NCBI RefSeq assembly: GCF_011039175.1
Contig: NZ_JAAKEN010000007.1
Location: 1 to 64,000 of the forward strand
From: Slackia sp. ZJ119
GTDB taxonomy: Bacteria; Actinomycetota; Coriobacteriia; Coriobacteriales; Eggerthellaceae
DNA: 64,000 nt
Direction: 5' to 3'
Made by a program: the position numbers and the translations under genes. Below are positions 1-64,000 of the stretch, piece by piece (the stretch's first letter is position 1; each line of letters begins with the position of its first letter). A model generated the notes under the pieces. That model made no database searches. It was not told the DNA's origin and saw only the letters and a list, made by a program, of their open reading frames with translations.

Positions 1-82
1 CCCATTCCGAACCCGGAAGTTAAGCCCGCCATCGCCGAAAGTACTGCGGCGCAAGGCCGTGGGAGGACAGGTCGTCGCGCTC
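1..82 (+). rRNA. rrf: 5S ribosomal RNA, 3' portion (partial)
   Basis: The window opens inside a 5S rRNA. The stretch ccgaacccggaagttaag at 7-24 is the highly conserved loop B/helix III region of bacterial 5S rRNA, and the following sequence through about position 80 can form the usual remaining helices. The 5' half lies outside the window. The exact 3' end is estimated, because the pairing 5' strand is not visible. It implies that an rRNA operon lies just upstream. Confidence 0.9.
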
Positions 83-117
83 GCGGAGGGCGCTTTCTTT
101 TGCGGAAGCGAGAGGAG

Positions 118-139
118 GGGCCGCCTTCGGGCGGCCCTT
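118..139 (+). terminator. Intrinsic terminator-like hairpin of the rRNA operon
   Basis: GGGCCGCC (118-125) pairs perfectly with GGCGGCCC (130-137) around a TTCG tetraloop and is followed by TT. It lies about 35 bases after the 5S 3' end and before the first protein gene, where an rRNA operon would terminate. The U-tract is short. Confidence 0.6.
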
Positions 140-371
140 CCGCGTGCATGGGGGGTCGTGCGCGAGTGGGAGCAAACCTGTCTTTTCCCGTATTCGGTCT
201 TCGACGAAGCCTTCGCATTGCAGGTGCTCGGCGCTGATTCGTTGATGCGCTGTGAATCATCCAGATGATCCTTTTGCCGGGAAGATCTGCGTAGTATCCT
301 TGTCGTTCAGTCAAATGCAGGGCCGCAACGCTTGTGCGCACGGGTTCCCTATGCCGATGAGGAGGGGCGAA

Positions 372-1574
372 ATGAATGACAGGCAGGCCGCATACGTCAT
401 ATTCTCAGCCTTGTACCTGCCGAGCATGGGCGGAGTGCAAAACTATACGGCCAATTTGGCGCGTGCGCTCGAATCGATGGGCAAACGGGTCATTGTTGTT
501 ACGTCTCAGCTTGGGGACGATCCTCCGCGCGAAACGGTCGACGGCGTTGACGTGGTTCGCCTGCCCAGCTGGAACCTGCTTGGCGGCAGGCTTCCCATTT
601 CTCGGAAGAACGCGGCGTATTGCCGTTTGCTGTCCGAGCTAGAAGAAGAGCCCGTTGCCGGCGTGATCGTGAACACGCGCTTTTATCGGCATTCGCTCGA
701 AGGCCTGCGGTTTGCGCGGAAAAAAGGGCTTGCGCCGATCCTTATCGAGCATGGATCAGCGCATCTGACGTTGGGAAATGCGTTTGCGGACAAAGCGATC
801 GAGGCTTACGAACACGTGATCACGCAGCGGGTGAAACGGTTTCGGCCGCGCTGTTTTGCCGTTTCTCGAAAAGGCGGGGCCTGGCTGGAGCATTTTGGCC
901 TTGAGTCGCAAGGCGTGCTGAGCAACTCCATCGACGCCGCCTCGTTTCGAGGACTTTCGTCGGGCCGAGACTTTCGCTCGGAGGCCGGCGCGGCAGTCGA
1001 TGACTTCCTTGTGGCCTCCGTTGGCCGTCTCATTCCTGAAAAGGGTGTCGAACCCCTGCTGGAAGCGGCGCGTATGCTGGCAGAAGCGCCTTGCGCCAGC
1101 GAGGCCGTTTGCTGCCGGCGTCCGCGCGTCGTGCTTGCTGTCGCCGGCGACGGGCCGCTGCGCCCGCGCGTGGAGACGTGCGGGTTGGACAATGTTGCGT
1201 ATGTGGGCCGTTTGAGCTCTTCTGACGTGTCGGCCCTGCTCGGTCAAGCCGATGCCTTCTGCCTTCCCTCGCGCTCGGAAGGCTTTGCCACGGCTTTGTT
1301 GGAATGCGCTGCCTGGGGCGTGCCGGTCGTCGTGACGGACGTGGGCGGCGTCGACGAGTTGGTTTTGGACGACAGCTACGGCGTGGTGCTTCGCAGCGCG
1401 GATGCAGCGACGGTGGCAGAAGCTCTAGAAGGCTTGGCGGCGGACCGCGATCGCGCGATGTCCATGGGGTGCAAGATGCGCGACTTGGTCGAGGCCGAGT
1501 ATTCTTGGCACAGCGTTGCGGCAAAGGTGGTCGACCTGGTCGAAGAGGCGGCGAGCGAGGAGGACGGCGTATGA
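372..1574 (+). CDS. Glycosyltransferase family 4 (GT-B) protein
   Basis: A 400-residue GT-B glycosyltransferase, predicted to move a sugar from a nucleotide-sugar donor onto a cell-surface glycan at the inner face of the membrane. The N-terminal acceptor domain begins with a glycine-rich stretch (LPSMGGVQNYTANLARAL). The C-terminal donor domain has SVGRLIPEKG and the E-x7-E type motif in RSEGFATALLE followed by GVPVVVTDVGG, typical of GT4 enzymes. The frame stays open upstream to 252, but ATG 372 is chosen because GGAGGGG (361-367) sits at good spacing and the conserved fold starts there. Its TGA overlaps the ATG of the LicD gene, so the two are translationally coupled. The sugar and acceptor are unknown. 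Confidence 0.88.
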   Translation: MNDRQAAYVIFSALYLPSMGGVQNYTANLARALESMGKRVIVVTSQLGDDPPRETVDGVDVVRLPSWNLLGGRLPISRKNAAYCRLLSELEEEPVAGVIVNTRFYRHSLEGLRFARKKGLAPILIEHGSAHLTLGNAFADKAIEAYEHVITQRVKRFRPRCFAVSRKGGAWLEHFGLESQGVLSNSIDAASFRGLSSGRDFRSEAGAAVDDFLVASVGRLIPEKGVEPLLEAARMLAEAPCASEAVCCRRPRVVLAVAGDGPLRPRVETCGLDNVAYVGRLSSSDVSALLGQADAFCLPSRSEGFATALLECAAWGVPVVVTDVGGVDELVLDDSYGVVLRSADAATVAEALEGLAADRDRAMSMGCKMRDLVEAEYSWHSVAAKVVDLVEEAASEEDGV

Positions 1575-2428
1575 ACGAGCAAGAGGTGTTGGCGAAGCTG
1601 CAAGCGGTCGAGCTCGAGATACTCGACGTCGTGGGCGGTTTTTGCGAGGCGCACGGCATCCAGTGGTTTTTGGACGGCGGAACGGCTTTGGGGGCTCGAC
1701 GCCACGCCGGCTTCATACCTTGGGACGACGACGTCGACATTGCGATGCTGCGCGAGGACTATGATCGCTTTGTGGGCTTGGCGCGGGAAGGGCTGCCGGA
1801 GGGCTATTCGCTGCATGATGCGTCGAACACGCCGGGCTATGCGGGAATGTTTGCCAAGGTGTACAAAGACGGGACGTCGTTCCAGACGAAAGAAGCGCTC
1901 GAAGCTGGGTGCGACCAGGCCATATTCGTCGACGTCTTCCCGTACGACGCCATTGCGCAAGACGGCGCTCGGGCGGTTCGGCAGGTGAAAAACGCTCGTC
2001 TGTGGCAGTCGGTGTCGTATGTGTACCACGCCAAAACCGTCAACGTGCCGCACAAAGGCGTGCTGGGGAGCATAGAGCGGGCAGGGTGCCGCTTGCTCCA
2101 TGTCGGTGTTCGCGCGTTTTTGAATCCGCAGGCCATCTGCCGTCGCTTCGAACGCTCGCGCCTGCAGCCCGGCGAGGCGTCTTCGGGCGCGTATTTGGAG
2201 TTAGCCTGGCCTAACATGGAACCGCTTCCCGAAGACGCGCTGGTTCCGCCGGTGCCGTTGCCCTTCGAAGGCCGGCGGCTGCCGGTGCCGCGGCAGACGG
2301 AGCGCTATCTGGAAAACATGTACGGCGACTGGCGAAAGATTCCCGATCCGCAGGACCGGCACACGCACTTCCCGCTCAAGCTGGATTTCGGCGACGGGAC
2401 GACGTGGTCCGCGAATCAGGAGGGCTGA
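1571..2428 (+). CDS. LicD family phosphotransferase
   Basis: A 285-residue protein of the LicD/nucleotidyltransferase-fold family. LicD proteins transfer phosphocholine, or related phospho-groups, from a CDP-activated donor onto surface glycans. The N-terminal block FLDGGTALGARRHAGFIPWD followed by DDVDIAM, with metal-binding aspartates in DDDVD near residues 55-60, is the family signature. The start ATG overlaps the stop of the upstream glycosyltransferase (ATGA), so the two genes form one operon. The 3' end overlaps the convergent flippase gene by 13 bases. The donor (choline or another alcohol) cannot be read from the sequence, and no licA/licC-type choline activation genes are visible nearby. 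Confidence 0.85.
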   Translation: MNEQEVLAKLQAVELEILDVVGGFCEAHGIQWFLDGGTALGARRHAGFIPWDDDVDIAMLREDYDRFVGLAREGLPEGYSLHDASNTPGYAGMFAKVYKDGTSFQTKEALEAGCDQAIFVDVFPYDAIAQDGARAVRQVKNARLWQSVSYVYHAKTVNVPHKGVLGSIERAGCRLLHVGVRAFLNPQAICRRFERSRLQPGEASSGAYLELAWPNMEPLPEDALVPPVPLPFEGRRLPVPRQTERYLENMYGDWRKIPDPQDRHTHFPLKLDFGDGTTWSANQEG

Positions 2429-3741
2429 GAGCCGGAAGGCGAGGCGCCGTCCTCTTTCGGCGCGGGCTTGGCGACGAGCTTGAAGAAACAGGCGCTCATG
2501 ACCAGTGCGCTCGGCAAAAACGCGATGATGCTTGCGAAGCTGACGCCGTTCATGCCCCAGGTCGTGATGCAGAAATACGCCACGGCGGCGGAGATGGCGG
2601 CCGACAGGACGTTTCCGATGAAGCTCCCTTTGAAGCAGCGCAGGGCGACGAGGACGTCGTTGGCGAACCAGGTGAACGCGCACAGGATGGCGCTTGCGAT
2701 GACCGGCAGCAGCAGATAGGTGTAATCGCTGATGGACGGGCCGAACAGAAGCTCAAGCACCCATGGACCGACGATCTCGAAGGCGACGGCGCAAAGGACG
2801 CCGATGAGCGCGATGCCGGCGGCGATGGTCAGATAGAGGCGCCGAAGGCCGCGTGCGTCGCGGTCGGCGTAGAGTTTCGAGATGTTGGTGAGCAAGGGGT
2901 TGTAGAGGTAGGTCGCGCCCATTTGGATGATGGCGACCGGAGCCGCGACCGACGAATAGATGCCCAGCGCGGCCTCGCCGTCCATCCAGGCGAGCATCTG
3001 GCGCGGCACTGACACGGTGGCCGAGCAGGCGATGGTGGCGATGACGATGGGAAGGCAGTATCCCAGCAGGTGCAGCGCCTTTTTCGGCGCGATGCCCCAG
3101 CGGATGGCGCCGAAGCGCCGCGTGCGCGGAACGTCGAAGACCAGCCCGACGAGCAGCGTTGCGGCGGCCATGGCCCCGAAGGCGGCTTCCAGATTGCGCG
3201 TCAGGCCGAACGTGACGCAGAAGGCGGCGAAGGTGCCCACGCCTTGCAGCATGAGCGATTTGCCGATGTAGTCCATGCGCCCGCCGAGCTGGTCTTGCCC
3301 GTGCAGCACGTCGATGAGAAGCGACAGCCCCTTGGTCAAGAAGAACAGAAAGATCGCAAGCAGCGTGGAAGGGGCGCAGGTCGCGGCCGAATACGCCATG
3401 CAAACGGCCAGGGCGATGGTCGTTGTGACGGCGCGAAACGTCAGATATTCCCCCACGGTGTTTTCTCGGTTGACATCTGATACTTGATAGGTATACATCC
3501 GGTATACCGCAATAGGGGAGAAGATGTTGTAGACCGACAGCGCCAGCGCCAGCACGCCGGCGGCGTCGTAGTTGTCCGACAGGCGCACGACGACCACGGA
3601 CAAAAGCCACTGGAACGCCAGGTACGTGATGGACCCCGTCGAGTTCCACAGCATGTTCGCCTTCAGCGAGAGGGGCTTGGGCTCTGTCGTCGGTTCCACG
3701 GCACCTGTTCTTTCCTGCACGGCGGGCAACAATCCGACCAT
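2416..3741 (-). CDS. Wzx-like polysaccharide flippase (MOP superfamily)
   Basis: A polytopic membrane protein of about 441 residues with some 12 hydrophobic segments, starting with LSLKANMLWNSTGSITYLAF, which is typical of oligosaccharide flippases and PST-family exporters. It probably moves a lipid-linked glycan precursor across the cytoplasmic membrane. The open frame extends upstream to 3900, but that part overlaps the divergent gene promoter and is not membrane-like. I chose ATG 3741 (MVGLLPAVQ); 3801 and 3654 are alternatives. It is transcribed convergently with the LicD operon and divergently from the GT2 gene at 3881. The lack of a polymerase gene next to it leaves the export pathway incomplete. 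Confidence 0.82.
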   Translation of the reverse strand: MVGLLPAVQERTGAVEPTTEPKPLSLKANMLWNSTGSITYLAFQWLLSVVVVRLSDNYDAAGVLALALSVYNIFSPIAVYRMYTYQVSDVNRENTVGEYLTFRAVTTTIALAVCMAYSAATCAPSTLLAIFLFFLTKGLSLLIDVLHGQDQLGGRMDYIGKSLMLQGVGTFAAFCVTFGLTRNLEAAFGAMAAATLLVGLVFDVPRTRRFGAIRWGIAPKKALHLLGYCLPIVIATIACSATVSVPRQMLAWMDGEAALGIYSSVAAPVAIIQMGATYLYNPLLTNISKLYADRDARGLRRLYLTIAAGIALIGVLCAVAFEIVGPWVLELLFGPSISDYTYLLLPVIASAILCAFTWFANDVLVALRCFKGSFIGNVLSAAISAAVAYFCITTWGMNGVSFASIIAFLPSALVMSACFFKLVAKPAPKEDGASPSGSQPS

Positions 3742-3867
3742 CTTACCAATCCTTGCGCTGGCGCCGGCGCATTTCACGGGGGCAACAAACCGATTGCACA
3801 TGCATGCTGCTCGTGTCCTTTCTCGACTCGTTTGCGCGTGCGTGCTGCGGGCGCGGGCCGTGTTCGC

Positions 3868-3873
3868 TATAAT
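3868..3873 (+). promoter_or_regulatory. -10 box of the GT2/DUF2304 operon, likely leaderless
   Basis: A perfect TATAAT lies at 3868-3873. The ATG of the GT2 gene is at 3881, seven bases after the box, which is where transcription would start. No Shine-Dalgarno is placed to serve this ATG. This fits a leaderless mRNA. No convincing -35 hexamer is visible. Confidence 0.6.
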
Positions 3874-3880
3874 GGCTTGC

Positions 3881-4561
3881 ATGAAAACGCTTGCCATCAT
3901 ACCTGCTTACAACGAAGAAGAAAGCATCGTTGCAACGGTCGAAGAGCTGAAGGCCGTCGCCTCGGCCGTCGATTACGTCGTGGTGAACGACGGCTCGAGA
4001 GACGCCACGCTTGCTCGTTGCCGCGAGAAGGGCTACAACGTGCTGAACCTGCCGGTGAACGTGGGGCTCACGGCCGGTTTTCAGGCGGGCATGAAGTATG
4101 CGCTCGAGCATGGGTACGACTATGCGGTGCAGTTCGACGCCGACGGGCAGCATCGGCCGGAGTACCTCGAGGCGCTGGTTGCCGAGGCGGAAAAATCCGG
4201 CGCGGACATCGTCATCGGCTCGCGCTTCGTCACGGAAAAGAAGCCGGTGTCGGCCCGCATGACGGGGTCGGCTCTCATCTCGGGCATCGTGAAGGCCACC
4301 ACGGGCAAGAAGATCAACGACCCCACTTCGGGCATGCGCCTGTACAACCGCTCGATGATCAAGCGGTACGCCTATGAGTCCGATTTCGGACCAGAGCCTG
4401 ACACGGTGGCCTACCTCGTGCGCCAGGGCGCCAAGGTGTCGGAAGTGCAGGTGTCCATGCGCGATCGCGAAGCGGGGGAAAGCTATCTGAGCTTTTCGAA
4501 GTCTATTTCGTACATGGCCCGCACGTGTCTGTCCATCTTGTTCTTGCAATGGTTTCGGTGA
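3881..4561 (+). CDS. Polyprenol-phosphate sugar transferase-like GT2
   Basis: A 226-residue GT-A glycosyltransferase of the dolichol/undecaprenyl-phosphate mannosyl or glucosyltransferase type. It begins MKTLAIIPAYNEEESI, has the nucleotide-binding VVVNDGSRD and the metal-binding DXD in FDADGQHRPEY, and has the DPTSGMRLYNR region typical of the DPM1 branch. It lacks C-terminal membrane helices. It probably charges a lipid carrier with a single sugar at the cytoplasmic face. Its TGA overlaps the ATG of the following small membrane gene, a partnership often seen for this family. Earlier in-frame codons exist, but conserved sequence starts at 3881. Confidence 0.88.
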   Translation: MKTLAIIPAYNEEESIVATVEELKAVASAVDYVVVNDGSRDATLARCREKGYNVLNLPVNVGLTAGFQAGMKYALEHGYDYAVQFDADGQHRPEYLEALVAEAEKSGADIVIGSRFVTEKKPVSARMTGSALISGIVKATTGKKINDPTSGMRLYNRSMIKRYAYESDFGPEPDTVAYLVRQGAKVSEVQVSMRDREAGESYLSFSKSISYMARTCLSILFLQWFR

Positions 4562-4896
4562 TGTCCATGAACGTTGCCTTGAGGTTGTTTTTGCTGGTCG
4601 GCGCCTTCGCGGTGTTCGCGATGGTCATCCGCAAGATCCGCAAGTCGGAAATGCAGTCGGGCGATTCGGTCTTTTGGCTCGTTTTCGCTGGAAGTTTCGT
4701 CGTTTTGGCGATCTTTCCCCAGGTCGCGTTTGCGCTTTCAGACTTGCTGGGCTTTGCGTCGCCGTCGAACTTCATCTTTATCTGCGCCATAGCGCTTCTG
4801 CTCATCAAACTGTTTACGCTGTCGGCCGAAGTGGCGCGTCTGCGGCAGAAGTTGGTGGCGCTGACCCAGGAGATCGCGCTGCGCGAGAAGCGGTAG
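4561..4896 (+). CDS. DUF2304 small membrane protein
   Basis: A 111-residue protein with three hydrophobic segments (NVALRLFLLVGAFAVF, VFWLVFAGSFVVLAI and NFIFICAIALLLIKLF) and a short basic C-terminal helix that may be a coiled coil (SAEVARLRQKLVAL). This is the DUF2304 layout. Genes of this family usually follow a polyprenol-phosphate GT2, as here, where start and stop overlap (TGATG). It may anchor the soluble transferase to the membrane or help flip its product; that is inference. Start ATG 4561 was chosen for coupling; ATG 4567 is also possible. Confidence 0.8.
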   Translation: MSMNVALRLFLLVGAFAVFAMVIRKIRKSEMQSGDSVFWLVFAGSFVVLAIFPQVAFALSDLLGFASPSNFIFICAIALLLIKLFTLSAEVARLRQKLVALTQEIALREKR

Positions 4897-4951
4897 GCGC
4901 CCGCGTGCCTGCGGCGGCGGGCGCGGATCGGGCAAGGGAAGGGGGGCGGCG

Positions 4952-6055
4952 GTGTCGAAGGCGGCGGATTTCGGCGGCGATTGTGCCTCAACGACGCTGG
5001 CAAGCTTGGCGGCGCCCAAGGCGTCCATTGTGATTCCGGTCTACAACGTCGAGCGCTACGTGGGCGCGTGCTTGGAAAGCGTGTGCGCACAGACCGAGCG
5101 CGACATCGAGATCGTGGCGGTGGACGACGGCTCGACGGACGGATCTGGGGCGATCGTCGCAGCTGCCGCCGTGCGCGACGGGCGCATCCGGGTGCTGGCC
5201 AAGGAAAACGGCGGCCTGTCCTCGGCGCGAAACGCCGGCATCGCGGCGGCGCGGGGCGCGGTGGTGCTGTTCGTCGACGGGGACGATCTGCTCGAGCCGC
5301 AGGCCGTCGAACGCGTGCTGGCGGCGTTTTCCGCACACGACCCCGACGTGGTCACGTTCGGTGCCCGCTGCTTTCCGGAAGGGGCGGCGGCAAGCTGGAC
5401 GGTCGAGTGCCTCTCGCCGATTGCGGGGACGTATGAGGCGGGCGACCTGGACGTTTTGTACCGCTACGACACGAAGCCCTACGTGTGGCGCAGCGCGTTT
5501 TCGCGCCGGCTGCTTATGGGCTGCGATCTTCGCTTCGACGAGTCGCTGCGCTTCGGCGAAGACATGCTGTTCTACTTCGAGGCCTACCCGCAGTCGCGCC
5601 GAACGGTCGTCATCGAAGACAAGCTCTATACCTACCGCGTCGCGCGGACCGGCTCGCTGATGGACGCTTCCGCCGCCGACCTGGCGCTGAAGGTCGGCAA
5701 GCACTTGGACATCGTCGAGCGCATCGTGGCGTCGTGGCGTCGGCGGGGCTGGCTGGAAGAGCGGGGCGCGGGCCTGCTCGACTGGGCACTCGAATTCTTG
5801 AGCCGCGACTTGTTTGCGTGCGAGAACGACGACGTGAACCGGCTTGCGGCGCGGCTCGCCCAGGTGCTGGGGCCTTGTCTGGCCGACGGTTCAGCCAAAG
5901 GCGCAGATCCTGCCACGCGCCAGCTGCTCGAGCGGCTGGCGTCCGGCTGTCCGCTGGGGCCGCTCGAGGCCAAGGCGGTGTTGTGGCGCTATTACCGCCA
6001 CCGGATGGGTTGGCGCTTCTGCCTCGACAAGCTGCGGGGCAGATACGACGCCTGA
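4952..6055 (+). CDS. Family 2 glycosyltransferase
   Basis: A 367-residue GT-A glycosyltransferase. The domain starts at KASIVIPVYNVERYVGACL and carries AVDDGSTDGS for nucleotide binding, the acceptor-side GGLSSARNAGI and a DXD equivalent in FVDGDDLLEP. The C-terminal part has the KPYVWRSAFSRRLL and RFGEDMLFYFEAY blocks common in EpsJ/WcaA-like enzymes. The GTG start at 4952 follows a purine-rich run. It closes the high-GC glycan cluster before the infC operon. Sugar specificity is unknown. Confidence 0.87.
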   Translation: MSKAADFGGDCASTTLASLAAPKASIVIPVYNVERYVGACLESVCAQTERDIEIVAVDDGSTDGSGAIVAAAAVRDGRIRVLAKENGGLSSARNAGIAAARGAVVLFVDGDDLLEPQAVERVLAAFSAHDPDVVTFGARCFPEGAAASWTVECLSPIAGTYEAGDLDVLYRYDTKPYVWRSAFSRRLLMGCDLRFDESLRFGEDMLFYFEAYPQSRRTVVIEDKLYTYRVARTGSLMDASAADLALKVGKHLDIVERIVASWRRRGWLEERGAGLLDWALEFLSRDLFACENDDVNRLAARLAQVLGPCLADGSAKGADPATRQLLERLASGCPLGPLEAKAVLWRYYRHRMGWRFCLDKLRGRYDA

Positions 6056-6141
6056 CGGCGTTTCATGCGCCCCGTTGTTCCGTCTGCCCGCCTTATTTGT
6101 GCAGATGTTGGGTAGAGCGCGGCCGTCGCGCTGCAGTGTGC

Positions 6142-6147
6142 TATCTT
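6142..6147 (+). promoter_or_regulatory. Candidate -10 of the infC operon
   Basis: The sequence TATCTT (6142-6147), followed by TATACA, is the only AT-rich promoter-like stretch in the intergenic space before infC. Transcription from about 6155 would give a leader of about 140 bases containing the terminator at 6239-6266. No good -35 hexamer is visible, so the assignment is tentative. Confidence 0.35.
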
Positions 6148-6238
6148 ATACAGGCTTTAACACAAGCGAGGACATTTCCTCCACCTGGTTCGGCTGCGGC
6201 TGATGGGTCTTCTGAAGAGCAGATGCTTTCCGATGACG

Positions 6239-6266
6239 CCCGTTGCCCGCCTGCGACGGGTTTTTT
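6239..6266 (+). terminator. Leader terminator (probable attenuator) upstream of infC
   Basis: CCCGTTGC (6239-6246) pairs with GCGACGGG (6253-6260) around CCGCCT, an 8-bp stem with one T-G wobble, followed directly by TTTTTT. This is a textbook intrinsic terminator, yet it lies between the putative infC promoter and the coding start, not at a gene end. Leader attenuation of infC-rpmI-rplT operons is known from other bacteria (for example through L20), so read-through is probably regulated. Confidence 0.75.
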
Positions 6267-6304
6267 GTTGCGCGGGTGCGCACGAAGAAAGGAAGGTGAG
6301 CGCG

Positions 6305-6883
6305 ATAGCTGCTCAAGAACCGCGGCTGAACGACCAAATAACGGTTCGCGAATGCCGTCTGATCGGCTACGACGGAAACCAGATGGGCATTTATGCCACG
6401 GCCCAGGCTCGGCGCATCGCCGAAGACCAGGACCTCGATCTGGTGGAAATCGCTCCGAACGCCGATCCGCCGGTCTGCCGCATCATGGACTACGGCAAGT
6501 TCAAGTACGACCAGGCCATCAAGGCGAAGCAGGCTCGCAAGAACCAGAGCCGCATCGAAACGAAGGAAATGAAGTTCCGTCCGAAGATCGATGTGGGCGA
6601 CTATGCCACGAAGAAGAAGCACGTGCTGCGCTTCCTCGACGCGGGCAACAAGGTGAAGATCACCATCATGTTCCGCGGCCGCGAAATGGCCCACCCGGAA
6701 CAAGGTCTCACCATTCTCGAGCGTCTGGCCGATGACTTGAAAGACGTTGCGGTCATCGAGAATCAGCCGAAGATGGAAGGCCGCAACATGCACATGCTCA
6801 TTGCGCCGCTGCCTTCTGCGCAACAGGCGAAAAAGAAAAAGGAAGCAAACTCCAAGGAAGAAGGGACAGACAGCAATGCCTAA
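6305..6883 (+). CDS. infC: Translation initiation factor IF-3
   Basis: IF-3 binds the 30S subunit, prevents premature 50S joining and proofreads start codon and initiator tRNA choice. The N-domain begins with [17 protein letters not shown] and runs to the linker. The C-domain carries [15 protein letters not shown] and [17 protein letters not shown]. The C-terminus has a lysine-rich extension ([12 protein letters not shown]). The start is unusual: ATA at 6305 lies five bases after AGGTGA (6294-6299), an ideal Shine-Dalgarno, whereas the in-frame GTG at 6296 overlaps that site. Non-canonical starts allow IF-3 autoregulation in other bacteria. If GTG 6296 is used, three residues are added. The frame remains open to 6203, through the attenuator. 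Confidence 0.93.
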
Positions 6884-7070
6884 AATGAAGACCCATCGCG
6901 GTTCGGCCAAGCGCTTCCGCGTGACCGGCTCCGGCAAGATCATGCGTGCGAAGGCGTACAAGAGCCACATTCTGACGAAGAAAAGCCCGAAGCGCAAGCG
7001 CAACTTCCGCCACGAAACCGAGCTTTCCAAGGCGGACACGAAAGTCGTCAAGCGCAACCTCGGCCTGTAA
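6876..7070 (+). CDS. rpmI: 50S ribosomal protein L35
   Basis: A 64-residue, highly basic protein starting [20 protein letters not shown], the standard N-terminus of bacterial L35. It is part of the large subunit. The ATG at 6876 overlaps the end of infC by 8 bases, with GGAAG upstream, so translation is coupled to IF-3. It lies in the conserved order infC-rpmI-rplT. Confidence 0.97.
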
Positions 7071-7094
7071 CCATCGAAGGAGAAGTGATCATCC

Positions 7095-7448
7095 ATGGCT
7101 CGTATCAAGCGTGCTGTCAACGCCAAGAAGAAGCGTCGTGCCGTCCTCAAGGCTGCGAAAGGCTATTATGGCGCAAAGTCCCGCAGCTATAAGTCGGCGA
7201 AAGAGGCCGTGCGTCATGCAATGATGTTCCAGTACCGCGACCGTCGCAACAAGAAGCGCGACATCCGTCGTTTGTGGATCACCCGCATCAACGCCGGCGC
7301 CCGCCTGAACGGCATGAGCTACTCGAAGTTCATGAACGGCCTGAAGAAGGCCGGCGTCGTGCTCGACCGCAAGGTGCTTTCCGACATGGCCATCACCGAC
7401 CCGCAGGCCTTCGCCTCGCTGGTCGAGGTCGCCAAGAAGGCGCTGTAG
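7095..7448 (+). CDS. rplT: 50S ribosomal protein L20
   Basis: A 117-residue L20, starting [29 protein letters not shown] and ending in the conserved [11 protein letters not shown]. It is needed early in 50S assembly and binds 23S rRNA. In other bacteria L20 also represses its own operon at the leader. Twenty-four bases separate it from rpmI, and a GAAGGAGAAG Shine-Dalgarno region precedes the ATG. A strong terminator follows. Confidence 0.97.
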
Positions 7449-7471
7449 CATCCACCCTTTTGCATCGCATC

Positions 7472-7512
7472 GAACAGCCCCCGCAGACCGCAGGGGCTGT
7501 TCGCGTATTTTT
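7472..7512 (+). terminator. Intrinsic terminator of the infC-rpmI-rplT operon
   Basis: GAACAGCCCC (7472-7481) and GGGGCTGTTC (7493-7502) form a perfect 10-bp stem, followed by gcgta and TTTTT (7508-7512). It lies 24 bases after the rplT stop codon. Confidence 0.88.
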
Positions 7513-7530
7513 GGCGGGGAAGTTTTATTG

Positions 7531-8682
7531 ATGAGGGGTGGCACCGTGTCGACTGAGGGCGCGAAGGAAGAACATGGACCGAAGCAGGTCGCGGTGTCGG
7601 CGTCTCGACATTTGCGCTACATCGACCTTGACGAGGCCGTTGCCATGCTTTTTGTCATCCTGTACCATTCGCGTCGATATCCTGTCGACATTCTTGAAGG
7701 TGATGTGTTCGGGTACTCCGTGACCTGCTTTCTTTCAACTTGCGTTCCTATTTTCTTTTTAGTGAACGGATATCTGCTGTTTCGCAAGGAGCTTGACCTT
7801 AGGAAACATGCCAAAAAGACGTTGAGGCTGTGTCTTGCAACAATAGCCTGGGGTTTTATCATCCCTGTCATTATGAATCTGCTTACGGGCAGCAATCTTG
7901 GCGTGCGGGAAATCTTTGACATCGGATGGAACTACAAGTCGGGATGGAACAACCAGCTGTGGTTCATGGGGGCTCTTGTCTGCATATATCTTCTATATCC
8001 GCTTATCAAGGCCGCCTATGATACGAACCGAAAAGCGTTTTACTGTTTCACGGTTGTGTGCATGGTGCTTACTTTTGGAAACGATTTGCTGAACGAGGTT
8101 GGATCGATCATACTGGCTCTCTTCGGCCAGGCTCAACTGCTTGACATTAACTTCTTCGGCAACTTCAATGTGCTGCGCGGTCTTTATGGCTTTTCGTTTT
8201 CCTATTTCTGCCTCGGTGGCCTGCTTTGGTCAAAGCAGGAAGTGCTTGCAAGGATGGTTCAAGGGAAGGCTCGCTTGGGTTTTGCCGGCCTCATCGTTGC
8301 CTCAACCGTGCTTATGACGTTGTGGGGTGGCTTTGCGACGGCCGTGAAGGGCGATTACTGGGATCCCGTTTGGAATGGCTATGGCACGATCTACACGCTT
8401 TGCAATACGCTGGCGTTCTTCGTTCTCGCCATGTCGTACGAGGGCGGCGGCCGCTGCCTGGAAAGGGTCGTTTCCCTTGTGTCGGGCAACACGCTTGGGA
8501 TCATGTTCGTGCACAACATCGTGATAACGGGGCTGAATCTGCTCATATGGGGCAATGAGTTCTTTTCGGCTTTTGTGGCGAGTTTCTTGGGAAGCGTTTC
8601 GTTCGCCGTCGTGGTTTTGGCGATATCGACGGCGATCACGGTAGGCCTCAAGAAGATTCCTGTAGTAAGGCAGATCGTGTAA
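7531..8682 (+). CDS. Acyltransferase-3 family membrane protein
   Basis: A protein of about 383 residues with around 10 membrane helices. It has the acyltransferase-3 layout: RYIDLDEAVAMLFVILYHS with the conserved histidine at the end of helix 1, CVPIFFLVNGYLL, NNQLWFMGALVCIYLLYPL and a C-terminal TLGIMFVHNIVI. Such proteins O-acylate surface glycans, peptidoglycan or lipids. ATG 7531 has GGGGAAG at 8 bases; GTG 7546 with GAGGGG upstream is an equally good start. The gene looks richer in A and T than the operon before it, hinting at transfer. It is convergent with the large glycosyltransferase gene downstream, so it may acylate the product of that cluster. Confidence 0.85.
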   Translation: MRGGTVSTEGAKEEHGPKQVAVSASRHLRYIDLDEAVAMLFVILYHSRRYPVDILEGDVFGYSVTCFLSTCVPIFFLVNGYLLFRKELDLRKHAKKTLRLCLATIAWGFIIPVIMNLLTGSNLGVREIFDIGWNYKSGWNNQLWFMGALVCIYLLYPLIKAAYDTNRKAFYCFTVVCMVLTFGNDLLNEVGSIILALFGQAQLLDINFFGNFNVLRGLYGFSFSYFCLGGLLWSKQEVLARMVQGKARLGFAGLIVASTVLMTLWGGFATAVKGDYWDPVWNGYGTIYTLCNTLAFFVLAMSYEGGGRCLERVVSLVSGNTLGIMFVHNIVITGLNLLIWGNEFFSAFVASFLGSVSFAVVVLAISTAITVGLKKIPVVRQIV

Positions 8683-8719
8683 CGCACGCCTTGACGAAAA
8701 GCCTCCGCCAAGGCGTGCG
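8683..8719 (+). terminator. Hairpin after the acyltransferase gene
   Basis: CGCACGCCTTG (8683-8693) pairs perfectly with CAAGGCGTGCG (8709-8719), starting at the base after the TAA stop. There is no T-tract, so it may protect the 3' end or terminate inefficiently. It sits next to the larger palindrome at 8735-8806. Confidence 0.5.
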
Positions 8720-8734
8720 CACAGACAATGCCTC

Positions 8735-8806
8735 CACTAGGGAAACGCTGATGAAGGCCGCCTCGCCCGCGCGGGGCTGGCGGAATCGATCAGCGTTTCC
8801 CTAGTG
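8735..8806. repeat. 72-bp palindromic element with 18-bp perfect inverted repeats
   Basis: CACTAGGGAAACGCTGAT (8735-8752) is repeated exactly in inverse orientation at 8789-8806, with a 36-base GC-rich centre. It sits between two convergent genes and may terminate both. Its outer sequence, TAGGGAAACGCTGAT, recurs in the direct orientation at 45400 and in diverged form at 56431 and 61550, so it belongs to a dispersed family. The size and perfect termini resemble a MITE, but no transposase gene is present and no target duplication is obvious. Confidence 0.7.
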
Positions 8807-8830
8807 CCGGATAGCGGAGGCGACAAGGTC

Positions 8831-11185
8831 TTATGAGCGGCGCGATGCCTTTTTCACCATCCTCTTTATTGCGCGGGGGAGGCATGTGACCGCGCGACCT
8901 GCTTTCCAAGAGCTGGATCGTTTGAGCGCTGCGATTTCCTTGTTCTTCTTTTTCAGTTGTGCATCCAGCTTCTTTCGTTGGCGCTCTTTTGCGTCAACTT
9001 TTCTTTTCCAGGTGTCTAGTCCGACCGAATACGAGTCGAAAAGCATATCCCACATGATCGCGTTTTCGGCGTTTCGTGGCGCGTGGTCAAGCGTGGGGAC
9101 CTCGGCAAACAGGTCGCGCCAGAAGGATGCCTGGTCGTATTCGTCGAATCGCTTGAAGCTGCGTGACGCCTCTTCGGAGATCTCGGAATAGTAGGTTTTG
9201 TCGGTAAGCAGCTTTATTATGAATTCGGCGGCGGAAAACGTGTCGCCTTGCGGTGCCGTGCAGATGCCTTCGGCGGGTTGGAGCATTGTGAGATAGGGAA
9301 GGTCGAACATGACGCAAGGGAGTCCCGCGGCCTTGCTTTCAATCAAAGTGAGCGGGAAGCCTTCACGCTCTTCGGATGTCATGAGGAAAATGCTGGCATG
9401 CTCGAATAGATTGCGTTTCTTTTCTCCGTCGCACCACCCTGGCATGCTCACGGTTTCTTCGAGTCCGAGTTCTTCTACCTTGCTGTGCAGGGAATCCTCG
9501 TAATCGCTGTTCGAGGCTGATCCTGCCAATACGAACGACGCGCTTGGACACCGTCGATGGACTTCGGCGAATATTTCAAGCGCCTTTTCGGGATGTTTTT
9601 CCGGTGACAGCCTGCCAAGCCAGAGAACCGTTTGATTGTCGAAGTCTCCGCAGCTGTTTGACTTGAAAGAATCGGCGGAGAGGACGTTGTTCGTCTGATA
9701 GACGTTGTTGCTGAAGTTCGACCAAAACAACTTGTCGGTCGGGTTGATGACGACAATTGCATCCGCAAGAGCATAGACGTCTGGCATGTGCGCGAACCCA
9801 TAAAGTCCGAAGCGCATCTTGTTCGTAAAGAGACCGTGGCAATGCACAATGAAGTTGACCTGGAGCGTTTTAATCGCCAGCAGGTCCCATAGCAAAGTGT
9901 TGCTCAGCCACTGGTGGTACACAAATGCGTCGATGTCGTACGTTGCAATGGCTTGCCGCAGCACGAGCATTCGCTCTTGGTAAGCGCCGGCGGCCAGTTT
10001 GCTGCAGTCTGGCAGCAGCACCACGTCCACGCCTTCGGGAATGCATGAGCTGTCTTGGGGCGATTCTTCCAGAAACCATGTTACGCGATAGCCTTGTTCG
10101 AGCCAGAGCGCGGTGAGATCTCGCAAAACCTTCTCCGCTCCGCCGCCTTCAGATGACCGGTAGTACGCGCCGATGCTTGATACGGGTTTGCGCTGTTCGG
10201 CCATGAGACGCGTGGCAGCAAGTTTCTTGCAAAGCTTGGCAGGGTTGTTGAGGTATCCGCATCGCATCAGAGAGACGATAGTCTTCTCGGCGCCCCAACG
10301 GGCGAACAAGATGTCAAGACCGTCTGCTTTCAAGGGGTCCGGCAAGAATCGTTTGAACTTTGCGGTGCAGTTGTCGATGAGTCTCGCTTGGATCTTGGCA
10401 AGTCCTTGCGCGAGTTGCGGAGAAACGTTCCACTGTGCAAAGAGGCCATCGAGCGCTTCTGCGACTTTCGATGATTCGCACAACGAATCGAGTTCTTCGA
10501 GGGTAATGGTCTTGTCTCCGTCTTGGCCAGCGCCATAATTGTAGCGATACAAAACGGCGTCTTTGATTCCGCGATACGTGTCAGCGTGATAGGCGAGGCT
10601 TGTGAACGCCAGGAGATCTTCGCCGCGTTGAACGCTGCTTTTTTCAAAACCCGCGAAAACGCTTCTGCAGAGGTCGCCGTTAAAGGCTTTGTTGACCAGG
10701 TTCCAGTTGAATTCGTTTTCGCAATAGCATTTCTCTAAGATGGCAGCACCGCCATGGATGGTCTTATCGTAGGGCCGCAAGAACGCTTCGGTGCGAAGGG
10801 ACGCTTCTTCGGAAGGCGCCGAAACGGATACGCCGAAATGAAGGATATCGGCAGGATCGGACTCGATATTGGAGGCGAGAACGGTCAAGGCGCCGTCAAG
10901 GTATTCGTCGTCTGCGTCTAAAAACAAAACATAGCTTCCCGACGATGCTTCGACTCCGCTTTGCCGTGCGGCAAAGCACCGCCCATTTTCTTTCAGCGGT
11001 ATGACCTTCACTCGGTTGTCTTTGGAAGCAATGCTCTCAATCACGCGCAATGACGAATCGGTGCTGGCGTCGTCGACGGCTATGACTTCTATGTCGCGAA
11101 ACGATTGGTCGAGAACGCTCGAAAGGGCCCTCTCGACGGTGGTTTCGCAATTGTAGACTGGAACGATGACTGAAAAGGTTGGCAT
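8831..11185 (-). CDS. Bifunctional glycosyltransferase (GT2 + GT4) with coiled coil and basic tail
   Basis: A 784-residue two-enzyme fusion. Residues 1-240 form a GT2 domain (FSVIVPVYNCETTVERAL, AVDDASTDSS, DXD at 90-92 in FLDADDEYL). Residues 335-680 form a GT4 domain (SSEGGGAEKVLRDL, WLGRLSPEKHPEKALEIF, E-x7-E type EGFPLTLIESKAAGLP). Residues 725-755 are a lysine-rich putative coiled coil, and the last 28 residues (SSSWKAGRAVTCLPRAIKRM onward) form a basic tail shared with the two neighbouring giants. Fusing two transferases suggests that two sugars are added in sequence. The minus-strand start has GGAGG six bases upstream. It lies 26 bases after the 696-residue gene, so the two are one operon. 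Confidence 0.87.
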   Translation of the reverse strand: MPTFSVIVPVYNCETTVERALSSVLDQSFRDIEVIAVDDASTDSSLRVIESIASKDNRVKVIPLKENGRCFAARQSGVEASSGSYVLFLDADDEYLDGALTVLASNIESDPADILHFGVSVSAPSEEASLRTEAFLRPYDKTIHGGAAILEKCYCENEFNWNLVNKAFNGDLCRSVFAGFEKSSVQRGEDLLAFTSLAYHADTYRGIKDAVLYRYNYGAGQDGDKTITLEELDSLCESSKVAEALDGLFAQWNVSPQLAQGLAKIQARLIDNCTAKFKRFLPDPLKADGLDILFARWGAEKTIVSLMRCGYLNNPAKLCKKLAATRLMAEQRKPVSSIGAYYRSSEGGGAEKVLRDLTALWLEQGYRVTWFLEESPQDSSCIPEGVDVVLLPDCSKLAAGAYQERMLVLRQAIATYDIDAFVYHQWLSNTLLWDLLAIKTLQVNFIVHCHGLFTNKMRFGLYGFAHMPDVYALADAIVVINPTDKLFWSNFSNNVYQTNNVLSADSFKSNSCGDFDNQTVLWLGRLSPEKHPEKALEIFAEVHRRCPSASFVLAGSASNSDYEDSLHSKVEELGLEETVSMPGWCDGEKKRNLFEHASIFLMTSEEREGFPLTLIESKAAGLPCVMFDLPYLTMLQPAEGICTAPQGDTFSAAEFIIKLLTDKTYYSEISEEASRSFKRFDEYDQASFWRDLFAEVPTLDHAPRNAENAIMWDMLFDSYSVGLDTWKRKVDAKERQRKKLDAQLKKKNKEIAALKRSSSWKAGRAVTCLPRAIKRMVKKASRRS

Positions 11186-11211
11186 TGAAATCCTCCGCTG
11201 GTGAAGCTGGG

Positions 11212-13302
11212 CTATTTCCGAATGATTTTTTTCGCGGCTCGCAGAGGTGCCGAGATGGCCCTTGCGGCTTTGAAAGATCTCGAGTTTTTGAGAGAATCGA
11301 TGCGCTTCTTCAACTTTTTGTTATCCGAGCTCAACTTTTTCTCGCGTATGACGTTTTCGGCCACGTTGACTTTGAAAGCGGCACGATCTTTAAGGGGAAC
11401 AACGTTATAGTCGTATTTGTTGCCCGAGATTCCTGCGAAAGACTTTCGTGACGAGTCAAGGGCTGCGGCAACGAGCGACGTCATAGCCTCTTCATCTTCA
11501 TAGGGCAACTCGCCGGCCCTCTCGAACAAAATGGCGCTCATTGATTTCCAGCAAGCGTAATACCCGTAGGCATGGTGCATGGTCTTTTTCGAAGTCATGG
11601 TCGATCCTTCGCGAACGCGGCGCAAATAGGCTCGCAGCGGATTGTGCGCCGCGCGTCGCGCCTTCATCATGCAGGCAAAGGTAAAGGCGTTGTCCTCATG
11701 GACGATGCCTTCGACGAAGCGAACGCCTTCGTTCTTCAGAAACTCCAGTCTCATGAGATACAGGCATGCGGAAGGAAGGTAGTCGCCGTTTTTGTACATT
11801 TGGCTGGCCAGCGCTGGGCCGTTGAGCACGCCTTGGTAACCCTTTTTCCTGTGGTAGTACTCCTTGTACGACGAAAATTTCGTCTCAAGCTCGTCGGACT
11901 CGTAAAACGAGTCGGCATCGAAAAAGAGAAGGTCGAGTTCTTCTTGCTCGGCTTGTGCGGCCAGTTCTTCGAGTGCTGATGGCTTGATGAGATCGTCGGA
12001 GTCGAGAAAATAAATATAGGTGCCATGCGCTTTCTCGATCCCAAGATTTCTGGTGTGCGACAAGCCGGAATTTCCCTGCGTGTAGACCGATATGCGAGGG
12101 TCGCGTTTTGCGTATTGCAGCAAAACGCTCAAGGAGTCATCGGTCGACCCGTCGTCAATGCATATGATTTCAATGTTTTGCAGGGTCTGCCCTACGACGG
12201 AGTCGATCGTTTGCCCTACGAACGCTTCAGCGTTGTAGACGGGGATGACGATGGAGACGAGAGGAGCGGCGTTGTCTGTGCGAGACGCAAGAAGCGACGG
12301 GAACGAAGTGAAACATCTTGCAGCGCTTTGTCCGTGCAGATTTCCAACGATGCCAAGCACGTAGTTTCTGTAGCCTTCCATCTGATCGTTGGCAAGGGGA
12401 GCAGAGAATTGCTTCCTGAGCGAAGAGAAGTCATCCGAACGAAGCGCGTCCACGATGGCTGCCTGGGCCGACACGTCATTGACGGTCCGAAGGTTGTAGG
12501 CGGTATTGGAAAGGACCATTTTTTGAAAAGATTCGCCCAACAGGCTTTCACGGCCCTTTTCGCAGATGAGCGACCAGAGCTTCTGCATCGCCTCCAAGAA
12601 GCAAAGAGGGTCTCTCTTTTTTCTGTCTTGCGTGCTCGTGCCGGCCGCGACGCGATAGCTGACGAAGCTTGCGTTTTCGACCGATATCCGATTGGCTTCG
12701 ACGAGGATCGCGTAAGAAAAATAGAGGTCGTTGGTATTGGGGATGATTTGGAAAAGAATGCCCGTGTCGTCAAGGAAGCCCTTGCGGACAAGCTTTGTCC
12801 AGGGAGCTGGGTTGATGATCTGGAAGAGGTTTTGGGGGACGTCCTGCCAGGTGAAGCTTTCGGTTTCAGGTAAAAGCTCGACCGCAAGACAGGCTTCGTC
12901 GGTGGTGTAGCTTTGCTTTTGAGTGTCAAAAAACCTTCCGCCGAACAGTACGACGTCCGAGTGGTTTCTCTGCGCGTTGCAGACGGCGCGTTCGAGCGTC
13001 TCTGGATCGAAAAAGTCATCGCAATCGAAAAAGACGACGTATTCTCCTTGAGCCGCTTGCAGTCCGGCATTTCGGGCGGCAGCAGCACCTTCGTGGTTTC
13101 TTTCAATCACCCTGAATCGGGCATCACGTTGCTCAAAGCGCCTTTCGATAGCAAGAGATTCGTCCGTTGAGCCGTCGTCCATGCAGAGCACTTCAATGTC
13201 TCGAAGGGTTTGCCCCTGGATGCTCTCAAGGCATTCTTCAAGATACCGTTCGGCATTGTAAATCGGTACTATTACGCTGACGATTGGCTTGCTGTCGTTC
13301 AT
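11212..13302 (-). CDS. Tandem GT2-GT2 glycosyltransferase with basic C-terminal tail
   Basis: A 696-residue protein with two GT-A domains. The first (residues 7-230) has VSVIVPIYNAERYLEECL, CMDDGSTDES and DCD at 93-95. The second (348-570) has VSIVIPVYNAEAFVGQTI, CIDDGSTDDS and DSD at 434-436. Both keep metal-binding acidic residues, so both may be active. A charged helix precedes the tail SRSFKAARAISAPLRAAKKI, which matches those of the 784- and 788-residue proteins. The linker block NPAPWTKLVRKGFLDD resembles NPGPWGKLYRRGHLEE of the 788-residue protein, showing common descent. It is the first gene of a minus-strand pair. Confidence 0.87.
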   Translation of the reverse strand: MNDSKPIVSVIVPIYNAERYLEECLESIQGQTLRDIEVLCMDDGSTDESLAIERRFEQRDARFRVIERNHEGAAAARNAGLQAAQGEYVVFFDCDDFFDPETLERAVCNAQRNHSDVVLFGGRFFDTQKQSYTTDEACLAVELLPETESFTWQDVPQNLFQIINPAPWTKLVRKGFLDDTGILFQIIPNTNDLYFSYAILVEANRISVENASFVSYRVAAGTSTQDRKKRDPLCFLEAMQKLWSLICEKGRESLLGESFQKMVLSNTAYNLRTVNDVSAQAAIVDALRSDDFSSLRKQFSAPLANDQMEGYRNYVLGIVGNLHGQSAARCFTSFPSLLASRTDNAAPLVSIVIPVYNAEAFVGQTIDSVVGQTLQNIEIICIDDGSTDDSLSVLLQYAKRDPRISVYTQGNSGLSHTRNLGIEKAHGTYIYFLDSDDLIKPSALEELAAQAEQEELDLLFFDADSFYESDELETKFSSYKEYYHRKKGYQGVLNGPALASQMYKNGDYLPSACLYLMRLEFLKNEGVRFVEGIVHEDNAFTFACMMKARRAAHNPLRAYLRRVREGSTMTSKKTMHHAYGYYACWKSMSAILFERAGELPYEDEEAMTSLVAAALDSSRKSFAGISGNKYDYNVVPLKDRAAFKVNVAENVIREKKLSSDNKKLKKRIDSLKNSRSFKAARAISAPLRAAKKIIRK

Positions 13303-13591
13303 GGTCCTCTCAATTCTGATTAGCGTGAAAACTCTGAAAGCGCATGTGGCTCATGTAAGACGGCATCGAGACGAGTCGCACCTCTTCAATATTCCTCGAA
13401 AAAGACCTGTCGGCTGGAAAAAGCGCCCAACACCAGAAGGCCTGGCGCGATGGGCGACGCTGCGTCAAACGCCAAACCTTTCTTTCAGTCGAAACTGCGC
13501 CGAGGATCTTGGAACAGGTCAGAGGGGTTTTGAAATCTGTCTTGAACATATATCGACTGCAAAACCCTTCCTGTCTGTCAGCTAAGCGAAC

Positions 13592-13625
13592 TATCATTGA
13601 TTGATCAATTGACCAATCAATGATA
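13592..13625. promoter_or_regulatory. Perfect 12-bp inverted repeat, candidate operator
   Basis: TATCATTGATTG (13592-13603) and CAATCAATGATA (13614-13625) are perfectly inverted around a 10-base AT-rich centre. It is unusually AT-rich for this genome and lies between two divergently transcribed glycan genes, as an operator would. There is no T-tract context that would make it a terminator. The binding protein is unknown. Confidence 0.5.
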
Positions 13626-13822
13626 TCAGATTCTCGGGGTGGCGGCGAACTCGCCTTGTATTTGATCCGCGTAAAGCGCAACATTGCGTTTCTTGTTGGC
13701 GAGGCTGCCGTGGCGGTGGTCTTGCCGCTTGATTGCGCTGGATGGTGCGCTTTCGCTGAATTGATTATGTTCAAGGAACGTAGGAGCGCGAAATCCCTTT
13801 CATGCGCACCGATTTCCGGTTT

Positions 13823-13850
13823 TTGTTGTTTTGAGAAAATATGCAATAAT
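13823..13850 (+). promoter_or_regulatory. Candidate promoter of the membrane protein gene at 13922
   Basis: TTGTTG (13823-13828) and AATAAT (13845-13850) are spaced by 16 bases, with an extended -10 TG at 13842-13843. The start would be about 65 bases before the ATG. Confidence 0.45.
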
Positions 13851-13921
13851 TAGTTGAGTCGGTCTTGATGTACGGATCGCCGGAAGTTTGAAGACCGGTT
13901 GTTTGTCAGAAGGATTGCGGT

Positions 13922-15244
13922 ATGGGCGAGAAGTGCATCCAAGGGATTCTTAAACCGGCCCTATTTGAGGTGGGTGTCTTTGCGGGAGTCCTTGCGATTT
14001 GCCTCTTGGCTCTCGTAGGGGTTTATTCCCTGCCTACTGACAGGATCGAAGCAAACGTCTTGCTGTCGGCGGAGCATTTCGGCGATACATACGTCTCGCC
14101 CATGAGCGAGGCTCCTGGTTCGCGGATCGACGGATATACCGATGCGCTCATGCTGCTGGAAGCATCGAATGCCGGCGGAGAAGACCGAAGCGTTCTCGAC
14201 TGCGCTCTGCTCAATTCCTATGTGTGGATTGAAGGGGTTTCTCCTGCTGAGACCATTGCCGAGTTGTCTGATGGGGACGACCGGAATGCCGTCGTCATGG
14301 ATTATCCGCGGTATTGGCATGGCTATCTGGTGGCGCTGAAGCCTTTGTTGATGGTGTTCGACTATGGCGAGATCAGAAACATTCTCATGTGCGTGCAGAC
14401 GGTTCTCGTGACGGGTCTTGTTGTGGCCTTGGATCGCAGGCGTCATGGATGGCTCATTCCTTCAGTCTTGGCGTTTTGGCTTTTCCTGAATCCGCCCATT
14501 GTTGCTTTGTGCATGCAGTATTCGGCGGTGACGACGATCTCGCTTGTGGGCATGCTCGTCGTTGCTTTGGGCGGCTCTGCGTTTCGGAGGCTGCATCCGT
14601 CCACGTTGTTTCTTGTGCTCGGCATGCTGACCTCGTTTTTTGATCTCTTGACGTTTCCCATGCTGACGCTGTTCGCTCCGCTCGTTTTGAGCTTGGCTCT
14701 GGAAGATGGCTCGAACCCTTTGGGCCGATCAGCGAAGGCAACGTTGGTTTGGGGCGTTGGCTATGCGGCCATGTGGGTGTCGAAATGGGTCATTGCCTCT
14801 CTGGTCACCAACACGGATGTGGTTGGCATGGCGCTCGAGCAGGCTCAGCATCGTGCTGCTGGAACCGTTGAAGGAGTGGCGGGTGCGGACGGCGCCGTCT
14901 CGGTGACATATGTTGAGGTTCTGTTGAGGCAATTGTCTTCGACAAGTCTTATCACCGTTGCGTTCATTGCGATCGTCGTGTCTGCATCCCTGCTGGTTGC
15001 ATGGAAGAACCGCGGGCACTGGACCGTTGCGTTGAGAGATCCGAAGCGCGTTTCTGCGACGCTCGTTTTGGTGGGTTTGTCTCCGTTCGTTTGGTACGCG
15101 GCCTTGCAGAACCATTCTTATATTCATTTTTGGATGACCTACCGGAACTTGGGCGTCAGCATTCTTTCGTGGGGGGTTGCTGCAACGATCCTTGCCTCTT
15201 CTGCAGGCGAAAAAGCGTGGAGGTCGAAGCAAGCGGAACTGTAA
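13922..15244 (+). CDS. Polytopic membrane protein of unknown function in glycan locus
   Basis: A 440-residue protein that I do not recognise. One N-terminal membrane helix (about residues 13-35) is followed by an extracytoplasmic-looking loop of about 110 residues, rich in acidic and aromatic positions (MDYPRYWHGYLVALKPLL). About nine more hydrophobic segments follow, with a second soluble stretch near residues 315-335. One helix plus a large first loop, then many helices, resembles GT-C glycosyltransferases, but I cannot identify catalytic residues with confidence. It is the only plus-strand gene among the giant glycosyltransferases. It could be a lipid-linked sugar transferase or a polymer export component; this is inference from its position. 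Confidence 0.75.
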   Translation: MGEKCIQGILKPALFEVGVFAGVLAICLLALVGVYSLPTDRIEANVLLSAEHFGDTYVSPMSEAPGSRIDGYTDALMLLEASNAGGEDRSVLDCALLNSYVWIEGVSPAETIAELSDGDDRNAVVMDYPRYWHGYLVALKPLLMVFDYGEIRNILMCVQTVLVTGLVVALDRRRHGWLIPSVLAFWLFLNPPIVALCMQYSAVTTISLVGMLVVALGGSAFRRLHPSTLFLVLGMLTSFFDLLTFPMLTLFAPLVLSLALEDGSNPLGRSAKATLVWGVGYAAMWVSKWVIASLVTNTDVVGMALEQAQHRAAGTVEGVAGADGAVSVTYVEVLLRQLSSTSLITVAFIAIVVSASLLVAWKNRGHWTVALRDPKRVSATLVLVGLSPFVWYAALQNHSYIHFWMTYRNLGVSILSWGVAATILASSAGEKAWRSKQAEL

Positions 15245-15564
15245 CCCGACTTGTTGGCCAGACATTGAGCGGTTGTCTACGGCTGTATTCGATCCTGCAG
15301 GGCTTGGCTGTCGAGCCAAAAACCAGAGAACTGTCTGATGAGGCGTCATGAGTCGAGGCAAGGGAAAGGGAGACGTTGTGCGTTCGATGTTTAGAGGCAT
15401 TGAAGTCATCGCCGACGTTGGGAGATCGAAGTCTATCGCGAGATAGAACGTGAGAGGCGGCTGTAGCCGCCTGTTCGTTCCTGCATGGTTGGGGCTGCGA
15501 TTCGGAAAGGCAGCCCCAACCGTTGGCGATCGGTTTCTTCTGCAGACGCGGGTTTTTCTTCGCG
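15245..15564. other. 320-bp intergenic region between convergent genes
   Basis: No gene is visible. The region contains several hairpins: TTGGCT/AGCCAA near 15303-15318, GGCGGC/GCCGCC at about 15455-15470 with flanking GAACG/CGTTC pairing, and the 12-bp stem at 15487-15521. These may terminate transcription arriving from both sides. Confidence 0.5.
15487..15521. terminator. 12-bp perfect hairpin between convergent genes
   Basis: GGTTGGGGCTGC (15487-15498) and GCAGCCCCAACC (15510-15521) form a perfect stem with an 11-base loop. It lies 44 bases after the stop of the minus-strand 788-residue gene and about 240 bases after the plus-strand membrane gene. No long T-tract follows on either strand. 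Confidence 0.55.
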
Positions 15565-17931
15565 TCACTTCTTCGAGCCGACCTTCTTCACTGCTCGTTT
15601 GACCTTGCGCACCGGGCAGGTCATGGCGCGGCCTATCTTGTATGAATTGCTCTCTTCCAAGGCGACGACTCGGGCATGTTCCTTGGAGCACTGTTTCGTA
15701 CGCTTTTCAAGATCCTTTTCAAGACGCAGCTTCGTCTCTCGCAACTGCTTTGCGTCGTTTTGCAGCCTTTCCTTTTCGTTTTGCAGCTGGTCGATTTGCT
15801 CTTTCAGACGGGCGTTTTGCTCTTGCAGGCTTCGGATGCCCTCTTCCAATCGGGCGTTTTCGGCTGATTGCCGCTTGGCGTTTTCGTTCAAGGTCGCTAT
15901 TTCGTCTTGGCGCTTTTGGAGAAGGTCGTTCAGACGATCCTTTTCGCGCTGTTGCTGGGCGAACTGTCCTTGCAGCTGCAGCAACTCGTTGCGCGACGGG
16001 TCGCTGCCGTGTCCAATGGCTTCGAGAAGGGCCTGTTGGTGAGCGGAGGTCATCGCTTTGAGGCCGCCGAGTTCGAACCAGTCGAGTTTGGAGAAGGTTG
16101 CGCGACCTCGGTTCAAGACCTTGAAAGCCACGGCACGCGCGTCTTCAAGCGCCAAGGCCGTGCGAAAATCGGGCGGCATGGATGCCATGGCGTCCATCAT
16201 ATCTGAGTAGTTGACGTAGCATTCGCTTGCGTCGCTGAAGGCGGTCGGCCGCCCCGCTTCGCCATCAGCCGTTGGCCGCTCGCGAAGCGGTCGATGAGTG
16301 CAAAAAGAAACGCTCTGCGCTTGCAGCAGCAATTGGCATGCGAAGGCGCGGTCTTCGTTGAGGCAGAGAGGATTGAAGCTGATTCCGCTTTCGAGGGCGA
16401 AGGCTCGTCGGAAAAGAAAGAGGTGCGATTCGGTATCCAAAGTCTCGCTTCGAGCAAAACAGGAGAGCGCTTCGGTGCCTCGCCACACGGTTTCGTTGTC
16501 GATTCGAGGGTTCGCGCTGAACCTCAGCATGTCCAAGCGGCGCTTCTGCGCTTTGGCCAGGATCGGTTTGAGGGCATGCGGCTCAAGAGGGCGGTCGCAG
16601 CCGACGAACAGCAAGTATTCGCCGTGCGCGGATTCCATGCCGCGATTTCTCGCCTCGTTCAGACTCGGGCTTTTTTGGCTGTGCACGGTTATGCGGTCGT
16701 CCTGCTGGGCGAGATCGGTCATGATGCGCAGCGATTCATCGGACGAGCCGGCATCTACGCAAATCACTTCGATGCGGGCGACGTCTTGTTCAAGCGCATC
16801 GCCCACCACGTTGGCGATTTCGTTTTCTGCGTTTCTCGCAAGAACGACAACGGATACGTCGGGAGTGGACGACGGTGCATTGTCGTCCGTTTCCACAACG
16901 TTTTGGCCAGGTGCTTTATGTTTGTGAATGGAGGCGATGAACTGATGCTGCTCAATTGCTTCGGATAGGTACTGGGCGCACTGGCGCGCGAAGGGGCTTT
17001 CGTATTCGTGCTGCGGACGCCCAAGAACGCCAAAAGTCGAAAAACGGCTGCTGGACAGTTCGTCAAGCAGGGTGAAGCGTGCTCGGTCATCAGCCAGCGT
17101 ATTGACGTTGTAGCGTGTTGTGCCGAGCAGCTGTTCCTCGAAAGACGTTTTCAGGTCATCGAAGAGGCCTGCGCCTTCGAGCTTGGCTTTCAAGGTTTCG
17201 AATGCGGTCAAGAAGCATAACGGGTGGCCAGCCTTGTTTTCTTCGGTGCCTGTTCCGGTGTTCACGCGGTATCGGTAGAGGTCGTTGTCCGCCGTTGCGA
17301 TTTTCTCTGCGAGTGCAATCGCGGTGAACGTGAACGACAGGTCTTCGGCGTTTGGGAGCGATTCGAAGCGGAGCCCCCTTTCTTCAAGATGGCCTCTGCG
17401 GTACAGCTTCCCCCAAGGTCCGGGGTTCGTGACGCCGAAGAGGCTGTTTGGGTACTCCAAAGGGCTGAACACGCCTCGGAGCACCGTGTCGGGGCGAACG
17501 AACTCCACCCGGTCGGACAGCTCGCCTTTCTGCTGGTCGAACCGGCGACCTCCGAATATCACGACGTCGGCATCGGTTTCCTGGGCTTTTGCCAGAGCTG
17601 ATTCCAGCGTTTGCTCGACGATGAAGTCGTCGGCATCCACAAAGGCAACGTATTTTCCCTCAGCGGCATCGAGCCCGCAGTTTCTGGCCGTGCCGGCGTT
17701 GCCCTCGGCTTGCAGGACGCGGACGCGCTTGTCGTTTTCGGCGTATGCCTCGAGAATGGAAGGCGATTCGTCGTCGGACAGGTTGTCGATGCAAAGGACT
17801 TCGAAGTCGGGCATGGTTTGCGCGAGGATGCTGTCCAGGCATTCTCGCAGATAAGTAGCGGCGTTTTTGACCGGAACGATCACGGATACGCGAGGTTTGC
17901 CCTCGAATGCGTGATCTTGGTTCTGGGGCAT
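15565..17931 (-). CDS. Tandem GT2 protein with degenerate second domain, long coiled coil and basic tail
   Basis: A 788-residue paralog of the 696-residue protein. Residues 15-240 are a GT2 domain with VSVIVPVKNAATYLRECL, CIDNLSDDES and an intact DXD (DAD at 99-101). The second GT2 domain (359-560) is degenerate: VDAGSSDES is kept, but the DXD position reads FVGCDRP (442-448). Residues 645-760 are a strong predicted coiled coil (repeated QLQ, LQE, EKERLQ) that could oligomerise the enzyme. The last 27 residues (SYKIGRAMTCPVRKVKRAVK onward) are the shared basic tail. A GGAG Shine-Dalgarno precedes the minus-strand ATG at 17931, and a TAGAAT -10-like box lies at 17984-17979. Confidence 0.86.
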   Translation of the reverse strand: MPQNQDHAFEGKPRVSVIVPVKNAATYLRECLDSILAQTMPDFEVLCIDNLSDDESPSILEAYAENDKRVRVLQAEGNAGTARNCGLDAAEGKYVAFVDADDFIVEQTLESALAKAQETDADVVIFGGRRFDQQKGELSDRVEFVRPDTVLRGVFSPLEYPNSLFGVTNPGPWGKLYRRGHLEERGLRFESLPNAEDLSFTFTAIALAEKIATADNDLYRYRVNTGTGTEENKAGHPLCFLTAFETLKAKLEGAGLFDDLKTSFEEQLLGTTRYNVNTLADDRARFTLLDELSSSRFSTFGVLGRPQHEYESPFARQCAQYLSEAIEQHQFIASIHKHKAPGQNVVETDDNAPSSTPDVSVVVLARNAENEIANVVGDALEQDVARIEVICVDAGSSDESLRIMTDLAQQDDRITVHSQKSPSLNEARNRGMESAHGEYLLFVGCDRPLEPHALKPILAKAQKRRLDMLRFSANPRIDNETVWRGTEALSCFARSETLDTESHLFLFRRAFALESGISFNPLCLNEDRAFACQLLLQAQSVSFCTHRPLRERPTADGEAGRPTAFSDASECYVNYSDMMDAMASMPPDFRTALALEDARAVAFKVLNRGRATFSKLDWFELGGLKAMTSAHQQALLEAIGHGSDPSRNELLQLQGQFAQQQREKDRLNDLLQKRQDEIATLNENAKRQSAENARLEEGIRSLQEQNARLKEQIDQLQNEKERLQNDAKQLRETKLRLEKDLEKRTKQCSKEHARVVALEESNSYKIGRAMTCPVRKVKRAVKKVGSKK

Positions 17932-18099
17932 GGGAAACTCCGTTCGCGTCTCGACAAAGAAGAGGCTTAAAAGTCTATTCTACCTCGGCCTGACGCGTTT
18001 CAAGTCGCAACCCGGCGAATTCCCGGTTTTGAACGTCGAGCCGATGCGGCAGGTCTGCTCGACAGAACGGCGGCTGCTGCCTCCGTTCGCTAGAATCTT

Positions 18100-18131
18100 C
18101 GGACCCGGCGCCCGTGGCGTCACCGGGTCCG
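18100..18131. terminator. Hairpin upstream of tRNA-Glu
   Basis: CGGACCCGG (18100-18108) pairs with CCGGGTCCG (18123-18131) in an otherwise gene-free stretch. It could terminate transcription or be a structural remnant; no T-tract follows. Confidence 0.35.
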
Positions 18132-18149
18132 TCTTCACAAAATCACCTC

Positions 18150-18178
18150 TTGCATTGCGGCGGCTCTTCGGTCATAAT
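18150..18178 (+). promoter_or_regulatory. Promoter of tRNA-Glu
   Basis: TTGCAT (18150-18155) and CATAAT (18173-18178) are separated by 17 bases. The predicted start lies about 35 bases before the mature tRNA. Confidence 0.65.
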
Positions 18179-18219
18179 AATCAAGCTGTTTCGCGCAGGC
18201 CACGCCGGAACGCAACAAC

Positions 18220-18294
18220 GTCCCCATAGTCTAGAGGTCAGGACGCGGCCCTTTCAAGGCTGAGACACGGGTTCGATTCCCGTTGGGGGCACCA
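18220..18294 (+). tRNA. tRNA-Glu (anticodon TTC)
   Basis: The acceptor GTCCCCA pairs with TGGGGGC. The D-stem is GTCT/GGAC, the anticodon stem is CGGCC/GGCTG with loop CTTTCAA giving anticodon TTC, and the T-arm carries the TTCGATT loop. The discriminator A and the CCA end (18292-18294) are encoded. It reads GAA/GAG. It lies at the end of the apparently lower-GC glycan block, and tRNA genes are common integration sites, but I see no att-like duplication. Confidence 0.95.
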
Positions 18295-18306
18295 TTTGGA
18301 CAGACG

Positions 18307-18345
18307 CCCGAATCCCGCAAAAGCCGGGGTTCGGGTTTTGTTTTG
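18307..18345 (+). terminator. Intrinsic terminator of tRNA-Glu
   Basis: CCCGAATCCC (18307-18316) pairs with GGGGTTCGGG (18326-18335), a 10-bp stem with one wobble, followed by TTTTGTTTTG. Confidence 0.88.
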
Positions 18346-18459
18346 TCTGACGCTGCGGCATCCGGGACGCGCCTCTTCGGCGTCGCCTCGATCGTTTCGG
18401 GCGGGTTACCGGTTCGTGGCGGCAAGGTTGTGGTTTGGCGTGCTCGGGACGTGCGCGGC

Positions 18460-18465
18460 TACAAT
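18460..18465 (+). promoter_or_regulatory. -10 box upstream of the universal stress protein gene
   Basis: TACAAT at 18460-18465 lies 47 bases before the start codon. TTGGCG at 18435-18440 could be a weak -35 with 19-base spacing. Confidence 0.45.
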
Positions 18466-18512
18466 AGTGACCGGCTTCGTCCAGGCAAGGGCGGAAGCTC
18501 GCGACAGGAAGG

Positions 18513-18944
18513 ATGCGCATGTGGTGCAAAAAAGTGCTCGTGGCCTATGACGGATCGGCGCCGTCGCACAAGGCGCTGGAAGTGATGAAGGGGATCGTCG
18601 AGCAAGACCCGGGCGTCGAAGTGCTGCTCGTGCACGTGATGCGGCTGTACTCGACCGGCTCTGCCGCGGCCGGGGTCGACACGGTCGCCCTCGATGACGC
18701 TGCCGCCATCAGGTGCGAGCTTGAAGCCATAGCCGCGACGCTTGACAACGCCTCCGACGTGAAAGTGCTCAAGGGCACCTCGCCGGCCGATCTTATCGTG
18801 GGGTGCGCGAAGCGGGAAGGCTGCGACCTCATCATCATGGGCAGCCGCGGCAAAGGCGGCGTGAAAGGGTTCCTCGGCTCGGTCAGCTATGCCGTCACGA
18901 AAGAATCGCCCGTGACCGTGCTCATTGCGAAGGAGGGCGACTAG
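18513..18944 (+). CDS. Universal stress protein (UspA family)
   Basis: A 143-residue single-domain USP. It starts with KKVLVAYDGSAPSHKALE, with the conserved aspartate after strand 1, and ends with the ATP-binding motif GSRGKGGVKGFLGSVSYAV (G-2x-G-9x-G-S/T), so it belongs to the nucleotide-binding branch. Such proteins support survival under energy or oxidative stress; the exact role is unknown. The ATG at 18513 follows GACAGGAAGG. Only five bases separate it from the MFS gene, so the two are probably co-transcribed. Confidence 0.9.
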   Translation: MRMWCKKVLVAYDGSAPSHKALEVMKGIVEQDPGVEVLLVHVMRLYSTGSAAAGVDTVALDDAAAIRCELEAIAATLDNASDVKVLKGTSPADLIVGCAKREGCDLIIMGSRGKGGVKGFLGSVSYAVTKESPVTVLIAKEGD

Positions 18945-18949
18945 ACCTC

Positions 18950-20452
18950 ATGCCGCCTGCCGCCTCATCCGCCGCACCCCGCTCAAACGCCGGCGCTTCC
19001 GCTGCGCCTCCTGCCATGCCTGCCGGCAAGCCCCAGCCGCTGTGGACGCGCAGCTTCGTTTTCGGCACGCTGCTGAACTTCTTCATCGCGGCGAACTATT
19101 TCATGCTCATGGTGGTCATGACCGCCTATGCCCTCGACGTGTACCAGGCGCCGGCCTCTGCGGCCGCGTTCTGCGCAAGCGCGTTCATCGTCGGCACGCT
19201 GTTCTCGCGCTTCTCGAGCGCACCGCTCATGGAGCGCTTCGGACGCACGCGCGTGCTGGTCGCCGGCGCTTTGCTGGAAGTGGCGCTGACGGTGCTGTAC
19301 CTGATGAACGAGCCGATCGGTGCGCTCATCGGCGTGCGGCTTGCCCACGGGTTTTCCTACGGCATGTGCTCGACCGCCGTCGCCACCGTCATCACGAGCA
19401 TCGTTCCGGCCGAGCGCAAAGGCGAAGGCATCGGGTATTTCATGCTGTCCATCACGCTCGGCAGCGCCGTCGGCCCGTTCACGGGCATCTTCTTGTCGAA
19501 CAATTTCGGCTACGAGGCGCTGTTCGTCGTTGCGAGCGCGATCGTGGCGCTTTCCGTGCCGTGTGCGCTTGTGCTGTGCATTCCTCGCAAGACGGGTGCG
19601 AAGGCGTCGCCGCGCAAAGCCGATCTTGCGGCCGAGGCGGCGCAAGATGCGCTGGCGGGCGATGTCGTTCAAGCTCCTGACGAGCGCAAACGCGAAGATG
19701 CGGCCGCGGCTTTTGCGGAAGCGGAAGCTAAGGCGCCTGCCGAATCCGCGGAGCCTGCCCCTGCGCACGACAGCGCCCGCGTGCCGTCGACGCATCTGGA
19801 AGAGCGGATCGCCGACAAGGTGGAGCATTCGTGGCTGTCGCGCTTCGTGGAGGCCGGCGTGCTGCCCATATCCATCGTGTGCGGGCTTTTGTTCTTCGGC
19901 TATTCCAGCCTGCTCACGTTTCTGACGCCGTATGCGACCGAACTGGGGCTTGCGCGGGCCGCCAGCGTGTTCTTCGTGGCCTATGCGCTCGCGATGTTCC
20001 TTACGCGCCCGTTCACGGGCCGCGCCTTCGACCGCGTCGGGCCGCATCCGGTCATGGTGCCGGCTTTCGCGTCGTTCATCGTCGGCATGGTGCTCGTGGC
20101 GTTCGCGTCCAACGACTGGCTGCTTTTGGGGTCGGCTTTGCTGCTCGGCTTCGGCGTCGGCACCGTCCAGTCGTGCGGCTTGGCGATGGCGGTGCGCGTT
20201 ACGCCTGACGAGCGCCTGTCGGTCGCCAACGCCACGTTCTACATGATGCTCGACGTCGGGGTGGGCATCGGCCCCGTCCTTTTGGGCTTGGCGGTGCCGC
20301 TCGTCGGATACCAGGCGCTCTACCTGGGAATGGCGCTCGTCGGCGCCTGTTCGCTCGCGCTGTTTTTGGTGTCGCGCGAACCGAGAAGGGCGTGCGCTAG
20401 GCTGAGGCCGCCAGGCGCCGCGCCCGTTGTCGGTTCTTTGTGCAGCCTGTGA
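18950..20452 (+). CDS. Major facilitator superfamily transporter
   Basis: A 500-residue MFS permease with 12 predicted membrane helices. Motif A-like LMERFGRTRVLVAGALL lies between helices 2 and 3, and its counterpart RAFDRVGPHPVMVPAF is in the second half. A long hydrophilic, alanine- and glutamate-rich linker (roughly residues 215-295) separates the halves. The sequence resembles drug/sugar efflux-type permeases, but the substrate cannot be inferred. The start is ATG 18950, right after the USP stop codon. Its 3' end runs to within 70 bases of the LuxR gene, so USP, MFS and LuxR may form one unit. Confidence 0.85.
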   Translation: MPPAASSAAPRSNAGASAAPPAMPAGKPQPLWTRSFVFGTLLNFFIAANYFMLMVVMTAYALDVYQAPASAAAFCASAFIVGTLFSRFSSAPLMERFGRTRVLVAGALLEVALTVLYLMNEPIGALIGVRLAHGFSYGMCSTAVATVITSIVPAERKGEGIGYFMLSITLGSAVGPFTGIFLSNNFGYEALFVVASAIVALSVPCALVLCIPRKTGAKASPRKADLAAEAAQDALAGDVVQAPDERKREDAAAAFAEAEAKAPAESAEPAPAHDSARVPSTHLEERIADKVEHSWLSRFVEAGVLPISIVCGLLFFGYSSLLTFLTPYATELGLARAASVFFVAYALAMFLTRPFTGRAFDRVGPHPVMVPAFASFIVGMVLVAFASNDWLLLGSALLLGFGVGTVQSCGLAMAVRVTPDERLSVANATFYMMLDVGVGIGPVLLGLAVPLVGYQALYLGMALVGACSLALFLVSREPRRACARLRPPGAAPVVGSLCSL

Positions 20453-20519
20453 AAGGCGTGTGCGCGAGACGGTATCATTATTGGCTTCAACGATCATGCG
20501 CAAAGCGAGGGAGGCATTC

Positions 20520-22067
20520 ATGGGCGAGGCGAAAGGCGGACGCGACAAACGCGTGGTGCGCCTGGCCGTCGGCTTCGCCTGCTTGCAAGGCTACCTGCTC
20601 TCGGTGTTCTACGACGGCGTCCATCCGGCGGTCTTGCTCGGGTCGTTTTCGTTCGCGCGGCCCCAAGTCCTGCTCATCCTTGCGTGGACGGTGCTTGCGT
20701 TCGTGCTGCTGCGCGTCTTTTCGTCGAAGGCCCGCGACGCCGCGCTGTCCCGCACGCTTTTATGGTGTTACGTCGCGCTTTTGGCGGTTGGGGCGGCGCT
20801 GGCGGCGGTTCCGGGAGAGGACGGCGCTCCCGTTGCGTTCGAAGGCCTGGTCATCGGCATTCCGTCGGCCTTGCTCATGGCCGCCTGGGGCCGTGCGTTC
20901 GCGCTCGGCGGCGAGATGGGCGCCGTGGCGGTCTTGGCGTCGGCCGGGCTTGCCGGCATCCTTGCGTTGTCGTTTTGCCTGCTGCCACCTGCAGCGAACG
21001 TCGCGCTCGGCATGCTGCCCGTGGCGTCGTGCGCGGCGCTTTGCTCGCTCGATCCCTATGCCCGCGCCGCGCAGGCTGCCGACGGCCCGGCCCAGGCCGC
21101 ACCTGCCGCCGCGCCGGGCCGCCTGCGTCCTGATGCGGCGGCGGCGCCCGTTCGACAGGTGCGCTTTTCGGACGTAGTAGCGTCAAAGGACCAGCGCGAC
21201 GAGACGATGCGCCTTTCCACGAAGATGCTCGGCGGCACGTTCGTGTTCGGCGCCGCTTCGGGGTTCATGCAGGTGTTCCAAACCGACGCCGTGCACGAAG
21301 GCTCGGCCGCCGTGAGCATGCTGCTGCTCGTCTTCTTCTCGCTGGCGGCCCTGCAGCTTCTCGGTGCGGGGCGGACGGACGAATCCGGCGCCGACGCCGG
21401 CGCGACGCAAGGGCAAAACCCGCTGGCGGAAGTCTACCGGCTGGCGCTTTTGCTCATGATGGCCGGCTTTTTGTTCGTGCCGGTGCTCGGGTCGTTCGGC
21501 GTCCCCGGCGAGGCCATCGTGCTTGCGGGCTATCTGGGGCTGTCGTTTGTGCTGGTCGCTTTGTTCTTGCGCCTGTCGAAGGCCCGCGGGCTCGACCCGG
21601 CGCTCGCCTTCGCAAGCGGTTTCAGCTCGCTGTACCTTGGCGTCATGGCCGGCATCGTGCTGGGCAACGGCATGGTCGCCGTGCAGCCTCCCGGACAGAT
21701 CCCGTTCGTCGTGGCGGCGGTCGCGGGGCTGGCGGCGCTGTTCGCCTACTTGTTTTTGTTCACCGAACGGGATTTCGAAACGCTGTCGACCCTTGCCCGC
21801 ACCGTCGACGTGTTCTCCGAGGTGTGCGACAACATCGCCTCGACCTACAAGCTGTCCAAGCGCGAAAGCGAGATCTTGCCGCTCGCCTTGCGCGGGCGCA
21901 CCGGCGAGCGCATCGCCGGCGAGCTGTTCATTTCGAAAAGCACCGCCGAGACGCATTTGCGCCGCATTTACGCGAAAACGGGAACGCACGGCCGCCAGGA
22001 GCTCATCGACCTGAGCGAGACGATGCGGCGATCGATACAGCAAAACATTGCAAACGAGAGCAGGTGA
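20520..22067 (+). CDS. Membrane-anchored LuxR family transcriptional regulator
   Basis: A 515-residue protein with an N-terminal membrane domain of about 12 hydrophobic segments and a C-terminal LuxR-type helix-turn-helix (YKLSKRESEILPLALRGRTG, then AGELFISKSTAETHLRRIYA). This layout is common in Coriobacteriia and places the DNA-binding domain on a putative sensor or transporter-like membrane module. The start is ATG 20520, because GGGAGG (20509-20514) lies five bases upstream; the frame stays open to 20427. The target is unknown, though the adjacent MFS gene is a natural candidate. It has no receiver domain, so it is unlikely to be controlled by a kinase. Confidence 0.87.
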   Translation: MGEAKGGRDKRVVRLAVGFACLQGYLLSVFYDGVHPAVLLGSFSFARPQVLLILAWTVLAFVLLRVFSSKARDAALSRTLLWCYVALLAVGAALAAVPGEDGAPVAFEGLVIGIPSALLMAAWGRAFALGGEMGAVAVLASAGLAGILALSFCLLPPAANVALGMLPVASCAALCSLDPYARAAQAADGPAQAAPAAAPGRLRPDAAAAPVRQVRFSDVVASKDQRDETMRLSTKMLGGTFVFGAASGFMQVFQTDAVHEGSAAVSMLLLVFFSLAALQLLGAGRTDESGADAGATQGQNPLAEVYRLALLLMMAGFLFVPVLGSFGVPGEAIVLAGYLGLSFVLVALFLRLSKARGLDPALAFASGFSSLYLGVMAGIVLGNGMVAVQPPGQIPFVVAAVAGLAALFAYLFLFTERDFETLSTLARTVDVFSEVCDNIASTYKLSKRESEILPLALRGRTGERIAGELFISKSTAETHLRRIYAKTGTHGRQELIDLSETMRRSIQQNIANESR

Positions 22068-22071
22068 CGCC

Positions 22072-23016
22072 ATGGAAAACGCCTATGACCGAAGCGAAGC
22101 GATTCGCGCCATCCAGCGCGAGCTGGCATCTCTGTCCGACGGGACCGTCTTGCGCACCGACGTGCCGCTGAGCGCCCTGACGACGTTTCAGATCGGCGGG
22201 CCGGCCGACGTGCTCGTCGAGCCGCGATCCGTCGAGGCTGTGGCCGCCGTGTGCCGCACCTGCCGAGAGGCTGGCGCGCCGCTGCGCGTGCTGGGACTTG
22301 GCAGCAACGTGCTGGCCTCTGACGAGGGCGTGCGCGGCGTGGTCGTGCGCCTGGCGGAGAACTTCTCCCGCATAACGGTCGACGGGCGCACCGTCACGGC
22401 CCAGGCGGGCGCGTCGAACGCCGACGTGGCCGACGCGGCGGCCCATGCGGGGCTTGCCGGATACGAGTTCGCCAGCGGCATTCCCGGCACCGTCGGAGGC
22501 GCGGCCATCATGAACGCGGGCGCCTACGGGGGCGAGTTCAAAGACGTGGCGACGTCGGTGCGCTGCCTTACGCCGTGCGGCGACGTGGTGGACGTGGACG
22601 CCGAAGAAGCGGCCTGGTCGTACCGCCATTCGATGATGGACGGGGCGGGGTATGTGGTGCTGTCCGCCACGCTTGAACTGCAGCCGGGGGACGTCGGTGC
22701 CATCCGAGAGGAAATGGAGGACCTGGCACGTCGTCGCGCCGAGAAGCAGCCGCTCGAGCTGCCGAGCGCCGGCAGCACGTTCAAGCGCCCCGAGGGGCAC
22801 TATGTCGGCAAGCTCGTCGAAGAGGCGGGGCTGCGCGGGTATGCCGTCGGTGGCGCCCAGGTGTCCGAGAAGCACACCGGCTTCGTGGTGAATGCGGGCG
22901 GCGCCACGGCGCACGACGTGCTCGCCCTTATCGAGCACGTGAAGCGCACGGTGCTTGAGAGCGCCGGCGTCGAGCTGGTGCCCGAAGTGCGCCTGTGGGG
23001 CTTTGAGGAGGAGTGA
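22072..23016 (+). CDS. murB: UDP-N-acetylenolpyruvoylglucosamine reductase
   Basis: A 314-residue FAD enzyme that reduces UDP-GlcNAc-enolpyruvate to UDP-MurNAc with NADPH in peptidoglycan precursor synthesis. The FAD-binding domain contains TTFQIGGPADVLVEP, LGLGSNVLASDEG and GIPGTVGGAAIMNAGAYGGE. The C-terminal domain has the proton-donor serine S235 in PSAGSTFKRP and the catalytic glutamate E305 in LVPEVRLWG. All key residues are present and the length is normal. It starts five bases after the LuxR stop codon, and it is followed after four bases by the antiporter gene. Confidence 0.95.
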   Translation: MENAYDRSEAIRAIQRELASLSDGTVLRTDVPLSALTTFQIGGPADVLVEPRSVEAVAAVCRTCREAGAPLRVLGLGSNVLASDEGVRGVVVRLAENFSRITVDGRTVTAQAGASNADVADAAAHAGLAGYEFASGIPGTVGGAAIMNAGAYGGEFKDVATSVRCLTPCGDVVDVDAEEAAWSYRHSMMDGAGYVVLSATLELQPGDVGAIREEMEDLARRRAEKQPLELPSAGSTFKRPEGHYVGKLVEEAGLRGYAVGGAQVSEKHTGFVVNAGGATAHDVLALIEHVKRTVLESAGVELVPEVRLWGFEEE

Positions 23017-23020
23017 CGCC

Positions 23021-25078
23021 GTGCAATCCTTTGAACTGATCTTGCTGCTGCTCGGGTCCGTCCTGGTCTCGACGGTGTTTTCGGGCTTCATCCCCCGCGT
23101 GTCGCTGCCGCTCGTGCAGATCGCCATCGGCGCGGTGGTGGCGACGGTGTGGCAAGAGCCGCTTGCCGTGCAGATCGACCCCGAGCTGTTTTTGGTGCTG
23201 TTCATCGCGCCGCTCCTGTTCGAAGAGGCGCGGCAGGCGAACAAGCGGGCGCTGTGGAACGCGAAGGGGGCCATTTTGTCGCTCGCCATCGGGCTTGTCA
23301 TCGTGACGGTGCTCGTGGTGGGATTTTGCCTGAACGCGCTCGTGCCGTCCATCCCGCTTGCGGCGGCCTTCGCGCTGGGCGCGGCGCTCGGGCCGACCGA
23401 CGCGGTGGCCGTGACGGCGCTGTCGAAAGACATCAAGCTTTCCGAGCGCCAGCAGACGCTGCTGTCCGGCGAGGCGCTCATCAACGACGCGTCCGGCGTC
23501 GTGTCGTTCCAATTCGCCATTGCGGCGGCCACGACAGGCGCGTTTTCCCTGGTTGATGCGACGTTCGCGTTTTCGGTCGCCTTCTTCGGCGGCGTTCTCG
23601 TCGGCGTGGCGTGCGGGCTTGTGGCCGTGCTTGTGCTGAAGGCGTTGGCGAACCAGGGCTTCGAGGACACGACCGTGCGCGTGGTCTTCGAGGTGTTCAC
23701 GCCGTTCGTCGTGTTCCTCGCCGCCGAGCACGCGGAGACGAGCGGCATCCTCGCCGTGGTGGCCGCCGGGCTCGTCATGACGTTTTGGCCCGAAAAGCCC
23801 ACGGTTGCCGCCTCTGAGCAGAAGGTGGTCAGCGGGTACGTGTGGGACGTGCTGGTCTATGTCATCAACGGCGTCATCTTCGTGCTGCTCGGCATGGAAC
23901 TGGCGCTGCTCGTGTCTCCCACCTGGGAATTCACCGGCATGTCGCGGCTGCTGCTCATCGGAAGCATCTTTCTGGTCACGTTTATCGTGCTGGCTGTGCG
24001 CTTCGCATGGATCGCCTGCATGGAAGCGGTTCGGAAGGACCCGCAGAAAAACGCGCGGGCCGGCGCGAGCCGGGCGCTGCTGAAAAACGCGCTCGTCGCC
24101 ACGCTTGCCGGCCCGAAAGGCGCCCTCACGCTGTCCATTGCCTTCACGATTCCGTACTTCGTCGGCATCACGGGCAGCGAGGCGTTCGCGCCTTTCCCGC
24201 ACAGAAGCGACCTCATCTTTCTGGCGTCGGGCGTCATCGTCATCACGCTGCTGCTTGCCAACTTCGTGGTGCCCGTGCTGTCTCCGCGTCCCGATTCGGG
24301 GCACGAGGCCCATGTGGCGGCCGACGTCGCCATTCTGCGCAAGGTCATCTGCCAGCTGCGCGACGGCCAGGCGGACAGGCCCGATCCTGCCGTCACCGCC
24401 GTCATCGCCAACTACGAAGAGCGCATCGGGCACCTGATGAGCGACGAGGTCGACTTGCCGACGGTGAAGCGTTTGCGCATGGACGTGCTGGAAGAGGCGA
24501 TCGCGTTCGTCGAGGCCATGGAGGCGTCCGGGGACGTGCCGTCTCCGGACGCCCAGGCCTACGCCGAGCGGCTGGAAAAGGCATGGCGCAAGCTTAACGG
24601 GCGCCACGGCGAGCGGCATGCCCTCAAGCGCGGCCGAAGCCGTGCCCTCTCCGGCTCGTGGGCGCGCATTCGCAAGAAGCTCGGGCTTGCGACGTCTTAC
24701 GACGAAGGATACGAGCATCGCCGCGTGCTCGTGGAAGGCGTTGAGCGCGTGGCCATCGAGTATTTGGAAGGGCTGCCGCGCTGTGAAGACCAGCAGTGCC
24801 GCCAGGCGGTCGTGTACCTGCTGAGCGAGCACCGCATGAACCTGCGCCTGCTCGAGGCCGCCGACGCCGCCGCGCTCGCCCAGAACACGACCGTGGAAAA
24901 CGCCTCGCTCGACACGCCGAAGATAAGGCGGCGCATCGAAGAGGTGGAGGCGGAAGCGCTGCGGCTGGAGCTGGGGCAGATCCGCCGCGCCCAAGAAGCG
25001 GGCGACATCGGGCCGAAGCACGCGGGCCGCCTTCGCGAGCAGGTTTATCTGCTGCAGATGGCGATAGGCGAGGACTAG
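23021..25078 (+). CDS. CPA1 family Na+/H+ antiporter
   Basis: A 685-residue protein. The first 430 residues hold about 12 membrane helices with the CPA1 ion-binding signatures (ALGPTDAVAVTALSKDI and SGEALINDASGVVSF, where the ND pair carries the transport aspartate). The remaining 250 residues form a cytoplasmic helical domain that probably regulates activity. It exchanges Na+ (or K+) for H+ to control pH and salt. The GTG at 23021 follows GAGGAGGAG at good spacing. It lies four bases after murB and three bases before the ABC gene, so the four genes 22072-28650 look like one transcript. Confidence 0.9.
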   Translation: MQSFELILLLLGSVLVSTVFSGFIPRVSLPLVQIAIGAVVATVWQEPLAVQIDPELFLVLFIAPLLFEEARQANKRALWNAKGAILSLAIGLVIVTVLVVGFCLNALVPSIPLAAAFALGAALGPTDAVAVTALSKDIKLSERQQTLLSGEALINDASGVVSFQFAIAAATTGAFSLVDATFAFSVAFFGGVLVGVACGLVAVLVLKALANQGFEDTTVRVVFEVFTPFVVFLAAEHAETSGILAVVAAGLVMTFWPEKPTVAASEQKVVSGYVWDVLVYVINGVIFVLLGMELALLVSPTWEFTGMSRLLLIGSIFLVTFIVLAVRFAWIACMEAVRKDPQKNARAGASRALLKNALVATLAGPKGALTLSIAFTIPYFVGITGSEAFAPFPHRSDLIFLASGVIVITLLLANFVVPVLSPRPDSGHEAHVAADVAILRKVICQLRDGQADRPDPAVTAVIANYEERIGHLMSDEVDLPTVKRLRMDVLEEAIAFVEAMEASGDVPSPDAQAYAERLEKAWRKLNGRHGERHALKRGRSRALSGSWARIRKKLGLATSYDEGYEHRRVLVEGVERVAIEYLEGLPRCEDQQCRQAVVYLLSEHRMNLRLLEAADAAALAQNTTVENASLDTPKIRRRIEEVEAEALRLELGQIRRAQEAGDIGPKHAGRLREQVYLLQMAIGED

Positions 25079-25081
25079 CCA

Positions 25082-26881
25082 ATGGATGCGAGCCGGAAAC
25101 GCGCGGAAGGCGCCGGCGCGATGTTCGACCGCCAGCTGCTGGAGCTGCCGGGCATTCGGCGGGCGTTTTGCGCTGCGGCGGCGTTCGCGGCGGCGCAGGG
25201 GGCGCTCGTCGTCGCGATGGCGTGGTGTCTGGCCCGCGCTTTGACGAACTTGTGGGACGGAGCCGCTTTCGAGGCGCAGACGGGGCTGCTCGCCGGCTTC
25301 GCGGCGGGGTTTCTCGGCGCGGCGGTTGTCCGTGCGGCCCAGGACGCCTGGTTCGCGCGGTGGGCGTCTCGCGTGGCCTCGGCGGTGCGGCGCGAGGCGC
25401 TCGCGGCGGTCTTTTCCGACGGTGCGGCGCTCGTGGACGGGTTCGGCAGCGCTGCGATCACGACGCTTCTGCTCGAAGACGGCGACGTGCTGGAGAAATA
25501 CCTGCGCACCATCGTGCCGCGCATGGGAAACGCCGTGGTCGTCGCCGCGTTCGTCATCGCGGCGCTTTTCGCTTTCGACTGGGTGTCGGGCCTCATCGTG
25601 CTCGTCATGATGCCGGTCATCGGGCTGTACATGGCCCTGCTCGGGTCCATGGCCCGCAAGGCCGCCACGTCGCAGCGGGCCGAATACGAACGGCTTTCCA
25701 ACGCGTTCTCCGACACGATGCGCGGCATCGACACCGTTGCGCGGCTGGGGCTGGTCCGATCGTGGGAGCGCTCGCTCGAAGCGACGAGCGAGAAGTTTCG
25801 CGCGGCCACGATGAAGGTGCTGCGCACGGCGACGCTGTCCGGTTCGGTGCTCGACCTCATATCGACGCTGTCGCTGGCCGCCGTCGCCATCATGCTGGGG
25901 TTTCGCCTGGTCGACGGGTCGGTGACGCTGTTTTGCGCCCTCGCGTCGCTCGTGCTCGTGCCGGAGTGCTTCAAGCCCGTCCGCGCGTTTGCGAGCGATT
26001 TCCACGCTTCGCTCGAAGGGCGAAACGCGCTTGCGGCGCAGCGGCGGCTCATGGACGAGCACCGGAAGGCCGCCCGTCGGCGCCTCGAAGGGGCGCAGCG
26101 CTTCGGCGCGGCGGCTTCGGCGGGCCCGGCAGCGCGGCCTGTCGATTCGACGCCTGGCCTGACGCTTTCGTTCGAGGGCGCGGGCGTCGACCACGACGGG
26201 CGGGCGGCACTTGCCGGATGCACGTTTTCGGTGCGCCAGCCCGAACGCGTCGGCATCGTGGGGGCGAGCGGGGCCGGCAAGTCGACGCTCGCCTCGCTCG
26301 CGGCGGGCTTTCGCGCCCCCGACGCCGGTTCGGCAGCGCTTGCCGGCGCGTGCGCCGAAGGGGCGGACGCCTGGCGGCGCGAGGTGCTCTACCTTCCGCA
26401 GGCCCCGACGCTCTTTCACGGCACGCTGCGCGACAACGTCGCCCTCTACACGCCCGAAGCGGACGACGAGGCGGTGCTTGCGGCAATTCGCGCCGTCGGG
26501 CTCGCGCCGCTCGTCGATGCGCTCGACGGCGGATTGGACGGCGTCATCGGCCAGGGAGGGCGGCAGCTTTCCGGCGGGCAGGCCCAGCGCGTCGCGCTCG
26601 CCCGCGCGTTTTTGGACCGCACCCGCCGCCTGCTCGTGTTCGACGAGCCGACGGCGCATTTGGACGTGGAGACCGAATACGAGCTGAAACAGGCCATGGT
26701 GCCGCTCATGGAAGGGCGGCTCGTGCTGTTCGCGACGCATCGGCTGCACTGGCTTGACGTGCTCGACCGCGTCGTCGTGCTCGCCGCAGGCCGGATCGAG
26801 TTCGACGGAAGCCCGAGCGAGGCTCTGCGGCAGTCACCGACGCTGCGGGCCATGGCATACGGGGAAGGGAGGCGCCCGTGA
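25082..26881 (+). CDS. cydD: ABC exporter permease/ATPase, CydD-like
   Basis: A 599-residue half-transporter: an exporter membrane domain with six helices (residues 20-320), then an ATPase domain. Walker A is GASGAGKST at 394-402, the signature is LSGGQAQRVALARAF, and Walker B is LLVFDEPTAHLD. Sequence features and the overlapping partner match CydD of the CydDC complex, which exports thiols or handles haem and supports cytochrome bd assembly. cydAB is not in the window. It overlaps the partner gene by 4 bases (GTGA). The cydD symbol rests on arrangement and resemblance only. Confidence 0.75.
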   Translation: MDASRKRAEGAGAMFDRQLLELPGIRRAFCAAAAFAAAQGALVVAMAWCLARALTNLWDGAAFEAQTGLLAGFAAGFLGAAVVRAAQDAWFARWASRVASAVRREALAAVFSDGAALVDGFGSAAITTLLLEDGDVLEKYLRTIVPRMGNAVVVAAFVIAALFAFDWVSGLIVLVMMPVIGLYMALLGSMARKAATSQRAEYERLSNAFSDTMRGIDTVARLGLVRSWERSLEATSEKFRAATMKVLRTATLSGSVLDLISTLSLAAVAIMLGFRLVDGSVTLFCALASLVLVPECFKPVRAFASDFHASLEGRNALAAQRRLMDEHRKAARRRLEGAQRFGAAASAGPAARPVDSTPGLTLSFEGAGVDHDGRAALAGCTFSVRQPERVGIVGASGAGKSTLASLAAGFRAPDAGSAALAGACAEGADAWRREVLYLPQAPTLFHGTLRDNVALYTPEADDEAVLAAIRAVGLAPLVDALDGGLDGVIGQGGRQLSGGQAQRVALARAFLDRTRRLLVFDEPTAHLDVETEYELKQAMVPLMEGRLVLFATHRLHWLDVLDRVVVLAAGRIEFDGSPSEALRQSPTLRAMAYGEGRRP

Positions 26882-28650
26882 AAGACCTCATCGCCCTTCT
26901 GCGCACCGACGCATGGGTCATGCCGCTTTTCCGCAGCTACCGAAAGCCTCTCGTGCTGGCGCTTGTCCTGGGCTTTCTCATGTTCGTCTTCGCCTCGGCG
27001 CTCATGTTCACGTCGGGCTACCTCATCAGCGCCAGCGCGGTCGTCGCCACCGTGCTGGCGCTGCACCTGCCGCTCATCTTGGTGCGCGTGTTCGGCATCG
27101 GGCGGCCGATCCTGAACTACCTGGAGCGCCTGGAAAGCCACGACTGGGTGCTGCGCATGACCTCGAAGCTGCGCGTGCGCCTGTACCGGGCCGTCGCGCC
27201 CGACGCCGTGCGCCTGCGGGCGAGCCGGCGGACCGGCGAGCTTTTGGGCCTGCTCGCCGACGACGTGGCGCACGTGCAGGACCTGTACCTGCGCACGCTG
27301 TTCCCGATGACGGTGTCGGCGCTTCTGTATTTGGCAGGCGCCGTCTGCCTGGGCTTTTTCTCGCCGATGCTTTTGTGCGCATGGGCGCTGGCGCTCGGGG
27401 CGGTGCTCGTGGTGCTTCCGTGCGCGTCCGTTGCCGTGGTCGGCCCGCGCGAGCGTCTGGTGAAGCGTGCGACCGACGAGCTGTACGCCGACCTGTCTGA
27501 AGACGTGGCCGGCGCGAACGACTGGATCTACGCCGGACGCGAGGCGGAGCGCAGGGAAAAGGCCGAAGAGCGGCTCGAGCGCCGCGCGAAGTTGCGAGAG
27601 GCCATCGACGCGTTCGACCGTGCGCGAGACGTGGCGGCGCAGGCGTGCTTCCTCGTCGTGATCCTCTCGCTCGTCGCATGGGCGGCCGCTGCGTTCGGGG
27701 GTGCCGAGCGCACAGGGACCGACGCCGTGAATTGGATAGCCGCCTTCTCGCTGGCGTTCTTCCCGCTCATGGACGCGTTCACAGTCGTGCCGCCGGCGGC
27801 CGAGCGAGGGCTTGCGAGCCTTGATGCCGTCCGCCGTCTGAACGCCCTGGACGCAGGCGCCGCCGCGCGGCCTGCGCCGCCGGCGGCGCCTGCGCGTCTG
27901 CCGCGTCCGCCCTACGACATCGTGTTCGACGACGTGGCGTTTTCCTACGGCCCTGGCGAGCCGCAGGTGCTGCGCGGACTGACGTGCGCGATACCGTTCG
28001 GCCAGAAAGTCGCGCTGCTTGGGCGCAGCGGCGAGGGCAAGTCGACCCTCGTCGCTCTTTTGCGCGGCGACTTCGCGGCAAGCGCCGGGTCGGTGACGGT
28101 GGGCGGCGCCTCGCTTGCAGGCGCCGGCGACGCGGCGGCCCGCTTCGTGAGCGTCGTTTCCCAAGACGCCCACGTGTTCGACCTCTCCATCGGCGAAAAC
28201 GTGCGGCTCGGACGTCCGGACGCGACCGACGAGGACGTCTGGCAAGCGCTTTTTCGCGTGCGGCTCGCCGAGCACGTGCGCAGCCTGCCCAAGGGGCTGG
28301 CGACGTTGGTGGGAGAGGGGGGATGCCGTCTCTCCGGCGGCCAGCGCCACCGGCTCGCCGTGGCCCGGGTGCTCGTGGCCGGCTCGCCCGTGGTCGTGCT
28401 GGACGAGCCGTTCGCAGGCCTCGACCCGACGACCGAGCGCGACGTTTTGGCGCTTGTCGCAGACGCGCTGGCCGACAAGACGGTCGTGCTCGTCACCCAT
28501 CATCTGGCAGGAGTCTCAGCCTTCGACCGCGTCATGTTCTTGGAAGGAGGCCGCGTGGTCCTCGACGGCGCTCCGCAGGACCTTTTCGCCGAAAGCGAGC
28601 GCTACCGGCGCCTCTACGAGCTCGACAACCCCTTCGAAACGTGCTGCTGA
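26878..28650 (+). CDS. cydC: ABC exporter permease/ATPase, CydC-like
   Basis: A 590-residue partner half-transporter with six N-terminal membrane helices, beginning with a CydC-like block MFTSGYLISASA and RPILNYLERLESHDWVLR. Its ATPase domain has Walker A GRSGEGKST at 382-390, signature LSGGQRHRLAVARVL and Walker B VVVLDEPFAGLD. It probably forms a heterodimer with the preceding protein. The start GTG overlaps the upstream TGA, so the two subunits are translationally coupled. A promoter for rpsP follows about 75 bases after the stop codon. Confidence 0.78.
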   Translation: MKDLIALLRTDAWVMPLFRSYRKPLVLALVLGFLMFVFASALMFTSGYLISASAVVATVLALHLPLILVRVFGIGRPILNYLERLESHDWVLRMTSKLRVRLYRAVAPDAVRLRASRRTGELLGLLADDVAHVQDLYLRTLFPMTVSALLYLAGAVCLGFFSPMLLCAWALALGAVLVVLPCASVAVVGPRERLVKRATDELYADLSEDVAGANDWIYAGREAERREKAEERLERRAKLREAIDAFDRARDVAAQACFLVVILSLVAWAAAAFGGAERTGTDAVNWIAAFSLAFFPLMDAFTVVPPAAERGLASLDAVRRLNALDAGAAARPAPPAAPARLPRPPYDIVFDDVAFSYGPGEPQVLRGLTCAIPFGQKVALLGRSGEGKSTLVALLRGDFAASAGSVTVGGASLAGAGDAAARFVSVVSQDAHVFDLSIGENVRLGRPDATDEDVWQALFRVRLAEHVRSLPKGLATLVGEGGCRLSGGQRHRLAVARVLVAGSPVVVLDEPFAGLDPTTERDVLALVADALADKTVVLVTHHLAGVSAFDRVMFLEGGRVVLDGAPQDLFAESERYRRLYELDNPFETCC

Positions 28651-28725
28651 CGGATGGCGGAACAGGCAAGATGTGGTTAATCTATGCAGACGCCGGCGCG
28701 AAAAGCCGCTCGCCGCACCCGCCGC

Positions 28726-28754
28726 TTGCGCGGCGTTGCCGGGAGTCGTAATAT
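28726..28754 (+). promoter_or_regulatory. Promoter of the rpsP operon
   Basis: TTGCGC (28726-28731) and TAATAT (28749-28754) are spaced by exactly 17 bases. Transcription would start near 28761, giving a leader of about 70 bases before rpsP. Confidence 0.65.
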
Positions 28755-28829
28755 AAGCAACTGCTGTTTTGCTGCGCTTTGCACAAGCGCACGAGTATCA
28801 CAAGAGAAGCTACAAAGGAGTTTATCTTC

Positions 28830-29078
28830 ATGGTTAAGATTCGCCTCGCTCGCCATGGTGCCAAGAAGCGCCCGTACTACCGCGTCATCGTCGCCAATTC
28901 CCGCAGCCCTCGTGACGGCCGCTTCATCGACGAGGTGGGCCGCTACAATCCCTGCGTCGAGCCGGCCATGGTGCAGCTCGATCTTGACAAGGTTGACGAG
29001 TGGCTTGCCAAGGGTGCCCAGCCCACCGACACTGTTGCTGCGCTCATCAAGCAGGCTCGTGAGAACGCGACTGCGTAA
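28830..29078 (+). CDS. rpsP: 30S ribosomal protein S16
   Basis: An 82-residue S16, beginning [20 protein letters not shown] with [18 protein letters not shown], all canonical. S16 is needed for 30S assembly. The start ATG 28830 has AAGGAG nine bases upstream; an in-frame upstream ATG at 28779 is not conserved. Its stop overlaps the start of khpA by one base. Confidence 0.97.
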
Positions 29079-29332
29079 TGGCCGATCAACTGGAAAACAT
29101 CCAGGGGCTCGTCGAGTCCGTCGTTCGACCGCTCGTCGACTTTGAAGACGACCTGAGCATCGACGCCGTGGAAGAAGCCGACGGCTCGATCTTGGTCGAG
29201 CTGCGCGTCAACGAAGAGGACGCCGGCAAGGTCATTGGGCGTCAAGGGCGCGTCATCAAGTCCATTCGGACGCTCGCCCGCGCGGCGGCGTCGAGCACGA
29301 ACACCCATGTCGAGGTGGAGTTGCTCGATTAA
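29078..29332 (+). CDS. khpA: KH-domain RNA-binding protein KhpA
   Basis: An 84-residue single KH domain with the nucleic-acid-binding GKVIGRQGRVIKSIRTL loop (GxxG as GRQG). KhpA proteins bind RNA, often with KhpB/Jag, and affect cell division and sRNA function in Gram-positives. The order rpsP-khpA-rimM-trmD is the conserved arrangement. It abuts rimM directly. Confidence 0.93.
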   Translation: MADQLENIQGLVESVVRPLVDFEDDLSIDAVEEADGSILVELRVNEEDAGKVIGRQGRVIKSIRTLARAAASSTNTHVEVELLD

Positions 29333-29854
29333 ATGGGCCGTTGGGTGCGCATAGGCCGACTTTCCAAAGCAAAAGGAAAAAAGGGAGACCTCGAGGTGCG
29401 AGCCTCGGCAGGTCTTCCTTTTTTGTTCTCTGAAGGCCAGACGGTGCATTTCGTGCCGCCGCGTCTGGAAGCGCCGCGCCAGGCCCGCGTCGTGCGCGTG
29501 GCCCAGACCGGTCCCGATAGCGCCGTCGTGTCGTTCGACCTGGTGTCGACCTGGGAAGACGCTCTTGAGCTGGAGGGCTGCTGCTGTTTGGCGGCCCGCG
29601 CCGACCTGCCCGGCGAGGCGCTGGCGGCGACGGAGGGAAGCCTTGTGGGCTATGCGGTGGTCGACGCGGAGGCGGGACGCGTCGGCGTGATAGAAGGCTT
29701 CGTGGAAAACCCCGCCCATCCGCTTGCGGCGGTCGTGCCGGCCGGCGGCGGCGACGCGCTGCTCGTGCCGTGGGTCGACGACTTTTTGGCGTCGATTGAT
29801 GACGAGACGCGCACCGTGTTCGTGCGCCTGCCGCGCGGCCTTGTCGACCTGTAG
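29333..29854 (+). CDS. rimM: Ribosome maturation factor RimM
   Basis: A 173-residue RimM: an N-terminal beta-barrel (WVRIGRLSKAKGKKGDLEVR, where GxxGxxGE-like features are modified) and a C-terminal PRC-barrel ending in LLVPWVDDFLASIDDETRTV. It binds S19 and helps mature the 30S head and 16S rRNA. It starts at the base after the khpA stop codon. The N-terminal loop reads AKGKKGD where most family members have a hydrophobic residue, a mild divergence. Confidence 0.92.
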   Translation: MGRWVRIGRLSKAKGKKGDLEVRASAGLPFLFSEGQTVHFVPPRLEAPRQARVVRVAQTGPDSAVVSFDLVSTWEDALELEGCCCLAARADLPGEALAATEGSLVGYAVVDAEAGRVGVIEGFVENPAHPLAAVVPAGGGDALLVPWVDDFLASIDDETRTVFVRLPRGLVDL

Positions 29855-29863
29855 GGAGCGCCC

Positions 29864-30604
29864 GTGCTGATAGAGACGCTTTCCACGTTCCCCAACATGT
29901 ACGACTCGGTCATGGGGACGTCCATCATGAAGCGGGCCCAAGACAAGGGCGCCCTTCAGTTTCGCGCCTACGACCTGCGCGATTGGACGCATGACCGCCA
30001 TCGCACCACCGACGACGACCCCTACGGGGGCGGCCACGGCCTCGTCATGAAGTGCGAGCCCATCTTCGAGGCCTACGAGGCCATCACGCTCGACGCGGCG
30101 CTTCCCAAGCCTACGACGGTCTTTTTGTCGCCGTGCGGGCGGTCCTTCGACGACGCGCTGGCGACCGAGCTTTCTCAAAGCGAGCGGCTGCTGTTCGTCT
30201 GCGGCCATTACGAAGGCATCGACGAGCGGGCCTATGCGCTGGCCGACGTCACGGTGTCGCTGGGGGACTACGTGCTGACGAGCGGGGAGCTGGCGTCGAT
30301 GGTCGTCATCGACGCGGTCGTGCGCAAGATCCCCGGCGTGCTGGGGGCCGAGCTGGGGGCCGTCGAGGAAAGCTTCGCCGGCGGGCTGCTCGAATACCCG
30401 CAATACACGCGCCCGGCCAGCTTTCGGGGCTCGGGCGTCCCGGACGTGCTGCTGTCCGGCAACCATGCGGCCATCGCCCGGTGGCGCCGCGAGCAAAGCC
30501 TTGCCCGCACGGCCGAGCTGCGCCCCGACCTGCTGGAGCGGGCCGATCTGGACGAGGCCGATCGAAGGTTTTTGCGGAATTTCCTCGAAAGCCCACACGC
30601 CTGA
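29864..30604 (+). CDS. trmD: tRNA (guanine-N1-)-methyltransferase
   Basis: A 246-residue SPOUT (knotted) methyltransferase that methylates G37 of tRNAs next to the anticodon and prevents +1 frameshifting. Signatures are DPYGGGHGLVMKCEPIFEA, FVCGHYEGIDERAYA and SLGDYVLTSGELASMVVIDA, which form the AdoMet-binding knot. The GTG start at 29864 follows GGGAG. rplS, which usually comes next in this operon, is absent; lepB follows instead. Confidence 0.95.
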   Translation: MLIETLSTFPNMYDSVMGTSIMKRAQDKGALQFRAYDLRDWTHDRHRTTDDDPYGGGHGLVMKCEPIFEAYEAITLDAALPKPTTVFLSPCGRSFDDALATELSQSERLLFVCGHYEGIDERAYALADVTVSLGDYVLTSGELASMVVIDAVVRKIPGVLGAELGAVEESFAGGLLEYPQYTRPASFRGSGVPDVLLSGNHAAIARWRREQSLARTAELRPDLLERADLDEADRRFLRNFLESPHA

Positions 30605-30663
30605 CCTCGCTTGGGTATCATAAGGTTTCCGCTGTACGAAGACGGGGGCGCATGCCCTGAAAC

Positions 30664-31257
30664 ATGCCTCGTTGGAAGGTCGATGACTCCATGGAACCAG
30701 AACAGCCCGTAGAAAGCGCCCGGCCAGGCATCATTCGGACGTTCGTGAACATCGTCGTCATGGTCGCCTTCGTCTTCGGTCTGTCGTGGCTTTTGCGCGT
30801 CTACGTGTTCCAGGCTTTCGAGATCCCCTCCGCATCGATGGAAACCACCATCATGACCGGCGACATGGTGTTCGCCGAGAAGATGAGCTATTACTTCCGC
30901 GAGCCGGCGCCCGGCGACATCGTCACGTTCGAAGACCCTGAAATACCCGGCCGCATCCTCATCAAGCGCTGCATCGCCGGCGGCGGGTCGGTCGTGGACA
31001 TCAACGACGCCGACGGGCTGGTGTATGTGGACGGGGTGCCGCTCGACGAGCCCTACACCAACGGCAAGCCGTCCTACACGCTGCCCGGCGGCGTGACGTT
31101 TCCCTACACGGTTCCCGAAGACTCCATCTGGGTCATGGGGGACAACCGCACGAATTCCCAGGACTCGCGCTACTTCGGCGCCATTCCATGCGATTCGGTC
31201 ACCGGTCACGGCATGGTCGTGTACTGGCCGCTCGACAGCATTCGCCTGCTGGAATAA
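30664..31257 (+). CDS. lepB: Type I signal peptidase
   Basis: A 197-residue serine-lysine protease that removes signal peptides at the outer face of the membrane. One N-terminal membrane anchor (about 28-48) is followed by box B PSASMETT with nucleophile S58, box D with the general base K101 in RILIKRCIAGGG, and box E GDNRTNSQDSRYFG. The length fits the Gram-positive single-anchor type. The start is uncertain: ATG 30664 has only a distant GGGGGCG, while ATG 30691 (MEPEQPVES) has GGAAGG 11 bases away. A TATCAT box at 30616-30621 may be its -10. Confidence 0.93.
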   Translation: MPRWKVDDSMEPEQPVESARPGIIRTFVNIVVMVAFVFGLSWLLRVYVFQAFEIPSASMETTIMTGDMVFAEKMSYYFREPAPGDIVTFEDPEIPGRILIKRCIAGGGSVVDINDADGLVYVDGVPLDEPYTNGKPSYTLPGGVTFPYTVPEDSIWVMGDNRTNSQDSRYFGAIPCDSVTGHGMVVYWPLDSIRLLE

Positions 31258-31322
31258 CCTGAAACCTTTCGCGCCGACGTGCGCACATGAGGGTCGGACT
31301 CGGATACGGAACAAGGAGATCT

Positions 31323-32282
31323 ATGGACACTGAAACTGCATCGGCAACGCAGGAGGCGCCGGCGCTGCCGCCGACGTTCCAAGACGTCATGATGAACCTG
31401 CAGCGGTACTGGTCGAGCGTGGGATGCGTGGTCTTGCAGCCCTACGACAACGAGGTCGGCGCCGGCACGAACGCGCCCGCCACCACGCTGCGCTCGCTCG
31501 GGCCGGACACGTGGCGCACCTGCTACGTGCAGGGCTGCCGCCGCCCCACCGACGGCCGTTACGGCGAAAACCCCAACCGCACGCAGTTCTACTACCAGTT
31601 TCAGGTGCTCATGAAGCCCTCGCCCGACAACATCCAGGAGCTTTACCTGGGCAGCCTGCGTGCCATCGGGATCGACGTGGACGCCCACGACGTGCGCTTC
31701 GTCGAAGACGACTGGGAATCTCCCACGCTCGGCGCGTGGGGCTTGGGCTGGGAAGTGTGGATCGACGGCATGGAGGTCACGCAGTTCACCTACTTCCAGC
31801 AGGTCGGCGGCTTCGAGTGCGACCCGGTGCCGGTGGAGATCGCCTACGGCCTCGAGCGCCTGACGATGTACATCCAAGGCGTCGATTCCATGTTCGACAT
31901 CGTGTGGAGCCGCGGCGACGACGGCGTCACGTTCACCTACGGCGACGTGTACCTGGAAAACGAGAAGCAGTACTCGGCGTTCAACTTCGAAGTGGCCGAC
32001 ACCGACTTCCTCTTCCAGGAATTCAACGACCGCGAGGCCGAATGCGGCCGCACGCTGGCCGCAGGGCTGCCGCTGCCCGCCTACGACAGCGTGTTGAAGT
32101 GCTGCCACGCCTTCAACCTGCTTGACGCCCGCGGCGTCATCTCGGCCACCGAGCGCATGGCCTACATCCTGCGCGTCCGCACGCTCGCCAAGGCGTGCTG
32201 CGCGTCGTACATGAAGCACGTGGTGGGGATGGACGTTCCCGCCGACCAGCTCGTTTTCGAGAATGGAGCAGAACATGAGTAA
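31323..32282 (+). CDS. glyQ: Glycyl-tRNA synthetase alpha subunit
   Basis: A 319-residue class II synthetase subunit with [36 protein letters not shown] and the motif 2 region [20 protein letters not shown]. It forms the alpha2beta2 enzyme that charges tRNA-Gly. The ATG at 31323 follows AAGGAG. The stop codon overlaps the start of glyS by 8 bases, giving coupled synthesis. Most actinobacteria outside Coriobacteriia instead use the single-chain GlyRS, so this is a useful lineage hint (inference). Confidence 0.96.
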
Positions 32283-34368
32283 GACGTCCACGCTCGCTTT
32301 CGAGATCGGCACCGAAGAGATCCCCGCGTTCGACCTGCACCGCGCCACCGAGCAGCTGGCGACGCTTGTGCCGACCGCGCTCGACGAGGCCCGCATTCCG
32401 CACGGGGACGTGAGCGTCTACACGACGCCGCGCCGCCTCATGATGGTCGTCGACGCCGTTGCCGAACAGACCGAAGCGCTTGAAGAGGTGTTCCGCGGCC
32501 CGGCGAAGAAGATCGCCTTCGACGCCGACGGCAACCCGACGAAGGCCGCGGCCGGCTTCGCCCGCGGCAAGGGCGTGGACGTGGATGCGCTCGAGCTGCG
32601 CGAAGAGGGCGGCACGGAATACGTGTACGCCACGCGCTCGGTGCCGTCGCGCGACGTGGCGGGCCTGCTGCCCGACGTGCTCGGATCCATCGTCACGGGC
32701 ATTTCGTGGCCGAAGTCGTGTCGCTGGGGCACCACGAGCGAGTACTTCTCGCGCCCGGTGCGCTGGCTTGTGGCGCTGCTCGGCGATGCGGTGGTGCCCG
32801 TGACGTTCGCCGGCCTGCAGGCGGGGCGCCTCACCTGGGGCCACCGCTTCCTTGCGCCCGGTCCCCACGAGGTGGCCTGTGCCGACGACTTGCTGGCCGT
32901 CGTGGAAGGCGCACGCGTGGTGCCGAGCGAGACGGCGCGAGAGGCGGCCATTCGCGAAGGGGTGGCGAAAGCCGAAGAGCAGACCGGGGCGCGGGCCGAG
33001 CTGCCGGCGAAGACCCTGCTTGAGGTCACGAACCTCTGCGAGTACCCGACCGTGCTCGTGGGCACGTTCGACGAAGAGTTCTTGCAGGTGCCCGAAGAGA
33101 TCATCGTCGACGCGATGCTCATGCACCAGCGCTACTTCCCGCTCTACGACGCGCAGGGCGCTCTCACGAACCGCTTCATCGTCGTGACGAACGGCAACCC
33201 GGACTGCGCCGCCACCATCACGGACGGCAACGAGCGCGTCGTGCGGGCACGCCTGTCCGACGCGAAGTTCTTCTACGACGAAGACCTCAAGCGTCCGTTG
33301 GAAGACTTCGTGGAGCGGCTTGACGAGGTCGTGTTCCAAGAAGCCTTGGGCACGATGCGCGCGAAGACCGACCGCATCGTGGCGCTGACGTCGCACCTGG
33401 CAGACGACGCGGCGTTTTCCGAGCAGGACGCCCGCGACGCCGCCCGCGCCGCCTATTTGGCGAAAGCCGACTTGGTGACCAACGCCGTCGTCGAGTTCAC
33501 GAGCGTCCAGGGCGTCATGGGGTCCTACTATGCCGAAGCGGCGGGCGAGACCCCGGCCGTGGCTCGCGCCATCGGCGAGCACTACCGCCCGCGCTTCTCC
33601 GGAGACGAGCCGCCTTCGACCGCCGTCGGCCAGGCGGTGGCCATGGCCGACAAGCTCGACACCATCTGCGGCCTGTTCGCTGTGGGGCAGGGGCCGACCG
33701 GCTCGTCCGACCCGTTCGCGCTGCGCCGCAGCGCCATCGGCATCGTGGCCATGCTGGAAGGCGGGCTTGCCGTGTCGCTGGCAGACGCCGTCGACGCGTC
33801 GCTCGCCACCTACGAAGAGGCCGGCGTGGCCTTCGACCGCGCGAGCGTGCGCGGCGAGGTCGTCGACTTCTTCGTGACCCGCACGAAGGTCATGCTGCGC
33901 GACGAGGGAGCCGGCGCCGACGCCATCGATGCGGTGCTGGCCGCCGGCGTCGTGGAGCCCGCCGAGATCATCGCCCGGGTGCGTGCCCTGGAGTCGGCCC
34001 GCAAAGAAGCGCCTGAGACGTTCGAGGACCTGGCGATCGCGTTCGCCCGCGCGAACAACCTGCGCGACGCCGCTGCCGGCACGGCCTTCGACGAAGCCCT
34101 GTTCACCGACCCGGAGCGCGATCTGGCTGCGGCCGTGAAACAGGCGGCGGCCGGCGTGGCCGAAGCGCTTGCCAAGGCCGACGGCTACGCTGCGGCGCTT
34201 TCCCAGCTCGCTGCGCTGCGTGGCCCCATCGACGCGTTCTTCGAGACGACGATGGTCATGGACGACGACGCGTCGGTGCGCAACAACCGCCTGCAGCTGC
34301 TCAACGCCTTCGCCGAGGTGTTCGCCGACGTGGCCGACTTTTCGAAAATGGCGAAGTCGGCAAAATAA
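32275..34368 (+). CDS. glyS: Glycyl-tRNA synthetase beta subunit
   Basis: A 697-residue beta subunit that supplies tRNA binding and stability. It begins [20 protein letters not shown], contains [39 protein letters not shown] and the HD-like [20 protein letters not shown] block, and ends with an anticodon-binding-like helical domain ([21 protein letters not shown]). The start ATG 32275 has GGAG just upstream; ATG 32263 is in frame but less well placed. It overlaps glyQ by 8 bases. Confidence 0.95.
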
Positions 34369-34374
34369 GGCCTC

Positions 34375-35238
34375 ATGACGGACAAGGAGACATTTCCCAC
34401 CATTCACGTCATCAGCGATTCGGTCGGTCTGACCGCCCGGGCGGTTGCCCGGGCGGCGGCCGCCCAGTTCCACGTGTACAAGCCGCGCATAGAAATGCTG
34501 TCGCGCGTGAAGCATTTCGAGGACGTGGAGCGTTTCGTCAACGAAAGCCTCGCCGCGGAAAGAGAGCGCACGGGCGAAGACCGCCTCCTGGTGTTTTTCA
34601 CGCTCGTCTCAAGCGAGCTCGCCCAGAAGCTGCGCACGTATTTCGCCTCGCGCGACGACGTGGTGGCGGTCGACCTCATGACCGGGCCGGTCGGCGCCAT
34701 CGGCGAGCTGACGGGGCTTGTGCCCACGGCCACGCCCGGAACGATGCGCGAAACGAACGAGTCGTACTATCGGCGCATCGAAGCCATCGAGTTCACCATC
34801 GGCCACGACGACGGCCGCAACCCCCAAGACCTCGCCCTGGCCGACATCGTCATCTTGGGCGTGTCGCGCTCGTCGAAGACGCCCACGTCGATCTACCTGG
34901 CCCAGCAGGGCTACAAGGTGGCCAACGTCCCGCTCGACCTTGAGACCGAGCCCGCCGAGCAGATCTTCGATGTGGACCGCACGAGGCTGTTCGGCCTCAT
35001 GACCACCCCTGACGTGCTCGTGCCCATCCGCCAGCGCCGGCTCGGCCGCGCGATGACCGTGGCGTCTTCCTACGCCGACCCCGAACGGGTCTACAAGGAC
35101 CTCGACAAGGCGCACCGGCTCATGCGCAAGCTCGGCTGCATCGTCATCAACACCAAAAACCGCGCCGTTGAGGAAACCGCACAAGAAATTTTGAAATACT
35201 ATGAGAAAGTTCATCCACCTTCGGATATTATAGAGTGA
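34375..35238 (+). CDS. Pyruvate phosphate dikinase regulatory protein
   Basis: A 287-residue bifunctional kinase/phosphorylase of the DUF299 family. It inactivates PPDK by ADP-dependent phosphorylation of an active-site threonine and reactivates it by Pi-dependent dephosphorylation. It has the N-terminal HVISDSVGLTARAVARAAAA, the P-loop-like GVSRSSKTPTSIYLA near residue 160, and QRRLGRAMTVASSYADPERV. It lies immediately upstream of ppdK, as in most genomes. It starts six bases after glyS. Regulation is post-translational. Confidence 0.93.
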   Translation: MTDKETFPTIHVISDSVGLTARAVARAAAAQFHVYKPRIEMLSRVKHFEDVERFVNESLAAERERTGEDRLLVFFTLVSSELAQKLRTYFASRDDVVAVDLMTGPVGAIGELTGLVPTATPGTMRETNESYYRRIEAIEFTIGHDDGRNPQDLALADIVILGVSRSSKTPTSIYLAQQGYKVANVPLDLETEPAEQIFDVDRTRLFGLMTTPDVLVPIRQRRLGRAMTVASSYADPERVYKDLDKAHRLMRKLGCIVINTKNRAVEETAQEILKYYEKVHPPSDIIE

Positions 35239-35293
35239 TCGATGCAGGTTTTCTGCATTGTGATTCCTCTTACGCCTAGGTTAGGAGAGCAAG

Positions 35294-38011
<2,718 letters not shown>

Positions 38012-38038
38012 TCAGAGTCTCGCGCAGACAGGCGACAG

Positions 38039-38070
38039 AAAGGCGGCCCTGCTTCGGCGGGGTCGCCTTT
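38039..38070. terminator. Strong hairpin after ppdK
   Basis: AAAGGCGGCCCTGC (38039-38052) pairs over 14 bp (two wobbles) with GCGGGGTCGCCTTT (38057-38070) around a TTCG tetraloop. The AAA/TTT ends make it a plausible terminator for ppdK, although the T-tract is only three bases. Confidence 0.7.
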
Positions 38071-38109
38071 GTCTGCGGCCGGGCTGCTGTCCGCGCTGAA
38101 AGGAGCATC

Positions 38110-39213
38110 GTGCAAGGGATAGACATTTCTCACTGGCAAAGCGGCATCGACCTTGCCGCCTTGGACGTCGATTTCGTCATCGTCAAGGCGACCGAAGGCT
38201 ACGACTACGTATCTCCCCAGTTCAGCAAGCAAATCAAGCAAGCTGAACGCACAGGGCGGCTGCTGGGCGCCTACCACTACGTCAATGGGGACGGGGCAGC
38301 GGCGGAAGCGCGGCATTTTGCGAAGACCATCGAGCCGTGGCTCGGGAAAGCCATTCCGATGCTCGACTGGGAAGGGACTCGAAACGAAGCGTTCAACGAC
38401 GTGCGCTATCTCGAAAAGGTCGTGAAAGCGTTCATCGACGAGACGGGCATCGTGCCGTTCATCTATGCTTCGCGTTATTTCTTTCCGTGGTCGCTTGCCG
38501 AGAAGTACGGCTGCGGCAAGTGGGTCGCCCAATACGATGGCACGAAGAGGGCCCATCGGCAGTCGTCTCCTGCCTACGAGGGAGAGTTCGCCTGCGACAT
38601 CCGGCAGTATTCCGGCACCGGACGCCTGCCGGGCTACGAGGAGGATTTGGACCTCGACAAGGCCTACCTCGCGCCTGAGGATTGGCGGCGGTTTGCGGCA
38701 GGCGAGCGGGTGACCACGCAAATCGCGCCAAAGTGGATTGCGAGCAACATCGGATGGTGGATCCAATACGCCGACGGGTCGTATCCGAAAAACGAGTGGC
38801 GCCACGTAGGGGGCCGCTGGTATCGCTTCGATGAGCGCGGCTATGCCGTTTGCGGATGGCAGAAGATCGATGAGAAGTGGTACTGGTTCCACCGGAAGGG
38901 GGAAGGGGCGCCGGAATGCTCGATGGCGACCGGGTGGCTCAAGCGCGGCGGCCACTGGTACTACCTCAACCCGAAGGGGGACATGGCGACCGGTTGGAAG
39001 AAGGTCGACGGATCGTGGTATTGGCTGCGACGGGCGGACGATGAAACCGGGCCGGAAGGGTCGATGGCGACCGGCTGGCTCAAACGTGACGGGAACTGGT
39101 ATTATCTGCGCCCATCGAGGGTCGGCGGCTTTCCGAAAGGATCGATGGTGACGGGCCGGCGCATCATCGACGGGACGTCGTACGTTTTCGACGGCTCGGG
39201 CGCCCTGCTATAG
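38110..39213 (+). CDS. GH25 lysozyme with C-terminal cell-wall-binding repeats
   Basis: A 367-residue muramidase. Residues 1-190 are a GH25 domain starting VQGIDISHWQSGIDLAALDV, with the catalytic acid pair in MLDWEG. Residues 205-367 hold about five repeats of the choline/glucan-binding type (ATGWLKRGGHWYYLNPKG, TGWKKVDGSWYWL, TGWLKRDGNWYYL). It hydrolyses the MurNAc-GlcNAc bond while held on the wall by the repeats. There is no signal peptide, so export is unexplained; endolysin-like release or a non-classical route is possible. The GTG at 38110 has AAGGAG five bases upstream. A LicD-type transferase elsewhere in the window could make the repeats' ligand. Confidence 0.88.
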   Translation: MQGIDISHWQSGIDLAALDVDFVIVKATEGYDYVSPQFSKQIKQAERTGRLLGAYHYVNGDGAAAEARHFAKTIEPWLGKAIPMLDWEGTRNEAFNDVRYLEKVVKAFIDETGIVPFIYASRYFFPWSLAEKYGCGKWVAQYDGTKRAHRQSSPAYEGEFACDIRQYSGTGRLPGYEEDLDLDKAYLAPEDWRRFAAGERVTTQIAPKWIASNIGWWIQYADGSYPKNEWRHVGGRWYRFDERGYAVCGWQKIDEKWYWFHRKGEGAPECSMATGWLKRGGHWYYLNPKGDMATGWKKVDGSWYWLRRADDETGPEGSMATGWLKRDGNWYYLRPSRVGGFPKGSMVTGRRIIDGTSYVFDGSGALL

Positions 39214-39404
39214 GACGGGGCCTTCCAGGTTCACAGGCTTTCGGCGAGAAGCCTTGCCGGCCGTTGGATCTTCAGATGGTCTTGGCGTGCCGCGACAAGC
39301 GGCGATGCGCGGCAAAGCCCTGCGGCGTTCGCGCTTGGTTGCTGTTCGTTTTCGGCGTCGATGCATCTTGTGTAAGGATGCGAACGGCATGCGAAGGGTC
39401 AGGG

Positions 39405-39410
39405 TATAAT
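39405..39410 (+). promoter_or_regulatory. -10 box upstream of ffh
   Basis: A perfect TATAAT lies 43 bases before the ffh start codon. No good -35 is visible at the expected distance. Confidence 0.55.
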
Positions 39411-39452
39411 CGGCGGATACGACACGCGCCCAGCCGCTAAGGAGATCGCCGC

Positions 39453-40865
39453 ATGTTAGAGAACCTTTCCGCCCGCCTGCAGGGCATTTTCTCCGGCCTG
39501 AAGAGCAAAGGCCGCCTGACCGAAGAAGACATCAACGCCGCCATGCGCGAGATCCGCATGGCGTTGCTTGAAGCCGACGTGAACTTCAAGGTGGTCAAAT
39601 CGTTCATCGCCGCCACGAAGGAGCGCTGCCTGACCGCCGAGGTGCTCGACTCGCTCACGCCGGCGCAAAACGTCATCAGGATCGTCCTTGACGAGCTGAC
39701 CGCGCTTTTGGGCGAGACGAACGCCAAGCTGGAGCTTTCCGGGCGCATGCCGAACGTCATCATGCTCGTGGGCTTGCAGGGCTCGGGCAAGACGACCGCT
39801 GCGGCGAAGCTCGCCTTTCGGCTGAAGCAGCAAAACCACCAGCCGCTGCTCGTGGCCGGCGACGTGTACCGTCCGGCCGCCGCCGAACAGCTGGCGACGC
39901 TTGCCGGCGAGATCGGCGTGAAGGTTTATCGCGGCGACGGGCAGGATCCGGTGCGCATCGCGCGGGAAGGCGTGCAGGAGGCCGTCAAAACGATGCGCGA
40001 CGTCGTCATCATTGACACGGCGGGCCGTCTGCATGTGGACGAGGACATGATGGCCGAGGCCCAGGCGATCAAAGACGCCGTGGAGCCCGACCAGGTGCTC
40101 ATGGTGGTCGACGCCATGACCGGCCAGGACGTGGTCAACGTGGCCGCGGCCTTTGCCGAGCGGGTCGATTTCGACGGCGTCATCATGTCGAAGATGGACG
40201 GCGACGCCCGCGGCGGCGGCGCCCTGTCCATCCGCCAGGTCACCGGCAAGCCCATCAAGTTCATCAGCGCAGGCGAAAAGCCCGATTCGCTTGAAGAGTT
40301 CTACCCCGACCGCATGGCCAAGCGCATCCTTGGCATGGGCGACATGGTCAGTCTCATCGAGCAGGCCGTGCGCGTGCAGCAGGAAGAAATCGAGCAGAAA
40401 GAGGCCGAACGGCTGCTTCGCGCGTCGCTCACGCTTGACGACTTCATCACGATGAACCGCCAGATCCGCAAGATGGGCGGCGTGTCGAAGCTTATCTCGG
40501 CGCTGCCGGGCGGCGACCGCGCCATGGCGTCGGGCCAGGTGGACGAAGGGGCGCTCGACGCGATGGAGGTCATCATCAATTCGATGACGAAGGAGGAGCG
40601 GCAGCATCCCGAAGTGCTCAACGGCAGCCGACGGGCCCGCATCGCCCGCGGCGCCGGCGTGACGGTGCCTGAAGTGAACGCGCTCATCAAGAAGTTCAAC
40701 GAAACGAAGAAGATGATGAAGAAGATGATGCCGTCGGTGGACGAGCTGCAGGGCAAGCGCGGCAAAAAAGGGAAGAAAGGCCGTCGCCGGGGCCGCATGG
40801 GCCTGCCGGGCGGCATGTCGATGGCCGACCTGAAGAAGATCAGCGACATGATGGGGCAGCAGTAG
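39453..40865 (+). CDS. ffh: Signal recognition particle protein Ffh
   Basis: A 470-residue SRP54 GTPase that binds signal sequences on nascent chains and delivers them to FtsY. It has the N domain (residues 1-90), the G domain with P-loop GLQGSGKT at 107-114, RPAAAEQL, DTAGR and TKMDGD-like SKMDGDARGG, and a methionine-rich M domain (MKKMMPSVDEL, GMSMADLKKISDMMGQQ). The C-terminal linker is notably basic (GKRGKKGKKGRRRGRM). It stands alone, away from rpsP, with which it is often grouped elsewhere. The start codon follows AAGGAG. Confidence 0.97.
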   Translation: MLENLSARLQGIFSGLKSKGRLTEEDINAAMREIRMALLEADVNFKVVKSFIAATKERCLTAEVLDSLTPAQNVIRIVLDELTALLGETNAKLELSGRMPNVIMLVGLQGSGKTTAAAKLAFRLKQQNHQPLLVAGDVYRPAAAEQLATLAGEIGVKVYRGDGQDPVRIAREGVQEAVKTMRDVVIIDTAGRLHVDEDMMAEAQAIKDAVEPDQVLMVVDAMTGQDVVNVAAAFAERVDFDGVIMSKMDGDARGGGALSIRQVTGKPIKFISAGEKPDSLEEFYPDRMAKRILGMGDMVSLIEQAVRVQQEEIEQKEAERLLRASLTLDDFITMNRQIRKMGGVSKLISALPGGDRAMASGQVDEGALDAMEVIINSMTKEERQHPEVLNGSRRARIARGAGVTVPEVNALIKKFNETKKMMKKMMPSVDELQGKRGKKGKKGRRRGRMGLPGGMSMADLKKISDMMGQQ

Positions 40866-40940
40866 CCTGCACGCGCCTGGCTGCGTGAAGAAGTCGATCC
40901 GCCCCATGGGAGCATCGACGCGAATCGAAAGGAAACGGAC

Positions 40941-41639
40941 ATGGCATTGGAATTTCGACCGTATGAGCCTCAAGACGTGCCGGCCATGATGCGCATGTGG
41001 AACGTGGTGGTCGAGGCGGGGGATGCGTTTCCCCAGGTAGAACCGCTGAATGAAACGACGGCCGACGCGTTTTTCGCCGAGCAGTCCCAAACGGTGGTCG
41101 CCTGTGTGGGAGACGAGGTGTTCGGTCTCTACATTTTGCACCCCAACAACATCGGGCGGTGCGCCCACGTGGCCAACGCGAGCTACGTGGTGTCGAAGGC
41201 GTCCCGGGGCCTGGGGCTCGGCCGGGCGCTCGTGGAGGACTCCATCGCGCAGGCGCGGCGGCTGGGCTTTCGCGGCCTGCAGTTCAACGCGGTCGTCGAA
41301 AGCAACGAGGTCGCGATGCACCTCTACGACAGCCTTGGCTTCACGCGCGTCGGCAAGATCCCGCGCGGGTTCATCAACGGGGCCGGGCAGCTGGAGGACA
41401 TGTACGTCTATTACTGGGACCTGATCGACGGGCCGGCGCCTGCGTCCGAGCCCGACGTTTCCGACAAGGAGCCCGACAAGCCGGGCGACGAGGCGGCCCA
41501 GCCTGCGCCCGAAAAAAAGCAGAAGGGCGAGAAGAAGTCCAATAAAAAGCCCAAGGTGAAGGATAAGAAGAAGAAAAAGTCCCAAAAGAAGGACAGTGCT
41601 GGCAAGAAGCCTGCAAAGAAAAGCGCAAAGAAGAAATAG
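40941..41639 (+). CDS. GNAT acetyltransferase with lysine-rich C-terminal tail
   Basis: A 232-residue protein. Residues 1-160 are a GNAT domain: the acetyl-CoA loop is in SRGLGLGRALVEDSI, followed by FNAVVESNEVAMHLYDSLGF and KIPRGFINGAGQLEDMY, resembling yeast YOR-type and bacterial N-acetyltransferases. Residues 165-232 are a low-complexity tail, acidic at first and then almost entirely lysine with Ala/Pro/Ser (KKPKVKDKKKKKSQKKDS, KKPAKKSAKKK), like the tail of histone H1 or mycobacterial HupB. The tail could bind nucleic acid or the ribosome; this is inference. The start codon has GAAAGGAAAC upstream. Its substrate is unknown. Confidence 0.85.
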   Translation: MALEFRPYEPQDVPAMMRMWNVVVEAGDAFPQVEPLNETTADAFFAEQSQTVVACVGDEVFGLYILHPNNIGRCAHVANASYVVSKASRGLGLGRALVEDSIAQARRLGFRGLQFNAVVESNEVAMHLYDSLGFTRVGKIPRGFINGAGQLEDMYVYYWDLIDGPAPASEPDVSDKEPDKPGDEAAQPAPEKKQKGEKKSNKKPKVKDKKKKKSQKKDSAGKKPAKKSAKKK

Positions 41640-41704
41640 GCCGGCATGGGCGGCGCGGCGGCGTTTGACCCGATGAGAAGCGAACGAGCGACAGGAGGTG
41701 CGCT

Positions 41705-43147
41705 GTGGGCTCGCAAACCAATCAAGGGGGCGGCCGTTTGTCGAAGGGATCGTACCTTGTGCTCGGCGGCATGCTGTTTTCGATGTTCTTCGGCGCAGGA
41801 AACCTCATCCTGCCGCCTTTGGTCGGCCTGCAGGCGGGCACCGCATACCTGCCCGCCATGGCCGGTTTTTTGGCCGCCGGCATCGGGCTGCCGGTGCTCG
41901 CCATCGTCGCGCTTGCCCAGTGCGGCAGCGCTCGGGCGCTTGCCGGACGCGTCGGGTCGCGCTTCGCTGCGGCGTTCGTGGCGCTCGTGTATTTGACCAT
42001 TGGGCCGTTTTTGGCCATTCCGCGCACGGCGTCCACGGCGTTTGCCATGGCAAAGCCGCTGTTGCCGTACGGAATCGATCCGGCTGCGGCGACGGTTGCG
42101 TTCTCGCTCGCCTTCTTCGGCGTCGCGTTTTTGCTGGCGCTGCACCCCGGAGCGCTCAACCGCGTCATGGGTCGATTCTCGGCGCCGCTGCTCATCGCCC
42201 TCATCGTCGTCGTGGTGGCTTCCGCCGTGTTCGCCCCGGTAGGCGCTCCGGCGTCTCCCGTGCCGCCCTACGACGGCAACGCCTTGTCGGAAGGCTTCAT
42301 CGCGGGGTACCAGACCACCGACCTTCTGGCGGCGCTGTGCTTCGGCATCGTCGTCACAGTGAACGCAAAGGCGCTGGGAGCGCGAGGGCCCAAGCCGCTC
42401 ACGCTGGCCGTCAGCGTGGCGGGCGTCATCGCAGGCGTGCTCATGGGCGTGGTCTACTGCGGCATCGGCATCGTCGGCGTGCAGATGGGCACGGTGTCGC
42501 CCGGCGCGACGAACGGCGCCGAGCTGCTCTCCGTCGCCTGCCAGATGCATTTCGGCCCTGCCGGCGCGGTGCTCGTCGCGGCCATCTTCTTGCTGGCGTG
42601 CCTCAACGTGTGCATCGCGCTCGTCAGCTGCTGTGCGGAGTACTTCTACGAGACTCTGCCGCGATTCCCGCTGGCCGCATGGGCCGCCGTGTTCGCCGGC
42701 TCCAGCTGCCTCGTGTCGCTTTTGGGCCTTGACGCCATTTTGGCGTTTTCGGTGCCGCTGCTCAACGCGCTCTATCCGCCGGCCATCGTGCTCGTGCTCA
42801 TGGGCCTGTTCGCGAAGCAGGTCGACCGCGTGCCGAAGGCGTGGGCGTGGACGGTCGGCTTCACCGGCGCTGCGAGCGTGCTCGTCGTGGCGGGCGACCT
42901 GTTTTTCGCGGACGGGCAGACGCTTGCCGCCGTGCTGCCGTTCGGATCGCTCGGCTTCGGCTGGGTCGTGCCGGCGCTCGCAGGCGCAGCCATCGGCGCG
43001 GCGATCTCGCTCGCGAAGCGTGCGTCCGCCGAAGGGCCGCCGGCAGACGCACGCGCGTCCGCTGACCGCACAGACGACGATCCCGCCGGCCCGCCAGCGC
43101 CGCCGCCCAAGGCCCGTCGCGCCCGCTTTGCCGACAAAGATCGCTGA
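41705..43147 (+). CDS. brnQ: Branched-chain amino acid:cation symporter BrnQ
   Basis: A 480-residue LIVCS-family permease with 12 predicted helices. The N-terminal signature is GGMLFSMFFGAGNLILPPLV, followed by FLAIPRTASTAFAM and FGIVVTVNAKALGARG, all typical of BrnQ. It takes up Leu, Ile and Val with Na+ or H+. The C-terminus is a hydrophilic, proline- and arginine-rich tail. The GTG start at 41705 follows a strong AGGAGGTG. The PurF paralog follows 109 bases downstream and probably has its own promoter. Confidence 0.93.
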   Translation: MGSQTNQGGGRLSKGSYLVLGGMLFSMFFGAGNLILPPLVGLQAGTAYLPAMAGFLAAGIGLPVLAIVALAQCGSARALAGRVGSRFAAAFVALVYLTIGPFLAIPRTASTAFAMAKPLLPYGIDPAAATVAFSLAFFGVAFLLALHPGALNRVMGRFSAPLLIALIVVVVASAVFAPVGAPASPVPPYDGNALSEGFIAGYQTTDLLAALCFGIVVTVNAKALGARGPKPLTLAVSVAGVIAGVLMGVVYCGIGIVGVQMGTVSPGATNGAELLSVACQMHFGPAGAVLVAAIFLLACLNVCIALVSCCAEYFYETLPRFPLAAWAAVFAGSSCLVSLLGLDAILAFSVPLLNALYPPAIVLVLMGLFAKQVDRVPKAWAWTVGFTGAASVLVVAGDLFFADGQTLAAVLPFGSLGFGWVVPALAGAAIGAAISLAKRASAEGPPADARASADRTDDDPAGPPAPPPKARRARFADKDR

Positions 43148-43256
43148 GCGGCTGGAGAACTTCTTGTTACAAGTATGTGAGATGCATGGCGAACGTCGCG
43201 CATACGCCGTATACTGGGCCCTTACCGAGAACGAATCATCGTTGAGAGGGCAAGTC

Positions 43257-44681
43257 ATGGGCGGTTTTTTCGGGGCAGTGTCGAAGCGCGACGTCGTCAT
43301 GGACGTGTTCTTCGGCGTCGATTACCATTCGCATCTGGGCACCAAGCGTGCGGGAATGATCTTCCGCGACGAGAAGGACGGCTTTCAGCGTGAAATCCAT
43401 TCCATTGAGAACACGCCTTTCAGAACCAAGTTCGAAAAAGATCTGCCCGACTTCCACGGCACGAGCGGCATCGGCTGCATTTCCGACACGTTTCCCCAGC
43501 CGCTGCTCGTGCGCAGCCATCTGGGCGTGTTCGGCATCACGACGGTGGGCATCATCAACAATGCAAGCGACATCATGGACTCGTTCTTCGAAACGGGAGA
43601 GAAGCAGTTCATGGCCATGAGCTCGGGCAAGGTCAACGGCACCGAGCTGACGGCGGCGCTCATCAACCAGAAGCAAGACTTCGTGTCCGGCATCAAGCAT
43701 GCGCAGGAGGTCATCGACGGGTCGCTCACGCTGCTCATCCTGAAAAGCGACGGGTCCATCATCGCCGCTCGCGACAAGATGGGCCGTCTGCCCGTGCTCG
43801 TCGGCAAGAACGAAGACGGCTTCTGCGTATCGTTCGAGTCGTTCGCGTACTCCAAGCTCGGCTATGAAGACGACTACGAGCTGGGCCCTGGCGAGATCGT
43901 GGAGCTGACGTGCGATTCATGCACCACGCTGGCCGAAGCGGGCGAGCAGATGCGCATCTGCTCGTTCTTGTGGACCTACTACGGGTATCCCAATTCGAAC
44001 TACGAAGGCCGAAACGTCGAGGTAATGCGCTATCGCAACGGCGCCATCATGGCCGCCGACGAGCGCGAGCGCGGCACTCTTCCCGACATCGACTACGTGG
44101 CCGGCGTGCCCGACTCCGGCGTGCCGCACGCCATCGGATACGCCACCGAAAGTGGCATCCCGTTCGCACGCCCGTTCATCAAGTACACGCCCACCTGGCC
44201 GCGCTCGTTCATGCCGAGCAACCAAGAAGTGCGTAACCGCGTGGCGAAGATGAAGCAGATTCCCGTGCCGGAGCTCATTGCCGACCAGCGGCTTTTGTTC
44301 GTGGACGACTCCATCGTGCGCGGCACGCAGCTGCGCGAGACGGTCGACTTCCTCTACGAATGCGGCGCGAAGGAAGTGCATATCCGCAGCGCGTGCCCGC
44401 CGATCATGTACGGATGCAAGTACTTGAGCTTCTCCAGCAGCAAGTCGGACATGGAGCTCATCGCACGGCGCGTCGTGCGCGACCTGGAAGGCGATGAGGG
44501 CGTCGAACATCTGGACGAATACGCCGACAGCTCCACCGAGCGCGGGAAGTGCCTGTTGCGCACCATCTGCGAGGACATGGGCTTCGACTCGCTGGGCTTC
44601 CAGTCGCTCGAAGGCATGATAGAAGCCATTGGCATCGACCCGGACAAGCTGTGCACGTACTGCTGGTCGGGCAAAGAATAG
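43257..44681 (+). CDS. PurF-like phosphoribosyltransferase lacking the glutaminase cysteine
   Basis: A 474-residue homolog of glutamine PRPP amidotransferase. The C-terminal phosphoribosyltransferase domain keeps the PRPP loop VDDSIVRGTQ (349-358), and cysteines C235, C387, C466 and C469 match the four Fe-S ligand positions known in the Bacillus PurF. The N-terminus reads MGGFFGAVSKRDVV, where true PurF has Met-Cys-Gly after which the cysteine becomes the nucleophile; position 2 is Gly here. The glutaminase signature HVRYPT is also replaced. It may use ammonia or act in another pathway. The start ATG 43257 has GAGAGGG six bases upstream. A TATACT box at 43210-43215 may be its -10. Confidence 0.85.
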   Translation: MGGFFGAVSKRDVVMDVFFGVDYHSHLGTKRAGMIFRDEKDGFQREIHSIENTPFRTKFEKDLPDFHGTSGIGCISDTFPQPLLVRSHLGVFGITTVGIINNASDIMDSFFETGEKQFMAMSSGKVNGTELTAALINQKQDFVSGIKHAQEVIDGSLTLLILKSDGSIIAARDKMGRLPVLVGKNEDGFCVSFESFAYSKLGYEDDYELGPGEIVELTCDSCTTLAEAGEQMRICSFLWTYYGYPNSNYEGRNVEVMRYRNGAIMAADERERGTLPDIDYVAGVPDSGVPHAIGYATESGIPFARPFIKYTPTWPRSFMPSNQEVRNRVAKMKQIPVPELIADQRLLFVDDSIVRGTQLRETVDFLYECGAKEVHIRSACPPIMYGCKYLSFSSSKSDMELIARRVVRDLEGDEGVEHLDEYADSSTERGKCLLRTICEDMGFDSLGFQSLEGMIEAIGIDPDKLCTYCWSGKE

Positions 44682-44729
44682 CGAAGGGGCGCCTGGCCAC
44701 AGGCCTGCCTCCGTTCGTTTACTGTTTTG

Positions 44730-44754
44730 GGGCAGACGGCGGTCTGCCCTTTTT
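44730..44754 (+). terminator. Intrinsic terminator of the PurF-like gene
   Basis: GGGCAGAC (44730-44737) pairs with GTCTGCCC (44742-44749) around GGCG, followed by TTTTT (44750-44754). Confidence 0.9.
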
Positions 44755-44847
44755 GCGTCCGGGGCGCGTGGTACAACTGAAAGGTCAAACGTTTGCCCGC
44801 CGCGCTTTTGCGCCGCGGACGAGCGATCTGCGATGAAAGGAACGAAC

Positions 44848-45402
44848 ATGAAAAAAGTTGCCATGATGGCGGTCAACGGGTCCGAGCCGATCGAAGTGGT
44901 GGCGCCGGTCGACGTGCTGCGCCGCGGCGGCGTGGAAGTGACGATCGTCTCGTGCGAGGCGGGCGACAAAGTCGTTGCCGACCGGGGGGTGTATCTGGGC
45001 GCCGATGCGAACGTGAAAGACGTGGACCTGCTGTCGTTCGACATGATCGTCGTACCGGGCGGAAGCGGCGTGGACGCCTTGAAGAAGTGTGCGCCGCTCA
45101 AAGACGCGCTTGCGACGTTTATGGCCGAGTCTCGCCCGGTCGGCTCCATCTGCGCCGGTCCGACCGTGCTGAGCGAGTTCGGCCTGCTGGAAGGACGCAA
45201 GGCCACGTGCTACCCCGGCTGCGAGGTCGACCTTCCGGCCGGCGTGTTTCAGGGCGGCGCCGGCGTGGTGTGCGACGGCAACCTCGTGACGGCGAGCGGC
45301 CCGGGCCTGGCGCTCGATTTCGGCCTGGCTTTGTTGCGCCAGCTCATGGGCGACGACGTGGCCGAAAACGTGGCCAAAGGCATGCTCGTGAAAAACGCCT
45401 AG
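44848..45402 (+). CDS. DJ-1/PfpI family protein
   Basis: A 184-residue protein of the DJ-1/ThiJ branch of the class I glutamine-amidotransferase-like fold. It has the conserved glutamate in NGSEPIEVVAPVDVLRRGG, PGGSGVDALKK, and the nucleophile-elbow cysteine in GSICAGPTVL. Family members act as glyoxalase/deglycase-like or redox-stress proteins; the specific activity is not determined. ATG 44848 has AAAGGA upstream. Its stop codon TAG is also the first three bases of the dispersed TAGGGAAACGC repeat. Confidence 0.9.
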   Translation: MKKVAMMAVNGSEPIEVVAPVDVLRRGGVEVTIVSCEAGDKVVADRGVYLGADANVKDVDLLSFDMIVVPGGSGVDALKKCAPLKDALATFMAESRPVGSICAGPTVLSEFGLLEGRKATCYPGCEVDLPAGVFQGGAGVVCDGNLVTASGPGLALDFGLALLRQLMGDDVAENVAKGMLVKNA

Positions 45403-45442
45403 GGAAACGCTGATCAAGGCCGTCTTGTCCTGAGAGGACGAG
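45399..45442 (+). repeat. TAGGGAAACGCTGAT repeat copy at a stop codon, with hairpin
   Basis: The sequence from 45399 (CTAGGGAAACGCTGATCAAG) matches the left arm of the 8735-8806 palindrome with only scattered changes. TAG at 45400-45402 ends the upstream gene. A 7-bp hairpin, CTTGTCC/GGACGAG (45424-45430 and 45436-45442), follows. It may be a terminator module. Confidence 0.65.
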
Positions 45443-45547
45443 CTCTTCCGATGAATTGCAGCATAAGAACGGCGCTTCGGCCTCACGCGGTCGAAGCGCC
45501 GTCGTGTTACGTGCGGCAGGTTCGGCGCGAGACCAGGCTCAGAAGCG

Positions 45548-46159
45548 TTACGAACTGTGGTTTCGTTCGAAGGCGCGGATGTAGGCCATGGCGCGGGGCC
45601 GCGCTTCGCTCCAGCGCTTGTTTTGCGCAAGCAGCACGAACAGCACGCCATGCAGCTCGGCCGCGGCGGTCACCGTGTTACATTGGTCGAGCACCCGCGC
45701 CGCGACGACCGCATCAAGCAGGCTTCGGAAGTAGTCTTGCAAAAGATCGATGAACAGCTCCTGGTACAGCCGGCCGGCCTCTTCGCTTTCAAACTGGGTG
45801 ACGGTCAAAAGGCGCCGCAGGACCAAAAGGCGCTCGTCGGCAAACAGCGGCTCGATGGCGTTAATCACCAGGTCTTGGAAGGCGCCTCCGTCGGCGACAG
45901 GCCCTTTGCCGGTTGCACGAAACGGTTTCGTGGCCGCTGCAAGCGTTGCTCGGGCGTAGTCGCGCTCGCGACCGAGCACCTCGTCGAAGAGCTGCTGCTT
46001 GCTCGGGAAGTAGTTGTACAGCGAGGCGTCCTTGATGCCGACCGCCGCTGCGATGTCTTTGACCGTGACGGCGCGGTATCCTGCCGTCGAGAACAAATCG
46101 AAGGCGCGTGCGAATATAAGGCTGCGCGTGTCGCGCACCGGACCCTTCGGACGACCCAT
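45548..46159 (-). CDS. TetR family transcriptional regulator
   Basis: A 203-residue regulator. The N-terminal helix-turn-helix reads SLIFARAFDLFSTAGYRAVT and VKDIAAAVGIKDASLYNYFP, as in TetR/AcrR proteins. The C-terminal ligand-binding domain is divergent. The start is MGRPKGPV at 46159, with GAGGAG on the minus strand five bases away; the longer frame to 46234 is not conserved. A palindrome, CAAGTAAACACTTG (46183-46196), lies just upstream and is the likely autoregulatory operator. It is divergent from the lipoprotein gene at 46466, a candidate target. Confidence 0.88.
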   Translation of the reverse strand: MGRPKGPVRDTRSLIFARAFDLFSTAGYRAVTVKDIAAAVGIKDASLYNYFPSKQQLFDEVLGRERDYARATLAAATKPFRATGKGPVADGGAFQDLVINAIEPLFADERLLVLRRLLTVTQFESEEAGRLYQELFIDLLQDYFRSLLDAVVAARVLDQCNTVTAAAELHGVLFVLLAQNKRWSEARPRAMAYIRAFERNHSS

Positions 46160-46465
46160 GGCGGACTCCTCGATCTCGAAAACAAGTAAACACTTGATTT
46201 TTATTTTATAGCATGCTTTATCAAGCGAATGCAAGGTTTTGCCGCAAGTCTACCGATTCGCCAGAGAAACGACGACCGCCAAGCCCGCTTTTGCTGTGAA
46301 GGGCGGCGAAAGGGCCGCCGTCTTGCGTATGCGGGGCAACGAAAAATTGTAGCGATTGCCAGAAGATGAGCTGCAGCGCCTTTCATAAAACGTTGCGTCG
46401 TCGTAACATACAAAATTCACCGAGCATACGAATCGTTTGAGTCCTGACAAGATTGGTTTGCGCCC
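46160..46465. other. 306-bp divergent intergenic region
   Basis: This lies between the TetR gene and the lipoprotein gene. It contains the operator palindrome (46183-46196) and AT-rich promoter-like stretches (tttattttatagc at about 46200-46212, and cataacatacaaaatt-like sequence near 46406-46420). No RNA gene is recognisable. Confidence 0.5.
46183..46196. promoter_or_regulatory. Candidate TetR operator
   Basis: CAAGT (46183-46187) AAAC ACTTG (46192-46196) is a perfect dyad, located 24 bases upstream of the TetR start codon. It has the AAGTGTTTACTT type sequence seen at many TetR-family autoregulated promoters. Confidence 0.6.
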
Positions 46466-47572
46466 ATGACCCAGTTTCATTGCATTCGGTGCGCAGGCAT
46501 CATGTTCCTTGCGACGCTTTTCGCTGCACTGTCGCTGGCCGGCTGCACGCCCGCCAGCGTTGCTGAAGACCAGATACCCGCCAAGACGCACGACGCCCCT
46601 GCCGAGACGCCCGAAGTCGTGACCGAAGAAAAGGAAGAATCGTTCGAAGACGCCCAGCCGGGGCAGTACGGCGACTCGCGCGACGAGCTGATCGCCGTGC
46701 TGAAAAAAGCCCAGGCCCGAGCTGAGAAGGCCGGCGGGGGAGAGAGCGCCACCGACGACGCCGGCGGCGAGGACGCTTCCGAAACCGCCTACGACACGTC
46801 GGACATCGAGGCCTCCTTGTCCCAGCTCATCGAAGACGCAGGCGCCAACGCGTCGTTCGCCTACCGCTATCTGTCCGACAGCGGCTGGGACTTCTCCGTG
46901 CACGGCAAGGAGTCCCATACGGCGGCGAGCATGATCAGCCTGGCCGTTTTGACGCAGCTCTTCGACCGCATCGACGCCGGAGACCTGTCGCTTGACGACG
47001 AATACGAGCTGACCGAAGAGGCCATCGTCGGCGGCAACGGACGGCTGCAGGACGAGGATCCCGGCACCGCATACTCTCTGCGAGATCTGGTGTGGTACTC
47101 CATCGTCGAAAGCGACAACACGGCGACGAACATGCTCATCGACATTGCCGGCATGGACGCCATAAACAGCGAAGTCGCACGCCAGGGCCTTGAAGGCACC
47201 AAGCTCGAGCGGCATATGATGGACACCGAGGCGCAGAAGGAAGGCCGGGAGAACCGCATGGCGTCAGACGATGCGGCCGCCATTTTGAATGCCATCGCCC
47301 AAGGCGCCTTCTACAACGAAGAGTTGAGCGACTTCGCCTACGACCTGCTTTCCCAGCAGAAAAGCGACAGCGCCGTGAAAGACGCGTTGCCCGAAGGCGC
47401 GACCTACGCCTTCAAGTCCGGCAGCCTGGAAAACGTGTACAACGAAGGCGGCATCGTTTTCGGGGAGCACCCCTACGTGTTCGTGGCGTTCGTGGAGGGT
47501 GTCGACGAAGAAGAAGCGACGGCGCTGGTCAAGGACGCGGCGGCGCTGGTGGAGGGCTGGACGAACCCGTAG
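46466..47572 (+). CDS. Beta-lactamase-like lipoprotein lacking the SxxK lysine
   Basis: A 368-residue predicted lipoprotein: signal peptide 1-26 with lipobox LAGC (Cys27), an acidic low-complexity linker (30-110), and a class A beta-lactamase-like domain. The SDN loop (S216-N218 in VESDNTATNMLI) and KSG in AFKSGSL are present, but the catalytic SxxK reads SMIS (155-158), so the general-base lysine is missing. It probably is not a working beta-lactamase and may bind peptidoglycan or be a scaffold. Start ATG 46466 lacks a strong Shine-Dalgarno; ATG 46502 would still give a signal peptide. It is divergent from a TetR gene that may control it. Confidence 0.82.
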   Translation: MTQFHCIRCAGIMFLATLFAALSLAGCTPASVAEDQIPAKTHDAPAETPEVVTEEKEESFEDAQPGQYGDSRDELIAVLKKAQARAEKAGGGESATDDAGGEDASETAYDTSDIEASLSQLIEDAGANASFAYRYLSDSGWDFSVHGKESHTAASMISLAVLTQLFDRIDAGDLSLDDEYELTEEAIVGGNGRLQDEDPGTAYSLRDLVWYSIVESDNTATNMLIDIAGMDAINSEVARQGLEGTKLERHMMDTEAQKEGRENRMASDDAAAILNAIAQGAFYNEELSDFAYDLLSQQKSDSAVKDALPEGATYAFKSGSLENVYNEGGIVFGEHPYVFVAFVEGVDEEEATALVKDAAALVEGWTNP

Positions 47573-47609
47573 GCGCACAGGCCGGGCATCAGTGCGGCGG
47601 GCTGTTGCG

Positions 47610-48158
47610 TCAACCGGTCATGGCCAGGCCGGACAAGGCGCGAAACTCCGATTGGTGGCGGCGCACGAACTCGTCGGCGCTGCGAAGGTCCACGTGGCAA
47701 TATCCGCTCGGATGCTTTTCCAGATAGCGCTGATGCCCCGCTTCGGCCGGCGCGAAATTCTCAAGCGCCTTCGCTTCCACGACGACGGGGCGCACGTTTT
47801 TCGCCTGAGCGGCTTCCAGCACGACCCGCACGACGGCCTCGTCGCTGGGATTGGTCCAGTACATGCCGCTGCGATACTGGGTCCCGACGTCATGGCCCTG
47901 CCGGTTGAGCGACGTGGGGTCTATGGCGTTTAAAAACGCTTCAAGCAGCAGCGGCAGCGAGACGATGCCGTCGTCGAAGCGCACGCGCACGGCTTCGGCG
48001 GCTCCGGTGACGCCGGTGCAGACCATGTCGTAGGTGGGAGACGCGACCTGGCTGTTCGCATAGCCGCATTCGGTTGCGACCACGCCGGGCACTCGGCGCA
48101 GGTACGCCTCGGTTCCCCAGAAGCATCCTCCGGCCAAAACGATTTCGCGCGTTGACAT
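47610..48158 (-). CDS. msrA: Peptide-methionine (S)-S-oxide reductase
   Basis: A 182-residue MsrA that reduces methionine-S-sulfoxide. The catalytic GGCFWGTEAYLRR is at residues 10-22, with SPTYDMVCTGVTGAAEAVRV, and the conserved QYRSGMYW and FAPAEAGHQRYLEKHPSGYC blocks. The catalytic cysteine is present. GGAGACC precedes the minus-strand start. No msrB is adjacent. Confidence 0.95.
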   Translation of the reverse strand: MSTREIVLAGGCFWGTEAYLRRVPGVVATECGYANSQVASPTYDMVCTGVTGAAEAVRVRFDDGIVSLPLLLEAFLNAIDPTSLNRQGHDVGTQYRSGMYWTNPSDEAVVRVVLEAAQAKNVRPVVVEAKALENFAPAEAGHQRYLEKHPSGYCHVDLRSADEFVRRHQSEFRALSGLAMTG

Positions 48159-48222
48159 GCGGTCTCCTTTCCACGTTGTTCCATAAAGGCGATTCTAGCC
48201 GTGCGCAGCGCCGCTGCGCCGA

Positions 48223-48252
48223 AAAAACGCCGCATTGCAATGCGGCGTTTTT
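48223..48252. terminator. Bidirectional terminator palindrome downstream of pta
   Basis: CGCCGCATTGCAATGCGGCG is a 20-base perfect palindrome, flanked by AAAAA on the left and TTTTT on the right (48223-48252). It lies about 100 bases after the pta stop codon on the minus strand and upstream of msrA, so it ends pta transcription there. Confidence 0.85.
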
Positions 48253-48349
48253 CGAGTCGTAAGGAACTGGAAACCCTTGCAGCGAAAGGCGGCGCGAACG
48301 GGCCGGACGCGCCGTATGACTCGTGCGTGAATGACCCAAAGTTCGCGTG

Positions 48350-49357
48350 CTACCGCGCTTCCTGCGCTTTTTTCGCCTGCGCCTGCACGGCGGTGATGGC
48401 GATGACGCCGACGATGTCGTCCGCGGTGCAGCCGCGCGACAGGTCGTTCACCGGGGCCGCGATGCCCTGGGTGACCGGTCCGTAAGCCTCGGCCTTTGCA
48501 AGGCGCTGCACGAGCTTGTAGCCGATGTTGCCTGCGTCGATGTCGGGGAAGACGAGCACGTTGGCCTTTCCGGCGACTGGAGACGTCGGCGCTTTTGCGG
48601 CCCCGACCTCGGGGATGATGGCCGCGTCAAGCTGCAGTTCGCCGTCGAGGGCAAGGTCGGGCGCCAGTTCTTTGGCGATGGCCGTCGCTTCGACGACCTT
48701 GGCCGAGTCATCGTTTTTGGCCGAGCCGTACGTGGAATGCGACAGCATGGCCACGCGCGGATCGGCGCCGATGAGCGATTCGAACGATTTTGCCGACATG
48801 ACCGCGATGTGGGCAAGCCTTTCCGCATCGGGCTGCACTTCCAGCCCGCAGTCGCTGAAAACGAACGTGCCGGCGTGCCCCAAGGCGCAGTCGGGCACCA
48901 CCATGACGAAAAACGAGCTCACAAGCTTTACGCCCGGGGCCGTCTTCAAAACCTGCAGGCTCGGGCGCAGCACGTCGCCGGTGGCGTGGCAGGCGCCGGC
49001 GACCATGCCGTCGGCCAGGCCGAGCTTGACCATCATGACGCCGAAATACAGCACGTCGTTCAGGGTTTCGTCGGCCTTTTCAGGCGTCATGCCCTTGGCG
49101 CGGCGCAGCTCCAGAAACGCGTCGGCGAGCTTGTCGTGCAGCTCGGACGTGCGCGGGTCGATGATCTGGGCGCCGTCGAGCTTGTAGGAGCTTGCACGAA
49201 TGGAGGCCTCGTCGCCCAGGATGACGAGGTTGGCGACGTCGTCGGCCAGGATGGCTTCGGCGGCCGCCAACGTGCGCTCGTCGTCGCCTTCGGCCAGCAC
49301 GATGGTCTGCTTGTCGGCCTTCGCGCGGGCCAGCATGGAATCGAGGAAAGAGCTCAT
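48350..49357 (-). CDS. pta: Phosphate acetyltransferase
   Basis: A 335-residue single-domain PTA (PTA_PTB family) that interconverts acetyl-CoA and acetyl phosphate. It has VLAEGDDERTLAAAEAILAD, MVKLGLADGMVAGACHATGD, and the C-terminal SPVAGKANVLVFPDIDAGNI and GCTADDIVGV signatures. The length fits the short form without the DRTGG domain. The start is MSSFLDSM at 49357, with AAAGGA six bases upstream on the minus strand. No acetate kinase gene is next to it. Confidence 0.94.
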   Translation of the reverse strand: MSSFLDSMLARAKADKQTIVLAEGDDERTLAAAEAILADDVANLVILGDEASIRASSYKLDGAQIIDPRTSELHDKLADAFLELRRAKGMTPEKADETLNDVLYFGVMMVKLGLADGMVAGACHATGDVLRPSLQVLKTAPGVKLVSSFFVMVVPDCALGHAGTFVFSDCGLEVQPDAERLAHIAVMSAKSFESLIGADPRVAMLSHSTYGSAKNDDSAKVVEATAIAKELAPDLALDGELQLDAAIIPEVGAAKAPTSPVAGKANVLVFPDIDAGNIGYKLVQRLAKAEAYGPVTQGIAAPVNDLSRGCTADDIVGVIAITAVQAQAKKAQEAR

Positions 49358-49521
49358 GGGCGTCCTTTCGGTTCGTTCAACGATTTGTTCCCTTCTTATG
49401 ATAATCGCAGCCGCCTTGCGCCGTCTCGGTAAAATAGCTGGTGGCGTCTGTGGGCGCGTGCGCGGCGTGCGCACGCAGGCCGGGGCGCTGTTGTTGTCAC
49501 CTCAGAGAAAGAAGCAGACCT

Positions 49522-50736
49522 GTGGCCGTAACGTATGAAGACTACTCCGCCGTCGATCCTGCCGGCTTTGACGCCGTCGTCGTGGGCGCCGGCTTTGCCG
49601 GAAGCGTCACGGCACGCGAGCTGGCCGAGCGAGGCGGCAAGCGCGTGCTGCTCATCGAGAAGAAAAGCCATGTCGGCGGCAACATGTACGACGAACTGGA
49701 CGAGGCGGGCATTCTCGTGCATCGCTACGGGCCGCATATATTCCACACCAACGACGAACGCGCCTTCAACTACGTGCGCCGCTTCACCGAATGGCGCGAC
49801 TACCAGCATGAAGTGCGGGCCGACTGGCACGGCACCTATCTGCCTGTGCCGTTCAACAAAAACTCGATGGAGATCGCCTTCGGGCCGGACGAGGCGGCGC
49901 GTCTGACCGACAAGCTTGTGAGCGTGTTTGGCGACGAGCGCAAGGTCACCATCACCGAGCTGCGCTCCCAGGACGACCCTGACCTGGCAAAAGTGGCCGA
50001 TTTCGTGTACAATAATGTGTTTCTGTACTACACGCAGAAGCAGTGGGGCCTCACGCCCGAAGAGGTCGACCCGTCCGTGGTCGCCCGCGTGCCGGTGTTC
50101 CTTTCGCGCGACAACCGCTACTTCCAAGACGCGTTCCAGGGCCTGCCGAAGCACGGCTACACGCCTCTGTTTGAAAACATGCTCGACCACGAAAACATCG
50201 TCGTGTGCCTGAACACCCAGGCGGAAAGCGTGTTTGACCTGCAGTTTGAAAGCGACGCCGAAGACGCGCCGCTGTCGGCCATCGCGCTTGCGGGCAAGCC
50301 TTTCGAAGGCGACATCGTCTTCACCGGTCCTTTGGACGAGCTGTTCTTGGCGCGTTTCGGGCGCCTGCCGTACCGCACGCTCGACTTTGTCTACGAAACC
50401 TACGACGTGCCTGAAAAGCTGCCGGTCGGCACCGTCAACTTCACGGTGTCGGAAGACTACACGCGCATCACGGAATTCAAGCACCTCACCGGACAGGTCG
50501 CGCCCAACACCACCATCATGAAGGAGTACAGCCGCGCCTACGCCGACCCCGAGACCCAGATTCCGTACTACGCCGTCCTGTCCGACGAGAACTTCGCGCT
50601 CTACCGCCGCTACAAGGACCTGACGCGCAACATGGCGAACTTCCACACGCTGGGACGCCTGGCAGAATACCGCTACTACAACATGGACGCCATCGTTCAT
50701 CTGGCGCTCGATCTTTCCGACAAGCTGATTGGATAG
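49522..50736 (+). CDS. glf: UDP-galactopyranose mutase
   Basis: A 404-residue FAD enzyme converting UDP-Galp to UDP-Galf, the donor for galactofuranose. The FAD motif AVVVGAGFAGSVTARELAER is near residue 16, with HVGGNMYDELDEAG and HRYGPHIFHTNDERAFNYV, and GQVAPNTTIMKEYSRAY in the C-terminal domain. The start is GTG 49522; upstream in-frame codons are not conserved, and the Shine-Dalgarno is weak. A GT2 gene follows after two bases, giving a likely galactofuranosyl transfer pair. Confidence 0.95.
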   Translation: MAVTYEDYSAVDPAGFDAVVVGAGFAGSVTARELAERGGKRVLLIEKKSHVGGNMYDELDEAGILVHRYGPHIFHTNDERAFNYVRRFTEWRDYQHEVRADWHGTYLPVPFNKNSMEIAFGPDEAARLTDKLVSVFGDERKVTITELRSQDDPDLAKVADFVYNNVFLYYTQKQWGLTPEEVDPSVVARVPVFLSRDNRYFQDAFQGLPKHGYTPLFENMLDHENIVVCLNTQAESVFDLQFESDAEDAPLSAIALAGKPFEGDIVFTGPLDELFLARFGRLPYRTLDFVYETYDVPEKLPVGTVNFTVSEDYTRITEFKHLTGQVAPNTTIMKEYSRAYADPETQIPYYAVLSDENFALYRRYKDLTRNMANFHTLGRLAEYRYYNMDAIVHLALDLSDKLIG

Positions 50737-50738
50737 CC

Positions 50739-51761
50739 GTGAAGACCATCTCTTTCGCCATACCGTGCTACAACTCCGCCGCCTACATGGACACGTGCAT
50801 CGAGTCCGTTTTGAAGTGCGGCGACGACATCGAGGTCATCATCGTCGACGACGGCTCGACCAAAGACGACACGGCGCAGAAGGCTGACGAATGGGCCCGG
50901 CGCCATCCGGGCATCATCAAGGCGGTGCACCAGGAAAACGGCGGGCATGGCCAAGCGGTCAACACCGGGCTCGCGAACGCCACCGGGCTGTACTTCAAGG
51001 TGGTCGACTCCGACGACTGGCTGGACGAGCGAGCCATGGAAGAGGTCATGGCGTACCTGCGCGCGCAGAAAGACCGCGAGAATCCCACCGACCTGTTCAT
51101 CGGCAACTACGTGTACGAAAAGGTGCACGAAGGGGCGCGCACGGTCATGCACTACCGCAACGTCTTCCCCGAAGGCCGCGAGTTCGCCTGGAACGAGGCG
51201 GGGCACTTCGGCCAAAGCCAGTACCTGCTCATGCATTCGGTCATCTACCGCACCGGCCTTCTGCGCGAAGTGGGGATCGTGCTGCCGGCGCACACGTTCT
51301 ACGTCGACAACATCTTCGTGTACGTGCCTCTGCCGGCGGTGAAGACCATCTGCTACCGCGACGTGGACATGTACCGCTACTTCATCGGCCGGGAAGACCA
51401 AAGCGTGAACGAAGACGTCATGAAAAGCCGCATCGACCAGCAGCTGCGCATCACGCGCATCATGATCGACGCCGTGAAGCTGCCCGAGGACGTGCCGGAA
51501 AAGCGGCTCGAGCGCTACATGGAAAACTACCTGTCCATGATGATGTGCATCTCGTCGGTGTTTCTGCGCATGATCAATACCGACGAGGCCGAAGACAAGC
51601 GCGACGCGCTGTGGGCCTACTTGAAGGAGCACAACCCAGAGATCTATCGGCGCATCCGCCGCAGCGTGTTGAACATCGGCACGAACCTGCCCACCGACCT
51701 GGGGCGCCGCATCGGCATTACGGGCTATCACATGGCCCAGCGCATCTTCAAATTCAACTAG
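50739..51761 (+). CDS. Family 2 glycosyltransferase next to glf
   Basis: A 340-residue GT-A transferase: FAIPCYNSAAYMDTCIESVL, the IIVDDGSTKDDT nucleotide site, GGHGQAVNTGLANATG, and DSD metal ligands in KVVDSDDWLDE. A C-terminal domain of about 140 residues includes RYFIGREDQSVNEDVM. The direct coupling to glf (two-base gap, GTG start) suggests it may use UDP-Galf, but a glucosyl or other specificity cannot be excluded. It has no membrane segments. Confidence 0.85.
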   Translation: MKTISFAIPCYNSAAYMDTCIESVLKCGDDIEVIIVDDGSTKDDTAQKADEWARRHPGIIKAVHQENGGHGQAVNTGLANATGLYFKVVDSDDWLDERAMEEVMAYLRAQKDRENPTDLFIGNYVYEKVHEGARTVMHYRNVFPEGREFAWNEAGHFGQSQYLLMHSVIYRTGLLREVGIVLPAHTFYVDNIFVYVPLPAVKTICYRDVDMYRYFIGREDQSVNEDVMKSRIDQQLRITRIMIDAVKLPEDVPEKRLERYMENYLSMMMCISSVFLRMINTDEAEDKRDALWAYLKEHNPEIYRRIRRSVLNIGTNLPTDLGRRIGITGYHMAQRIFKFN

Positions 51762-51815
51762 AAGTTGCAGTCTGGTCGAGTTCGGCATGAAGAAGCCTGT
51801 AAAGCGAGGGATGTC

Positions 51816-53087
51816 ATGAAACGATCCGACAGCGCACGCGCCGAAGGCGGCCGCGTTCCTTATCTCACGCTCGACCCTGCGGTCGAGGCGGCCATCCGCG
51901 AACGCCTTCGCACGGGGGAGAAAAGCCCGTTCGCCTGTCCCGACGAGGCGGTCGTGCGCCGCGAGGACAACCCGCACGACAAGGCCACGCTCGTGCGCCC
52001 GGCCTTTTCCCGCGACACCGAGAAGATCCTCAACATTCCCGCGTACAACCGCTACGCCGACAAGACGCAGGTCTTCTCGTTCGTGGAAAACGACGACATC
52101 ACGCGCCGGGGCCTGCACGTGCAGCTCGTGAGCCGCATCGCCCGCAACATCGGGCGGCTGCTCGGGCTCAACGTCGACCTGATCGAAGCCATCGCGCTTG
52201 GGCACGACGTCGGCCACACGCCGTTCGGCCACGCTGGCGAGCACTTCCTGTCCGCCAGCTACCACCGGCGCACGGGTCGTTTCTTCAACCACAACGTGCA
52301 TTCGGTGCGCGTGCTCGACCAGCTCTACCGGCGCAACATGAGCCTGCAGACGCTGAACGGCGTGCTCGCGCACAACGGCGAATTCGCCCAACAGGTGCTG
52401 AAGACCTCGCCGATGGACGCGTTTTCCCAGCTTGACGACATGGTGGAAGCGTGCGCCGTGGACGAGTCGACTATCGCGTCGCTGCGCCCCTCCACGCTGG
52501 AAGGCTGCGTCGTGCGCGTGAGCGACATGATCGCCTACGTCGGCAAGGACCGCCAAGACGCGCTCGACATGGGGGTGCTCGACTCGCTCGACGCCTTCGA
52601 CACCACGGTGCTCGGCACGACGAACGCCCAGATCATCTCGAACGTGACGGTCGACATCGTCAACAACAGCTTCGGCACCGGCTCCATCGCGATGAGCCGC
52701 GCGGTGTTTCAGGACCTTGCCCTGGCAAAGCGGCAGAACTACCGGCTCATCTACGAGAAGGAAGGCATGGTCGCGGCGACGGGAAACATCATCGAAGAGA
52801 TGTTCGAGGTGCTGTACGCGCGGCTGCTGGACGATCTGACGGCGAGGGACGAGTCGTCGCCGATCTTCGCGCACCACGTGCGCAACCTGTGCGAGAAGTC
52901 GCGCAGCGTCAAGCCGGCAGACTACCTGGCGCAGGATCCGAACCAGATCGTCGTCGACTACCTGGCCTCCATGACCGACAGCTACTTCATGGCGCTGTTC
53001 GAGCATATGTTCCCGGAAAGAGGATTGAACGTTCTTGCAAAACGCTATTGCTCCGACCTTTGCCGATCTGGTACGATGGTTTCATGA
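51816..53087 (+). CDS. dGTPase-like HD-domain triphosphohydrolase
   Basis: A 423-residue member of the dGTPase family. Metal-binding HD residues are H101 in RRGLHVQLVSRIARN and H130-D131 in GHDVGHTPFGHAGEHF, with a later aspartate in VSDMIAYVGKDRQD. It probably removes triphosphate from dGTP or other dNTPs to balance pools. It sits just before dnaG, an arrangement common in Gram-positives. The start is ATG 51816 with GAGGG upstream; the longer frame to 51765 is weaker. Confidence 0.87.
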   Translation: MKRSDSARAEGGRVPYLTLDPAVEAAIRERLRTGEKSPFACPDEAVVRREDNPHDKATLVRPAFSRDTEKILNIPAYNRYADKTQVFSFVENDDITRRGLHVQLVSRIARNIGRLLGLNVDLIEAIALGHDVGHTPFGHAGEHFLSASYHRRTGRFFNHNVHSVRVLDQLYRRNMSLQTLNGVLAHNGEFAQQVLKTSPMDAFSQLDDMVEACAVDESTIASLRPSTLEGCVVRVSDMIAYVGKDRQDALDMGVLDSLDAFDTTVLGTTNAQIISNVTVDIVNNSFGTGSIAMSRAVFQDLALAKRQNYRLIYEKEGMVAATGNIIEEMFEVLYARLLDDLTARDESSPIFAHHVRNLCEKSRSVKPADYLAQDPNQIVVDYLASMTDSYFMALFEHMFPERGLNVLAKRYCSDLCRSGTMVS

Positions 53088-53123
53088 TAGAACATATGTA
53101 CTGTAGCGAAAAGAGGTGAGGTC

Positions 53124-55052
53124 ATGGCGGGTTCGATCAGCTCCGACGACATACGGCGGGTTCGCGAAGCCAGCGACCTCGTCGCCCTGTTCGGCGAGAC
53201 GAACCACCTTCAGCGCAAAGGCCGCGACTTTTGGTGCTGCTGCCCGTTTCACAACGAGAAGACCCCGTCGCTGAAGATCGATCCCAACCTGCAGCTGTGG
53301 CACTGCTTCGGCTGCGGCGAAGGGGGAGACGTCTTCGCCTACGTCCAAAAGCTCGAAGGGCTCAACTTTCCCGAATCGGTGCATCGGCTCGCCGAGCGGG
53401 CGCACATCGACATCGTGGAAGAAGGAGGGCGCGACGCCATCGCGCCGTCGCAGAAGGAACGCCTCAAGCGGGCGTGCGCGGCCACGGCCGAGTTCTATCA
53501 CACCCAGCTCATGCGCAGCGCCGCCTCCGACGCGGCGGCGGCGCGGTCCTACCTGCACGACCGCGGCCTGGGAGGCGCGGTGCCCAAAACGTGGCAGCTG
53601 GGGTTTGCGCCGGGGCGCAACATGCTGGTGAACCACTTGGCGTCGCTCGGGTTCACCTCCGAAGAGATGCTGCTTGCCAACGTGGCGGTCGCCCGCGACG
53701 GCGGGCCTTTGCGCGACCGGTTCTACAACCGCGTGATGTTTCCCATCTTCGACGAGCGCGGCGACTGCATCGCGTTCGGCGGGCGCGTGGTGGGCGCAGG
53801 CGAGCCGAAGTACCTCAATTCGCAAGAAACGCCCATCTTCCACAAGTCCAGCGTGCTGTTCGGGCTGGACAAGGCGAAGTCCGCCATGGCCGCAACCGGC
53901 GTGGCCGTGGTCACGGAAGGCTACACCGACGTCATAGCCCTGCACGAATCGGGCATCGCCAACGCGGTGGCAACGCTTGGCACGGCGCTGACCATGCGCC
54001 ACATCCGCCTGCTGTCGCGTCATGCGAAAAACCGCATCGTGTACCTGTTCGACGGCGACGAGGCCGGTCAGCGGGCTGCCGACCGGGCGCTGTCGTTCAT
54101 CGACGAGTCCATGACGCCGGAGGCGGGCCGCATGCAGGTGGAACTGGTGGCGGTCACGCTGCCCGACAACCTCGATCCGGCCGATTTCGTGGCCGAGCGA
54201 GGGGCCGAAGCGCTGCAAAAGCTGTTGGAGAAGGCCCGGCCGCTTGTGCAGTACGGCATCGACCGGCGGCTGGCGAAACATGACCTCAGCCGCCCGGAAG
54301 GACGCGCCGCAGCCATGAGCGACGCGCTTTCCGTGTTGGCGCCCATCAAAAACTCCATGCTTGCGCGGTCCTACGCCCGCGAGATCGCCGGGCTCACGCG
54401 CTTTCGAGAAGACGACGTGCTGCGGCGCTTGGCGGCGCTGCAGGTGCCCAAAGACGGGCGTGCAGCGGGTGCGGAACAGCCCCGCAGCCGTCCTGCGGCC
54501 GCCTACGACCCCGACTGCAGCCCTGTGTCCGTCGTGGCCGGGCAGACGCCTTTGGGCGTCGCCGAATCGCCGCTTTCGCAGGGCGAGGCCAGCCGGCGGC
54601 GCATGGAGCGGCGGCTGCTTGCGGTGCTGGCCCAGTATCCGCAGCTGGGGCTGGCGCATTCCGACGCGCTGGCGGCCACGTCGTGGCACGTGGGCGGGCA
54701 TCGGGCCATCGCCGAAGCGCTGTTGGAAGGGCTTATCGGCAACGCCGACATCTCGGCGGCCGACCTTGTGGGACACGTGTCGCGCACGGTGGCCGGGTCG
54801 GTCGGCATCCTGACGGAAGACGCGGTCGGAGGGCTGCAAGGCGATCCAGACGCGGCGGCGCAGCGCCTGGCGGCTTTTTTGGTGGAAGAGCTTTCCATCG
54901 GCGACGCCGAAGACGCGTTGGCCGCATTGAAAGCCCGTTTGGCGAATCCGGGCGGCATGGACGAAGAAGAGCATGAGACGCTGTTCCAGGCCGTCGTTTC
55001 CATGCAGCAGGACCTTGCTGCCCGCAAACGCGCCCATCGGCCCTTGATTTGA
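53124..55052 (+). CDS. dnaG: DNA primase
   Basis: A 642-residue primase that makes RNA primers at the replication fork. It has the CHC2 zinc ribbon C40-x2-H43 with C61-x2-C64, the catalytic core with VVTEGYTDVIALHESGIANA and LFDGDEAGQRAADRAL (TOPRIM metal site), and a C-terminal helical domain for helicase interaction that is Ala/Gly-rich and divergent. AAGAGGTGAG precedes the ATG. The end of the HD gene lies 36 bases upstream, so they are likely co-transcribed. Confidence 0.96.
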   Translation: MAGSISSDDIRRVREASDLVALFGETNHLQRKGRDFWCCCPFHNEKTPSLKIDPNLQLWHCFGCGEGGDVFAYVQKLEGLNFPESVHRLAERAHIDIVEEGGRDAIAPSQKERLKRACAATAEFYHTQLMRSAASDAAAARSYLHDRGLGGAVPKTWQLGFAPGRNMLVNHLASLGFTSEEMLLANVAVARDGGPLRDRFYNRVMFPIFDERGDCIAFGGRVVGAGEPKYLNSQETPIFHKSSVLFGLDKAKSAMAATGVAVVTEGYTDVIALHESGIANAVATLGTALTMRHIRLLSRHAKNRIVYLFDGDEAGQRAADRALSFIDESMTPEAGRMQVELVAVTLPDNLDPADFVAERGAEALQKLLEKARPLVQYGIDRRLAKHDLSRPEGRAAAMSDALSVLAPIKNSMLARSYAREIAGLTRFREDDVLRRLAALQVPKDGRAAGAEQPRSRPAAAYDPDCSPVSVVAGQTPLGVAESPLSQGEASRRRMERRLLAVLAQYPQLGLAHSDALAATSWHVGGHRAIAEALLEGLIGNADISAADLVGHVSRTVAGSVGILTEDAVGGLQGDPDAAAQRLAAFLVEELSIGDAEDALAALKARLANPGGMDEEEHETLFQAVVSMQQDLAARKRAHRPLI

Positions 55053-55075
55053 CCCTGCAGGACAAGGAGGCTGGC

Positions 55076-55504
55076 ATGAACGTTTTTCTCTGGCTCGTCG
55101 TCGCTGCCGTCATGGCCGTCGTTGAAGCCCTCACGCAGGGACTGGTCACCGTGTGGTTCGTCGCAGGAGCGCTCGCGTCGTTCGTGGCGGCGCTTGCCGG
55201 CGCCGACGTCGTGGTGCAAATGGTCCTGTTCCTCGTCGTGTCGGTCGTGTGCCTCGTGGCGCTGCGGCCTTTCGCCCTGCGTTTTCGTCGCGCCCCGCAG
55301 GCCACCGAGCCGACCATGGTCGGCAAGGCCGCGGTGGTGTGCGAGCCTCTGTCCGCCGACGGCATGACCGGGCGCGTGCGCACGTCCCAGTCCATGACGT
55401 GGAAAGCCTGCACGCAAAACGGCGAGGCTTTGCCGATCGGCACCCCTGTGGTCGTAGTGGCGCAAGACAGCGCCAAGCTCATCGTTGAAAGGAAGCCCTC
55501 ATGA
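55076..55504 (+). CDS. NfeD-like membrane protein
   Basis: A 142-residue protein with two or three N-terminal membrane helices (NVFLWLVVAAVMAVVEAL, VWFVAGALASFVAAL and VVVQMVLFLVVSVVCLVAL) and a C-terminal OB-fold (AVVCEPLSADGMTGRVRTSQ). NfeD proteins pair with SPFH proteins such as the next gene, whose start overlaps this stop codon (ATGA). Together they organise membrane microdomains. ATG 55076 has AAGGAGG upstream. Confidence 0.9.
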   Translation: MNVFLWLVVAAVMAVVEALTQGLVTVWFVAGALASFVAALAGADVVVQMVLFLVVSVVCLVALRPFALRFRRAPQATEPTMVGKAAVVCEPLSADGMTGRVRTSQSMTWKACTQNGEALPIGTPVVVVAQDSAKLIVERKPS

Positions 55505-56433
55505 TCGTGTTTCTCGCCGTATTGATCGTCGTCATCGTGGCTTTGTGCGTCACGTGCATCCGCATCGTGCCGCAGGCCGAAGCCGTTATCGTGGAACGTT
55601 TGGGGTCGTATCTGGCCACCTGGAACAACGGCTTGCACATGAAGATCCCGTTCATCGACCGCGTGCTTCCCTCCGTCACGCTCAAAGAGCAGGTGGCCGA
55701 CTTCCCGCCGCAGCCCGTCATCACGAAGGACAACGTGACCATGTCCATCGACACGGTGGTGTTCTACCGCATCGTCGACCCGAAGCTGTACAGCTACGGG
55801 GTGGACAACCCCATGGCTGCCATCGAGAACTTGACCGCCACCACGCTGCGCAACATCATCGGCGACTTGGACCTGGACACCACGCTCACCTCGCGCGACA
55901 CCATCAACGCGCAGATGCGCTCCATCCTGGACGAGGCCACCGACGCCTGGGGCATCAAGGTCAACCGCGTGGAAGTGAAGAACATCACCCCTCCCGCGGC
56001 CATTCAGCAGGCCATGGAAAAGCAGATGAAGGCCGAGCGCGAGAAGCGCGAGGCGGTGCTTTTGGCCGAAGGGCAGAAACAGTCGGCCATCACCATCGCC
56101 GAGGGCAACAAGCAGGCGCAGATCCTTGCGGCAGAGGCCGAGAAGCAAAAGACCATCCTGGCCGCTGAGGCCGAACGCGAAAAGCAGATCCGCGAGGCGG
56201 AAGGCGAGGCGCAGGCCATTCTGAGCGTGCAGCAGGCCACCGCCGACGGCATCCGCATGGTGCGCGACGCCGGCGCGGACAACGCCGTGCTCACGCTGCA
56301 GGCGTTCGAGGCGCTCAAGTCGGTGGCCAACGGCCGTTCCACGAAGATCATCATCCCTTCCGAAATCCAGGGCCTTGCCGGCCTTGCCGCCAGCCTGAAA
56401 GAAATCGTCGCCGACGACGAAGAGCGGCGCTAG
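55501..56433 (+). CDS. SPFH/stomatin-like membrane protein
   Basis: A 310-residue protein: an N-terminal hydrophobic anchor (VFLAVLIVVIVALCVTC), an SPFH domain (VERLGSYLATWNNGLHMKIP) and a long Ala/Glu/Lys-rich helical region (residues 180-260, REAEGEAQAILSVQQATADG) likely to form oligomers. Members (QmcA/YbbK type) form rafts and may regulate proteases. Its stop codon TAG is the first three bases of a repeat copy. It overlaps the NfeD-like gene, so the two act as a unit. Confidence 0.92.
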   Translation: MIVFLAVLIVVIVALCVTCIRIVPQAEAVIVERLGSYLATWNNGLHMKIPFIDRVLPSVTLKEQVADFPPQPVITKDNVTMSIDTVVFYRIVDPKLYSYGVDNPMAAIENLTATTLRNIIGDLDLDTTLTSRDTINAQMRSILDEATDAWGIKVNRVEVKNITPPAAIQQAMEKQMKAEREKREAVLLAEGQKQSAITIAEGNKQAQILAAEAEKQKTILAAEAEREKQIREAEGEAQAILSVQQATADGIRMVRDAGADNAVLTLQAFEALKSVANGRSTKIIIPSEIQGLAGLAASLKEIVADDEERR

Positions 56434-56478
56434 GGAAGCGTTGCTGAAAGCCGGCAGCATCCTTTCGGCTTTCGGCAA
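56430..56478 (+). repeat. Diverged TAGGGAAGCG repeat copy and hairpin at a stop codon
   Basis: CTAGGGAAGCGTTGCTGAAA starts at 56430 and resembles the TAGGGAAACGCTGAT family with some changes. It ends the SPFH gene (TAG 56431-56433). TTGCTGAAAGCCG (56441-56453) pairs with CGGCTTTCGGCAA (56466-56478), a 13-bp stem with one wobble. It probably terminates the NfeD-SPFH operon. Confidence 0.6.
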
Positions 56479-56569
56479 TGCGGCGAAGCAGGTGCGCCGC
56501 AGGCGCGAAAACGCGGCGCCGCACGCCGCTCGTCCGCACGTTTTCAGTGGAGTTCATGCAGGTGCATGG

Positions 56570-56608
56570 ACAGAAGGCGTCGGTTGTCACACAATGGACG
56601 CCTTCTGT
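56570..56608 (+). other. 12-bp perfect hairpin in the def leader
   Basis: ACAGAAGGCGTC (56570-56581) pairs perfectly with GACGCCTTCTGT (56597-56608), with a 15-base loop. A second GC-rich stem, GCGGCGC/GCGCCGC (about 56617-56648), follows. They lie between the SPFH terminator and the def start, so they may be a structured 5' leader or a terminator without a U-tract. Confidence 0.45.
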
Positions 56609-56673
56609 GAACGAATGCGGCGCCTTTCGCAGACGCGCCTGCGCCGCCCATAACCGAATAGAGAGCGAGAACC

Positions 56674-57204
56674 GTGATAGCCATCGTGACTTCACCCGAT
56701 CCGGTGCTCAACCAGAAGTGCGAGCCGTGCGATCTTTCCGACAAAAGCCTGCGCAAGCTGGCGAAATCCATGACGAAGGCAATGTACAAGAACGCCGGCT
56801 GCGGTCTTGCCGCGCCCCAGGTGGGCGTGACGAAACGGCTCGTCGTCATCGACTGCGACCAAGACGAATCCGGCGAGCAGAACCCGCTCGTGCTCGTCAA
56901 TCCCACGCTTGAGGAAACGTGGGGCGAAGAGGTGGTCGATGAAGAGGGCTGCCTGTCGCTTCCCGGCATCTCGGTTCCCATCAAGCGCCCCGAAAGCGCC
57001 CGCGTGCGCTTTTTCGATCTGGACGGCGAGGAATGGGAGATCGAAGGGGACGGGCTGCTCGGCCGCTGCCTGCAGCACGAGCTCGACCACCTCGACGGAG
57101 TGACCATGTTCGAGCGCTGCGATCCGCTCGCCCGCATCCAGGCGCTGCGCGACTACGAAGCGGCCATGGCGGCCGGCGCCAAGCCGGGAGAGACTTCGTG
57201 TTAG
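56674..57204 (+). CDS. def: Peptide deformylase
   Basis: A 176-residue metalloenzyme that removes the N-formyl group from nascent proteins. All three motifs are intact: GCGLAAPQVG (42-51), EGCLSLPG with metal ligand C93, and QHELDHLDG with H135 and H139. The GTG start at 56674 follows GAGAGCGAG. It is followed directly by fmt, and the pair makes and removes formyl-Met. Confidence 0.95.
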   Translation: MIAIVTSPDPVLNQKCEPCDLSDKSLRKLAKSMTKAMYKNAGCGLAAPQVGVTKRLVVIDCDQDESGEQNPLVLVNPTLEETWGEEVVDEEGCLSLPGISVPIKRPESARVRFFDLDGEEWEIEGDGLLGRCLQHELDHLDGVTMFERCDPLARIQALRDYEAAMAAGAKPGETSC

Positions 57205-57215
57205 GCCAGGCGCGG

Positions 57216-58175
57216 ATGCGCGTCGTCTTCATGGGCACGCCGGCGTTCGCCGCCCGCATCCTCAAGCCCTTGTCCCAAGCCCATGACGTCGCAGCGGTCT
57301 ACACCCGGCCCGACGCAGTGCGCGGCCGCGGCCGCAAGACCGATCCGTCGCCGGTCAAAGCGGCTGCCGAGGAGCTGGGCATTCCTGCGTTCACGCCCAA
57401 AACGCTGCGCGACGAAGACGAGCAGGCCCGTCTGGCGGCGCTTGCCCCTGACGTCATCGTCGTTGCCGCCTATGGCGCCATTCTGCCCCAGGCGGTGCTC
57501 GACATCCCGAAGCTCGGCTGCGTGAACGTGCACGCCTCGCTGCTGCCGCGGTGGCGCGGCGCGGCGCCCATCGAGCGGGCCGTCCTTGCCGGCGACGAAG
57601 AGGTCGGCGTGTGCATCATGGCCATGGAGGCAGGCCTTGACACCGGCGACTTCTGCGAGCGGCGTGCGGTGAGCGCAGCCGGCAAAAACGCCGATGAGCT
57701 GACTGACGAGCTGGCCGACAGAGGCGCCGACGCGCTGCTGGTCGCTTTGGGCGACATACAGGCCAACGCGGCCGTTTGGACGAAGCAGGACGAATCGGCC
57801 GTCACCTATGCGGACAAGATCGCCAAAGGCGAGCTCAATCTGTCTTTGGACGACGAGGTCGAGCAGGTTCGGCGCAAGGTGCTCGCGTCGAGCGCGGCCC
57901 ATCCGAGCAAGGCGTGCGTCGCAGGCCGGTCGTGCACGATCGTTCGCGCGGCGTCCGTGGCCGACGAACAAGGACTGTCCGCATCGTCGGGACTGCTGCC
58001 GGGCGAGGCGCGATTCGCCTCGAAGCGGCTGTTTTTGGGATGCGTCGACGGCCCGGTGGAAATCATCGAGATAAAGCCCGACGGAAAGCAGGCGATGGCC
58101 GCGCGAGCTTTCGGAGCGGGGCTGCAAAACAACAAGCAAAGCGGACTGGCATGGGAGGCCGTCAATGACCGATAG
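57216..58175 (+). CDS. fmt: Methionyl-tRNA formyltransferase
   Basis: A 319-residue enzyme that formylates initiator Met-tRNA with 10-formyl-THF. It has MRVVFMGTPAFAARILKPL, the catalytic block GCVNVHASLLPRWRGAAPIE with AGLDTGD, and a C-terminal OB-like domain. The ATG at 57216 matches the usual family N-terminus. An in-frame GTG at 57198, overlapping the def stop codon, has a better Shine-Dalgarno (GGGAG) and would add six residues. It overlaps the next gene by 11 bases. Confidence 0.94.
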   Translation: MRVVFMGTPAFAARILKPLSQAHDVAAVYTRPDAVRGRGRKTDPSPVKAAAEELGIPAFTPKTLRDEDEQARLAALAPDVIVVAAYGAILPQAVLDIPKLGCVNVHASLLPRWRGAAPIERAVLAGDEEVGVCIMAMEAGLDTGDFCERRAVSAAGKNADELTDELADRGADALLVALGDIQANAAVWTKQDESAVTYADKIAKGELNLSLDDEVEQVRRKVLASSAAHPSKACVAGRSCTIVRAASVADEQGLSASSGLLPGEARFASKRLFLGCVDGPVEIIEIKPDGKQAMAARAFGAGLQNNKQSGLAWEAVNDR

Positions 58176-60324
58176 CAACGCAAACCGCCACGAGTCGGGC
58201 GACCGATCAAGGGGAAGAGGGGACGAACGCGGTCCTCGCCGCGGAAACGGCGGCTTTCGCGGACAAGGCGGCAGGTCCTCCGGGCCGCGCAAGGGCCCGC
58301 GTCCAGGCTCTGACGACCGGTCGTCCTATCGTCGCCGCGAAGACGGCGCCGAAAGCGGGCGCGGGCCGCGCTCGGGAAAGCCGGGAGGACGCGACGGCTC
58401 GCGCAAGCCGTACGACCGCGACTTTCGCGGCAAGGGAAAAGACGGCGGCGATCGCTTCCGCAGCGACCGGCCTCGGGGCGACAAGCCGTTTCGCCAAGGT
58501 CCGGGAAGGCCGGCGCCGTCGCGCGGAGACGAAGGCGTCCGCCGCGACAGCCGGCGCGAGGACGTCAGGCCGCGGCGAAGCGACGACGCGCGGCAGACGG
58601 CGGATGCGGCTCCCGAAGCCGCCGAGCGCACGCCGACGGGCTTTGCGGGCCGGCCCGACCGCCCGCGCAAGCAGCGAAGCCGCGCCACGCCTGCGCGTCT
58701 TGCCGCCTTGGACGCCGTGCGAACCATTCGAGAACGCGACGCCTACGCGCAAGACGTCATCGGCAAAGACATCGACCGCTCGTCGCTGTCTCCTGAAGAC
58801 CGCGCCTTCGCCACGCGGCTCGTGCTGGGCGTGGTAAGCGCATCGGGCACGCTCGACGACATCATCAACCGCATGCTCGAAGACCCGCGCGACATCAGCC
58901 CTCAGGTGCGCGACGCGATGCGCATTTCCGCCTATGAGATCATGTTCCTCGACAAGATCTACCATGCCGCCGTCGACCAAGGCGTCGAACTGGTCAAATC
59001 GGTCGCGCCTCCGGCGGCAGGCGTCGCGAACTTCGTGCTGCGCTCCATTGTGCGCATGCGCTCCGAATTCCCCTTCGGCGACCCGACGCAAGACGTCGAA
59101 GCCCTGGCTCGCCTGCATGCCTTCCCGGCTTGGATGGCCATTCTGCTCATGAGCGACCTGGGACCCGAGACGTCCATCGCGTTCATGCGAGCCTCCAACG
59201 AGCCGGCGCCGCTGTTCATCGCCGTCAACGAGGCGAAGACGCGAGAGGATTTGGTGCGGCGCGTCTTCGACCGCCTGGAAGAGCCCATCGAGCGCGTGTC
59301 CGTGGACGAGGGCGAAGTGCCGGGCTGCCTGCGCGTCGACGAGCCGCGCACGCTGTTGCTGCCCGACGTCAAGCGTCTCATCAACCAGGGCCGCATCCTC
59401 GTTTCCGATGCAGCGTCCCAGCATATCGCCGCGTCCGTGCTGCCCGACGAGATGCCGAAGTCGTTTTTGGAAGTGGGCGCGGGCCGCGCGACGAAGACCA
59501 TCCTCATCCAAAGCGACGCCTGCCGGCGCTGGGGCAAGCAGATCGAGGACTACGTCACGCTCGACAACCACGCCTTCAAGACGTCCATCCTGCGCGAGCG
59601 CACGGAAAAGTACGGCATCCACGTGGCGGAATGCGTCACCGGAGACGTGCTGAACATCGACGAGCTGATGCCGGGCCGCCGGTTCGAAGAGGTCTTCCTC
59701 GACGCGCCGTGCTCGGGCCTGGGAACGCTGCGCCGCCATCCGGAGATCCGCTGGCGCTTGAAGCCCGAAGACGTGGTCGAGATAGCCCGCACGCAGCTGG
59801 CCATGCTCAAGGCGCTGGCGGGGCATGTGGAGATGGGCGGCACGCTCGTCTATGCCACCTGCTCGGTCACGCACATGGAAAACAACAGCGTGGCGAAGGC
59901 GTTTTTGGAAAGCGACGAGGGCGCGGCGTTTCGTCTGGCGCCCATCGCCGGCAAGGCGTGCATCGCCACCCGTCTCGACGTCGACGGGCCTGACGCGCAT
60001 TTCGCCGTGCGGTTCGTGCGCGTGGCCGAAGACGAGCCGAAAGGCGCCGTTGAAGCGGTCGAGGCCGACGCTGAGGCCTGCGGCGCCGCGGCAGGCGAGG
60101 CGGACGACGTGGACGGGGCGGCGACGGCTGCGGCCGCAGCCGAAGCTGCAGCGGAAACAGCGTCCGCAGCCGCCGCAAACGCGGCGGAGCCCGTCGAAGC
60201 GGCGGCCGAGCCGGCAAGCGCCGCCGCAAGCGCACCAGCCGAGGCGGCCGAGGTCGGGGCTGAGGCCTCGTCTGCCGAAGTCTCAGCGGACGAGGCGGCC
60301 GAGGTCGAGCCTAGGCTGCAGTAG
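58165..60324 (+). CDS. rsmB: RsmB-like 16S rRNA m5C methyltransferase with long disordered ends
   Basis: A 719-residue protein. Residues 1-170 are Arg/Gly/Asp-rich, RGG-like and disordered ([15 protein letters not shown]). Residues 180-310 resemble the NusB-like RNA-binding domain ([20 protein letters not shown]). Residues 420-620 are the m5C methyltransferase, with the catalytic cysteine C516 in [19 protein letters not shown] and YATCSV near 563-568. The SAM loop is divergent ([10 protein letters not shown] where others have PGGKT). The last 90 residues are an acidic Ala/Glu-rich tail. Family RsmB methylates C967 of 16S rRNA. It overlaps fmt by 11 bases, as in many genomes. Confidence 0.85.
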
Positions 60325-60355
60325 AAAGACGCGAATAGGATTGGAAAGGACTTTC

Positions 60356-61552
60356 ATGGCCAGAATCGAAATGACCACGCCGCTGGTGGAAATGGACGGC
60401 GACGAGATGACGCGCATCATCTGGGACATGATCAAGCGCGAGCTCATCGAGCCGCACGTGAACCTGAAAACGGAATACTACGACCTGGGCCTTGCTCATC
60501 GCGACGAGACCGACGACGCAGTGACCGTTCAGGCCGCCGAAGCCACGAAGCGCTTGGGCGTGGCCGTGAAGTGCGCCACCATCACGCCGAACGCGGCGCG
60601 AGTGGAAGAATACGGCCTGAAGCAGATGTGGAAAAGCCCCAACGGCACCATCCGCGCCATCTTGGACGGCACGGTGTTCCGTGCGCCCATCACGGCCGTG
60701 GGCATCGAGCCGTGCGTGCGGAACTGGAAAAAGCCCATCACGCTTGCCCGCCACGCCTACGGCGACGTGTACAAAAACGTCGAGCTGGCGGTGCCGGGGC
60801 CGGGCACGGTGGAGCTTGTCTACACCGGCGACGACGGGCTTGAGCTGCGAGAGACGGTCTTTCGCTTCGAAGGCGCGGGCGTGGCCCAAGGCCAGCACAA
60901 CATCGACGCCTCCATTGAAAGCTTCGCCCGCAGCTGCTTCGAATACGGGCTTGCGACCAGCCAAGACGTTTGGTTCGCAACGAAAGACACCATTTCGAAG
61001 ACCTACGACCACCGCTTCAAGGACATCTTCCAAGACGTGTACGACGCCGACTATCGCGCTCGTTTCGACGAGGCGGGGCTCGAGTACTTCTACACGCTCA
61101 TCGACGATGCGGTCGCCCGCGTCATGAAGGCCGAAGGCGGCTTCATCTGGGCGTGCAAGAACTACGACGGCGACGTGATGAGCGACATGGTGTCTTCGGC
61201 GTTCGGATCGCTTGCGATGATGACGTCGGTGCTTGTAAGCCCGCACGGCTACTACGAATACGAGGCGGCGCACGGCACGGTGCAGCGCCACTACTACAAG
61301 CACCTGAAAGGCCAGGAGACCTCGACGAATTCGGTGGCCACCATCTTTGCGTGGACGGGAGCGCTGGCCAAGCGCGGCGAGCTCGACGGCCTGCCGGACC
61401 TGGTTGCGTTTGCGAAACGGCTCGAACGCGCGACGCTCGACGCCATCGCGTCGGGCCAGATGACGGGTGACCTGGCCCGCATCACCACGCTTCCCGATCC
61501 GCAGGTGCTGTCCACCCGCGACTTCATTTTGGCCGTCGCCGACCGCCTGTAG
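60356..61552 (+). CDS. icd: NADP-dependent isocitrate dehydrogenase
   Basis: A 398-residue dimeric-type (eukaryote-like) [60 protein letters not shown] and [20 protein letters not shown], with NADP-binding residues in the last region. It decarboxylates isocitrate to 2-oxoglutarate, giving NADPH. ATG 60356 has GGAAAGGA five bases upstream. Its stop codon TAG begins a repeat copy. No citrate synthase or aconitase is nearby. Confidence 0.96.
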
Positions 61553-61614
61553 GGAAACGCCGGCCAAACCCGCCCGGTCCTGCATCTTCCCGGCGATACC
61601 CTCCAGGGGTATCG
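61549..61614 (+). repeat. TAGGGAAACGC repeat copy with hairpin after icd
   Basis: TGTAGGGAAACGCCGGCCAA starts at 61549. TAG (61550-61552) ends icd. The conserved part is TAGGGAAACGC and then diverges. CGATACCC (61594-61601) pairs with GGGTATCG (61607-61614). Confidence 0.55.
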
Positions 61615-61627
61615 TGTCGCCTTTCTC

Positions 61628-61663
61628 GCGCCGGCGTCTTACGCTTCAGTAAGGCGTCGGCGC
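61628..61663 (+). terminator. 15-bp hairpin terminating icd
   Basis: GCGCCGGCGTCTTAC (61628-61642) pairs with GTAAGGCGTCGGCGC (61649-61663), including two G-T wobbles, around GCTTCA, followed by TTCTTC. It is the second hairpin after icd and probably protects the response regulator gene from read-through. Confidence 0.65.
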
Positions 61664-61729
61664 TTCTTCGCCGTGCTACCATGGGCAAAGCCGCGAAACG
61701 CGGGCGGCCCGGGCGAGAAGGGAGCGCAG

Positions 61730-62419
61730 GTGAACGTGCTGCTTGTCGAGGACGATCCGACCATCGTGGAAGCGCTGGCTCGTTTGCTTCATGCGGAAGG
61801 CTACCGCGTCGTGGCATGCGCACGGCAGTCCGAAGCCATTGAGCTGGCCGGACGCGAAACCTTCGCCATCGCGCTTTTGGACGTGACGCTGGCCGAAGGA
61901 AGCGGGTTCGGCGTGTGCGCCGCGCTGCGGGCCATCTCGCCCGACATGCCGGTCATCTTCCTGACGGCTTCCGACGACGAATACTCTACCGTGGCAGGGC
62001 TTGAGGCGGGCGCGGTCGACTACATAGCCAAGCCCTTCCGCCCTCGCGAGCTGACGAGCCGCATTCGGGCGGCGCTGCGCAGGCCGGCGGGCGCAGCGTC
62101 TGTGCTGCGGGCGGGGGACGTGGAGCTTGACCCGGCGCGGGCGACCTGCACGAAAGCCGGAGTCGACGTGGTGCTTTCGGCCATGGAGTACCGGCTTTTG
62201 CTCGTGCTCATGCAGGCGCACGGACGCCTGGTCACGCGCGAAGGCCTGCGCGACGCCATCTGGGACAGCGCGGGAGAATACGTCGAGGACAACACCTTGA
62301 ACGTGTACGTGCGCCGTTTGCGCGAAAAGATCGAAGACGATCCGTCAAGCCCGCGCGTGCTGTTGACGGTGCGGGGTCTTGGCTACAAGATGGCCGATGC
62401 GAAGGAGCGCACCTTATGA
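61730..62419 (+). CDS. OmpR-family response regulator
   Basis: A 229-residue two-component regulator. The receiver domain (1-115) has VLLVEDDP, phosphoacceptor D51 in LLDVTLAEGSGF, and a lysine in YIAKPFRPREL. The winged-helix DNA-binding domain contains LSAMEYRLLLVLMQAHGRLV and YVRRLREKIEDDPSSPRVLL. The start is GTG 61730 with AAGGGAG upstream; earlier frames are not conserved. It overlaps the histidine kinase gene by 4 bases and precedes an ABC gene, a layout typical of sensing antibiotics or peptides. Confidence 0.93.
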   Translation: MNVLLVEDDPTIVEALARLLHAEGYRVVACARQSEAIELAGRETFAIALLDVTLAEGSGFGVCAALRAISPDMPVIFLTASDDEYSTVAGLEAGAVDYIAKPFRPRELTSRIRAALRRPAGAASVLRAGDVELDPARATCTKAGVDVVLSAMEYRLLLVLMQAHGRLVTREGLRDAIWDSAGEYVEDNTLNVYVRRLREKIEDDPSSPRVLLTVRGLGYKMADAKERTL

Positions 62420-63444
62420 GGAACCGCTCGCTGTTTTGCCAGCTTGTCCTGGTCGCCGCATCGACGGCGGCGTTTTCGGCTGCGGCCTGGACGGCGGCGG
62501 GGCCGGTTGCGGCGCTTCTCGTGGCCGGATGCGGGTCGTTCGCGCTTGCGGCGGCGGCAGCGTTCGGGTTTGCCCGCTACCGGGAGATCGCCCGCCTGGC
62601 CGACGCGATCGACCGCGTGCTGCACGAAGGGCGGTCCGTGTCGTTTTCCCAATGCCGCGAAGGGGACGTGGCGATCCTTTCCAACGAGATGCAAAAGATG
62701 GTTGCACGCCTTGTGCGCACCGCAGACGCGCTTGAGCAGGAGAAACGCGCACTTGCCACGTCGATGGAAGACATATCGCACCAAATTCGCACGCCGATGA
62801 CCGCCATAGCGCTCATGGTGCCGGCCATCGAGCAGGCCGACGACGCGCATGAGCGAAAGCAGGCGCTTCGAAAGCTCGAGGCGCAGGTCGACCGCACGTC
62901 ATGGCTCGTCACGTCGCTGCTGAAGCTGGCGAAGGCCGATGCGGGCGCGCTCGATCTGACGGACGGGCCGGTCGACGTGGCCGCTGCGGCCGAGCGTGCG
63001 GCAGACCCGCTGTTGGTGGCGTTCGACCTGAAAGACGTCGCGCTGCGCATCGACTGTGCGCCGGGCGCGTCGCTTCGCGGGGACGCTCGCTGGACCGCCG
63101 AAGCGCTCGGCAACGTGCTGAAGAACTGCCTGGAGCACACGCCTGCCAAAGGCGCGGTGACGCTGTCCGCCCGTGAAGACGCCCTGTCGACGCGCATCGT
63201 CGTCGAAGACACCGGCCCCGGCTTCGCCCCTGGCGACCTTCCCCGCGTCTTCGACCGCTTCTATCGCGGGGGCGCGGCCGACGCCGGCGAGGGGGCCGAG
63301 GCGGGGTTTGCGGGCGAGGGCTTCGGCATCGGGCTTGCGCTTGCGCGGGCGCTTGCAGAAGCCCAGGGCGGCACGCTCGTTGCGGACAACGGGGAGGCCG
63401 GCGGCGCCCGTTTCACGTTCGCGTTTCCGAAATTCGTCGTATGA
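62416..63444 (+). CDS. Sensor histidine kinase
   Basis: A 342-residue kinase with two N-terminal membrane helices (about 8-30 and 30-52) and almost no extracellular loop, as in intramembrane-sensing kinases. The phosphoacceptor H122 is in MEDISHQIRTPMTAIALMV. The ATPase domain has the N box NVLKNCLEHT, G1 DTGPGF, F box FDRFYRG and G2 GFGIGLALARA. A glycine/alanine-rich stretch (near GAEAGFAGEG) sits between F and G2. It probably phosphorylates the adjacent regulator in response to envelope stress. Confidence 0.92.
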   Translation: MRNRSLFCQLVLVAASTAAFSAAAWTAAGPVAALLVAGCGSFALAAAAAFGFARYREIARLADAIDRVLHEGRSVSFSQCREGDVAILSNEMQKMVARLVRTADALEQEKRALATSMEDISHQIRTPMTAIALMVPAIEQADDAHERKQALRKLEAQVDRTSWLVTSLLKLAKADAGALDLTDGPVDVAAAAERAADPLLVAFDLKDVALRIDCAPGASLRGDARWTAEALGNVLKNCLEHTPAKGAVTLSAREDALSTRIVVEDTGPGFAPGDLPRVFDRFYRGGAADAGEGAEAGFAGEGFGIGLALARALAEAQGGTLVADNGEAGGARFTFAFPKFVV

Positions 63445-63568
63445 CGTGCGCCGATCATGGCTGCGCCTTTGTGGCTGTTTCGACCTTTCGGTTTTGTAAT
63501 CTGCGGCCAAGGCGCGTGCAATCTTGCCCTTCCATACTGGATGCGTCATCGAAAAGAAAGGGGGAGCC

Positions 63569-64000
63569 ATGGACGTGTTGACCGTGAGCCACCTGACGAA
63601 AGTGTATGGAAAGGGAGCCGCGCAGACCGTCGCGCTTGACGACGTGTCGCTGACGATCGCACAAGGCGAGTTCGTCGCCATCGTGGGGTCGTCGGGATCG
63701 GGCAAGTCGACGCTGTTGCACCTGATGGGCGGCGTGGACCGTCCCACCTCGGGACAGGTGCTGCTCAACGGGCAGGACGTGTACGGGCGCACCGAGGAAG
63801 AGCTGGCCGTGCTGCGCCGGCGCGAAGTGGGGCTGGTGTATCAGTTCTACAACCTGGTGCCGGTGCTCAACGTCGTGGAGAACATGACGCTGCCGGTGGC
63901 GCTCGACGGGCGGGCCGTGAACGAGGAGCGCTTGGCCGACCTGCTTGACCGGTTGGGCCTGGCGGGTCGCGAGACCCATCTGCCCAGCCAGCTGTCCGGC
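63569..64000 (+). CDS. ABC transporter ATP-binding protein (partial)
   Basis: The first 144 codons of an ATPase; the 3' end is beyond the window. Walker A is GSSGSGKST in VAIVGSSGSGKSTLLHLMGG, then the Q-loop YQFYNLVPVLNVVENMTL, and the window stops at LSG of the signature motif. The sequence resembles MacB/LolD/BceA ATPases. The upstream response regulator and kinase suggest a Bce-type antimicrobial-peptide sensing and resistance module, with an FtsX-type permease expected downstream. ATG 63569 has GGGGGAG upstream. Confidence 0.88.
   Translation, partial: MDVLTVSHLTKVYGKGAAQTVALDDVSLTIAQGEFVAIVGSSGSGKSTLLHLMGGVDRPTSGQVLLNGQDVYGRTEEELAVLRRREVGLVYQFYNLVPVLNVVENMTLPVALDGRAVNEERLADLLDRLGLAGRETHLPSQLSG

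Follow-up and report, generated by a model that had tools for sequence, protein, structure and literature searches.

A probably portable basic amphipathic tail at the C-terminus of polysaccharide enzymes: three glycosyltransferases of Slackia sp. ZJ119 and their likeness to WbdD

Introduction

The gathering of soluble polysaccharide enzymes at the membrane is understood mainly from a few Gram-negative models. The closest described one is WbdD of Escherichia coli O9/O9a, whose coiled coil acts as a molecular ruler (PMC5082667). The C-terminal region of WbdD recruits WbdA, and an amphipathic helix in the C-terminus locates the protein at the inner membrane; residues 1-600 are soluble, and the full-length protein is hard to solubilise (PMC3447403, PMC3482155, PMC11231755). 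A second parallel is found in the GT-B enzymes PimA and PglH, whose basic amphipathic helix leads the soluble enzyme to its lipid-linked substrate (PMC6286764, PMC5792488). That helix is part of the catalytic fold, whereas the tail that we describe here is a separate terminal module common to unrelated folds. A third likeness, which is one of layout, is with the multimodule O-polysaccharide proteins WbbB of Klebsiella pneumoniae and ORF6 of O7, where a catalytic module is followed by a coil and further glycosyltransferases (PMC11231755).

We will focus on three glycosyltransferase genes in a window of 64,000 nucleotides from Slackia sp. ZJ119 (Eggerthellaceae), whose products were noticed in an initial annotation to end in matching basic tails. 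We will first examine the tail itself, then its spread in the family and in other phyla, and finally what it may do.

Three glycosyltransferases and their common tail

The three open reading frames, of 784, 696 and 788 residues, lie where the initial annotation had placed them, all on the minus strand (Table 1). It had called them giant: the sizes were right but the wording was generous, relatives reaching 1,300-1,640 aa. Pfam bears out that different catalytic arrangements stand before the tail, with GT2+GT4 in the first protein and GT2+GT2 in the two others. In the second GT2 domain of the 788-aa protein, LFVGCDR occupies the expected position of the DxD motif (16591-16611, minus strand), so this domain may be inactive or altered.

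Table 1. Coordinates of the three genes, their spacers and their tails in the window
Feature	Position	Strand	Evidence
784-aa GT2+GT4 glycosyltransferase with tail	8831-11185	-	ORF; Pfam PF00535 5-121, PF00534 517-673
Tail of the 784-aa protein, SSSWKAGRAVTCLPRAIKRMVKKASRRS	8834-8917	-	58.4 bits; predicted helix break at first Ser, then predicted helix to the C-terminus; muH 0.81
Predicted helix (spacer) of the 784-aa protein, residues 706-756	8918-9070	-	AlphaFold helix 42-92 of the last 120 residues
696-aa GT2+GT2 glycosyltransferase with tail	11212-13302	-	ORF; Pfam
Tail of the 696-aa protein, SRSFKAARAISAPLRAAKKIIRK	11215-11283	-	32.2 bits; muH 0.78
Short charged stretch preceding the 696-aa tail, probably helix, NVIREKKLSSDNKKLKKRIDSLKN	11284-11355	-	sequence alone
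788-aa GT2+GT2 glycosyltransferase with long coil and tail	15565-17931	-	ORF; Pfam
Tail of the 788-aa protein, SNSYKIGRAMTCPVRKVKRAVKKVGSKK	15568-15651	-	50.1 bits; AlphaFold break at first Ser; muH 0.80
Coiled-coil-like spacer of the 788-aa protein, about 115 residues	15652-15999	-	coiled-coil Pfam matches 652-758; continuous AlphaFold helix over the modelled part

The matching tails proved to be real, since each pair of them aligns better than all of 20,000 shuffles. The pattern first proposed for them stands as a shared motif, but it is better written as S-x-[S/T]-[W/Y/F]-[K/R]-x-G-[R/K]-A-x-T-x-x-P-R-x-x-[K/R], from which the 696-aa protein deviates by an A for G and an S for T. We scored the tails (Table 1) with a leave-window-out profile made of 26 tails, all from other genomes, although these had been gathered with a profile seeded partly from the window tails and are not wholly independent. 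With this profile the best score was 13.7 bits among 9,999 shuffles, 10.8 among 20,000 random 40-mers of equal basic composition, and 7.3 among 233 real non-tail C-termini. The refuting outcome foreseen in the initial annotation, that random basic tails would match equally well, was thus not found, and chance similarity of basic tails is ruled out by the scores of shuffles and real C-termini. The nucleotide identity of the tails among the three window genes is only 43-49%, too low for recent copying of one tail from another at the DNA level, and a recent gene conversion of the 3' ends is also ruled out.

In the genome of origin, which has 17 GT2 matches in 15 ORFs, the only significant matches of a tail search were the three window tails, the third one at E = 0.03 and becoming strong once the family profile was used; the motif is absent from the eight other C-termini examined there. 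No Pfam or NCBIfam model passed 0.001 over the last 30 residues of the 784-aa protein, and the models of these collections that match many of 38 tail carriers are enzyme or coil models only. The PDB gave chance matches only to the short profile described below and none to the long one, a literature search for six tail strings gave no match, and nothing was found in the literature on coils in Coriobacteriia glycosyltransferases. Phage records held a single match to the motif, a non-significant one.

For the 788-aa protein, the predicted structure of its C-terminal 120 residues has a helix at 2-92, a break at 93 and a second helix at 94-118, with a mean pLDDT of 95, a value to be read knowing that AlphaFold readily gives high confidence to single long helices. 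Residue 93 is the first Ser of SNS, and the model of the 784-aa protein breaks at the same first conserved Ser, an agreement in two of the two proteins modelled whose models share the same nine sequences. Past this Ser, the second helix is basic and strongly amphipathic in both. The hydrophobic moments of the window tails are 0.78-0.81, values that at most 0.4% of shuffles reach. Ends that are both basic and amphipathic are found in 77% of 30 tail proteins, as against 14% of 29 glycosyltransferases without tail and 1% of 207 neighboring ORFs, a class that includes some spurious ORFs and rests on simple longest-frame gene calls.

Spread of the tail in the Eggerthellaceae

When 138 genomes of the family were searched with a profile, about 40 matches came out at E below 1e-3; once translated, nearly all of them lie 0-27 residues from the protein end. 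The window proteins belong to this tail family both by their profile match and by the position of the tail at their end, behind a helical spacer. The carriers in the family are GT2 proteins, GT2+GT4 proteins and polysaccharide pyruvyltransferases (four cases), and the closest tail to that of the 784-aa protein is a pyruvyltransferase tail from a different genus. This likeness fits a movable module, though the sequence is short. In the 20 neighborhoods that we fetched and the window, it is common for two or three tailed proteins to share a cluster. The tails of one cluster are only slightly more alike than tails across genomes (p = 0.036), a weak excess from which we do not claim any co-adaptation, and a fixed link to ABC export is rejected, as an exporter gene was found within the fetched stretch in only 7 of the 20 neighborhoods.

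It had also been foreseen that orthologs might lack the tail, and this is partly the case. The 784-aa protein has 11 homologous matches in 10 other genomes, of which three have a clear tail, three a degenerate one, and five have no motif or coil. These five (L159, L160, L163, L164 and L167) have other basic stretches at their end, some of them amphipathic. For the 696-aa protein, the nearest homolog within the family (46% identity) has retained the coil together with a degraded SRLLRMMKPFSR, and a homolog in a Clostridiales MAG (39% identity) keeps the tail. Judged from these sequences, the tail is frequent yet optional, five homologs of the 784-aa protein being without motif.

A short form in other phyla and inside giant proteins

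Pseudomonadota and Bacillota carry a short form of the motif, STSWR[VIL]T[AGNK]P[LI]R, at coil ends. Its alignment with the long form leaves a gap of exactly four residues, GRAx, or about one helical turn. Of 200 Pseudomonadota genomes sampled, 26 gave a match at E up to 0.001, and an automatic rule placed 11 matches at the C-terminus and 18 internally, although a few of the reading frames are short or doubtful. For the Cyanobacteriota the short profile gave no match in 98 genomes, but the empty answer of this search carries no weight. Plasmid-borne carriers of the short form include a sulfotransferase, a DUF1698 methyltransferase, an FkbM methyltransferase and glycosyltransferases. That the tail sits on different catalytic modules is not only confirmed but extended to at least six unrelated enzyme families: the carriers overall have unrelated folds, all related to polysaccharides, and comprise GT2, GT4, pyruvyltransferase, sulfotransferase, FkbM and DUF1698 methyltransferases, and PIG-L fusions.

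In giant proteins the internal motif lies between a coil and the next catalytic module. Four giant plasmid-borne polysaccharide proteins (L086, L087, L090 and L091) have the short motif inside, past a coil and followed by further modules, in the layout of WbbB and ORF6. The internal short motif is a possible marker of module borders in such proteins. One Bacillota genome (G341; L095 and L109-L117) has about eleven copies of the short motif, several of them on near-identical coils.

Comparison with WbdD

The motif is also present in WbdD. Read from the genome of E. coli HS (O9), the protein has LRQEIEKIHRSRSWRMT at 582-598, including SRSWRMT at the end of the coiled-coil ruler. A mixed profile lacking WbdD gives it 16.3 bits, as against 3.4 for the best of 2,000 whole-protein shuffles; the margins are smaller with the single profiles (10.5 against 6.8 for the long one, 9.9 against 7.6 for the short one), and whole-protein shuffles of WbdD lose the composition of the coil. 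The motif thus marks the border between the ruler and the membrane region, with the membrane-binding part coming after it.

What is common to WbdD and the window proteins is a coil, an S-x-S-W-R-x-T at the coil end, and then basic amphipathic helices. The differences are several. WbdD is a kinase-methyltransferase terminator and the window proteins are glycosyltransferases; the N-terminal methyltransferase of the WbdD family, with or without kinase, is absent from the window proteins, in which Pfam finds GT2 and GT4 only, whereas WbdD has both methyltransferase and kinase. The motif of WbdD is the short form without GRAx, whereas the window proteins have the four-residue insertion. Finally, WbdD runs about 110 residues past the motif, and the window proteins end 19-24 residues past the aromatic residue.

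What the tail may do

The reading that we prefer, to which we give a probability of about 60%, is that the tail is a portable, coil-ending and membrane-associating helix module that would tether cytosolic polysaccharide enzymes, probably at a shared assembly site. What we observe is the sequence family, its place at the C-terminus or at a coil end, its amphipathicity and the predicted helix break. The first conserved Ser would terminate the helical or coiled-coil spacer and probably cap the next helix. The aromatic residue and the helix after it, basic and amphipathic with about 25 residues and a net charge of +8 to +10, would then rest against the cytoplasmic membrane from within, so that the soluble GT2 and GT4 enzymes would be kept beside their lipid-linked acceptor. 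The length of the spacer may set the stand-off of the catalytic domains; the spacer is short in the 696-aa protein, and in the 784-aa and 788-aa proteins it counts about 51 and about 115 residues, respectively. The tail may moreover serve for docking at a common assembly complex, in the way that WbdD docks WbdA.

An amphipathic membrane anchor had already been suggested in the initial annotation, and this idea is well supported by the hydrophobic moment, the predicted helix and the parallel with WbdD; membrane binding itself we infer from the sequence and from that parallel. The other part of that suggestion, a scaffold bringing the enzymes together in one complex, is speculative, the excess likeness of tails within a cluster being weak. 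Some observations count against an anchor. The soluble WbdD 1-600 already includes SRSWRMT, so the core motif alone is insufficient for the membrane-bound state. Among the 11 homologs of the 784-aa protein, the five without motif only in some cases have an amphipathic basic end instead. Finally, the near-invariant R, G and S exceed the needs of a generic amphipathic anchor, which hints at a specific partner.

This last point leads to a serious rival, a docking role in which the conserved residues would bind a specific partner, such as an initiating transferase, a flippase, an ABC transporter or another tailed enzyme, while contact with the membrane would be secondary. It is a serious rival because a generic anchor would not require conservation as tight as that of R, G and S, near-invariant even between unrelated carriers, and the frequent presence of several tailed enzymes per cluster and the recruitment of WbdA by the C-terminal region of WbdD also speak for it. 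We nevertheless hold it to be rather unlikely, as there is no constant partner gene (the ABC exporter gene being no exception) and the likeness of tails within a cluster is barely above that between genomes. It is less probable still that the motif merely ends and registers an oligomeric coiled coil, the basic end being incidental: a predicted coil precedes the motif in most carriers, internal copies included, and the predicted helix breaks at the motif, but the 696-aa protein has a very short spacer and the basic amphipathic character is strong and consistent. A chance likeness of basic C-termini, or a recent functionless copying of 3' gene ends, is hardly credible in view of the leave-window-out scores, far above those of shuffles and real basic tails, of the low DNA identity and of the presence of the tail in three bacterial phyla, even if glycosyltransferases without tail also tend towards basic ends.

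A broader and quite tentative view would be that of one ancient portable assembly tag across bacteria, which would gather glycosyl-, pyruvyl-, sulfo- and methyltransferases at a single kind of membrane site, with spacer length giving the distance of the active site from the membrane. On this view the ruler of WbdD would exemplify a general layout, one by which Gram-positive gut bacteria make polysaccharides too. A recognisable tail common to unrelated enzymes and WbdD would make it possible to predict the sets of enzymes that cooperate at the membrane, and the motif offers a way of marking module borders in giant polysaccharide proteins. The wide spread, the short form outside the class, the internal copies and the presence in WbdD all go beyond the initial annotation.

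Genomic setting

The window holds no match to an ABC2 exporter membrane gene or a flippase; the four ABC2 membrane matches of the genome are all on other contigs, so that the three genes have no neighboring wzm/wzt ABC exporter of the kind that goes with the WbdD family. The three genes belong to a stretch whose G+C is lower (7000-18300, about 0.50-0.58 as against 0.60-0.69 around), with a tRNA-Glu gene (18220-18294) near its end. This stretch may be an acquired polysaccharide island, because of its lower G+C and its end near the tRNA-Glu gene. Near the glycosyltransferases, 13922-15244 on the plus strand and 2416-3900 on the minus strand each encode a protein that has 7-8 predicted membrane spans and matches nothing in Pfam.
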